Notes: generated by a model not told the origin, from the sequence alone. DNA of 38,558 nucleotides from Elusimicrobiota bacterium (GCA_040757695.1 JBFLWK010000017.1:1-38558), one strand, 5' to 3'. Shown: positions 1 through 38,558, counted from the stretch's first letter. Numbers and translations: made by a program.

Positions 1-999
1 TTTTGTTCCCATATCAAGATATAGTTTAATCTTTTTCTTTGGCGATTTTTCTATTTCATCCAGAATCTTATAATCAGCCCACCATAAAGCAGGCGAGATT
101 ACACCGGTCATTGAAAATATTTCGGGGTATTCCCATGCAATATAAAGCGATGCGATTCCGCCGAGCGACGAACCCATAATCGCAGTATTGTTTCTGTCAG
201 GCAAGGTTCTGTATGCTTTATCAATAAAAGATTTTAAGTCATTTATTATAAAATTAGCATATTTATCAGCATCGCCACCACCGTGTTGTTTGTCAATATA
301 AGGCGTATATTCCTTTGCCCTGTCTGTATTGTTGTAAATCCCTACAACGATAATTTCTTTAATTTTATTCTCTGAAATCAATTTCTCAACTGTTTCATCA
401 ACTGCCCACTCAATACCTATAAAAGAGGTTGCAGAATCAAATATATTCTGTCCGTCATGCATATAAAGAACAGGATATCTCTTTTTTATATTTTTTTCAT
501 AATTCGGCGGAAGATAAACAATAATAGTTCTTTTGTTATTTAATTTTTTGGCGTAAAAATTTTCGTGAAATTTTATATTTCCTGTTAATGTATGTTTTCT
601 CTCGGTTTTAACAGTATCTGCCCAATTGTCAACGGTAAAAAGAATTTCTTCATCTTTTGTAATTGTTAATTCCCTGTTTGACAATTCTTCACCATTCTTT
701 CCTTTTTCAACCGTTTCCCAACTGCCACGGGTAAATTTGAATTCAACTTTTGTTCCTTTTAATAGCGAAAAACTTTTCTGATAGATAAAATTGCCAATTT
801 TTTCTAATTTGATTTTTCCCGAATCCCAGTTCCCTAATTCAGCAATATTGCCCGATATAAAAACCGAATCCGTTGTTTGAGTATAACTTGGAACTTTTAC
901 ATTGAATTGAATATTGACCATGTTAGAATTAATCATTTCAGTCCAGCCCATATTACAAAATAGAAGAAAAATGAATAATAAACTGCATAACTTAAACAT
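1..999 (-). CDS. Secreted esterase (CBM20-like plus esterase D-type alpha/beta hydrolase), 3' end outside window
   Basis: Translation from ATG at 999 stays open to base 1, giving 333 residues without a stop, so the gene is cut by the window edge. Residues 1-20 look like a signal peptide. Residues about 25-125 resemble a starch-binding (CBM20-like) beta-sandwich, with FISGNIAELGNWD near residue 47. The rest resembles the esterase D / enterochelin-esterase family: YLPPNY, PVLYMHDGQNIFD and the nucleophile-elbow motif GSSLGG (G-x-S-x-G). The later catalytic Asp and His would lie beyond the window. It starts 15 bases after the hisB stop with no clear Shine-Dalgarno and is probably the last visible gene of the rpmE-hisB run. 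Family knowledge says such enzymes hydrolyse esters of carbohydrates or siderophores; the substrate here is unknown. Confidence 0.85.
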   Translation of the reverse strand, partial: MFKLCSLLFIFLLFCNMGWTEMINSNMVNIQFNVKVPSYTQTTDSVFISGNIAELGNWDSGKIKLEKIGNFIYQKSFSLLKGTKVEFKFTRGSWETVEKGKNGEELSNRELTITKDEEILFTVDNWADTVKTERKHTLTGNIKFHENFYAKKLNNKRTIIVYLPPNYEKNIKKRYPVLYMHDGQNIFDSATSFIGIEWAVDETVEKLISENKIKEIIVVGIYNNTDRAKEYTPYIDKQHGGGDADKYANFIINDLKSFIDKAYRTLPDRNNTAIMGSSLGGIASLYIAWEYPEIFSMTGVISPALWWADYKILDEIEKSPKKKIKLYLDMGTK

Positions 1000-1014
1000 A
1001 ATAAAAGGTGATAA

Positions 1015-1593
1015 TCACAATTTATTTTTTGTAGATGGGATTGTTTTAATTTTTTTATTTATTTTTATTGCCTGCTGGAATGCTTTTGCAAAACCTTTGA
1101 AAATAGACTCTGCAATATGATGGTTGTTTTTGCCGGTGTGGTTTTTTACATGCAGGCTCATTCCACAAGAATAAGAAACTGCTCTAAAAAACTCTTCGAT
1201 TAAAGGATAGTCAAACTCAACAAATCTGCTGAATTTAACATCAAAAGAAAAATACGGTCTACCAGATAAATCAATTGCAACATAACTTAATGCTTCATCC
1301 ATTGGCAGCAGAAAATTGCCATAGCGTGTAATCCCAATTTTTTTGCCAAGCGCTTTTTTTATTGCCTCGCCCAGCACAATTCCCAAATCTTCAACAAGAT
1401 GATGGCAGTCAACTTCAGTATCGCCTTTAGCTTTTATTTTCAAATCAATTAAAGAATGTTTAGCAAAAAGTGAGAGCATATGATCAACAAACGGGATAGT
1501 TGTTCTAATTTTATATTTTCCGCAACCATCCAGATTAAGTCGGAGGTCTATCACTGTTTCAGTAGTTTTTCGCTTGATTTTTGCTATTCTCAT
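1015..1593 (-). CDS. hisB: Imidazoleglycerol-phosphate dehydratase
   Basis: Converts imidazoleglycerol phosphate to imidazole-acetol phosphate in histidine synthesis. The 192-residue protein is the monofunctional dehydratase without a phosphatase domain. The metal-binding His clusters are visible: FVDHMLSLFAKHS, DCHHLVEDLG (the usual DGHH has become DCHH) and NHHIAESIFKGFAKA. ATG at 1593 is preceded by a GGGGA Shine-Dalgarno about 7 bases upstream. The C-terminal 15 residues are lysine-rich and less conserved. It follows hisD by 51 bases in the same direction, so the two were probably co-transcribed. Confidence 0.95.
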   Translation of the reverse strand: MRIAKIKRKTTETVIDLRLNLDGCGKYKIRTTIPFVDHMLSLFAKHSLIDLKIKAKGDTEVDCHHLVEDLGIVLGEAIKKALGKKIGITRYGNFLLPMDEALSYVAIDLSGRPYFSFDVKFSRFVEFDYPLIEEFFRAVSYSCGMSLHVKNHTGKNNHHIAESIFKGFAKAFQQAIKINKKIKTIPSTKNKL

Positions 1594-1644
1594 TTTTTTT
1601 CCCCAAATGCAGAGTTCAATTTTTCTATTTCCCGTTTGGTTAGG

Positions 1645-2853
1645 TTAATTGTCATTTGCACATTTAGCTAAATGAGCAAGTGTTCTTATTTTAATAGAAT
1701 TTACATGCTCAAAAAGCCGCTCGGTTTCTGCCAGTTTGATTATTTTTTTTGCTGATTTTTTTAAGGCAGATTTGTTATATTGAATAACTGATGATGTTTT
1801 AAGAAAATCGTAGACAGAAAGTCCGGATGAATATCTTGCTGTACCACTTGTTGGTAAAACATGACTTGGTCCTGCGAAATAATCTCCAATCGCAACAGGT
1901 GAATAGTTCCCGATAAAAACTGCACCTATATTTTTTATTTTTTCAGCAATTTTTTCCGGATTTTTTGTCATGATTTCAAGATGTTCTGGTGCCAATTCGT
2001 TTATCAGTTTTATTGCCTGTTTAAGAGTTTGAGTATTTATTATTTTTATCTGTTTCAAAAAGATATTCCGTGTTTGCGGAAACACGAAATGTTGAAATTT
2101 GTATTTTACTGTGTCAGTTAATCGTTTTGATAACGAGATTAAAGTTGCGGTTGCGTTTCTATCGTGCTCACATTGTGCTAACAAATCAGCAATTACAAAA
2201 TCCGCATTTGCGGTACTGTCTGCAATTATCAAAACTTCTGATGGACCTGCGAGCATATCAATACCAACATCACCGAAAACCTGTCTTTTTGCTTCTGTTA
2301 CAAAAATATTTCCAGGTCCTACGATTTTATCAACTTTTGGTATCGTTTCGGTTCCATATGCCAGTGCCGCAATCGCCTGAACTCCGCCGATACGATAAAT
2401 TTCAGTAACACCACAGATTTTAGCCGTTACCAGAACTTCGGCAGTCAAATTTTTCGGTGGACTTACCATTACTATTTTTCTAACCCCTGCGATTTTAGCA
2501 GGGACAGCAGTCATTAAGATTGTTGATGGATATGAGAATTTACCGCCTGGAATATAGATACCAATTTTTTCTATTGGCTTAAAAACACATTTAAGCACTA
2601 TTTCGTTTTTTTTGATGACGGTTAGTTTTGGTAGTATTTTTTTCTGAAAAAATTCTATATTTTTTTTTGCTTGTTTAATTGCAATCAAAAAATCGTTACT
2701 AACATTTTTAACAGCGGTTCTAAACTCTTTTTCAGAAACCTTAAATTTTTTTGGTAAAAGTTCAATACCATCATATTTTTTTGTAAAATATGAAACTGCA
2801 TCATCACCTTCTTTTTTTACTTTGTAGATAATCTTTTTTACAATAGTATTCAT
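1645..2853 (-). CDS. hisD: Histidinol dehydrogenase
   Basis: Zinc- and NAD-dependent oxidation of L-histidinol to L-histidine, the last step of the pathway. Visible signatures are the catalytic Glu-His in LAPEHLEIM, zinc ligands Gln and His in AQCEHD, the Asp/His segment GDYFAGPSHVLPTSGTARYS, and the substrate loop GPGNIFVTEAKRQVFG. At 402 residues it is about 30 shorter than the E. coli enzyme at the N-terminus. An in-frame TAA lies three codons upstream of ATG 2853, so the start cannot be extended. No good Shine-Dalgarno is seen. It follows murA by 26 bases. Confidence 0.95.
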   Translation of the reverse strand: MNTIVKKIIYKVKKEGDDAVSYFTKKYDGIELLPKKFKVSEKEFRTAVKNVSNDFLIAIKQAKKNIEFFQKKILPKLTVIKKNEIVLKCVFKPIEKIGIYIPGGKFSYPSTILMTAVPAKIAGVRKIVMVSPPKNLTAEVLVTAKICGVTEIYRIGGVQAIAALAYGTETIPKVDKIVGPGNIFVTEAKRQVFGDVGIDMLAGPSEVLIIADSTANADFVIADLLAQCEHDRNATATLISLSKRLTDTVKYKFQHFVFPQTRNIFLKQIKIINTQTLKQAIKLINELAPEHLEIMTKNPEKIAEKIKNIGAVFIGNYSPVAIGDYFAGPSHVLPTSGTARYSSGLSVYDFLKTSSVIQYNKSALKKSAKKIIKLAETERLFEHVNSIKIRTLAHLAKCANDN

Positions 2854-2879
2854 AACTTTTTATTTTACATTTTTAATTT

Positions 2880-4136
2880 TTAATTGTCAATAACCCGTTT
2901 TATATCAGCACCGAGTTGTTTAAATTTAGCGACGCTATTTTCATATCCGCGGTCTAAATGTTCCAACCCTGTTATTTCACTTTTTCCTTTTGCAGCAAGC
3001 CCGGCGAGTATAAGTGCAGCAGCGGAACGCAAATCAGACGCCACAACTTTTGCACCTGTAAGTTTTTTTACACCTTTAACAATTGCCAAATTGCCTTTGA
3101 TTTTTATATCAGCACCCATTTTGATAAGTTCTGCACCCGTTTGAAACCGGTTCTCAAAAACAGTTTCAGTGATAACAGATTCTCCTTTAGCGAGCGTCAT
3201 CAGTGTCATCCACATCGGTTGTAAATCTGTCGGGAAACATGGATAAACAGCAGTTTTAACATCAACAGGTTTTATTATATTAGAACCTTTTACAATTATA
3301 CTGCTAGTTATAACAGATATTTTTGTGTTTGCCAGTTTGATTTTTTCAATAAACGATTCATTATATTCAGGATTAGAGCCAACGATTTTGATATTGCCTG
3401 ATGTTATAGCAGCAGCAGTAATAAATGTACCTGTTTCTATTCTATCAGGGATTATTTTATATTCTACACTATTCAGTTTTTTCGTGCCTGTAATTCTTAG
3501 AACTTTTGTACCGACACCTGATATTTTGGCACCTGCTTTTACCAAAAAATTTGCCAAATCAGTTACTTCAGGTTCAATTGCAGTATTTTCAATTATTGTT
3601 TCACCGTCTGCCAAAGTGGCTGCCATCAAGATATTTTCGGTTGCACCTACTGATGGGAAATCCAGTATAATTTTACGACCTGTCAATCGTTTTGTATTTA
3701 GCATAACACAGCCCTGCATAATACTGTAATTAGCGCCCAGTTTTTTGAATCCATCTAAATGGATATTGATTGGTCTTATACCGATTGCGCATCCGCCTGG
3801 CAGTGGAATTTTCACTTTTTTGAATCTTGCTAAAAGCGGTCCTGCGACGAGAACAGATGCTCTCATTTTGCGGACAAGTTCTTCAGGTGCGCTAGTTTTT
3901 ATTTTTCTGGAAGGCAAAACGGTTATCTGATTTTTTATTTTTTTTATTTTTTTACCGAGTTGTTCTAATAAAGCCAATACAGTATTTACATCCTCAAGTT
4001 CCGGAACATTATCAATAACACATTTATCGTCGGTAAGTAATGTAGCAACAAGTATTGGCAATGCAGCATTTTTAGCACCACTAATTTTTACTGTACCGGA
4101 TAATTTTTTGCCGCCGTTAATTATAATTCTGTCCAT
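2880..4136 (-). CDS. murA: UDP-N-acetylglucosamine 1-carboxyvinyltransferase
   Basis: First committed step of peptidoglycan synthesis: transfer of enolpyruvate from PEP to UDP-GlcNAc in the cytoplasm. The 418-residue length matches the family. Lys22-Asn23 in SGAKNAALP and the reactive-loop cysteine Cys116 in PGGCAIGIRP are present. A cysteine at this place normally means fosfomycin sensitivity. The C-terminal motif DLRSAAALILAGLAA is typical. The start overlaps the last 20 bases of prmC, suggesting translational coupling. Confidence 0.97.
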   Translation of the reverse strand: MDRIIINGGKKLSGTVKISGAKNAALPILVATLLTDDKCVIDNVPELEDVNTVLALLEQLGKKIKKIKNQITVLPSRKIKTSAPEELVRKMRASVLVAGPLLARFKKVKIPLPGGCAIGIRPINIHLDGFKKLGANYSIMQGCVMLNTKRLTGRKIILDFPSVGATENILMAATLADGETIIENTAIEPEVTDLANFLVKAGAKISGVGTKVLRITGTKKLNSVEYKIIPDRIETGTFITAAAITSGNIKIVGSNPEYNESFIEKIKLANTKISVITSSIIVKGSNIIKPVDVKTAVYPCFPTDLQPMWMTLMTLAKGESVITETVFENRFQTGAELIKMGADIKIKGNLAIVKGVKKLTGAKVVASDLRSAAALILAGLAAKGKSEITGLEHLDRGYENSVAKFKQLGADIKRVIDN

Positions 4137-4953
4137 AAATTACTCTTGGCTGTTGAGAATAGTCATTTTTTATTGTAATATTTTTGTAACCATTTTCCAA
4201 CATAATTTTTTTTATTGCAGAGGAATGATGATACCCAATTTCAAACATAAGACAACCATTCTTTTTGAGATATTTTTTGCTCTCAGCAATAATTTTTCTA
4301 TAAAACTTTAAGCCGTCAAAACTGCCGTCAAATGCAATTTTCGGTTCATACCAAATTTCTTTTTGGAGTTTTTTTAACTCTGCTGTTTTTATGTATGGTG
4401 GATTAGAAACAATTAAATCAAAAGAAGGTAGAAGGTAGAAGGTAGAGGGTAGAAGGTTAAATAAGTTGCTTTGCAAAAAAGTAATTCTGCCTGATACATT
4501 ATGTAATCTTGCATTTTTTTTAGCAATTTTTAATGCATTTTTAGAAATATCAACTGCGACTATTTTAGCATCTGGCAGGTATTTTGCTAACGAAATCGCG
4601 ATATTTCCACAGCCAGTGCCTATATCTAAAATGGAGAGATGGAAAGCGATTTTAATTGCTGTTTCAACCAGAATCTCTGTTTCCTGACGTGGAATCATAA
4701 CACTTTTATCAATATAAAATTTCAAGCCCATAAACTCTGTTTCACCGAGCAGGTATGCTGTTGGGATACCTTTTTTTCGTTTATTTAGCATTTTTTGGTA
4801 CATATATTTTTGTTTAGTCTTTATATTCTTTCTGTTCAAAACGACCTCTGCAGGTTTTAATTTCAGGCAATGTGCCAAGATAAGTTGAGCATCATATAAC
4901 AGATTATTACCGAGCATTTTTTTTCCATAGTTTAACAACTCTATTGTATTCAT
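4117..4953 (-). CDS. prmC: Peptide chain release factor N5-glutamine methyltransferase
   Basis: SAM-dependent methyltransferase that methylates the glutamine of the GGQ loop of release factors; its substrate RF1 is encoded immediately upstream. It shows the SAM-binding motif ILDIGTGCGNIAISLA and the substrate-binding NPPY motif (IVSNPPYIKTAEL). The start overlaps the prfA stop as ATGA. Between the Rossmann strands and NPPY, residues LLPSTFYLLPSF are encoded by a short tandem repeat of unit about GAAGGTA at 4424-4457. This is a repeat intrusion into a surface loop that kept the frame. Confidence 0.95.
   Translation of the reverse strand: MNTIELLNYGKKMLGNNLLYDAQLILAHCLKLKPAEVVLNRKNIKTKQKYMYQKMLNKRKKGIPTAYLLGETEFMGLKFYIDKSVMIPRQETEILVETAIKIAFHLSILDIGTGCGNIAISLAKYLPDAKIVAVDISKNALKIAKKNARLHNVSGRITFLQSNLFNLLPSTFYLLPSFDLIVSNPPYIKTAELKKLQKEIWYEPKIAFDGSFDGLKFYRKIIAESKKYLKKNGCLMFEIGYHHSSAIKKIMLENGYKNITIKNDYSQQPRVIYGQNYN
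4424..4457. repeat. GAAGGTA tandem tract inside prmC
   Basis: Four to five imperfect copies of GAAGGTA/GAGGGTA lie inside the coding sequence of prmC, adding about 10 residues just before the NPPY motif. The insert preserves the reading frame. Confidence 0.8.
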
Positions 4954-5996
4954 AAAAGTTCTATTTTTTTGAATTTATCCATGATAATATCCATATTACC
5001 GTCTAATATATTCTGGATATTATGAAAACTGTCGTTAAGCCGATGATCAGTAATTCTATCCTGCGGAAAATTATAAGTTCTTATCTTTTCACTTCGTTCA
5101 CCAGTTCCAACCTGTTTTTTTCTATCATTATCAATATTCTGTTGTCGCTGAATTTTTATAGTATCATATAATCGGGCTTTAAGTATTTTCATTGCTTTTA
5201 GTTTATTTTTTAACTGTGACCGTTCATCCTGGCATACCACAACGGTATTTGTCGGGATATGCGTAATTCTAACAGCAGAATCAGTTTTCTGGAGATACTG
5301 TCCACCGTGTCCGCCTGCGCGGTATGTATCAATTCGCAAATCGGTTGGCTTTATTTCAACTTCTACTTCATCAGGTTCTACAAGGACTGCTACTGTGACT
5401 GTTGAGGTATGGATTCTGCCGGCTGCTTCTGTTTTTGGTACTCGTTGAACACGATGTGTTCCACTTTCATACTTAAAAAGACCATATGCACCGTTACCTT
5501 CAACTATGAAAATTATCTCTTTTATACCGCCAAGCCCTGTTGATCTCACGGATAGTATTTCCGTATTAAACTTTTTTGATTCTGCATATCGTGTATACAT
5601 TCTGTATAAATCAGAAGCAAACAGTGATGATTCTTCTCCACCTGCTGCTGCACGGATTTCAACAATAATATTTTTTTTATCAAGTGGACTTTGAGGTTTC
5701 AGAAGTTGTTTAAGTTCCAGTTCAATCATATTTTTTTTTCGTTCAAGTTCTATCAATTCTGTTTTTGCCAGTTCAATCATTTCTAAATCATCTGATACCA
5801 AAATTTCGTTTATATGTGAAATTTCCTGTGTTAATTTTTTATATTGCTGATACTTTTCAGCAACTGGCAAGATTTCTTTTCTTCGTTTTGACAAATCCTT
5901 CAACTTTTGCGAATCAGCAATTACATTCGGGTTAGATAACAAGTTTTCTATCTCGTGATATTCATTTTCAATTTTTTTTAATTTTTCTATAATCAT
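4950..5996 (-). CDS. prfA: Peptide chain release factor 1
   Basis: Recognises UAA and UAG and triggers peptide release. The RF1-specific PxT motif is present as PKT in RVPKTEAAGRIHTS. The peptidyl-transferase motif GGQ is present but in an unusual setting, GHGGQYLQKTDS, where most RF1 proteins have GAGGQHVNKTDS. I chose ATG at 5996 (348 residues, MIIEKLKKIE) because it matches the usual RF1 N-terminus. A TTG 27 bases upstream is possible but would add an atypical leader. The gene runs into prmC with a 4-base overlap and follows rpmE, a common bacterial arrangement. Confidence 0.93.
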   Translation of the reverse strand: MIIEKLKKIENEYHEIENLLSNPNVIADSQKLKDLSKRRKEILPVAEKYQQYKKLTQEISHINEILVSDDLEMIELAKTELIELERKKNMIELELKQLLKPQSPLDKKNIIVEIRAAAGGEESSLFASDLYRMYTRYAESKKFNTEILSVRSTGLGGIKEIIFIVEGNGAYGLFKYESGTHRVQRVPKTEAAGRIHTSTVTVAVLVEPDEVEVEIKPTDLRIDTYRAGGHGGQYLQKTDSAVRITHIPTNTVVVCQDERSQLKNKLKAMKILKARLYDTIKIQRQQNIDNDRKKQVGTGERSEKIRTYNFPQDRITDHRLNDSFHNIQNILDGNMDIIMDKFKKIELL

Positions 5997-6063
5997 AGAA
6001 TTGAAAAAGCAAAGATTTCTCAAAAAAGAAAAACTTTGCCTTTGTTAATGCAACTGCAGTATG

Positions 6064-6414
6064 CTAATTTTGAGATGGTTTTTGTTCCTTTTTTGTGCCT
6101 GTATATTTTAATCTACCTTTTTTAGAGAACTCTTTCGGGACTGCTTTTTTAATTTTTTTCAATGGTTTTATTTTCATTATAACTGCTTTTGGTTTTCTTG
6201 TTACGGTTTTACCACTTGTTTTAGCATATCTTGATAAAAACTTATCCACCCGGCCGGCGGTATCAACCAGTTTTTGTTTGCCGGTAAAAAATGGGTGACA
6301 CTTAGAGCATATTTCCAGTTTTATTTCCGGTTTAGTTGACCTTGTAATAAAACTATTTCCGCAGGCACAGACCACTTTACATTCTACATAATTCGGATGA
6401 ATTCCTTCTTTCAT
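6064..6414 (-). CDS. rpmE: 50S ribosomal protein L31, zinc type with basic C-terminal extension
   Basis: Residues 1-70 match L31: [11 protein letters not shown], two cysteines in CACGNSF and two in CSKCHPF, together a zinc-binding four-cysteine form, then [18 protein letters not shown]. The typical protein has about 70 residues. This one continues with about 46 more, rich in Lys and Pro ([21 protein letters not shown]), probably an rRNA-binding tail. AGGAG lies 7 bases before ATG 6414, and a strong promoter stands at 6463-6490. Confidence 0.95.
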
Positions 6415-6462
6415 TTTTTTCTCCTATTCCTGAACAAGTTCACGACTCCCACTTATTTTTCT

Positions 6463-6490
6463 ATTATACAAAAACAAACAAAAAAGTCAA
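6463..6490 (-). promoter_or_regulatory. Sigma70-type promoter of the rpmE-prfA-prmC-murA-his run
   Basis: On the minus strand TTGACT (6485-6490) and TATAAT (6463-6468) are separated by 16 bases. The -10 is a perfect consensus. The rpmE start codon lies about 50 bases downstream with a good Shine-Dalgarno. Confidence 0.8.
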
Positions 6491-6548
6491 GTTAGGTTGT
6501 CTTTGGCGACTGACATTTTAATTTAAAAGCATAGAAATTTCCTTTTTT

Positions 6549-6626
6549 GGACGCAGATGTACGCAGATTACGAAGATTATAAAAATATAAATTTTAAATC
6601 TGTTTTTTCTGCGAAAATCTGCGTCC
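6549..6626. repeat. Inverted pair of ACGCAGAT short repeats in the rpmE-peptidase gap
   Basis: GGACGCAGAT with a second ACGCAGAT on the left, and ATCTGCGAAAATCTGCGTCC-like sequence on the right, form an imperfect hairpin over about 78 bases. The rest of the gap (6491-6708) holds GACTGGATTAACAGGATT-type dispersed repeat sequence and no gene. Confidence 0.7.
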
Positions 6627-6708
6627 TATTAACTTGACCACTGAAGCCACAGAAGACACTGAAACTTCTTTGACTGGATTAACAGGATTTTATTTTTTGC
6701 TTTCAGTT

Positions 6709-7587
6709 TCATTTCCTTCTAATGAATTGATTTCTGAGATATTTTAGTGGATTCATTGGGCGGCCGTATTTTCTTATCTCAAAATGTAGATGGGGACCTG
6801 TGGAATAGCCGGACGAGCCTATTCTTCCGATAGTTTGTTCTGCTTTTACAAATTGTCCTTTTTTTACGAAGTAAGACCTGAGGTGTCCGTATCTTGTGGA
6901 GAAACCGTTTTTATGCCGTATGATTACCATTTTACCATAACCGTGTTCCCGTCCAGCGAATATAACTTTTCCGTTAGATGCTGCTCTTACAGGTGCACCG
7001 TACCATCTTGCGAGATCCAAACCTTCGTGAAACCGTTTATCTCTAAAAATCGGATGTCTTCTTAATCCGAACCTACTTGTGATACGGCAGTTCACAACAG
7101 GCCATATAAATTCAGCAAACTGAATTTTTACACCAGGAATAAAAAGTTTTCTGCCAGTTTCAAATTCTATTTCATCTTCGTCTTCAAAATCGTTTGCAAC
7201 CAGGATTATCTCGGCAGATATTTTATATTTTTTTGAGATTGTATTTAATGTTTCGTTCTTTTTTATAGTATGAATATAGCCCTTTTTATTGATAACCAAA
7301 ATTTTTTGGTTTGGTTTCAATGTTGTTATTTCAAGATTATTGATACCTCTTATTGTAGCGGCATCAGTTCCATATTTTCGGGCGATAGTTTGGAGTGTTT
7401 CATTTTTTCTGACGGTATGGTCTATCAGTACGAGTTCATCAAGTTGTTTTACAAAATCGTAATCGGTTTGTGTTGAAACATCAAGTTTTGTGATTAGTAG
7501 TTCGTCGTAGAATGGTTTTGTGGATATAGAATAAAGGTGTGATGGCAGGATTGAGATTAAGATTAAGATTGAGTAGATTATTTTCAC
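6709..7587 (-). CDS. Secreted LysM-M23 peptidase (LytM/NlpD-like)
   Basis: A signal peptide at residues 1-20 is followed by two LysM repeats ([17 protein letters not shown] near 57 and [17 protein letters not shown] near 107). The C-terminal M23 domain has HEGLD (zinc ligands His and Asp) and GPHLHFEIR, so it looks active on peptidoglycan crosslinks. It starts with GTG overlapping the rho stop, suggesting coupling. The signal-peptide core (SILILISIL) is encoded by a TCAATC/TTAATC hexamer tract. Either direct hydrolase activity or a regulatory role at division is possible. Confidence 0.93.
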
Positions 7588-8855
7588 TGTGAAAATTCCA
7601 TTGATTTCAGGAAGTCCTTATTTGATTTAGTTGCCGAGATTTTTTCTATGAGTAATTCCATTACTTCAACTGATGACATTGGAGTAAGCACTTTTCTTAA
7701 AATCCAGATTTTAGTTAGCACTTCTGGTAGTAGTAAAAGTTCTTCCTTTCTGGTTCCGGATTTGTTTATATCTATTGCTGGAAAGATTCGTCTATCAGCG
7801 AGTTTTCTATCAAGATGTATTTCCATATTTCCGGTACCTTTAAATTCTTCAAAGATAACATCATCCATTTTGCTGCCGGTATCAACCAATGCGGTTGCTA
7901 TAATTGTTAAAGAGCCACCTTCCTCTATATTTCTGGCAGCACCAAAAAATCTTTTAGGTCGTTGTAGCGCATTAGAATCCAAACCGCCTGAAAGCACTCT
8001 ACCTGATGATGGCTGAGCAGCATTATACGCTCTTGCGAGCCGCGTAATAGAATCAAGCAGAATTACGACATTTTTTTTATGTTCTACGAGCCGTTTTGCT
8101 TTTTCCAGAACCATTTCTGCAACCTGTATATGTCTATCCTGTGGCTCATCAAAAGTGGATGAAATCACCTCTGCTTTTACAGAACGATGCATATCGGTTA
8201 CCTCTTCCGGACGTTCATCAATCAGCAGGACGAGCAGGTGTATTTCAGGATGATTAGTAGTTATTGCGTTAGCGATTTTCTGAAGTATCATTGTTTTTCC
8301 TGCACGAGGCGGCGAAACAATCAGTCCACGTTGTCCTTTCCCGATAGGTGTTAGCAAATCCATCAACCGAGTTGTAATTTCATCTTTTCTTGTTTCAAGA
8401 TTGATTTTTTGTTCCGGATAAAGCGGTGTTAGATTATCAAACAACACGCGTTCTCTAATTTTTTCCGGATCTTCGTTATTAACTGCCTGAACCTTCAAGA
8501 GTGCCAGGAATCGTTCGTTTTCTTTAGGCGGTCTTACTTCACCTGATACGGTATCACCTTTTCTGAGTGCAAATTTTTTGATTTGTGATGGTGAAATATA
8601 GATGTCTTCAGGCCCGGGCAGATAATTTGAGTTTGGTGACCGAAGGAATCCGAATCCGTCCGGTAAAACTTCCAAGACACCTTCATCAAACATAAGCCCG
8701 TTTTGAGTACTCTGTGCCTGCAAAATCTTGAAGACCAACTCCTGTTTTTTTAACCCAGCAATATCGTCAAGTTTCAAATCCTTTGCCAGTGTCGTCAGTT
8801 CTGCCATACTTTTTTTTGATAGTGCAGAAATATCCGTTTTGGTGGTCTGTTCCAT
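7584..8855 (-). CDS. rho: Transcription termination factor Rho
   Basis: Hexameric RNA-dependent ATPase. Residues 1-45 match the Rho N-terminal helical domain, then an OB-fold with GFGFLRSP, then the ATPase core with Walker A SPPRAGKT, Walker [17 protein letters not shown] and the Q-loop region [26 protein letters not shown]. The 423 residues match the usual length. AAGGAG lies upstream of ATG 8855. The leader comes from an ATTCGTGA repeat block that it shares with the coaE tail. Confidence 0.97.
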
Positions 8856-8870
8856 AATCGCTTCGCTCCT

Positions 8871-8982
8871 TATTCACGAATAACGGCTCACGAATAAAAG
8901 TACACATCACGAACAAGACACGAATAACTGTACTGATTTTATTCGTGAAAATTCGTGATGACATTCGTGATTAGTTATTCGT
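8871..8982. repeat. Inverted ATTCGTG short-repeat block between coaE and rho
   Basis: TTCACGAATAA-type units at 8871-8930 and TTATTCGTGA-type units at 8935-8982 form an inverted pair of short tandem arrays that could fold into a long hairpin. The same repeat family recurs at 18090-18131, 19794-19873 and 29548-29648. It supplies the last codons of coaE. Confidence 0.8.
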
Positions 8983-9551
8983 AATTTTATTTTGTCAAGT
9001 AGTTTCTTGACTGCTGATTTTATTTTTTTCTGATGTCCTGTATTTTTGATAACAAACTCGGCAGATTTTATTTTTTTAGAAAGTGGCATTTGCGAAGTTA
9101 TTCTTTTTACTGCTTCAGTTCTTGTGATTTTATCCCGTTTCATCAATCGTTCAATTTGCTGATTTTTTTTACAATAAACGACAATAATTTTATTGAACAT
9201 TCTTTCAAGATGCGCTTCAAACAAAAGTGGCACATCAACAACAATCAAGTGATTAAGTGATTGAGTGATTAAGTGATTAAGTTCTTTAATAATTGCAGGA
9301 TGAAGAATCTTTTCAAGTTGTTTTCGTTTTACAGAATCTGAAAAAACAATTTTTGCAATTTTTTTTCTATTAAGTGTTCTGAAAAGTTTCTTAATTCTTA
9401 TCTGGACATTTGTCCATTTATAAACCTGTTGTGTTATTTTATCGCACGAGATTGTTTTAATCCCGAGTTTTTTGAACTCGTTTAATACCGCTGTTTTACC
9501 AGACGCAATCCCACCAGTAAGCCCAATAATTTTGAATTTTTCATTTTTCAT
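8907..9551 (-). CDS. coaE: Dephospho-CoA kinase
   Basis: Phosphorylates dephospho-CoA in the last step of CoA synthesis. P-loop GLTGGIASGKTAVL at the N-terminus and DVPLLFEAHLE in the lid region identify the family. Two oddities come from repeats. The segment LNHLITQSLNHLIVV is encoded by an AAGTGATT tandem tract (9246-9282). The last 30 or so residues, after KKLLDKIK, are encoded by the ATTCGTGA repeat block and are unlikely to be functional. ATG at 9551 overlaps the polA stop as ATGA. Confidence 0.92.
   Translation of the reverse strand: MKNEKFKIIGLTGGIASGKTAVLNEFKKLGIKTISCDKITQQVYKWTNVQIRIKKLFRTLNRKKIAKIVFSDSVKRKQLEKILHPAIIKELNHLITQSLNHLIVVDVPLLFEAHLERMFNKIIVVYCKKNQQIERLMKRDKITRTEAVKRITSQMPLSKKIKSAEFVIKNTGHQKKIKSAVKKLLDKIKLRITNHECHHEFSRIKSVQLFVSCS
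9246..9282. repeat. AAGTGATT tandem tract inside coaE
   Basis: About four copies of AAGTGATT (one as GAGTGATT) lie within the coaE coding region and encode the internal repeat LNHLITQSLNHLI. The reading frame is intact. Confidence 0.8.
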
Positions 9552-12193
9552 TTTTCATTTTTAATTATCTCTAAATCAGCCCAATTTTTGCCAATTTTTA
9601 CATCTACAACTACAGGAATATCAAGTTTAAGAGAATGTTCCATTTCGGTTTTTATCATTGGAATGAATGTATTGATTTCATTATCCTTAATTTCAAACAA
9701 AAGTTCGTCATGAACCTGAACCAACATCCTGCATCTTACATCTTGCATCTTGCATCTTTTATTTATGTTTATCATTGCGACTTTTATAATATCAGCGGCT
9801 GTGCCTTGAATCGGCGTATTGATTGCTGTTCGTTCTGCGAATGCACGCATCTGCTGGTTTTGGCTATTTATTTCAGGCAGGTATCTGATTCTACCTAACA
9901 GTGTTGTTACAAAACCTGTTTCTCTCGCATTTTTTATTGTTTCGGTTATCCAGTTTTTTACACCGCTATATTTTCCAAAATACTGGTCAATATATTTTTG
10001 TGCTTCTTCAGTTGTAATTCCTAATTGTTGTGAAAGTCCCCATGCCTGTTGTCCGTAGACGATACCGAAATTTATACCTTTTGCTCGGTTTCGCATCTCA
10101 GCAGTAATTTCTTCTTTTTTTAATCCGAAGACCTCTGATGCGGTTGATATGTGTATATCTCCGCCTTTCTGGAATGCTTCACAGAGCATTTTATCTTTTG
10201 TGATATGTGCGAGCACTCGCAGGTCAATTTGAGAATAATCCAACGATGCCAGAATATAGCCTGTTTCTGCAACGAAGCCGCGTCTAATTTTTTTGCCTAA
10301 TTCCGTTTTAACAGGTATATTTTGCAGATTCGGTTCTGATGATGATAGCCGACCTGTTGATGTAATTGTCTGGTTAAACGATGTATGGAGTCGTTTTGTT
10401 TGTGGATTGATTTTTTCTAACAATGCGTCTATAAAGGTTGATTTTAATTTTGATATTTCGCGATAATTTAACAACAATTTAGGCAGTTCTGCGGTTTGGG
10501 CGAGTATTGAAAGAACCTCTTCGTCGGTAGAGAAGCCTGTTTTTGTTTTTTTTACAGGCTGAAGCCCGAGTTTATCAAACAGGATATATGCAAGTTGTTT
10601 TGGTGAGTTTATATTAAACTCTTCACCAGCCATAGAGAATATCATTTTTTCCAGTTGCTGAAGTTGTTCTGAAAATTCGTGTGCTAAACTTCTCAGGTAT
10701 TTATCGTCCAGTTTAATACCTGTTTTTTCCATTTTATACAGAATTTCGGTTAATGGCATTTCAATATTCTGAAAAAGCGGCAACAATTTTTTGTCTGAAA
10801 GTTCAGATGTAAGCATTTGCGAACATTGTAAAATTAAGTTTGTCTTTTTGCCAAAAATATCTTTTGCTTCCTGGACCTCTATATTTTCAGGATTACCATT
10901 AAAATCATCCAGTTTAGTTCCAAGATATTCAATTCCAATCTCTACTAATGAATGATTTTTCCGAGATGGGTTCAGCAGGTAGGACGCGATTTCAGTATCA
11001 AAAACATTTCCGAACGAGTTGAACAAGATACCGTATTTATACAAAAAAGACAATTGTGATTTTATACTATGCGTAATTTTAACGATATTATTATTTTCAA
11101 ACAATGGTGTGAGATACCTGACAACCATTTCAACAGGTAATAGGTGGAATTGCGTTGTAGAACTCAATGTTTGATGACTGAGTGGGATATAGAATCCTGT
11201 ATTTTTTTGACAGGACAGACACCAGCCAGCATTAGAGACAAGGAATGCGAATTCATTTTTTGTTTTTATATATTCTACAAGTTTTTTTAAATCGTTTTCA
11301 GCCGACACTATTTTATAGTTTCCCGCTGTCTCTATTCCCCCCTTTTCCTCCGTCCCCATTTCCGGTATCAATGAAAAGAATTCCAGCCGTCGCAAGATAT
11401 CTATAAATTTTTTATTATCAGGTGCATTAGGCTTTAACTGCTCAAAATCAATTTCTATCGGTATATCGTTTACAAGTGTTACCAATTTTTTTGACAGGAT
11501 TGCTGAATTAAAATGCCGAGCAATCAGGTCTTTAACTTTCCCGTTAATTAGCATATAATTTTTCAAGATATTTTCTATACTACCGAATTGCTGGATAATT
11601 TTGGCAGCAGTTTTTTCGCCGATACCGGGCACACCGGGTATATTATCAGCTGTATCACCTGACAGCGCTAAAAAATCAACTACTCTTTCAGGTGCAACTC
11701 CCAATTTTTTGATAACCTCGTCTCTATCATACAAAATATCTTTAGGTTCATTCAGGACTTTAACTTTTTCATCCACAAGTTGCAATGCATCCTTATCGCC
11801 TGTAACAATCACTGTTTCAATAAGTGGCTGTTTTTTTGCTTTAGAAGATATAGTTGCTATCAAATCATCTGCCTCGTAACCTTCCTTTTCGTAGACTGTC
11901 AGGTTTAGTGCAGACATAATTTGTTTTATATACGGGAACTGGTTTTTTAGTTCATCTGTTGTTTTTTTTCGGTGCATTTTATATTCTGAAAACTCTTTAT
12001 GTCGGAAGGTAGGTGCAGGATAATCCAAGCAGACCGCGATATAATCGGGTTTATACTGTTTTAAAATTTTTAATAGCATTCTGGTAAAACCATACACAGC
12101 ATTTACCAACTCGCCTTTGGATGTAGTAAGATTTCGGATAGCATGGTATGCGCGGTGGATATAGGAATTCCCGTCAACAAGGTAGAGTGTCAT
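9548..12193 (-). CDS. polA: DNA polymerase I, proofreading domain apparently inactive
   Basis: 881 residues from ATG 12193 (MTLYLVDGNSYIHRAYHA). I reject an upstream start at 12265 because it adds 24 atypical residues encoded by a palindrome. Order: 5'-3' exonuclease (VTGDKDALQLV, LSGDTADNIPGVPGIGEKTA), a DnaQ-like domain, then the polymerase. The DnaQ acidic motif is lost: the place of FDTET reads FLVSNAGW, and the second motif reads IKSQLS. Proofreading is therefore probably absent. Polymerase motifs are intact: A as DYSQIDLR (E. coli has DYSQIELR), B as RNRAKGINFGIVYG, C as QVHDELLFE. A repeat (9726-9760) encodes CKMQDVRCRM before motif C. It runs directly into coaE. Confidence 0.96.
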   Translation of the reverse strand: MTLYLVDGNSYIHRAYHAIRNLTTSKGELVNAVYGFTRMLLKILKQYKPDYIAVCLDYPAPTFRHKEFSEYKMHRKKTTDELKNQFPYIKQIMSALNLTVYEKEGYEADDLIATISSKAKKQPLIETVIVTGDKDALQLVDEKVKVLNEPKDILYDRDEVIKKLGVAPERVVDFLALSGDTADNIPGVPGIGEKTAAKIIQQFGSIENILKNYMLINGKVKDLIARHFNSAILSKKLVTLVNDIPIEIDFEQLKPNAPDNKKFIDILRRLEFFSLIPEMGTEEKGGIETAGNYKIVSAENDLKKLVEYIKTKNEFAFLVSNAGWCLSCQKNTGFYIPLSHQTLSSTTQFHLLPVEMVVRYLTPLFENNNIVKITHSIKSQLSFLYKYGILFNSFGNVFDTEIASYLLNPSRKNHSLVEIGIEYLGTKLDDFNGNPENIEVQEAKDIFGKKTNLILQCSQMLTSELSDKKLLPLFQNIEMPLTEILYKMEKTGIKLDDKYLRSLAHEFSEQLQQLEKMIFSMAGEEFNINSPKQLAYILFDKLGLQPVKKTKTGFSTDEEVLSILAQTAELPKLLLNYREISKLKSTFIDALLEKINPQTKRLHTSFNQTITSTGRLSSSEPNLQNIPVKTELGKKIRRGFVAETGYILASLDYSQIDLRVLAHITKDKMLCEAFQKGGDIHISTASEVFGLKKEEITAEMRNRAKGINFGIVYGQQAWGLSQQLGITTEEAQKYIDQYFGKYSGVKNWITETIKNARETGFVTTLLGRIRYLPEINSQNQQMRAFAERTAINTPIQGTAADIIKVAMININKRCKMQDVRCRMLVQVHDELLFEIKDNEINTFIPMIKTEMEHSLKLDIPVVVDVKIGKNWADLEIIKNEK
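9726..9760. repeat. TGCATCTTA tandem tract inside polA
   Basis: Imperfect copies of GCATCTTACATCTTGCATCTT lie just before the codons of motif C, in frame. Confidence 0.75.
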
Positions 12194-12215
12194 AGGATAG
12201 CGAATAGTAAATAGT

Positions 12216-12237
12216 CGGCTCCGATAAATCGGAGCCG
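12216..12237. repeat. 22-nt perfect palindrome upstream of polA
   Basis: Two 10-base arms, CGGCTCCGAT and ATCGGAGCCG, flank AA. It lies just before the chosen polA start. No T-run follows on the minus strand, so a classical terminator is unlikely; it may affect polA leader RNA. Confidence 0.6.
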
Positions 12238-12271
12238 TAATCGGTAAAGCGAACACTTTTAGCAATAAGGC

Positions 12272-12298
12272 AAATTTCAGAATTTCAGAATTTCAGAA
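12272..12298. repeat. AATTTCAG triplicate
   Basis: Three direct copies of AATTTCAG lie in the gap between polA and the MotB-like gene. Confidence 0.7.
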
Positions 12299-12354
12299 AA
12301 GTGAAATACAGAAAACATCCTTACATGATTTGAATTTACTAGAACATTTGTCCT

Positions 12355-12419
12355 GGAGGTTAAGGCAATGCACTTAACCAATAAGGCGATTGCTCCTGAA
12401 CAAGCCTGTCCCAACCTCC
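12355..12419. other. Possible structured RNA with two competing stems, upstream of polA
   Basis: GGAGGTT (12355-12361) pairs with AACCTCC (12413-12419) around a 51-base interior. GGTTAAG (12358-12364) can instead pair with CTTAACC (12373-12379). The two stems share bases, so they exclude each other. No known family signature was recognised: there is no SRP GGAA domain and no tRNA T-loop. It could be a leader element of polA, a small RNA, or another inverted repeat of this genome. Confidence 0.35.
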
Positions 12420-12440
12420 AAAAAGATTGGTGTAGTGGTA

Positions 12441-13211
12441 TTATGGTTGATAAGGGATTAGGAGTTCTGTATCTTTAACCACTTTACCGGAGTTATCAAT
12501 TTTATCAGGGTTGAGTTGCCGAATTTTATCGGTATGTTCTTCAGTTCCCAGGAACTTTTTTACGATTTCAGATATATTCTCTTCGCCAGTTGTTTTATAG
12601 TAGATAAATCTTTTTGGTAATTCTTTTTTAATTCGCATAATACAGATTTCAATCCGTCTATTTTTTGCTCTATCTTGTTCAGTTTTATTTGATGCGACTG
12701 GATTAAACTCGCCATAACCACGAACCTGCAATCGTTTAGGTTCAAGCCCGTTTTTGAGCAGTTCACTACCGACGCTCCAGCCTCGTGCTGCGGACAGAAA
12801 CCAGTTATCTTTATACTTACCGCCGTATAGAGGTTTAGAGTCCGCATGACCTGCCACAATAATCTCGCCTGGTATTTGTTGTAATTCCGGTATAAGTTCC
12901 TGTAATATTTTTACAAATTCAGGTTTAAGTTCTGCGGATGCCGGCTTAAAAATTATATCTTGTGATAGTGTAACATTTATTCTATCAATAGATACATTTA
13001 CTTTACCGAACTGCTGTAATTTTTTCACAATCAGCATATTTTCTGAAACTTGGGTTGCTTTCTGGTATGCTTGGGTTAATGCGAACAGCAGCAAGAAAAA
13101 CATCATCAGGTTTGTCATCATATCACCGTAAGATACAATCCACATATTCGGGTCTAATTCAGCTGACTCGCCAAATCGTCTGCCAAAAAATACTGTTTTT
13201 TTAGTTCTCAT
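12441..13211 (-). CDS. MotB-like stator protein 2 (OmpA domain plus LysM-like tail)
   Basis: 256 residues. The membrane helix near residues 25-48 carries the proton- or sodium-binding aspartate in YGDMMTNLMMFFLLLFAL. An OmpA/MotB peptidoglycan-binding domain follows (GHADSKPLYGGKYKDNWFLSAARGWSVG, then RVQVRGYGE-like and NRRIEI segments). The last 50 residues resemble a degenerate LysM (NISEIVKKFLG, IRQLNPDKI, LLIPYQP). It overlaps the upstream MotB-like gene by 4 bases. Presumed role: anchoring an ion-driven stator to the cell wall. Two different MotB proteins with one MotA suggest a mixed dimer. Confidence 0.88.
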   Translation of the reverse strand: MRTKKTVFFGRRFGESAELDPNMWIVSYGDMMTNLMMFFLLLFALTQAYQKATQVSENMLIVKKLQQFGKVNVSIDRINVTLSQDIIFKPASAELKPEFVKILQELIPELQQIPGEIIVAGHADSKPLYGGKYKDNWFLSAARGWSVGSELLKNGLEPKRLQVRGYGEFNPVASNKTEQDRAKNRRIEICIMRIKKELPKRFIYYKTTGEENISEIVKKFLGTEEHTDKIRQLNPDKIDNSGKVVKDTELLIPYQP

Positions 13212-13852
13212 AGTTCGTCTTTATAGAGGATATACAATTCTATTCGGCGGTTTAACGCTCTATGCTGTGCTGTATTATTTGGATATAGTGGCTGGTATTC
13301 GCCGTAGCCGGCTACTGACAGTCGTTTCGGGTTGATACCTTTTTTCTGAAAGAATTTTACAACACTGCGTGCTCTATCTAATGACAGTTCCCAGTTAGAC
13401 GAGTATCTCAATTCCCGTTTGATTGGTATATTATCCGTATGTCCTTCTATAATAACTTTATATGGCACATCAGAAAGCCAGGTAGCCAGTTTTTCAAGTG
13501 GCTGTTTTGTTTGTTCTTTCAAGACCGCGCTACCTAAATCAAACAGTACAGGTGTATCAAACACGATTCGGATACCTTGTGCTGTAGTTTCTGTTTTGAT
13601 TATTTTTTCAAAATCAGGCGGTATTTGTTGTTCTTTTTTTACTATTTTTATATCCAGTCTACCTCTACCAAAAGTTGTCACAAAACTCATCTGTGCAATA
13701 CGCTGGGTTTCCAGTGTTGCTCGGGTTAACGCCCATAGCATCAAAAAGAACAGCATCAGGTTTGTCATCATATCAGAATAGATAGTAAGCCAGATTGGTG
13801 TTGTTGCGCGTTCTCCACCCCAGAAGGTAATTTTTTTGAATTTTTTTTCCAT
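13208..13852 (-). CDS. MotB-like stator protein 1
   Basis: 214 residues. A short basic N-terminus precedes a single helix (about 20-42) with the conserved aspartate in YSDMMTNLMLFFLMLWAL. A plug/linker region and an OmpA-like domain follow (IIEGHTDNIPIKRELRYSSN, LSLDRARSVVKFF, LSVAGYGEYQP, RALNRRIELYIL). Length and layout are those of MotB, somewhat shorter than E. coli MotB. It lies 66 bases after motA and overlaps the second MotB gene as ATGA, so the three are surely one unit. Confidence 0.9.
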   Translation of the reverse strand: MEKKFKKITFWGGERATTPIWLTIYSDMMTNLMLFFLMLWALTRATLETQRIAQMSFVTTFGRGRLDIKIVKKEQQIPPDFEKIIKTETTAQGIRIVFDTPVLFDLGSAVLKEQTKQPLEKLATWLSDVPYKVIIEGHTDNIPIKRELRYSSNWELSLDRARSVVKFFQKKGINPKRLSVAGYGEYQPLYPNNTAQHRALNRRIELYILYKDEL

Positions 13853-13918
13853 AGAAAACCGCCAAACTGACGCGGAACTAAAACACAGAACAGACGCAGA
13901 ACAGCATTCGGTTCCTTT

Positions 13919-14677
13919 TTATTTTCTTGTTCTGTATGCGAGATATGCTGCCAGTTTTTTTCGTAAGATAAGCGGAATATCACCTGCTTGGATTGATAGT
14001 ATTCCTTCAATAACGACTTCTTTAGATAGAATTTCAGATTCTGATAGTGCATTCAGTTTTGATGCGATTGGCAGGAACACAAAATTAGTTGAAAAGATTC
14101 CATAGAAAGTTGTAGTTACAGCGATTGCCATAGATGCGCCCATTGTTTTTGGGTCTGCGAGATTTTTGAGCACCTGGACTACGCCGATAAGTGTACCTAA
14201 AAGCCCGAAGATAGGTGCGAGTGTGCCCATAGTTCTAAACACGCCTGCGTTTGCGTTGTGGCGTCTACGGATAAAAACGATTTCAGTTTCTAAATTGTCT
14301 CGGATTAAATCCGGTGCCAACCCATCAATCAGCATTTGCAGTCCTTCTTTCAAAAATCTATCTTCCATTGATGGAATATCTTCCTGTAAAGAATCCACAC
14401 CGGTTCTTTTTGCTTTTTCGCAGAGCATAATCAACTGGTTAATTATAATTTCAGGTTGCTGTCTGACTTTTTTAGGGAATAATACAAACAGTGATGCTCG
14501 CAGTGCAGTTTTTAGTTGTGTCCACGGCACACCAATTAGTACTGCACCCGATGTGCCACCAAACACAAGCACAGCGGCTAAAGGATTTATCAATAATTCT
14601 ACAATCCCGCCATGATACATTACATAATAAACCGCACTAAACCCAATTACTAACCCAACTATTGTTAGAATATCCAC
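13919..14677 (-). CDS. motA: MotA-like stator channel protein
   Basis: 252 residues with four membrane helices (about 2-20, 30-50, 150-172, 183-205). The conserved segments MGTLAPIFGLLGTLIGVV and TTTFYGIFSTNFVFLPIASKL contain the two functional prolines of MotA. The cytoplasmic loop keeps charged residues (ETEIVFIRRRHN) of the kind that face FliG. Start is GTG at 14677, MDILTIVGLVIG. With MotB it should form an ion channel that turns ion flow into torque. The FliG-like partner is encoded just upstream. Confidence 0.92.
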   Translation of the reverse strand: MDILTIVGLVIGFSAVYYVMYHGGIVELLINPLAAVLVFGGTSGAVLIGVPWTQLKTALRASLFVLFPKKVRQQPEIIINQLIMLCEKAKRTGVDSLQEDIPSMEDRFLKEGLQMLIDGLAPDLIRDNLETEIVFIRRRHNANAGVFRTMGTLAPIFGLLGTLIGVVQVLKNLADPKTMGASMAIAVTTTFYGIFSTNFVFLPIASKLNALSESEILSKEVVIEGILSIQAGDIPLILRKKLAAYLAYRTRK

Positions 14678-14685
14678 TTTAAGTT

Positions 14686-14760
14686 TTTTGAGTTTATTGA
14701 GTTCATTGAGTTCATTTGGTTTTCAACTCAACAAACCCAATAAACCCAACAAACGCAACT
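14686..14760. repeat. Inverted short tandem arrays between motA and the FliF-FliG gene
   Basis: GAGTTTATTGAGTTCATTGA units on the left and CAACAAACCCAATAAACCCA units on the right are inverted relative to each other around TTTTC, making a roughly 75-base imperfect hairpin in the leader of motA. Confidence 0.75.
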
Positions 14761-14766
14761 AACCCG

Positions 14767-16719
14767 TTATATTCCTCTTTCTTTTCTTAATCGTTCTTTT
14801 ATTCTTGCAAGTCGTTCCTCTCTGGTTTCTGTATTTAGTTCTTCGGGTGCGAGTGTTTGTTCCTCAACTGATGGAGTCAGGATAGGTTCTGTTTCTTCTT
14901 CTGTTGGTGTTGGAACTGGCTCTATTTCTTCAGGTGGTGGTGGTTTCTGTCGGAGTTGTTCTTTTATTCTTGCGAGTCGTTTTTCTCTGGGTTCTGTCTT
15001 TAATTCCTCAGGAGCGGGTGGGGAGGAAGGTTGTTCCTCAACTGACGGAGTCAGGATAGGTTCTGTTTCATCTTCTGTTAGTGTTGGGACTGGCTCTATT
15101 TCTTCAGGTGGTGGTGGTTTCTGTCGGAGTCGTTCTTTTATTCTTGCGAGTCGTTTTTCTCTGGTTTCTGTTTCTGTTTTCTCTTTCTCTATTGTAATTC
15201 CAGATTCTTGTTTTACTTCTGGTTGTTTTTCTTGAGGTATCTCGCCACCCTTTTCTCCCTTAACAATTGTAATTCTGCCCTCATTTCTGAACCGTCTCAT
15301 TATAAGTATAATTTTTCGTTCTTCTTCGTTAATTCTTATCTGTGGAACCATCTGGTTAAGTTCTATTTCCTGTTTTAACATTTCAGCGGCGCCCTGTGGT
15401 AGTGTTTTCAGTATTTTTTCGCGTGTAGATTTGTTTGCTGCTTTCAACCCGATTGCCCATGATGGTAGTGGTATCTCTCTGAAAAGTATCCTTAACCCAA
15501 TAGAATCAATATAGTTCAAATCATTTATCTCAAGCAGTTGTGATTTAACCTGTTCAAATAGTTGCGGATTTGAGACAGCTAATGCAGACAAAATATGTTC
15601 TGCGGTTTGTTTATCAGACCGTTCACAGAGTTCAATAATTTCCGCAGCACCGCCAATAAGGTAATCAATTTTCTTTTTAAGTTCTAACTCCATTATTTCA
15701 ACATCATCAGGTTCAAGTTGTTTTACAGAGCCAAGTTCAACTGCTACTTTTGATTGTAAGTCAGCAGGTAGTTGTGATAACACAAACGATGCCCAGTCAC
15801 TTTTCAGATAACTTAACACCAGTGCTACTCTTTCTGGTGATTCATCTTTTAACAGATATGCCAGGTTTCTGATGTTGCCTTCATTAACAAACGAAAACAG
15901 TTTTGGCTTACCCGATTTTCCGTCGTCAAGCGACATTACAAGCGACCCACCGCCGACACCACCGCCACCGCCGGCTGGTTGTCGTGGTATCAAATTATCC
16001 AAAGAAGGTGTTGGTGTAGCAGGTTTAGTAGAGAGTGTGCTAACGAGATGTTTAAAAAATACATTCAGCGGTCCAAACAAAAAATATGCAAATAAAAGGA
16101 CTCCTGATATCCACAGAACTGACGGCAAAGTTGCGATTGTTTGCCACCATGGTATATTTTTTTTATAAAATTCGGTTTTTTCAATTACCAGCGAATCACC
16201 CCGTGTGGTATTAAAATTAACAAGCCCTGTAATTAGTTTTCGTGCTTCTGCGACAATCGTATCGGGTATAGTTCTATCAAATTTTATTGTGACAGTAATT
16301 TTTTTGATAAACTTTTTTAATGTTTCTATTTCTTTTTCAGCCGGTGGCACAATCACCTGCACAGGTGCTGCTGCTGGTTTCTTTTGTTCTTCTTCTAACA
16401 GGTTTTTTTTGGTTGGTACACCTGGCAGGATATAGTCCTTAGTAATTTTTTTTGTTTCTGCTGGTGAAGTTAATTGTTCAATTTGAAGTTTTTCTCTTGG
16501 TTTTGCTTTTGCCAGTTCTTCTATAATTGGCTCTATATTTACGATAACGATAAAATCCTGTGGGCTTAATAATTTAGAAAGTGCGTCTGTTATTCGTTTT
16601 TCAATATTGGTTTCCAGTGTTAGTTTTTCACGGTCTATGTTATCAACACTGTAAAGTAAAGTGTAAAGTGTGAAGTGTAAAGTGTAAAGTAAAAAAAGGT
16701 ATGTACATATTTTTTTCAT
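14767..16719 (-). CDS. FliF-FliG hybrid: periplasmic FliF C-terminal domain, membrane helix, FliG domains
   Basis: 650 residues. Signal-like segment 1-24. Residues 26-190 resemble the C-terminal periplasmic part of FliF, ending in the hallmark NFNTTRGDSLVIEKTEFY. A membrane helix follows at about 199-220, then a glycine-rich linker. Residues about 265-490 match the FliG middle and C-terminal domains: ESPERVALVLSYL at the EHPQ position, LPADLQSKVAVELG, GGAAEIIELCERSDK, DSIGLRILFREI, and LIMRRFRNEGRI. The tail carries three copies of a module with RLARIKERLRQKPPPPEEI. FliF ring-building N-terminal domains are absent. Presumed role: rotor or stator contact protein placed in the inner membrane beside MotAB. 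Family match is by eye; the fusion is in one uninterrupted frame. Confidence 0.8.
   Translation of the reverse strand: MKKICTYLFLLYTLHFTLYTLLYSVDNIDREKLTLETNIEKRITDALSKLLSPQDFIVIVNIEPIIEELAKAKPREKLQIEQLTSPAETKKITKDYILPGVPTKKNLLEEEQKKPAAAPVQVIVPPAEKEIETLKKFIKKITVTIKFDRTIPDTIVAEARKLITGLVNFNTTRGDSLVIEKTEFYKKNIPWWQTIATLPSVLWISGVLLFAYFLFGPLNVFFKHLVSTLSTKPATPTPSLDNLIPRQPAGGGGGVGGGSLVMSLDDGKSGKPKLFSFVNEGNIRNLAYLLKDESPERVALVLSYLKSDWASFVLSQLPADLQSKVAVELGSVKQLEPDDVEIMELELKKKIDYLIGGAAEIIELCERSDKQTAEHILSALAVSNPQLFEQVKSQLLEINDLNYIDSIGLRILFREIPLPSWAIGLKAANKSTREKILKTLPQGAAEMLKQEIELNQMVPQIRINEEERKIILIMRRFRNEGRITIVKGEKGGEIPQEKQPEVKQESGITIEKEKTETETREKRLARIKERLRQKPPPPEEIEPVPTLTEDETEPILTPSVEEQPSSPPAPEELKTEPREKRLARIKEQLRQKPPPPEEIEPVPTPTEEETEPILTPSVEEQTLAPEELNTETREERLARIKERLRKERGI
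16648..16691. repeat. GTGTAAA tandem tract encoding a signal-peptide core
   Basis: GTAAAGTAAAGTGTAAAGTGTGAAGTGTAAAGTG-type units encode the hydrophobic core LYTLHFTLYTLLYS of the FliF-FliG hybrid. Confidence 0.8.
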
Positions 16720-16725
16720 TTTGTA

Positions 16726-17574
16726 TCATTTTGGTTCTTCTTCTGTTGATCTTTCTTCAGCCAGTGATGTATTTGCTGATTTTATCATTGCATCTACTTC
16801 CTGTTTCCATTTATCTATTTCTATATCACCCAGACGTCGTTGCCATGATTTTTCGTTTGAATCAAGCGTATCTTTCAACGCCTGAATTTCTCTATCTTTT
16901 GCAAAGATTTGTTCTTTGTACTCAAGTTCTAGTTCTTTCATTCGGTCGCCTGCTTTTTTCAATTCTTCTTCTAATTGATTCCGTCTATCACGCACAATCT
17001 GTATTTCTGATTCACCCTTTTGATATTCTGCTTCCCATTCTTTGATTTTTTTCTCCATCTCACGTTTCAGCACATTAAAATCTTTCTCTTTCATCTGCAG
17101 GATTTCATCCCATTTGTTCTGCTCGTCTTGCAGTCGGCTTTTGATCAGCGATGATTCTTCTTCTAATTTCCGAATTGTTGTATGCAATGTTTCTATTTTA
17201 ACATTCTGCTCGTCTATTTGTTTCTCATAATTCAGTTTCTGTTCTGTCATTCTTTTCTGCTGTGTATCAATTTCGGTTTCTTTGCCTGCGAGCAGGTTCT
17301 GTAATTGTTTAGTTAGACTTTCTAAAGACCGTATATTTTCTAAATGCTCGTTTATAGTCCGTTCTGATTTTTTCGCTTTTTCTTGCAGGTCAAAATTCAG
17401 AACATCAATCTGTGCCTTGAGTGATTTTATCTCTTTATCTTTAGCATCCAGTTCTTTAGAAAACCGCTCTCGCTGTCGTGCAAGTTCTAATGCAAACGAC
17501 TGCTTGACCGAATCCATCGTGCTTCTTAACGCGATAACCTTATCTTTTTCTTGTGCTGTTTTTTCCTGAGCCAT
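16726..17574 (-). CDS. Cytoplasmic long coiled-coil protein of the motor cluster
   Basis: 282 residues, almost entirely charged heptads (for example KELDAKDKEIKSLKAQ and MKELELEYKEQIFAKD), with no signal peptide or membrane helix. This indicates a long rod, probably dimeric. A perfect AAGGAGG stands 9 bases before ATG 17574. It ends 6 bases before the FliF-FliG gene. No family recognised. By position it could link the FliG-like part to other motor proteins, or act as a scaffold. Confidence 0.8.
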   Translation of the reverse strand: MAQEKTAQEKDKVIALRSTMDSVKQSFALELARQRERFSKELDAKDKEIKSLKAQIDVLNFDLQEKAKKSERTINEHLENIRSLESLTKQLQNLLAGKETEIDTQQKRMTEQKLNYEKQIDEQNVKIETLHTTIRKLEEESSLIKSRLQDEQNKWDEILQMKEKDFNVLKREMEKKIKEWEAEYQKGESEIQIVRDRRNQLEEELKKAGDRMKELELEYKEQIFAKDREIQALKDTLDSNEKSWQRRLGDIEIDKWKQEVDAMIKSANTSLAEERSTEEEPK

Positions 17575-17652
17575 TTTTGTTCCCTCCTTTTAACTTGCCG
17601 TTATTCTGTGCTCTTCTGCTCTTGTGCTTTTTATCTTGCGAGTTTGAAACCG

Positions 17653-17988
17653 TTAGCTTACCTGTTGTTGAATCAATTCTCCAAACCCTTTTTTCATAAT
17701 CTCTTGGTTTTGCTTCAGAAATTCAACTATGTCCTGATGTTGCTGCATTGCCTCTTTGTGCCTCTGTTCTGCTCTTTCGTCCATTTTTCTAAAGCCTTCA
17801 TCCATTCTTCTAAAGCCTTCATCCATTCTTCTAAAACCTTCATCCATTTTAGAACCAATCAGCCTGAATCCTTCATCTAACTTGTTCAACACTCTGCCAT
17901 TCTGCTTTAATACCCTGAACAAGACAATTGACGGATAAGCGCCAAGAAATGCAAAGTATAAAGCAAACATCAATTGTGCCAAGGTCAT
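17653..17988 (-). CDS. Small membrane-anchored heptad-repeat protein
   Basis: 111 residues. An N-terminal membrane helix (about 5-25, LAQLMFALYFAFLGAYPSIVLF) is followed by four near-perfect copies of MDEGFRR and a coiled-coil tail with HQDIVEFLKQNQEIM. The DNA of the repeats is a 21-base unit (about 17780-17850). GAGGTGG lies before ATG 17988. A strong promoter stands at 18034-18062. No family recognised; probably a membrane-tethered partner of the neighbouring coiled-coil protein. Confidence 0.8.
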   Translation of the reverse strand: MTLAQLMFALYFAFLGAYPSIVLFRVLKQNGRVLNKLDEGFRLIGSKMDEGFRRMDEGFRRMDEGFRKMDERAEQRHKEAMQQHQDIVEFLKQNQEIMKKGFGELIQQQVS

Positions 17989-18033
17989 AAGCCACCTCTC
18001 ACATTACGCAATACTTTCTACTTCTTTAAAAAC

Positions 18034-18062
18034 AGTATAACAAAAAATTAGTATTTTGTCAA
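18034..18062 (-). promoter_or_regulatory. Sigma70-type promoter of the motor operon
   Basis: Minus strand TTGACA (18057-18062), 17-base spacer, TATACT (18034-18039). It precedes the heptad-repeat gene by about 45 bases and could drive it, the coiled-coil, FliF-FliG, motA and both motB-like genes. Its sequence is nearly identical to the promoter at 31093-31121. Confidence 0.85.
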
Positions 18063-18131
18063 GTACTTTTTTGAAAAACGCGAATTGTTTACGAATAACG
18101 GCACACATCACGAATACCACACGAATAACTG

Positions 18132-19409
18132 CTATGAAACAACCCAGTTCTTTTTGGTATCAGCAATAAATTGTTCAATTTTTTGTGATAGTGAAGCAGA
18201 TAGAAAATCCTTTTTAGTTTCCAGTATACCTGAGATTACTTTTATAATCTCTTTTTTTATTTCTTCACTTTCCGTCTTCACTTCCAGCAGTAATTCAGCC
18301 ACCTGAGGACTTTCAATACCCTGTAGAATTTCAAGCCCGTTTTTTACTACAGATATATCAGGACTATTCAGCATCATTTTAATATTTTCTATTGTTTTAG
18401 CAGCATTATATTTCCACATTGATTGATATGCTTTTATTTTAACGATTACATCTTCATCTTCTATGAAAGGCTGTAATAATTTTTCGCCGAGTGCTAAATC
18501 TTTTTCAGAAACCAGTTCTGCATTTATGGATTCAATTGCAGCTAATTTTTTAGCCCGTGTATCTATTTCATCAATTATTTCTTTTACTTCTGCAGAATCA
18601 TATGTAAGCACTGGTTCTCCTTCAGAACCATATGCCATACCTTTTTGCAGATATAATTTTTCTTGGAATGCTTTTAATCGTCTATGGCTGATATATGACG
18701 AGATTGAGACAATCAAAAAGATAAAACCAGCCAATGCAACCACCACACCTAAAGAGTATACAAAATATGTTCGTTTAAGTTCTTTCTGCTGTTTAGCAAG
18801 GTTGCTGATTATTCTTTCTTCAGTTTGCTGCAGGTCGCTTGACAGTCGTGTGAGTTGCTGTTCTGCTTTTGATAGAACCTCATTTAACATTTCTTTTCTT
18901 AATTCTGTTATTTTTCCTTCTTCACCTTTTTTTATTTTCTGTGCTGCAAGTTGTTCTTTTTGTTTTTCTATTTGCAGTTTTGCTTTAGTAACCGTTTTTT
19001 CAACTGGAATAACAGGTGGTCGTGGTAGTTCCTGTTTTGGTGGTACACCTGGTAATCCTTTAGGTATAGTTTCTATCACCTTTTTAGCATGTTCGTACAT
19101 TTTAGTTACTTCAGGATCCGGGAACAGTTTTATCAATTTTTCCAAATACGGCATTGCGGTTTGGTAATCGCCTTTGATATAGTATTTTAATGCTATTTCA
19201 TTCAGGCAGAGAGCTAAAAAATCTTTTGCCTGAGTATCTATTGGGTTCAGTTTCAGTCCTTGTTCTAAATCAGTGATAGCGGCTTCTGTATTCCCGTCGG
19301 TATATTTTTTGCCTGCTGAAAAAAAATAGTCCTCTGCAGTTTGTGCATAACACAGATAACCACAGATAAATAACACAGATAAACACAGATAAAATCTATT
19401 CAGTTTCAT
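18132..19409 (-). CDS. TPR - membrane helix - HEAT-like envelope-spanning protein
   Basis: 425 residues from ATG 19409; a TTG two codons upstream is possible. Residues 1-22 form a signal peptide wholly encoded by an ATCTGTG repeat. TPR-like helices cover about 23-105, a Pro-rich linker about 115-135, and a coiled coil about 140-212. One membrane helix (about 218-240, VYSLGVVVALAGFIFLIVS) precedes a soluble helical region with HEAT-like pairs (SVVKNGLEILQGIESPQVAELL). The layout puts TPRs in the periplasm and HEAT-like helices in the cytoplasm. It overlaps the response-regulator gene by 14 bases. No family name recognised; it probably belongs to the motor cluster. Confidence 0.82.
   Translation of the reverse strand: MKLNRFYLCLSVLFICGYLCYAQTAEDYFFSAGKKYTDGNTEAAITDLEQGLKLNPIDTQAKDFLALCLNEIALKYYIKGDYQTAMPYLEKLIKLFPDPEVTKMYEHAKKVIETIPKGLPGVPPKQELPRPPVIPVEKTVTKAKLQIEKQKEQLAAQKIKKGEEGKITELRKEMLNEVLSKAEQQLTRLSSDLQQTEERIISNLAKQQKELKRTYFVYSLGVVVALAGFIFLIVSISSYISHRRLKAFQEKLYLQKGMAYGSEGEPVLTYDSAEVKEIIDEIDTRAKKLAAIESINAELVSEKDLALGEKLLQPFIEDEDVIVKIKAYQSMWKYNAAKTIENIKMMLNSPDISVVKNGLEILQGIESPQVAELLLEVKTESEEIKKEIIKVISGILETKKDFLSASLSQKIEQFIADTKKNWVVS
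19347..19393. repeat. ACACAGATAA repeat tract encoding a signal peptide
   Basis: Copies of CACAGATAAC/CACAGATAAA on the plus strand encode FYLCLSVLFICGYLCYA of the TPR-HEAT protein on the minus strand. Confidence 0.85.
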
Positions 19410-19773
19410 TATCAAGAATATTTTTAACTTTTTCTACAAGATGTTCAGGCAGGAATGGTTTTTCTATAAAATCTTTGACCTGCGAAATTTTATTCAGTTC
19501 AAAAACGCTTTTTAGTTTAAATTTAAATGTAGAAATAATGATTGGTATTTTTGCAATTTTTTTGTTTTCTTTTAATTTTTCTGCTAATGTGTAGCCATCA
19601 AGTCTCGGCATTATGATATCAAGTATTATCAAATCAGGATGTTCTGCAGATATTTTGGTTAGTGCTTCTTCGCCATCACCTGCTTCAATAACCTCATAAT
19701 TTTGCTGAGTAAGTGTAAATCGGATTAACTCTCGTGTTTCAGGGCAGTCGTCAACAATCAGTATTTTTTTCAT
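19396..19773 (-). CDS. Single-domain response regulator
   Basis: 125 residues from ATG 19773 (MKKILIVDDCPETREL). Acidic pair VDD, phospho-acceptor Asp in LIILDIIMPRLDG, the switch Ser in IPIIISTFK and Lys in FIEKPF are all present. There is no output domain, so it should act like CheY through protein contact. It overlaps the next gene. The nearest sensor is the kinase at 22233-23750, separated by two genes. A link between this CheY-like protein and the FliG-like partner is an attractive inference. Confidence 0.92.
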   Translation of the reverse strand: MKKILIVDDCPETRELIRFTLTQQNYEVIEAGDGEEALTKISAEHPDLIILDIIMPRLDGYTLAEKLKENKKIAKIPIIISTFKFKLKSVFELNKISQVKDFIEKPFLPEHLVEKVKNILDNETE

Positions 19774-19793
19774 AAAAATCACAAATAACACAT

Positions 19794-19873
19794 CACGAAT
19801 ACTATCACGGATTTTCACGAATAAGACATTGCAGTTATTCGGGTTAATTCGTGATACTTGTCTTTATTCGTGT
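19794..19873. repeat. Inverted ATTCGTG short-repeat block
   Basis: Left arm units CATCACGAAT and TTCACGAATAAGACA; right arm units TTATTCGGG and TTATTCGTG. The block fills the gap upstream of the response regulator and belongs to the family seen at 8871-8982 and 29548-29648. Confidence 0.8.
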
Positions 19874-19902
19874 TTCATTCAAAAATTTATTATACAAAAT
19901 TT

Positions 19903-21825
19903 TTATGGGATTGTCAACTCCTGTCCAATAAATAGTGAGTATGGGTTTTTCAGTTTATCGCGGTTTGCATCATAAATTTTTCGCCATTGTGATTTATCGC
20001 CATACACTTTTTGTGCGATATCAGGTAGCGAGTCGCCTTTCTGGACGACATAACTTTTTGGTTTTTCTATTTTTGGTATCGGTGTAGCGGCTGGTTTTTC
20101 CTGTAAGAATTCCAGAATTTGCGGATTATTTGGGTCGTATTTTAGTGCAGTTCTCCATGCGGCTCTTGCTTTCTCAACATCGCCAATAGCGAAGTATGCA
20201 GAGCCGAGTCGTTGTAATGCTGTAACATTATCTTCTTCGAGTTCTAACACGGTATTACATTCTGCGATTGCTTGGACATATTTGCCGGCATAGATATTTT
20301 CAAGTGCCTGCTGAAGTTTTTTATCTACAAGTGTTAACCCCGGGATTGATTTTTCTTGCGAGGCGGTTTCCGGATATTCTTTGGCAATCAGTTCAAACAC
20401 CTGTTGAAGTGCGATATCGTCTGGAGATAGTTCAGTTGCATAGCGGATAGCATTAACTGCCATTTCCGGATTATTTTCCAGATATGCTGTGATGCCTTTT
20501 CGTACAATTTTAGCAGTTTTTGTTGATTCAGTTTTTTCACGGATAATTGATGCGATAGGTTGGAGTTTCTTGTTGATTGTGCGAGCACCTTGGTTATCAG
20601 GGTCCAAACCAATTGCTCGGATGATGTTTTCAGTTGCTTTTGCATACAATCCTTTTCGGTAGGCGTACTGTGTATCTTTTATTAAAAGTTCTGATGCGAG
20701 TCGGTCATTGTCTGTAATTGCTCTTACAGTTGGTAGTGGTACAGATGGTGTAGTGGGTAGTTTTTCTTCAACAGCCAGTTTTTCTTCTATTTCAATTTCA
20801 GGCGGGAATTCGGCTGCAAGTTGCTCAACTTTTGGTATAGGACCGAACAGCACTGAAAAGGATACTTTATGGCTGCCGTACATATCATTGATTCCTACCA
20901 ATGGATAAAGGAATACGTAATCAAGCCGGTATTTTTTTTGGTCTAACCCGAATCCGATAGAGAATCGTCGTAAAGTATCGCTACCGAAAGTCAGCGCACC
21001 GCGTAATGCGAATATTTTTATTCCGTCTTTTAAGAAGTATTTTTCAAACCCGGCAATAAAATTGGTCTTATCGTTTCTTGACATAACTTCAACAGCTAAA
21101 TTAGCCCGTTTTGATGTATATGCAAAACCGGCTCGGCTAGTTTTTTCTACCTTATCAGATTCCTTTAATCCAATATCAGGCGAATTAAGATTCTGGATAA
21201 CAAGTCCTAAATTGTATTTTGACTCAGGTCTATAAAACAGTCCGAAATCAGATGATAGTTGAGATTTAAGTTTCCCGTTTTCAAACACCGGGTCTGGTTC
21301 GCCCAATGCATTTCCAGTATCATCAATTGCATTTTCTGTGTATGTATCAGAGCCGTATTCATGCGAAAGCGATTTCATAGTTAATCCGATGCCTAATTTA
21401 GGAACAAGCCGTAATCCGTAAGAAAACGAGATAATTTTTTCAGTATACAAGCTGGATAATGAAAGTGTAGACATACCCAGCCCGGCGGTACCGTATTTCC
21501 CGAACGGGTTCAGGTATGAGACAACCGAATTAGAAATGTTTGACTCATCGTCTAATCCAACATAAAGCCGACCTAGTGATGCTAAAAGCTCGTTTTGTGT
21601 TATTCGGTAGAGTCCTGCGGGGTTATAGAAAACCGCATTAGCGTCGTCGGAAATTGCAATGAATGCGCCACCTAATGCTGCGGGTCTAACGCCGGGCGAG
21701 AATTCGTCAAACGCACCATAAAGATTTGTGAAATGTGAAATGTGAAATGTGAAATGAACAAATACTAATACCTTTATCACATAACACATTACACATAACA
21801 CATTACACAATTTTTTATTGTTCAT
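19903..21825 (-). CDS. PorV-like outer-membrane barrel fused to TPRs and LysM
   Basis: 640 residues. The signal-like N-terminus (about 1-35) is encoded by two different short tandem repeats. Residues 36-325 match the PorV/UPF0164 barrel family, with the opening GVRPAALGGAFIAISDDANAVFYNPAGL. TPR-like helices (ALQRLGSAYFAIGDVEKARAAWRTALKYDPN) and a C-terminal LysM (VVQKGDSLPDIAQKVYGDKSQW) follow. A barrel with a peptidoglycan-binding tail implies an outer-membrane protein tethered to the wall. It overlaps the upstream FlgD-Ig gene as ATGA. PorV in Bacteroidota is the shuttle of type IX secretion; here the role is inferred. Confidence 0.88.
   Translation of the reverse strand: MNNKKLCNVLCVMCYVIKVLVFVHFTFHISHFTNLYGAFDEFSPGVRPAALGGAFIAISDDANAVFYNPAGLYRITQNELLASLGRLYVGLDDESNISNSVVSYLNPFGKYGTAGLGMSTLSLSSLYTEKIISFSYGLRLVPKLGIGLTMKSLSHEYGSDTYTENAIDDTGNALGEPDPVFENGKLKSQLSSDFGLFYRPESKYNLGLVIQNLNSPDIGLKESDKVEKTSRAGFAYTSKRANLAVEVMSRNDKTNFIAGFEKYFLKDGIKIFALRGALTFGSDTLRRFSIGFGLDQKKYRLDYVFLYPLVGINDMYGSHKVSFSVLFGPIPKVEQLAAEFPPEIEIEEKLAVEEKLPTTPSVPLPTVRAITDNDRLASELLIKDTQYAYRKGLYAKATENIIRAIGLDPDNQGARTINKKLQPIASIIREKTESTKTAKIVRKGITAYLENNPEMAVNAIRYATELSPDDIALQQVFELIAKEYPETASQEKSIPGLTLVDKKLQQALENIYAGKYVQAIAECNTVLELEEDNVTALQRLGSAYFAIGDVEKARAAWRTALKYDPNNPQILEFLQEKPAATPIPKIEKPKSYVVQKGDSLPDIAQKVYGDKSQWRKIYDANRDKLKNPYSLFIGQELTIP
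21728..21809. repeat. Inverted GTGAAAT / CACATTA arrays encoding a signal segment
   Basis: Four GTGAAAT units face CACATTACACATAACACATTACAC units, with CCTTTATC between. On the minus strand they encode LCNVLCVMCYVI and FTFHISHFTN at the N-terminus of the PorV-TPR-LysM protein. Confidence 0.85.
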
Positions 21826-22211
21826 TTTGCTACCACCACAGTTCCGTTAAACACTTTGTCTTCTGCCTCTATCTGATATATATAGATGCCTGAGGGCACC
21901 GTCTTACCATCTTTCTTACCATCCCATGTTATTAAAGGGTTATATGGATCACTGATATTATTAACATGCATATCAATAACAAAAGCACCGTTTAATGTAA
22001 GTATTCTTGCTGTAATTTGGACACCGCCTGAAGTTTCATCTGTACATTTGATGATTAAGATATCATTTCTATGGTCACCATTTGGTGTAATAATTTTAGG
22101 TTTTGTTTCATCAAGTTTGAAACCGTCGCTACGAAGATAGGTAGATAGGTAGATAGGTAGATAGGTAGATAGGAAAAACAGCACTAGCCATCTATTGTTT
22201 TTTACTAACAT
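21822..22211 (-). CDS. Small secreted protein with FlgD-Ig-type C-terminal domain
   Basis: 129 residues from ATG 22211, with GGAGG five bases upstream. A signal segment encoded by a GATAGGTA repeat (LFFLSTYLPIYLSTYL) precedes a single domain. The domain starts ITPNGDHRNDILIIKC and ends WDGKKDGKTVPSGIYIYQIEA plus NGTVVVAK, the FlgD-Ig/CHU_C-like fold typical of C-termini of exported surface proteins. Its last 34 residues differ by only four from the end of the large FN3 protein at 26067-28754. It lies directly upstream of a PorV-like gene; a cargo-and-carrier relation is possible. Confidence 0.85.
   Translation of the reverse strand: MLVKNNRWLVLFFLSTYLPIYLSTYLRSDGFKLDETKPKIITPNGDHRNDILIIKCTDETSGGVQITARILTLNGAFVIDMHVNNISDPYNPLITWDGKKDGKTVPSGIYIYQIEAEDKVFNGTVVVAK
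22135..22173. repeat. GATAGGTA tandem tract encoding a signal-peptide core
   Basis: Four to five copies of GATAGGTA encode STYLPIYLSTYL of the FlgD-Ig protein. Confidence 0.9.
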
Positions 22212-22232
22212 ATTTTCCTCCGTCCCCATTTT

Positions 22233-23750
22233 TTAGATAGGTAATTTTACTGTGAATGTTGCGCCTTTTTTTTCGCCTTCGCTTGAAACCATCACGGTGC
22301 CGTTATGGCGTTGAACAATCCCGTAAGAAATAGCGAGTCCTAACCCGGTTCCTTTACCGGGTTCTTTTGTTGTAAAAAACGGTGTAAAAATTTTGTCTAT
22401 ATTCGCTTTAGGAATCCCTATGCCTGTATCTTTGAATGAAACCAAGATACAAGAAGTAAGAGGCAAGATGTCAGATTCTAACTTCTGATTTCTTGCTTCT
22501 TGACTCTTGCTTCTTGCTTCTGTTGTGATTGTCAACGTGCCACCAGCCGGCATAGAATGTATTGCATTTGTAATTATATTCAGGAAGACCTGCTGGATAT
22601 GTGGTATAGAAACTTTTAGTTTTGGGATATTTGTTCTATAATTTCTGATGATATGAATATTTGAAGCAGCGATATCAGAGGAACAGATTTCAAGCGATGA
22701 ATCAACCACTTTAGAGATATCAGTAGGTTCAAAATAGTAATCCTTCTGTCGTGCAAAATCTAAAAGCCCTTTTGTTATTTTTCGGCATCGTTCTGCCGCA
22801 CGTGTAATTTTTTCAAGTGTATCTCTTAACGGGTCGGCTTGTGGTAATTTTTCAAGTATTATCTGGGACTGACCTAAAACGCCGGTTAATGGATTATTAA
22901 GTTCGTGTGCGATACCGCCTGCAAGTTGACCTAAAGAAGCCATTCGGTCCATTTGTATAATTTGTGTTTCTTTCACTTTTAAGTTTTGTGCCATTTTATT
23001 AAACGCATCAGCCAATAGTGTTAGTTCATTATTTTTACCGCCAGAAAGTTGTATCTCGGAATTAAAATTACCTGCACCTATTCTGGCAGCGCCTTCTTTA
23101 AGTTTGGTTAATGGATGCGAGATAGACCGAAACAGAATAACTGATAGAATCGCTGCAAGTACAACTGCGAGCACAGAGAATCCGGCAGATATCAAAAAGT
23201 TTATTTTCGCTATTACTAATGATTTTGTTTCTGCTGACTTAAATGCTTTTAGTTTTGTTTGATAGATACAGGCAAGTTCAGTTTTTAGTTTATTAAAATG
23301 TGGCAGTATATTTTCGTCAACTGCTGAAAGCACTTTTGTTTTTCCTCTACTACCACTCTCATAGATAGCGAAGCTATTTTTCCATTTTGTAGTAAGCAGT
23401 TCACTATTTTCGGCTATTTCCAGAAAACTATTATATTCCGTCTTGCTGACTTTGAAATTTTTTAATTCGTTGATATAATTATTTGTTTTTTCAGTTAACA
23501 ACTTTGAGTATTCTAAAAACCTGTTTTTTTCTGATATATCTGACAGAACAAGATAGAAATCATATGCAGATGCAGATTTTTCAAGATAGTACTGTATCTC
23601 GCGGATACCTGCACTGAATGAATAATTCTGTACCGATTGTCTGAGATAGTATCGCTGTGCTTTACCCTGGACAAATAAAATGATTGCCATAATCCCAACG
23701 ATAGCAATCATCAATGAAAAAGAACCAATCAGTCGGTTTTTTATGGTCAT
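22233..23750 (-). CDS. Membrane sensor histidine kinase with HAMP domain
   Basis: 505 residues. Membrane helices at about 10-28 and 180-205 bracket a periplasmic helical sensor. HAMP follows ([21 protein letters not shown]), then HisKA with the phospho-acceptor in [20 protein letters not shown], and the ATPase domain with N box ([12 protein letters not shown]), G1 ([10 protein letters not shown]) and G2 ([11 protein letters not shown]). The segment [20 protein letters not shown] before G1 is encoded by an inverted AAGAAGCAAG-type repeat (22443-22521) inserted in frame. The likely partner is the response regulator at 19396-19773. Confidence 0.94.
22443..22521. repeat. Inverted AAGAAGCAAGA-type arrays inside the kinase gene
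   Basis: Left units such as CAAGATACAAGAAGTAAGA face right units TTCTTGCTTCTTGACTCTTG around TTCTAACTTCTG. The insert lies between conserved boxes of the ATPase domain and keeps the frame. Confidence 0.8.
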
Positions 23751-23756
23751 AACAAA

Positions 23757-23880
23757 ATCAGGTTAAAGGTTAAAGGTTAAAACAGCAGATTAAAAGTTTA
23801 AGGTTAAAGGTCAAAATGTTTTGCTGTAATTTTAACTTTATACCTTTAATTTTAACCTTTTATTTATCCCTTTAACCTGT
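23757..23880. repeat. Inverted GGTTAAA arrays in the gap before the kinase gene
   Basis: GGTTAAAGGTTAAAGGTTAAA on the left is mirrored by ACCTTTAATTTTAACC and TTTAACC on the right, with ACAGCA / TGCTGT nested inside. A close relative stands at 29678-29760. No gene is present. Confidence 0.8.
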
Positions 23881-23882
23881 CT

Positions 23883-25487
23883 TTATTTTATTGTCTCTAA
23901 CTCTCGTTCTGCTTCTGAGATATCTATTCCTTTCCCTTTATACTTTTCAACAATTCTTAGCAATAATGTTTGCCGTTGGGCCGGTGTGGCGCCTCTTGCT
24001 TTTAAGCGTCTGTAATATGTTATGGATGCAGTATAATCCGTTTTAGCAGTCCGCTGGAGTTCCATAACTGCATCTTGTTCTTTTGTCGCATCTGAAATAT
24101 CTATCCCTTTATTATCGTATTTTTTTATCAATTTGTCAAGTAGTAAAAGCCGTTCTGAAACTTCTGCACCTGCTGAAACCCGTTTCTGATAGTCCAGCAT
24201 AGAGTCCTTGAATGCTTTTTCTAATTCTGCTTTCTGTCGCATTCTTTCCATTTCTGCTTCCTGTAATGCCAACATTTGCCGTTGTCGTTTTGCTTCTGCT
24301 TCAGCCCGTTTTGCCTCTTCTATTTTTTTTGCAGTATCCAATTTTATTCGTTCTGCTTCTTTCTGGAATTTTTCTTTTTCTAACAGTGCTTTCTTGGCTG
24401 TTTCTTCTGCTTTGATTTTTTCTACCCGTTCCTCTAAAAACGCCTGTTCTTCTTTAGTCAGTTTAGGTCTACCCAATTTGATAGTCAGTGCAATTTTATG
24501 TGTCCCGAGTACATCTTTTATACCTGATAAAGGCCACAGGAATGCGTAATCAACCGATAGATTCTCAAGCCGTAAAGTAGTGCCGAGTGAAATAGTTGTC
24601 CAGCGTCTGCTACCGATAGTTAAGCCACCCCGTAACGCAATCGTTTTTGCTGAGAACCATTTTTCACCGCCAGTTAAGAAATTGATATCGCTGTTTTTAT
24701 TGACCGCTTCAACCGACAACAAGTAATCGTTTCTTCTTCCACCTTTGTAGGCACAGCCCAGCCGATATACTGCTGATATTTTATCACTATCTGTTAGCCC
24801 GATATCAGGTGTTGTGCAATTTCTTGCCGAAAAGCCAATAGATACATTTTTAGAATACAAATACATTAGTCCCAAATCACCGCTGTATACTGTTGATTTT
24901 TTGCCGTTATCAAACACAGGGTCGTTTGTTTTGCCGTTTTCAGACCTTGTCTCGTCGGTTATATCGTTTCTTGCCGTCTCGGTATATAAATCACTACCAA
25001 ACTTTCTGGATAGGTTCTTTACTGAGACACCTGCCAAGAAATCTTTGGTAAACGGATACGAGTATGATACAGATATTGCGGTTTCATCATACAGATTAGA
25101 AAGCGCTAAATTATACCACGAGATACCGGGTGTTCCGTATTTTTCAAGCGGATGCGCATAGCCGACGAATGACGACCCGATAGCAGAATTATCATCAAGC
25201 CCTAAGAACAGCCGACCGTAATTGGATGTGAATTCTGATTTTTTTAGTTGCGAGATTCCAGCTGGATTATAGAACAGCGCATTGGTATCGTCTGCGATAG
25301 CGGTGAATGCGCCTGCCATACCCTGTGGTCTGGCGCCGATATTCAGTTCATCAAACGCGCCATAGATGCAAGTGGATAAGTGAATAAGTGAATAAGTGAT
25401 TAGTAAAAAGCTATATAGCCACTTAACCACTTGACCACTTAACCACTTGACCACTTTTTTTAATATCTGGTTAAGTATTTTAACCAT
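23883..25487 (-). CDS. PorV-like outer-membrane barrel with coiled-coil tail
   Basis: 534 residues. The N-terminal 45 residues begin MVKILNQILKKVVKW, encoded by a repeated leader plus a CCACTTAA tandem array, and end in a signal-like core (LLITYSLIHLSTCIYGAF). Residues about 46-330 match the PorV/UPF0164 barrel (NIGARPQGMAGAFTAIADDTNALFYNPAGI) and parallel the other PorV protein here. The tail is an Ala/Glu/Lys coiled coil (AEAEAKRQRQMLALQEAEMERM). It then has two copies of a short helical module (LLLDKLIKKYDNKGIDIS and LLLRIVEKYKGKGIDIS). It probably reaches from the outer membrane into the periplasm. Confidence 0.86.
   Translation of the reverse strand: MVKILNQILKKVVKWLSGQVVKWLYSFLLITYSLIHLSTCIYGAFDELNIGARPQGMAGAFTAIADDTNALFYNPAGISQLKKSEFTSNYGRLFLGLDDNSAIGSSFVGYAHPLEKYGTPGISWYNLALSNLYDETAISVSYSYPFTKDFLAGVSVKNLSRKFGSDLYTETARNDITDETRSENGKTNDPVFDNGKKSTVYSGDLGLMYLYSKNVSIGFSARNCTTPDIGLTDSDKISAVYRLGCAYKGGRRNDYLLSVEAVNKNSDINFLTGGEKWFSAKTIALRGGLTIGSRRWTTISLGTTLRLENLSVDYAFLWPLSGIKDVLGTHKIALTIKLGRPKLTKEEQAFLEERVEKIKAEETAKKALLEKEKFQKEAERIKLDTAKKIEEAKRAEAEAKRQRQMLALQEAEMERMRQKAELEKAFKDSMLDYQKRVSAGAEVSERLLLLDKLIKKYDNKGIDISDATKEQDAVMELQRTAKTDYTASITYYRRLKARGATPAQRQTLLLRIVEKYKGKGIDISEAERELETIK
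25370..25456. repeat. Inverted AAGTGGATAAG / CCACTTAACC arrays encoding a PorV leader
   Basis: AAGTGGATAAGTGAATAAG on the left and CCACTTAACCACTTGACCA on the right, centred on AAAGCTATATAG, form a long hairpin. On the minus strand they encode VVKWLSGQVVKWL and LLITYSLIHL. Confidence 0.85.
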
Positions 25488-25565
25488 TTTCTTATTTTTC
25501 TAATTCTTTTTCTTTCTACGAAACTTCAGTTTCGGTTATACCGCCACTAAAGTGGCGTAGAAAAG

Positions 25566-25583
25566 TTTCCTCCGTCCCCATTT
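25566..25583. repeat. Copy 3 of an 18-nt repeat TTTCCTCCGTCCCCATTT
   Basis: Exact copies also occur at 11344-11361 inside polA and 22214-22231 upstream of the FlgD-Ig gene. Read on the minus strand it contains GGAGG and an ATG. Confidence 0.8.
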
Positions 25584-25663
25584 CCGGGCAGGGCACAGAG
25601 TAGTCGGCGTTTAAACGCCGATTTCTTTCTTCCCCCGAAGAAAGGACTTCCGTGCCCGCCCGG
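25584..25663 (-). repeat. Hairpin element unit 1
   Basis: Minus strand: outer stem CCGGGCGGGCA with a GCCCGG-ending partner, the conserved CGGAAGTCC, then CTTTCTTC-GGGG-GAAGAAAG (8-bp stem). An extra hairpin TCGGCG-TTTAAA-CGCCGA is inserted before the closing strand. Confidence 0.75.
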
Positions 25664-25742
25664 TAAATACAGATATGAGATATGAGATATGAGTTTTTGC
25701 TTCAGGCTCGTATCTTTGTTCTCGTATCTTGTATATCTGTAA

Positions 25743-25805
25743 GCGGATGGGCAGGCTGTCTGTGTTCTTCCCCCGAAGAAAACGAGAACCTCCATGCCCA
25801 CCCGC
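25743..25805 (-). repeat. Hairpin element unit 2
   Basis: Minus strand GCGGGTGGGCATGG pairs with TGCCCATCCGC using one G-U pair; the inner hairpin is TTCTTC-GGGG-GAAGAA. Confidence 0.75.
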
Positions 25806-25816
25806 AAATTGTATAG

Positions 25817-25866
25817 GGAACGGGCAACAAGAAATTCTTCCCCCGAAGGACTTCCGTGCCCGCCCC
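25817..25866 (-). repeat. Hairpin element unit 3
   Basis: Minus strand GGGGCGGGCA pairs with TGCCCGTTCC using two G-U pairs; CGGAAGTCC and CCTTC-GGGG-GAAG are present. Confidence 0.72.
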
Positions 25867-25881
25867 CAAAAAGGCAGTGTT

Positions 25882-26006
25882 TGAGTGAACAAGTGAATAA
25901 GTGGTTAAGTGATTAGTAGAAACTAACCACTTAATCACATAGTCACTTAACAACTTGAAGTTTATTAGCCACTTAACCACTTGACCACTTAGCCACTTGA
26001 CCACTT
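25882..26006. repeat. Inverted AAGTGGTTAAG / CCACTTAACC arrays
   Basis: GTGAACAAGTGAATAAGTGG units face CCACTTAATCACATAGTCAC and CCACTTGACCACTTAGCCAC units. Same family as 25370-25456, here part of the orphan leader. Confidence 0.82.
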
Positions 26007-26066
26007 TTTTTAGTATCTGGTTGAGTATTTTAACCATTTTTTTACTTAATCGCTTAATCGCTGTCG

Positions 26067-28754
26067 TTATTTCGCTACCACCACAGTTCCGTTAACCACT
26101 TTCCCATCTGCTTCTATTTGATATATATAGATGCCTGAGGGCACCGCTTTACCATCTTTCTTACCATCCCATCTTAACGAATCGCCAGTATCACCTTTTA
26201 TCATATCTGATACGAATGCGCCGTTGATATCATACACCTTGCCTGAAATACCGGTATCGTTACCTTCATACACAAAATTAACAACATCATTCCAGCCGTC
26301 ACCGTTAGGCGAGAATATTCTTGGATATACACTTGTAAGTGCAAACTTTTGAGACCGCAACGACTGACGAAGTTGATATTTACCGCCTTTCTTGGTCTTC
26401 ACAGAAACCGTCTGCTGTTGAGTATCCACCTCACCGCCGACTTTTATCCATTCTACACCATTATACCAGAATAGTGCGAGATTATCGGTTGCCTTATCCG
26501 CAGTGATTGGTGCGTGTGCAGGTGCGCCAACAATTCCACCTGAAACTTCATATGATATCTTTATATCCGCAAGCGCTCTGGAGAATAGCAGCCCTGTAAC
26601 AACTTCCTGGCTGCTGGCTTTTCTAGGCAGGAATGTGTATGCCCTTAACACCTTGCCTTTCTCGTCGTCAGTCAGCCGAACAATATCAAAATATACATCA
26701 TCACCAAACGAGTTGTTTTCTTTATAAATGATGCTGTTGATTGTTGGTGGGATTGCGATATTGGTCTTAGGTGCGGTTTCATTACAGAAGTAAATATTCG
26801 CATATGAGTCAGTCATTGCAGACCGGTGTGATTCGTTTTCTGATAAATCCCAGCAGGTTAGCCAGTAGTAATATGTTTGTCCACCTGTATAAATGTTTGT
26901 AGAGGTAACAGTTATTGGGATTGTGAATGGGTCTCCTGGTGCATCTATCCCGGTAGAACGATACAGTGTGTACTCCTTGAGGTCAGATGAAGTTGTGCCG
27001 TCGGTTGATTTGGTAACCGCAGTCCATCTGATTGTTATAGAATTGCGGTCGGTTGAAAGCGCTACTCTTATACCTCTTGGCTCTCTCGGTGGTATCTGGT
27101 CTGCAGCTGGCGGTGCGATACAGGAAGTAGATGCTGCTGTAGAATAGTTCGGTCTTAAATCATAACTGTATGCAGCATAGTAGTGATTCACACCTGATGT
27201 CAGGTTAGGATGGGTATAACTTGTTCCTGTGCCGTTATAGATTATGTAGCCACCGGTGGAATAATTAATTTCTGCAACAGGTGTAAATGTTGGTGGTGTG
27301 CCAGTAGAATATACAATCAGTGTTCCCTGATAATCAGCATCAGTCGGGTTGGTCCATGTGAGTTGTATTTCTCTACCGTTAGGCGCATAGAGTGGCTGTG
27401 CGGCAAAATTGCTAACCTGTGCAGGTGGTGTCGCATCCAATGTGAATGCCTGTGGAGAGTTAGAATATGCTGAGATTAAACCAGCATCGTCTATTGAGCG
27501 CAGGCAGAACCACCATGTAGTATCGTCTTTCAAGCCAGTGACAGTATATGACTGTGCATCACCTATGACAGTTGTAGTTGAAATAACTCTGCGGTTGGAT
27601 GAAGGTATTGAGTTCCAGGCAACATTATCCGGTATGCTACCTGAAGTTGAGAACCTGATATCGTAATAACCATTTGTTAAATTATCAAACGGTAGTTGTG
27701 GTGTTCTCGGTGCGTTTTCTGACGGAGCGAACCATTTCAGTTCAACCGAAGTGAATCCAACCTGACCTATTGAAAGACTAACAAATTCAGGTTGTTTACT
27801 ATCAACAGTAACTGTTGAAGCTCGTACATTTACACCCGAAACATCCTGATATGAGTTCCATACAGCAGTATTTGTTTGGTCATCTACTGTTTTTATAGCA
27901 AACCAGTAGGCTGTATCTGATTGTAATCCTTGAATAAGATATGACTGTTGAGAACACGGTATAACACTACTTGTTGATACAGTTATTTCTGTACCGGTTG
28001 TTTCAAAATTAGCGGCTGTTATAATCTGTGGAGCATATCTTATTCTGAAAGTACCGGTTAAGTTACCGGTAGTGCCATCATCACCGGGTGCTGTCCATTG
28101 TAATTTTATCTGGTCTTCGTATTCACCCGCAAGCGCAGTTAAGTCAGAGATTGCCGCTGGTGGAACTGTATCGCCTCTGACAGTTGCAGATGAGATATTG
28201 AACTCAACAGACATTATATGCCCGCTGTCTTCAACCCGAAGTGCGAGATAAACAACCTGATTATAATAATCGGAAGTAAATGTGATTGTTTCGGAACGCG
28301 TATAGCCGGGAGCAGGTTTGCCCTGTTCAGACCACCCCTGCGGATATTCCGATGCCTGATTCCACCACGCAGTTGTGTCATTTCCAAGTGTTGCTAATGA
28401 GTTAGTAGAAAATCTTAAATGATACGGCCATGGCATTAGAAGTTGACCATACCACGGTGGCGGGTCCTCGCCAGGCACCGTCCAGGTGAGGACAACTTCG
28501 CCTACACCAGCGCCCATTACTGATGCAATGTCGCTTACAGGTGTTGGTGGGCCCATATTCGGCCTGCAGGTCATCTGCATCGTCGCAGGATTAGCCGCAT
28601 AGAGGCAGATACATAGCGACATAGCAACATAGCAACATAGCAACATAGTAATGGCTAACTTGTTCGCCCGAGAAAGCGGGCTAAGTCGCTGAGTCGCTGA
28701 GTCGCTTAGTCGCTTAGTCGCTGACTTTAATATCTGGTTAAGTATTTTAACCAT
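26067..28754 (-). CDS. Large secreted FN3-repeat protein with FlgD-Ig C-terminus
   Basis: 895 residues. The repeated leader MVKILNQILK and a run encoded by two tandem repeats (AGTCGCTG; GCTATGTT) lead to a signal core (ITMLLCCYVAMSLCICLYAA). About five fibronectin type III domains follow, each with a recognisable strand such as VVLTWTVPGEDPP, IKLQWTAPGDDG, VELKWFAPSENAP, IQLTWTNPTDADY and ITIRWTAVTKSTD. A beta-rich region and a FlgD-Ig domain (RIFSPNGDGWNDVVNF; WDGKKDGKAVPSGIYIYQIEA) end the protein. Likely an exported surface or adhesion protein. The C-terminal domain may act as an export signal for the PorV system encoded next to it. Confidence 0.9.
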   Translation of the reverse strand: MVKILNQILKSATKRLSDSATQRLSPLSRANKLAITMLLCCYVAMSLCICLYAANPATMQMTCRPNMGPPTPVSDIASVMGAGVGEVVLTWTVPGEDPPPWYGQLLMPWPYHLRFSTNSLATLGNDTTAWWNQASEYPQGWSEQGKPAPGYTRSETITFTSDYYNQVVYLALRVEDSGHIMSVEFNISSATVRGDTVPPAAISDLTALAGEYEDQIKLQWTAPGDDGTTGNLTGTFRIRYAPQIITAANFETTGTEITVSTSSVIPCSQQSYLIQGLQSDTAYWFAIKTVDDQTNTAVWNSYQDVSGVNVRASTVTVDSKQPEFVSLSIGQVGFTSVELKWFAPSENAPRTPQLPFDNLTNGYYDIRFSTSGSIPDNVAWNSIPSSNRRVISTTTVIGDAQSYTVTGLKDDTTWWFCLRSIDDAGLISAYSNSPQAFTLDATPPAQVSNFAAQPLYAPNGREIQLTWTNPTDADYQGTLIVYSTGTPPTFTPVAEINYSTGGYIIYNGTGTSYTHPNLTSGVNHYYAAYSYDLRPNYSTAASTSCIAPPAADQIPPREPRGIRVALSTDRNSITIRWTAVTKSTDGTTSSDLKEYTLYRSTGIDAPGDPFTIPITVTSTNIYTGGQTYYYWLTCWDLSENESHRSAMTDSYANIYFCNETAPKTNIAIPPTINSIIYKENNSFGDDVYFDIVRLTDDEKGKVLRAYTFLPRKASSQEVVTGLLFSRALADIKISYEVSGGIVGAPAHAPITADKATDNLALFWYNGVEWIKVGGEVDTQQQTVSVKTKKGGKYQLRQSLRSQKFALTSVYPRIFSPNGDGWNDVVNFVYEGNDTGISGKVYDINGAFVSDMIKGDTGDSLRWDGKKDGKAVPSGIYIYQIEADGKVVNGTVVVAK
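28611..28650. repeat. ACATAGCA tandem tract encoding a signal-peptide core
   Basis: About five copies of ACATAGCA/ACATAGCG encode MLLCCYVAMSLC of the FN3 protein. Confidence 0.85.
28683..28724. repeat. AGTCGCTG tandem tract in the FN3 protein leader
   Basis: Five copies of AAGTCGCT/GAGTCGCT encode SATKRLSDSATQRLS just after MVKILNQILK. Confidence 0.85.
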
Positions 28755-28771
28755 TTTCTAAAATTCCTAAT

Positions 28772-28833
28772 CCGGGCAGGCAGGCACCAAATATCTTCCC
28801 CCGAAGAATCTTTGGACTTCCGTGCCCGCCCGG
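28772..28833 (-). repeat. Hairpin element unit 4
   Basis: Minus strand CCGGGCGGGCA pairs with TGCCTGCCCGG through one G-U pair; CGGAAGTCC and TCTTC-GGGG-GAAGA are present. Confidence 0.78.
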
Positions 28834-28846
28834 TAATTTTTTGTAA

Positions 28847-28906
28847 GCGAACGGGGCAGAGCCGAACATCTTCCCCCGAAGTGTAAGGACTTCCGCACCC
28901 GTCCGC
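28847..28906 (-). repeat. Hairpin element unit 5
   Basis: Minus strand GCGGACGGG pairs with CCCGTTCGC through one G-U pair; CGGAAGTCC and CTTC-GGGG-GAAG, flanked by ACA/TGT, are present. Confidence 0.75.
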
Positions 28907-28913
28907 AAAAACA

Positions 28914-28980
28914 GAAACCACAGATAGACACAGATGGACACAGATGTTATCTGCGAAAATCTGCGTGTATCTGCGGTTGC
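28914..28980. repeat. Inverted CACAGATA / TATCTGCG arrays
   Basis: ACCACAGATAGACACAGATG on the left faces ATCTGCGAAAATCTGCGTGT and ATCTGCGGT on the right. Pairing is through G-U on the minus strand where the left arm reads CACAGAT and the right arm ATCTGCG. Confidence 0.75.
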
Positions 28981-28996
28981 GAAAATGGAAACAAAA

Positions 28997-29045
28997 GGGC
29001 AGGCAATAAGAAGAACTTCCCCCGAAGAATCTTCCGTGCCCGCCC
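28997..29045 (-). repeat. Hairpin element unit 6
   Basis: Shortest closed copy. Minus strand GGGCGGGCA pairs with TGCCTGCCC through one G-U; CGGAAG and TTCTTC-GGGG-GAAG follow. Confidence 0.75.
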
Positions 29046-29110
29046 GTTTGTTCCCACTTAAATCTGTGTAATCTGTATTTGTTATCTGCGTAATCTGCGT
29101 TATAGAAAAA

Positions 29111-29174
29111 GGGCGGATATGAGCCGACAATAATCTTCCCCCGAAGATTGTTTGAAGGACATCCATACCCGCCC
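29111..29174 (-). repeat. Hairpin element unit 7
   Basis: Minus strand GGGCGGGTATGG pairs with CATATCCGCCC through one G-U; the inner hairpin is AATCTTC-GGGG-GAAGATT. Confidence 0.75.
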
Positions 29175-29235
29175 GGTAATTCATAACTGCGTTCAATAGT
29201 TTATATGTTCTTGTGTTCTTAAGTTCAAAAGAAAA

Positions 29236-29293
29236 GGGCTGGTAGGCGTTATCATTTCTTCCCCCGAAGATTTGAGAACTCCCGTACCAGCCC
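29236..29293 (-). repeat. Hairpin element unit 8, with compensatory stem change
   Basis: Minus strand GGGCTGGTA pairs perfectly with TACCAGCCC, a two-sided change from the GGGCGGGCA form. The inner hairpin TCTTC-GGGG-GAAGA is kept. Confidence 0.78.
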
Positions 29294-29456
29294 GTAATCT
29301 GCGTAATCTTATTTAAAAATCTGCGTGTATCTGCGTTCTTATATAAATAAAAAACCCTTATTTTATTAAAAATAGGGCTATTATATTCTAAACCACAATT
29401 AAGTGGATTATTTACACTTATTAGTAGGGGCGAATTTATTCGCCCGAAAAGAAAAC

Positions 29457-29517
29457 GGGCGGGCACGGAAGTCCTCCATCACCAGTTAAAACTGGTGACT
29501 ACTCTTCGGGGGAAGAA
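29457..29517 (+). repeat. Hairpin element unit 9, inverted and open-ended
   Basis: The same conserved blocks (GGGCGGGCACGGAAGTCC, then CTTCGGGGGAAGA) occur on the plus strand, with an extra hairpin CACCAGTT-AAAA-CTGGTG between them. No closing outer strand follows; instead there is a T-rich run, so a plus-strand terminator function is possible. A separate hairpin GGGCGAAT-TT-ATTCGCCC lies just before it (29428-29445). Confidence 0.65.
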
Positions 29518-29547
29518 TTTTTTTATTTTATTTGCTTAACCAGATCC

Positions 29548-29648
29548 TGATTCACGAATAACTAATCACGAATTTTATCACAAATGTTCACGAATACTTT
29601 TATTCGTGTTTATTCGTGTTTTAATTCGTGTGTCTCTATTCGTGTTCC
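29548..29648. repeat. Inverted ATTCGTG short-repeat block
   Basis: ATTCACGAATAACTAATCAC units on the left face TTATTCGTGTTTATTCGTGT units on the right. No gene is visible from 28755 to 30176 apart from these repeats. Confidence 0.85.
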
Positions 29649-29677
29649 AGGACTAGGCAAAACAAACAGAAACTGCA

Positions 29678-29760
29678 AGTTAAAGGTTAAAGGTTAAAGG
29701 TTAAAATTTTTGGACTTTATTTTAATTTATACCTTTAATTTTAACCTTATACCTGCCTTT
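29678..29760. repeat. Inverted GGTTAAA arrays
   Basis: Four GTTAAAG units face ACCTTTAATTTTAACCTTAT. It is closely related in sequence and layout to 23757-23880. Confidence 0.82.
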
Positions 29761-29793
29761 ACAGATGGACTTCAACCTACCCACCTTCTTCTT

Positions 29794-29861
29794 GTGGAAT
29801 GTGGAATGTGTGATGTGTGATGAATTTTTCATTACACTTTTCACTTTACACATTACACAAT
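29794..29861. repeat. Inverted GTGGAAT / ACACATTA arrays
   Basis: GTGGAATGTGGAATGTGTGA on the left faces CATTACACTTTTCACTTTAC and ACACATTACAC on the right around AATTTTT. Confidence 0.82.
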
Positions 29862-29881
29862 TTTTTAATGGGCAGATCAAA

Positions 29882-29992
29882 TCCACCGGTTCACCCCGCA
29901 AGGATTAACAACAAATTCCAAATCTCAAATCCCAATTCCCAAACTTGTTTGTAATTTGGTGCTTGGTGTTTGGAATTTGCCTTTCCGGTGGA
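29882..29992. repeat. Nested inverted repeats
   Basis: Outer arms TCCACCGG (29882-29889) and CCGGTGGA (29985-29992) enclose a second pair, CAAATTCCAAA and TTTGGAATTTG (about 29912-29979). Downstream to 30176 there are further hairpins: CCCC-AC-GGGG near 29998, CACGCCAAGGGCGTG near 30075, and a GCTTGCC-type hairpin near 30125. No gene is visible. Confidence 0.65.
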
Positions 29993-30176
29993 CATCCCCA
30001 CGGGGCTTTTTGACCTGTACTACATCCATCGGAGCAAAGTTACTATCCCGGCATATAGGAACTTTAATACCATCACGCCAAGGGCGTGATACTACACATT
30101 GTACCAATTTTTTGTAGTTGCTTGCCCTCGGCTCGGCAAGCCCTACACCACCAAGAATATTTGCTCCGTCCCTTTT

Positions 30177-30707
30177 TTAGTCAACTGCTCTTGCCCAGAT
30201 GCTGAGTGTGATAGTGAACTGGTCTGACGATGTTGATGTATTCGGTAGATGGATTTTTGCCACCATGCATGCTGAACTGCCAGCAGTAATAGTTGTCGCA
30301 TTGTTAATTTCTGTTTCAGTGGCTATATCAGTCCAGTTATTTGGATATCCAGCGCCAGTGAGACTGGTACCGGTACCAACCTGAAGTGAGTACTGGTCCG
30401 TACCCTGGTCTGCAGCATTCGCTTCAATTGTCCAGTCAACATCAGGCGCATCGGAATCCGCATTACTTCCTGCGCCGCACATATCACAGCCCAGAGTTCC
30501 ATCATTAGTGACAGTTCCGATAAGCACATCATCAAAATCATCCAGTGCTACACTACCGAAGTCACGAGTAGCGTTTTCGGTACCAATAGATACCGAGTAG
30601 GTACCAGTCGGTGTTACTGTCAATTTACATGTACCCGGGTTAGATGCTGCATATACCGCAGTTGCAGTCAGCCCCAAAACCAACAATAAACCAAGTAGTT
30701 TTCTCAT
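30177..30707 (-). CDS. Small secreted beta-rich protein
   Basis: 176 residues. A clear signal peptide (1-20, ending in VYAAS) is followed by a Thr/Asp/Gly-rich sequence of likely beta strands, with a CDMC motif near residue 92 and a C-terminal strand FTITLSIWARAVD. It resembles exported coat or pilin-like beta-sandwich proteins in general, without a firm family. The Shine-Dalgarno AAGGAGGTGAT matches the whole anti-SD and suggests high translation. It could be a substrate of the Ig/chaperone-like protein at 33799-34692. It starts where a CGCGAATA repeat block (30727-30775) ends. Confidence 0.8.
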   Translation of the reverse strand: MRKLLGLLLVLGLTATAVYAASNPGTCKLTVTPTGTYSVSIGTENATRDFGSVALDDFDDVLIGTVTNDGTLGCDMCGAGSNADSDAPDVDWTIEANAADQGTDQYSLQVGTGTSLTGAGYPNNWTDIATETEINNATTITAGSSACMVAKIHLPNTSTSSDQFTITLSIWARAVD

Positions 30708-30832
30708 TTTTTATCACCTCCTTTTTTTTAGAATCACGCGAATACTCGCGAATTAAATACCCGAATAAACGCGAATACTTCTCTCCTTTCCATCTATTTA
30801 TCTTTTTTCATCACCCCCCTTTTTGTTAAAGT

Positions 30833-31042
30833 TTAATATAACATCAGTTGTGTTTCTTCAATTTTTTCTGTTATCGGATTAACCTTAAAGCCAAGCATCT
30901 GCAATGTTGTTGTTCCTATTAAAACTTTAACAATTATATCTGAAATCCATATTGGTTGTGGTTCTTCTTTACCTTGAATACTTATCATTGCCCTGCCTTT
31001 TTCTATATTTGAGATTTCTACTTCAATCCCAATATGACCCAT
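30833..31042 (-). CDS. Clan AA aspartic-protease-like fragment (C-terminal half)
   Basis: 69 residues. The end, VLIGTTTLQMLGFKVNPITEKIEETQLMLY, is like the C-terminal half of small retropepsin-type proteins of about 120 residues, where L-I-G is followed by a helix and a G-x-x-V-x-P strand. The catalytic D-T/S-G half is missing, so it is either a remnant or a different small protein. It has its own promoter (31093-31121) and a weak AAGGG site. Confidence 0.6.
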   Translation of the reverse strand: MGHIGIEVEISNIEKGRAMISIQGKEEPQPIWISDIIVKVLIGTTTLQMLGFKVNPITEKIEETQLMLY

Positions 31043-31092
31043 ATTTACCCTTTTGGAGTTAAAGTTAAAGTGAACTTCCTCCTTCCACTATT

Positions 31093-31121
31093 AGTATAAC
31101 ACAAAATGTGCATTTTGTCAA
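31093..31121 (-). promoter_or_regulatory. Sigma70-type promoter, near-duplicate of the one at 18034
   Basis: Minus strand TTGACA (31116-31121), 17-base spacer, TATACT (31093-31098). Flanks match the 18034 promoter over about 40 bases, including the downstream GTTATACT and upstream AAAAAAGTAC. Confidence 0.82.
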
Positions 31122-31204
31122 GTACTTTTTTGATTTTGGAAATTTTTTTTTTTTGAGGTAAGAGACCACGGAACAGACACTATACAGTTTTGTTTATGTT
31201 TTAC

Positions 31205-31245
31205 CATTTTTGTTCACCCGTGTTCATCTGTGTTCATCTGTGGTT
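31205..31245. repeat. TGTTCATCTGTG tandem tract
   Basis: Three copies of TGTTCATCTGTG/TGTTCACCCG lie upstream of the pseudogene end; the same ATCTGTG family as at 19347 and 28914. Confidence 0.8.
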
Positions 31246-31250
31246 TCATT

Positions 31251-31623
31251 TCAATAACTTTCTAAAAATTTTTCGGCAAAAAGCGGTGCTTTCAGAACCA
31301 ATTCTGCTTCTTCTTCCTTGAATAAAAACGGTCTCACCTGATTCGCCAGAAATTTCAGTTCTTTAAAATACAGTTCAGCAATAAAAAAATTGTTTCTTTT
31401 TTCAACCGAAATCACTGTAGAAAAACCTTCCCTTTGAAGTCCACTTTCTACATTTTTAAAAAAAAGAACCGTATTTATTCCTAAATGTGCGGGTTGGTTT
31501 TGTTGTGACCGAAGTTACATTGGCTGCAACTTCCGGAATAATGCTGTAAATAGAAAGTGCTGTCTCCAAAGAAACATATGAAGGTTCGTATAATCTATTG
31601 GCAACATACAGGTCAGGAATTCT
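31251..31623 (-). pseudogene. Broken AbiEi-like antitoxin plus unidentified downstream fragment
   Basis: Codons 31623 to 31456 read RIPDLYVANRLYEPSYVSLE followed by TALSIYSIIPEVAANVTSVT and TKPTRTFRNKYGSFF, then a stop. This matches the well-conserved block of AbiEi-type (type IV toxin-antitoxin) antitoxins: S-Y-V-S-L-E-x-A-L, IPE, VTSVTTK. A second frame continues (KNVESGLQREGF to KAPLFAEKFLESY, stop at 31251) and could be a remnant of the partner gene. The frames meet at a run of eight A/T. No start was found, so the system is dead or was truncated. The 31624-31875 remainder holds ACAGATTACCGCAGATAACC and GACAGGATTAACAGGAT dispersed repeats. Confidence 0.6.
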
Positions 31624-31875
31624 TATAAAAATCCATTTCAGTTAGTCCTTATTTTTAGGGATTATCTAAAATATATTATTTTTATATCACAGATTACCGC
31701 AGATAACCAGAACAAGTTCAGTTTATGTTTTTTGACAGGATTAACAGGATTTTAATTACCACAGAAGCACGGAATTTAGGAGGCACGGAATAAAAACTTA
31801 AATTTCTTGATTTTTTTTCTGTGTCTCCGTGTCTCTGTGGTTTATCTTGATTTTGACTTTATCTTGTAAATCCTG

Positions 31876-33795
31876 TCAGAGCTTTTTCTTTTGTAGGGAA
31901 TACAATTTTGCAAGATTAGAGCGTGCCTGCCAGTGGTCTGGATTTATTTCAATCGCTTTTTTGAATTGTTTCTTTGCATCTTCATATTTTTCAAGTGTGA
32001 AATATAAAATACCAAGATTATTATATGTATCTGCACAGATTGGACTTAACGAAATCGCTTTTTTGTATTCCTTAAAAGATTCTTTGTATTGCTTTAATTC
32101 AAAATATAACAAGCCGAGATTGGAGTGTGCTTCCCAATTATCAGGGTTCAGTTTAATGATTTCCTGGAATTCTTTTTTTGCATTCTCATATTGTTTTATA
32201 GCCAGATACGCAATACCAAGATTATTATGTGCTTTTGTATGGTCTGGCTTCAAAAATATCGCCCGTTTTAATATATTTATCGCTTGAACATATTTTTTTT
32301 GTTCGTAATACAGAAATCCAAGATTGTTATAAGGTCTGATATTATACGGTGATTTCTTAATAGTATCCTGCCATAACAGAACAGGATTGGCAAAAAGTTG
32401 ATTTCTTTTGTATGTTATTATGCCAAGGAATAAAAAATAAAAAACGGGAACTACCGGAAGCCACTTATATTTCAGACGCCTGATTATTCCAAGATAAAAA
32501 TAAACCAGAATTAGATAAACCCCAAATCCGGAAATATACAACCGATTATCCACCATAACACTTGTAGTCGGAAAAATGCTTGAAGTTGGCGAGAGTGTTA
32601 TAAAAAACCATAAAACAGCAAACGAAATCAGTTTTGATGCGGGTTGTTTATTCTGATAAAGCATTACCGCAATCAAAAGTAGCCCGATAACAATTATTAC
32701 TGGCATTACAAATCTGGTGTCAAGCAATGTTGTTACAGGACACAGCGAGCCACGGTCTAAACAAATTCCTGCGGGGATTATGAGTAACCCTATATATCGC
32801 AGTATAGAATATGGCTGGTTTATGAAATAGATAAAAGCATCTATAGGGGCAGGTGCTTCTAAATCGCCTAATTTACCAAAATAAAAGTATCTGAATAAAA
32901 GGAATAAAACAAGTATAATCCAATAGGGTATATGGTAGCCGGCGATGCTAAAGTGCCGTTGTAGCCGAGGTTTCAGTCCATCCGCCGCATTTGTAGCCGA
33001 GGTTTCAGCCCCTGCCGACCCTGAAGCCCGTAAAGGGCTGAAGGGTCGGCTACCAGGGGCTTCAACCTCGTCGGCTACATGGGTTTCATGCTCGGTGGCT
33101 CGGCTATTTTGACTTTTCAGAAAAATATAATCAAACACAAGTATTATTGCTGGAAGTGTAACAGCATCCTGTCTTGAAAAAAGCGCCAGTATGAAGCAGA
33201 TAAGAGATAAGAGATAAGAGATAAGAGACTGGTGTTCTATAAAAAATAACAGTGCCAGCAGATAAAAAAATACTGATAGCCCAACAGAACGACTAAAAAT
33301 ATATGATACTGCGCTGGTATTGACAGGATGGATAGCAAAAAGAGATGTTACAAGAAAAGGTAAGAAATATTGATTATATTCCAACTTGTCATTCTGAGCG
33401 TAGCGAATAATCTCGGTTTTTGGGATTGCTTCGGTTTCACCTCGCAATGACAGAAATATCATTATTTTTTTTGTAAGTAAAAAAAGTAATATCGCATTGA
33501 ATATATGGAAAATAAAATTAACCAAATGGTAGCCAAACGGGTTCAATCTGCCAAAAAAATAATTCAGCGTAAAGGTTAAATATACTAAAGGTCGGGAAGG
33601 GTCATTTCGTTCGGTATAGTTGGTATTACGGTAGGGATAAATGAGTTTGGTTTTGATATTATTCAGTTTTTTTATATCCGGGTTGTTAACGATTTTTGAC
33701 TTATCGTCTAATATAAAAGGCGCCTGAAAAGAAGCATAATATATAACCGTAGTGCATATTATTATTAGCCCGATTCCAACCCATTTCCAGCCCAT
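31876..33795 (-). CDS. TMTC-like membrane glycosyltransferase with TPR tail
   Basis: 639 residues. An N-terminal membrane helix, then the luminal loop with acidic pair FILDDKSKIVNNPDI, then about ten further helices, and four TPRs at about 480-635 (AHNNLGIAYLAIKQYENAKK). This matches the layout of TMTC O-mannosyltransferases (GT-C fold; lipid-linked sugar donor). It follows the chaperone-like gene by 3 bases. Repeats have entered the coding region three times: a 148-base palindromic block (32961-33108, about 50 residues), a TGTCATTCTGAGCG block (33386-33453), and a GATAAGA tract (33198-33228) inside a membrane helix (SLISYLLSLICFILALFS). Confidence 0.85.
   Translation of the reverse strand: MGWKWVGIGLIIICTTVIYYASFQAPFILDDKSKIVNNPDIKKLNNIKTKLIYPYRNTNYTERNDPSRPLVYLTFTLNYFFGRLNPFGYHLVNFIFHIFNAILLFLLTKKIMIFLSLRGETEAIPKTEIIRYAQNDKLEYNQYFLPFLVTSLFAIHPVNTSAVSYIFSRSVGLSVFFYLLALLFFIEHQSLISYLLSLICFILALFSRQDAVTLPAIILVFDYIFLKSQNSRATEHETHVADEVEAPGSRPFSPLRASGSAGAETSATNAADGLKPRLQRHFSIAGYHIPYWIILVLFLLFRYFYFGKLGDLEAPAPIDAFIYFINQPYSILRYIGLLIIPAGICLDRGSLCPVTTLLDTRFVMPVIIVIGLLLIAVMLYQNKQPASKLISFAVLWFFITLSPTSSIFPTTSVMVDNRLYISGFGVYLILVYFYLGIIRRLKYKWLPVVPVFYFLFLGIITYKRNQLFANPVLLWQDTIKKSPYNIRPYNNLGFLYYEQKKYVQAINILKRAIFLKPDHTKAHNNLGIAYLAIKQYENAKKEFQEIIKLNPDNWEAHSNLGLLYFELKQYKESFKEYKKAISLSPICADTYNNLGILYFTLEKYEDAKKQFKKAIEINPDHWQARSNLAKLYSLQKKKL
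32961..33108. repeat. GTAGCCGAGGTTTCAG palindromic block inside a coding region
   Basis: GTAGCCGAGGTTTCAG (twice) and inverted CTTCAACCTCGTCGGCTAC flank a centre with GGGTCGGCTAC / GCCGACCCTGAAGCCC. It encodes about 50 residues between two membrane helices without a frameshift and has clearly higher GC than its surroundings. Confidence 0.75.
33386..33453. repeat. TGTCATTCTGAGCG / CGCAATGACAG dispersed palindrome in a coding region
   Basis: TTGTCATTCTGAGCGTAGCG on the left and CCTCGCAATGACAG on the right are the ends of a dispersed palindrome common in bacterial genomes. Here it encodes FLSLRGETEAIPKTEIIRYA of the TMTC-like protein, in frame. Confidence 0.7.
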
Positions 33796-33798
33796 TTT

Positions 33799-34692
33799 TT
33801 ATTCTTTGGTTGTTACAAACAGTTTAGAAAAAACCTCAACAGGTACCTGTGCAGGTACCTGTGCCTGTATCAAGAATACAAATTTTTTATTTTTGTATTG
33901 TTCGCCTTCCGGTATATTGAGATACAGGTCAAGTTTTTTCATTGACTCGCCTTTCAGTTTCAGTTTTTTTGGCTTGATTGTTAAAAATTTCGGGTCACCG
34001 GGTTCGTAATCACCATCTTTACCTGTGGTGATAGCGAGCATATTCAATGGCACTGGCTCTGTTGACCTGTTTATCAGAGTGAGTCGCGCACCCGCTTCTT
34101 TTCTTAAATTTATTTTTTTACCGATAGCAACCGGCTGTTTTATTGTGATATTTACAGGGTCTAATTCAAAATTGAGCGTCATCATTTTTTTTCGTTTCTT
34201 TTCTTTTAACAGTTCTTCAGGACCTATACTGCCGACGGAAAATCTTATTTTGCATTTAACTCCACCGACTACTATAAAAGTAGCGCCTGGTGGTATATCA
34301 ATAGATTTTTCAATAATAGATAGTTCTGCTTGAAAATGTCTGCCCTGGAGTGCAGGGTCGTTAGGAATACTGATGATTACATCAGATGAACCTTTTTCGC
34401 CAGCGCCTAACCGATATTTTGAAGGCACTACCTGTATCCAGGAAAGATCCGGGATTTCTTCATATCCTTTAGCTAGTTTTGGCGGTTTTTGTACTTCTAT
34501 TGTTATATCAGTTGTGCCGCCTCTATTTTCTACAATCAGCGGGCAATTTCGTAAAGTCCGTAGGTTATAACTTTCGCCGATTTCCACATACTCAAGCACA
34601 ATATCAGAAAACATCGTCGCTATATGTCCGTAGGCGGCAGTAGTAAATAGTAAGTAGTAAACAGTAAACAGTAAGAGTCCAATTTTTTTCAT
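33799..34692 (-). CDS. Secreted Ig-like protein, possible pilus-chaperone relative
   Basis: 297 residues from ATG 34692, chosen because AAGGAGG lies nine bases upstream; an earlier ATG (34719) is less likely. The signal peptide (MKKIGLLLFTVYYLLFTTAAYG) has a core encoded by an AGTAAACAGTAAAC tract (34640-34677). The mature part has beta strands of two Ig-like domains (ITIEVQKPPKLAKGYEEIPD, VIISIPNDPALQGRHFQAEL). The design is like periplasmic pilus chaperones or COG1470-like proteins, without certain family. It may assist export of small beta proteins such as that at 30177. Confidence 0.7.
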   Translation of the reverse strand: MKKIGLLLFTVYYLLFTTAAYGHIATMFSDIVLEYVEIGESYNLRTLRNCPLIVENRGGTTDITIEVQKPPKLAKGYEEIPDLSWIQVVPSKYRLGAGEKGSSDVIISIPNDPALQGRHFQAELSIIEKSIDIPPGATFIVVGGVKCKIRFSVGSIGPEELLKEKKRKKMMTLNFELDPVNITIKQPVAIGKKINLRKEAGARLTLINRSTEPVPLNMLAITTGKDGDYEPGDPKFLTIKPKKLKLKGESMKKLDLYLNIPEGEQYKNKKFVFLIQAQVPAQVPVEVFSKLFVTTKE

Positions 34693-34712
34693 CGTTATTC
34701 CCTCCTTAAGGA

Positions 34713-34815
34713 GTGTCATTCCCGAGTGTTTCTATAGGGAATCCATAGTCTTTTCTGGATACCCGACTACTATCCCCGCTTACTACCTGCGAGGACAGGC
34801 CTTCGGGTATGACAC
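34713..34815. repeat. GTGTCATTCCCGAGTG dispersed palindrome
   Basis: Ends GTGTCATTCCCGA and TCGGGTATGACAC are inverted. It fills most of the gap between two genes and lies next to the Shine-Dalgarno of the Ig-like protein. It is related to 36994-37060. Confidence 0.78.
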
Positions 34816-34858
34816 TTCGTGCAATCTACGTAATCTGCGTTTATCTGTGGTTCCATTT

Positions 34859-36958
34859 TTATTTCTCCTGTTCCTTTTTAATTACATTTTTAATTTTTTT
34901 GTAGTTATTATTCAGTATTTCATCTGTAGGCGCTATTTTTAATGCGGTTTCTATTGTCTGTTTTGCTTTCTGGAACTGCTTGGTATCTAGATAACATATC
35001 GCAAGGTAGTTATAGGTATCTATTTTTGCAGGTTGTAACGCAACGGCTTTTGAGAAGTATAAAATTGCTTTTTGATATTTTTTTAGAGCAAGATACAATT
35101 TTGCCAACTGAAAAGTTGCCTCTGTATTTTTGGATTGACCGTCAAGACCTTTTTCATAATACTTTATTGCCAATTTTTTTTCGCCAATTTCTTCATGTAT
35201 CATTGCCAAATTGAAATATGCAGGATAAAATTCAGAATCAAGTTGGAGCGCTTTATCAGAATACAAAATGCTTTCGTTATACATTTTTTTCTTGAGATAC
35301 AGATACCCAAGGTTGGAAAATGCTGTTGTAAAGTCAGGATTTATCTCTGTTGCATTCAATAATTTTTTAATTGCTAGGTCGTACTGTCCTTTTTCCATTA
35401 AGGACTTTGCTTCTTGATGATACTTGTTTGCTAAATATGTGTTTTCTTCACCTGCCAGTTTATAGTAAAATGCTGCTTCTTTTTCATTATTTTGTTTTTC
35501 GTAGATTCTTGCTAAACTTAAATAAACACTTTTGACTATTGGCATGATTCGTGGCATATTCTGCGGGTAATTTTTTATTATTTGAAATGCCTTCTTGTAG
35601 TTCTGCAATGCACTGTTAATATCACCCATTTTCTCTTTGATATAGCCCAGATTGTAATATCCTTCAGAGCTATCAGGTTCTAACGAAATCATTTTCAGAT
35701 ATTCCTGTGATGCGTTTTCTAACAGTCCTTTATAGTAATAGGCACCGCCTAAACCAAAATGTGCTCTTGAAAAATCAGGATACAATTCCACATATTTTTT
35801 CCATAGTCGGATTTCATCACACCAGTCATAATTGCGAACAAATGTTCGTATGCCAAACAAAATTATTATTGCGATGTAGACGGCATTTAATTGCCGTCTA
35901 CGGAAATTTACAAACAACATTCCGAAAAGCCAGCAGAAACCGATAGAAGGTATAAATAGATAACGGACATAAAGCAGATTATTTTTCAGAAATGGCACCA
36001 GATTCATCGCAGGTAACAGTGGTATAAACATCCAGGCAGCAGCAATTAACAAACTCCATTTTTTCCGTGTTATCAGATATGCTACAAATATCACAGCACA
36101 GAATACAGATGTTATGCCTAATACTGCTTTTGGCGATATGAGTGTAAAAATTACATCAGGCGGGTATTCAACTGATAGTTTTACAGGATACACAAGTAAT
36201 AACAGATACTGCAGAAAAACATATGACATACTCAAAAAATTTGCATAGAAACCACCGCCTATAAAGCCGACCTGACTTGCCTCCTGGAAACCGAAAGTTG
36301 TGAACCTCAAAATAAGATAAAAAATACCGATTATCACATAACCTGCGAACAGATAGTAGAATTTTTTTTCTCTTTTTTCTGAGAATAAATGTAGCATCAC
36401 CAGAGCAGGAAATACTACCGCGGTTTCTCTTGATAAAAGTGCAAACACAAAGAATAAGACAGATAGAAAAATTATATCAGAATTGAATTTTTCGTATAAT
36501 ACAAGATAAAAATAAAATGCAAGTAAAATAAAAACTGTATTCACAAGTTCGCCATATCCAAGCGTGATACAGCCAATGGCATCGCTATGCACAGGATGGA
36601 CTGCAAACAGTAGCGAGCCGATAAACGCAGTTACCTGATTATTAAAAATTTTTAAGCCAACAAGATAAACAAGAATAACAATACCGGCATAGATTATTAG
36701 TTCTAACACCCTGTATCCAATCGGGTTTTTACCCCATAAAAAATAATTGATAAAATGGAAACCGCTGACTATTGGTCTGAATGAAACTTCAAGTGTTACA
36801 TTATAGTAATCCCGAGTGAAAATTTTTGCGATATTATTTATATTATGCAGTTTTTTATTATTAATAATAATATCTCTGTCATCATATAGAAACGGTGCTT
36901 TCAATAGAATGATATTTATACCGATACTAATCAGGATAATAATAAATAAAGTTTTCAT
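34859..36958 (-). CDS. TMTC-like membrane protein with long TPR tail
   Basis: 699 residues from ATG 36958 (MKTLFIIILISIGINI). An upstream start at 36988 would add an unlikely leader. The second residue set has FLYDDRDIIINNKKL, the acidic-pair loop of the TMTC/GT-C layout, followed by about ten membrane helices. The C-terminal half has eight or more TPRs (for example AHFGLGGAYYYKGLLENASQE, TAFSNLGYLYLKKKMYNESI), indicating protein contacts. It is a paralogue of the 31876-33795 protein. Likely substrate: exported proteins of this cell. Confidence 0.84.
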   Translation of the reverse strand: MKTLFIIILISIGINIILLKAPFLYDDRDIIINNKKLHNINNIAKIFTRDYYNVTLEVSFRPIVSGFHFINYFLWGKNPIGYRVLELIIYAGIVILVYLVGLKIFNNQVTAFIGSLLFAVHPVHSDAIGCITLGYGELVNTVFILLAFYFYLVLYEKFNSDIIFLSVLFFVFALLSRETAVVFPALVMLHLFSEKREKKFYYLFAGYVIIGIFYLILRFTTFGFQEASQVGFIGGGFYANFLSMSYVFLQYLLLLVYPVKLSVEYPPDVIFTLISPKAVLGITSVFCAVIFVAYLITRKKWSLLIAAAWMFIPLLPAMNLVPFLKNNLLYVRYLFIPSIGFCWLFGMLFVNFRRRQLNAVYIAIIILFGIRTFVRNYDWCDEIRLWKKYVELYPDFSRAHFGLGGAYYYKGLLENASQEYLKMISLEPDSSEGYYNLGYIKEKMGDINSALQNYKKAFQIIKNYPQNMPRIMPIVKSVYLSLARIYEKQNNEKEAAFYYKLAGEENTYLANKYHQEAKSLMEKGQYDLAIKKLLNATEINPDFTTAFSNLGYLYLKKKMYNESILYSDKALQLDSEFYPAYFNLAMIHEEIGEKKLAIKYYEKGLDGQSKNTEATFQLAKLYLALKKYQKAILYFSKAVALQPAKIDTYNYLAICYLDTKQFQKAKQTIETALKIAPTDEILNNNYKKIKNVIKKEQEK

Positions 36959-36993
36959 CTCAAGAAACTGCACAACCACAGAGCACACAGAAA

Positions 36994-37060
36994 TGTCATT
37001 CCTGCGGAAGCAGGAATCTATAATCGTTTATTCTGGATTCCCGTTTTCACGGGAATGACA
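36994..37060. repeat. TGTCATTCCTGCGG dispersed palindrome
   Basis: TGTCATTCCTGCGGAAGCAG on the left and CCCGTTTTCACGGGAATGACA on the right are inverted ends. It lies in the gap between two genes with ATCTGTG repeat sequence on both sides. No gene is visible from 36959 to 37095. Confidence 0.8.
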
Positions 37061-37095
37061 TCTGTGTTTACCAGTGTTCACCTGTGGTTGCATTT

Positions 37096-38558
37096 TTATA
37101 CTTTCCTATATATTAAAAAACAGAAAACAATAATCAGTCCTGTAAATATACTTAATATAAACCCAATCTTGAACAACACAGGACTGTAATAAAATTTTAT
37201 TCTGTGATTCCCTTTGCCGATAGCGACCGCACGCATTATATAGTTTGCACAGAGAATTTCTGTCTTTATTCCATCAACAAACGCTTTCCAGCCGGGATAA
37301 TATGTGTCAGTTAAAACGAGAAATCCATTATCTGTAAGGTTTGCATCTATAATAATTTCTCTATCTGAGTATTTCAGGACTTTAGCGGTTGAACTATCGG
37401 TTCTTTCAGAGCCGTGCGTTATCCGTTTTTCTAAAATAATTTCCTGTTGCGGATTAAATTGTTTTTCAAACATTGCAGATAGTATAGAATTTTCATCCGA
37501 GAGCACTCTTGCTTTTGAAACGATAAATGCTCTTGGCAGAAAAAGCGGATTTCTGTAAACTTCTATTTTATCAAAATTTTTTATAAAAGGCAACTCTAAT
37601 TCAGCACTTAAAAAATTACTCTTTAAATTCCATAAAGCCAGAATATGTTTTACATTCAGTAATCCTAATATTTTGATAACTTCTTCTGGAATAATAACTT
37701 CCGAACCCGGAAATTGCGGGGTTAACGAACATTTTCTATTTATCAGTTTTACCAGTTGGTTATATCGTTTTAACCCAAACCCACCATATAAATTGGCACT
37801 TGGAATCTTCCAGCACAAATTCGTATTGGGTTGAAGTATTTCGCGATGAGTAAGAAATAAATTGGTGTCACCTTTTGTTCCTTTTGACAGAATATTTGTT
37901 ACCGCCCATGTATAATCCGTTCTGAACGACCATATCCTGTAATCATCCAGTGCCGTTTGTTTGGATTTTAGAAAATTAACAGTTTTCGGCTGGGTGTTCC
38001 ATTTCTCGTAGTCAACTGTAGAATGTTGTGTCCATCCGTATCTGAAAAGGTCAAAAATAACAACAGATAGGATAATTATTGCGATGTAAGAATTCTGTCT
38101 ATACCACTGGAACCGTCTTAAAAAATCCAAGCCATACCCTGTTAAAATTGCAAAACAGAATACTGTAATTATTGATAACCTCTGCGGGAACCGAAAAAAT
38201 GCAAAACCAGGAATAATATATGTAAAAAAAACTAACAACGGCTTTACCAGTAATACAATGAATAAAACTACTATAAGACCTGTGAAGAATTTTACATCTT
38301 TAAAGACTGATTCCAGCGATTTTGAACAGCGATTACAGTGATAAGTTCGACGGTATTCAAATCTCTGTAATCTATCTTTAATCACTGTAATCATAGTTTC
38401 TGTTAGTTTTTCAACAGAAACTAATATAACAATACTGTAGTTTGGCAAATTTTTGCTAATAAATGTTGAAACATATTGTTCATTGACAAAAATGGAATAA
38501 CCCTGTAAAACAGGGATGCACAAGAAACCTGAACAATTCCTATGAATAGTTAAGTCAA
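37096..38558 (-). CDS. YfhO-like membrane protein, 5' end outside window
   Basis: The frame is open to the window edge (no stop between 38521 and 38556), so the gene is partial; a TTG at 38523 is only the first possible start. The C-terminal portion matches the YfhO family: YYPGWKAFVDGIKTEILCANYIMRAV and HRIKFYYSPVLFKIGFILS, with a final membrane helix. Family members are large multi-span membrane proteins of about 800 residues, linked to glycosylation of surface polymers. Residues about 43-60 (MITVIKDRLQRFEYRR) are encoded by a GATTACAGTGATTA repeat family. Confidence 0.75.
   Translation of the reverse strand, partial: DLTIHRNCSGFLCIPVLQGYSIFVNEQYVSTFISKNLPNYSIVILVSVEKLTETMITVIKDRLQRFEYRRTYHCNRCSKSLESVFKDVKFFTGLIVVLFIVLLVKPLLVFFTYIIPGFAFFRFPQRLSIITVFCFAILTGYGLDFLRRFQWYRQNSYIAIIILSVVIFDLFRYGWTQHSTVDYEKWNTQPKTVNFLKSKQTALDDYRIWSFRTDYTWAVTNILSKGTKGDTNLFLTHREILQPNTNLCWKIPSANLYGGFGLKRYNQLVKLINRKCSLTPQFPGSEVIIPEEVIKILGLLNVKHILALWNLKSNFLSAELELPFIKNFDKIEVYRNPLFLPRAFIVSKARVLSDENSILSAMFEKQFNPQQEIILEKRITHGSERTDSSTAKVLKYSDREIIIDANLTDNGFLVLTDTYYPGWKAFVDGIKTEILCANYIMRAVAIGKGNHRIKFYYSPVLFKIGFILSIFTGLIIVFCFLIYRKV

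Follow-up and report, generated by a model that had tools for sequence, protein, structure and literature searches.

FliG and the MotAB stator form the core of the flagellar motor. In Salmonella and Vibrio, RBM3 is the domain of FliF that forms the 34-fold S-ring. The nearest natural case of a fusion between the two rotor proteins is the FliF–FliG protein of Chlamydia, which as described contains RBM2 without RBM3 and only the middle domain of FliG (FliG_M), in an organism that keeps FlhA, and which has a link to the injectisome (Bergeron 2016, PMC4768692). Outside the flagellum, AglQ and AglS of the AglRQS gliding motor of Myxococcus are two MotB homologues, and the review of this motor mentions no FliG (PMC9120999).

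Here we describe a locus from a draft Elusimicrobiota genome (GCA_040757695.1; 2.89 Mb, 99% complete, 264 contigs) that encodes parts of both FliF and FliG in one frame beside MotA, as an earlier note on this DNA had proposed. In the window, the whole 38,558-nucleotide stretch analysed, the interval 13919–16719 holds two minus-strand genes, MotA and the hybrid (Table 1). Our data are genomic throughout and come mostly from MAGs. We read the locus, with moderate confidence, as a non-flagellar, ion-driven rotor–stator motor with a one-protein rotor, coupled to T9SS-like surface proteins and serving gliding or adhesin movement. Three things go beyond the earlier note: a second MotB gene, partners at the outer membrane and cell surface that resemble T9SS parts, and a phylum-wide spread with several paralogues per genome.

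Table 1 Features of the hybrid locus and its gene block in the window
Feature	Position	Strand	Details and evidence
Hybrid protein, putative rotor	14767..16719	-	650 aa, ATG start; signal/TM1 – FliF RBM3 – TM2 – FliG_M – FliG_C – charged tail
Hybrid residues 1–25, signal peptide or first TM segment	16645..16719	-	Hydropathy; helix 2–23 in AlphaFold model
Hybrid residues 26–66, RBM3 first half (alpha1, beta1)	16522..16644	-	AlphaFold pLDDT about 90; hhalign to FliF RBM3
Hybrid residues 67–135, insert at FliF beta-collar position, near-invariant LPGVP motif	16315..16521	-	Low model confidence
Hybrid residues 136–184, RBM3 second half (beta-alpha-beta), ending in NFNTTRGDSLVIEKTEF	16168..16314	-	AlphaFold, Foldseek, hhalign
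Hybrid residues 198–216, membrane helix TM2, before conserved FLFGPL	16072..16128	-	Hydropathy, AlphaFold model
Hybrid residues 280–357, FliG middle domain, ESPE in place of FliM-binding EHPQ	15649..15882	-	Pfam, alignment
Hybrid residues 358–490, FliG C-terminal domain that faces the stator; residues matching K264 and D289 (E) retained, R281 (G) and R297 not retained	15250..15648	-	Pfam, alignment, Foldseek
Hybrid residues 491–650, low-confidence tail, three copies of EKRLARIKERLR-type helix	14770..15249	-	Sequence, AlphaFold model
MotA, 252 aa, flagellar-type stator A subunit	13919..14677	-	GTG start; MotA_ExbB E 9.5e-28; PRK08124 MotA 210 bits vs ExbB 18 bits
MotB1, 214 aa: plug, channel Asp in YSDMMT, OmpA-like peptidoglycan domain	13208..13852	-	Profile matches
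MotB2, 256 aa: plug, channel Asp in YGDMMT, OmpA-like domain	12441..13211	-	Profile matches
Coiled-coil protein, 282 aa, immediately upstream of hybrid	16726..17574	-	One homologue beside an orthologue (cluster cl16 at L071)
PorV-like outer-membrane barrel with TPR and LysM, 640 aa	19903..21825	-	Profile matches
Small CHU_C (T9SS type B sorting) protein, 135 aa	21822..22229	-	Profile matches
Sensor histidine kinase, part of hybrid's block	22233..23750	-	
PorP/SprF-like outer-membrane protein, 534 aa	23883..25487	-	PorP_SprF E 8.7e-11
Surface-protein candidate, 895 aa, fn3 and C-terminal T9SS type B sorting domain	26067..28754	-	Profile matches

FliF and FliG domains of the hybrid

The FliG half of the window hybrid is recognized by Pfam as FliG_M (residues 284–352, E 2.2e-14) and FliG_C (379–485, E 7.6e-22), as the earlier note had anticipated, and by the NCBIfam FliG model TIGR00207 across residues 274–490 (E 1.2e-32); residues 273–492 can be aligned to solved FliG. 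FliG_N is absent ahead of FliG_M, its place being taken by the membrane helix and a linker, and a weak FliG_N match at 295–381 overlies the M–C repeats. Among 27 diverse family members, Pfam finds FliG_C in all 27, FliG_M in 26 and YscJ_FliF_C (FliF_C) in 17. Hydropathy indicates the signal or membrane segment and the second membrane helix in the same ORF, and the order signal/TM, periplasmic domain, TM, FliG is common to nearly all full-length hybrids. An assembly chimera was rejected, the same architecture being present in dozens of genomes.

The Pfam search that the earlier note had suggested leaves the window protein alone below threshold for YscJ_FliF_C (11.8 bits, E 0.35) and succeeds in the family, with a best E of 9.6e-8. 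In hhalign, the hybrid N-domain matches an alignment of 12 FliF sequences, taken from G031, a flagellate genome of the Elusimicrobiota, and from Bacillota, Thermomicrobiota, Actinomycetota and Pseudomonadota, with a probability of 97.4% and E 1.4e-11 over 149 columns, compared with at most 0.43% for 30 column-shuffled controls. Against the FliF of G031 by itself, the match falls in the RBM3 region, residues 229–383 (E 2.7e-5; 30 shuffles at most 0.83%). An HMM built from true flagellar FliF RBM3 alone detects 40 of 55 hybrids at E ≤ 1e-3 and none of the 55 reversed sequences. The segment NFNTTRGDSLVIEK marks the end of RBM3 in the hybrid, and in the hhalign alignment its RGD is also present at that point in FliF.

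The predicted structure agrees with this assignment. The AlphaFold model of the N-domain (pLDDT about 90) has the order alpha-beta-[insert 67–135]-beta-alpha-beta, which is that of the RBM3 fold with a collar insert, here shortened; such a fold has been described for Vibrio FliF (PMC11481574). Foldseek searches with the window hybrid model return FliG structures at the top and FliF S-rings next, all with probability 1.00, and the model of a class A paralogue again returns FliG and FliF S-ring, plus TPR. Overall pTM is low (0.32 and 0.30 for the two models), as expected with long unstructured linkers, and the models leave the relative placement of the domains free. Sequence and model together indicate that the hybrid carries the S-ring-forming domain and may assemble into a ring through it. 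The earlier claim that the ring-building part of FliF is missing thus holds for RBM1 and RBM2 and fails for RBM3.

The His of the FliM-binding EHPQ motif is lost in 55 of 55 hybrids, in keeping with the absence of FliM. On the stator-facing side (residue numbers of E. coli FliG), K264 is basic in 45 of the 55, and D288 and D289 are each acidic in 40. Two of the torque residues of FliG are mostly gone: Gly replaces R281 in 44 hybrids, and R297 has been lost. The tail of the window hybrid contains the EKRLARIKERLR-type repeat three times with proline spacers, and the orthologues compared with it have one copy; in class A paralogues this region carries TPRs.

The hybrid family recurs across Elusimicrobiota, with up to 4–5 copies per genome, and the window's genome has four (contigs C17, C10, C1 and C28). 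Matches to the family also occur in genomes labelled Clostridia or bacterium (two, two and three at L090, L092 and L107), perhaps misnamed MAGs or a spread beyond the phylum. One locus (L075, 9336–10376, on G036 C15; the same as L106) encodes a stand-alone FliG-like protein of 346 aa that lacks both RBM3 and a TM segment, and FlhA is absent from its genome; in the tree this protein is placed within the class A hybrids. In the FliG tree, 50 of 55 hybrids cluster and five long-branched ones fall among flagellar FliG. The tree is unrooted, and a single clade for all hybrids is not rejected (p-AU 0.58) and not proven; it is compatible both with descent from a flagellum and with divergence before it, and the reduced state that the earlier note suggested for the motor is a possibility.

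Flagellar genes and the MotAB stator

FliG_C was found in 59 of 199 Elusimicrobiota genomes and FlhA in one. Matches above cut-offs to FlhA, to FliF RBM1–2 (PF01514, YscJ_FliF) and to FliM/N are in each case confined to G031, a conventional flagellate with FlgG/H/I/K, FlhA, FlhB, FliF, a 355-aa FliG, MotAB and no hybrid. Its FliF region gave no match to phages by megablast. The window's genome gave no match to FlhA, FliF RBM1–2, FliM/N or flagellin, as the earlier note had expected for the flagellar core, and an ordinary flagellar operon was rejected on this basis. The remaining components of a complete flagellum could in principle have gone unnoticed through strong divergence, since divergent genes can evade HMMs and assemblies such as that of the window's genome are drafts. 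This reading was already disfavoured and we hold it to be very improbable: the FlhA, FliM/N and FliF RBM1–2 profiles succeed in G031 and in control genomes and fail in 58 FliG_C-bearing genomes, and the loss of the EHPQ His in all 55 hybrids speaks against it as well.

The stator accompanies the hybrid closely. MotA-type genes are present in 59 of 59 genomes with FliG_C and in 4 of 140 others (Fisher p 3e-46, a nominal value uncorrected for kinship), and the copy numbers of FliG_C and MotA per genome are correlated (Spearman 0.84) and equal in 38 of 63 genomes. The four exceptions (G038, G067, G122 and G150) have flagellar-type MotA without a FliG_C match, perhaps through missing contigs or another rotor. 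The window's genome has exactly four flagellar-type MotA genes (C17, C10, C88 and C28), each with MotB, and four further PF01618 genes that are ExbB/TolQ-like or weak to the MotA profile (at most 33 bits). Against the motor reading, MotA does not lie within 8 kb on the same strand at about half of the sampled loci (27 of 53, a lower bound, as loci are cut).

The fold class of MotA and the plug, channel Asp and OmpA domain of MotB place these proteins with the flagellar-type MotAB stator. Zorya defence was rejected: there was no ZorA match, and the MotBs fit MotB models better than ZorB models. The channel Asp is kept in 13 of 13 single MotBs and in at least one MotB of all 16 tandem pairs. Within these 16 pairs it is lost from the second MotB in seven (Asn in five, Ser in one, Ala in one), from the first in one and never from both. 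Second MotBs with Asn, Ser or Ala include L064 6650–7417, L069 13232–14008 and L070 9121–9876, as well as L120, L122, L125 and L076; the reversed case, a first MotB without the channel Asp, is L087. This pattern suggests an asymmetric MotB1/MotB2 heterodimer stator in which one half-channel may suffice. Such pairs offer a natural test of how work is shared between the two half-channels of a 5:2 stator.

These stator data also bear on whether the hybrid is part of a motor at all. It could instead have a structural or sensory role in the membrane, controlling leak through MotAB or holding envelope proteins in place, as the losses at R281 and R297 and the TPR interaction domains of class A would allow. 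We regard this as quite improbable, since MotA accompanies FliG_C without exception, the channel Asp is retained, and the FliG_C fold is kept and matches the MotAB-bound FliG structure 8ucs. A rotor–stator pair is well supported, and a non-flagellar MotAB motor, already the proposal of the earlier note, stands as the best reading.

T9SS-like outer-membrane and surface neighbours

From 28754 to 12441 the block of the window is ordered as T9SS-type surface protein, PorP/SprF-like barrel, histidine kinase, small CHU_C protein, PorV-like barrel with TPR and LysM, response regulator, TPR/HEAT protein, coiled coil, hybrid, MotA, MotB1 and MotB2. Its gene content is largely conserved around family members, as is the gene order. 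Most hybrids are preceded by a PorV-like barrel that has TPRs, and ahead of this barrel there is often a giant protein bearing a T9SS-type sorting domain. A PorV-like barrel/TPR gene is found at most 1.5 kb upstream of 40 of 53 distinct hybrids, whereas for the other genes in these loci the figure is 17 of 278 (p 8e-27, which is nominal, the loci being related). Of the large upstream proteins, 20 of 30 match the T9SS type A sorting domain, in a set that includes chance neighbours such as gyrase. The giant upstream protein of L076 has 2357 aa with 15 Ig and 6 invasin stretches. The 135-aa CHU_C protein is little beyond a T9SS type B sorting domain and adjoins the barrel gene across the family. 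A small membrane ORF with KMDEGFRRMDEGFRRMDEGFRKMDE repeats lies upstream of the coiled-coil gene at 17653–17988.

Two features of the T9SS/GldLM system, a PorV-family barrel and C-terminal sorting domains, are thus present at the hybrid loci. Weak matches identify SprA-like ORFs in 35 of 199 genomes, among them that of the window (G000, E 4.5e-8). The tie to T9SS secretion is loose, because these matches are weak and are also found in 16 genomes without a FliG_C match or hybrid. GldM_4th was found in 0 of 199 genomes, in a search without a positive control in which the control genomes were also matchless.

The motor might power T9SS-like protein secretion, taking the place that GldLM has in Bacteroidota, without moving the cell. 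The barrels and sorting domains that adjoin the hybrids, the SprA-like ORFs and the lack of GldM_4th matches would all fit. We consider secretion as the output fairly unlikely, given the hybrid-free genomes with SprA-like ORFs, the uncontrolled GldM search and the multiple paralogous motors per genome, which better match several surface tasks than a single secretion motor. It is unlikely, too, that the system is a rotary tether or appendage, in which a surface protein or fibre would be spun on the spot by the ring with no transport of adhesins along the cell. The geometry of FliG and MotAB is rotary, and giant repeat proteins such as that of L076 stand upstream; against this, no rod, hook or bushing protein was recognized, and surface export looks T9SS-like rather than type III.

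Proposed mechanism and relation to known motors

A gliding or surface-transport motor, the reading that we prefer, would work as follows. The hybrid would assemble into a periplasmic ring through RBM3, each subunit sending one helix across the inner membrane and presenting FliG_M and FliG_C on the cytoplasmic side. MotA with MotB1 and MotB2 would be the stator, anchored to peptidoglycan by the OmpA-like domains. On contact with FliG_C the fixed MotAB would open, and ion flow would turn MotA against FliG_C and thereby the hybrid ring. As there is no FliM/N, export gate, rod or filament, torque would leave through the periplasmic RBM3 ring. The best candidate for a coupler is the PorV-like barrel with its periplasmic TPR, and the best candidate cargoes are the surface proteins with T9SS-type sorting domains; gliding or adhesin movement would fit best as output. 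We infer ring assembly, rotation, coupling and gliding from the genes and models. A fused rotor is mechanically feasible, because engineered FliF–FliG fusions form S-rings (PMC11481574) or rings (PMC6079021) and an artificial fusion, as cited in PMC4768692, rotates in Salmonella.

Our results point to an undescribed membrane motor in flagellum-less Elusimicrobiota, probably with surface movement as its output. Our search of open-access papers on Elusimicrobia with FliG, MotA or gliding turned up no account of this system, and an earlier mention elsewhere is possible. All its parts have known kin, and it is fairly likely that the complete machine is new. The chances are about even that Elusimicrobiota possess a gliding or surface-transport machine in which MotAB drives FliG on an S-ring without a flagellum, often with an obligate MotB1/MotB2 heterodimer, possibly with a dead half-channel, and with T9SS-like outer-membrane coupling, which would be a kind of rotary motor not seen before. 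If true, it would be a minimal S-ring/FliG rotor without FliM/N. The family offers a phylum-wide candidate with defined genes and partners, and it bears on the possibility that the motor existed independently of the flagellum.

Compared with the flagellar FliF and FliG of Salmonella and Vibrio, the hybrid shares RBM3, the FliF membrane-helix order, FliG_M, FliG_C and the MotAB partner. It differs in being one polypeptide, in having no RBM1, RBM2, FliG_N, FliM/N, export gate, rod or filament, and in the lost EHPQ His. The Chlamydia protein is likewise a natural fusion in a non-flagellated bacterium, but its make-up of RBM2 and FliG_M only is not that of the hybrid, which has RBM3, FliG_M and FliG_C.

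AglRQS resembles the present system in being non-flagellar and in combining a MotA homologue with two MotB homologues. The AglRQS/Glt machinery has a TolQ-class A subunit and two TolR-like B subunits with no known peptidoglycan domain, whereas the Elusimicrobiota MotA scores as flagellar MotA and both MotBs have OmpA-like peptidoglycan domains. With the T9SS/gliding motor of Bacteroidota (GldLM, PorV, SprF; PMC12635249) the loci share PorV- and PorP/SprF-like barrels and C-terminal sorting domains near the hybrids; the motor here is instead MotAB with an S-ring/FliG rotor, and GldM was not found in the search described above. The engineered Vibrio FliF–FliG fusion (PMC11481574; PDB 8z4d) forms an S-ring, as is predicted for the hybrid; it is man-made and joins full-length FliF and FliG.
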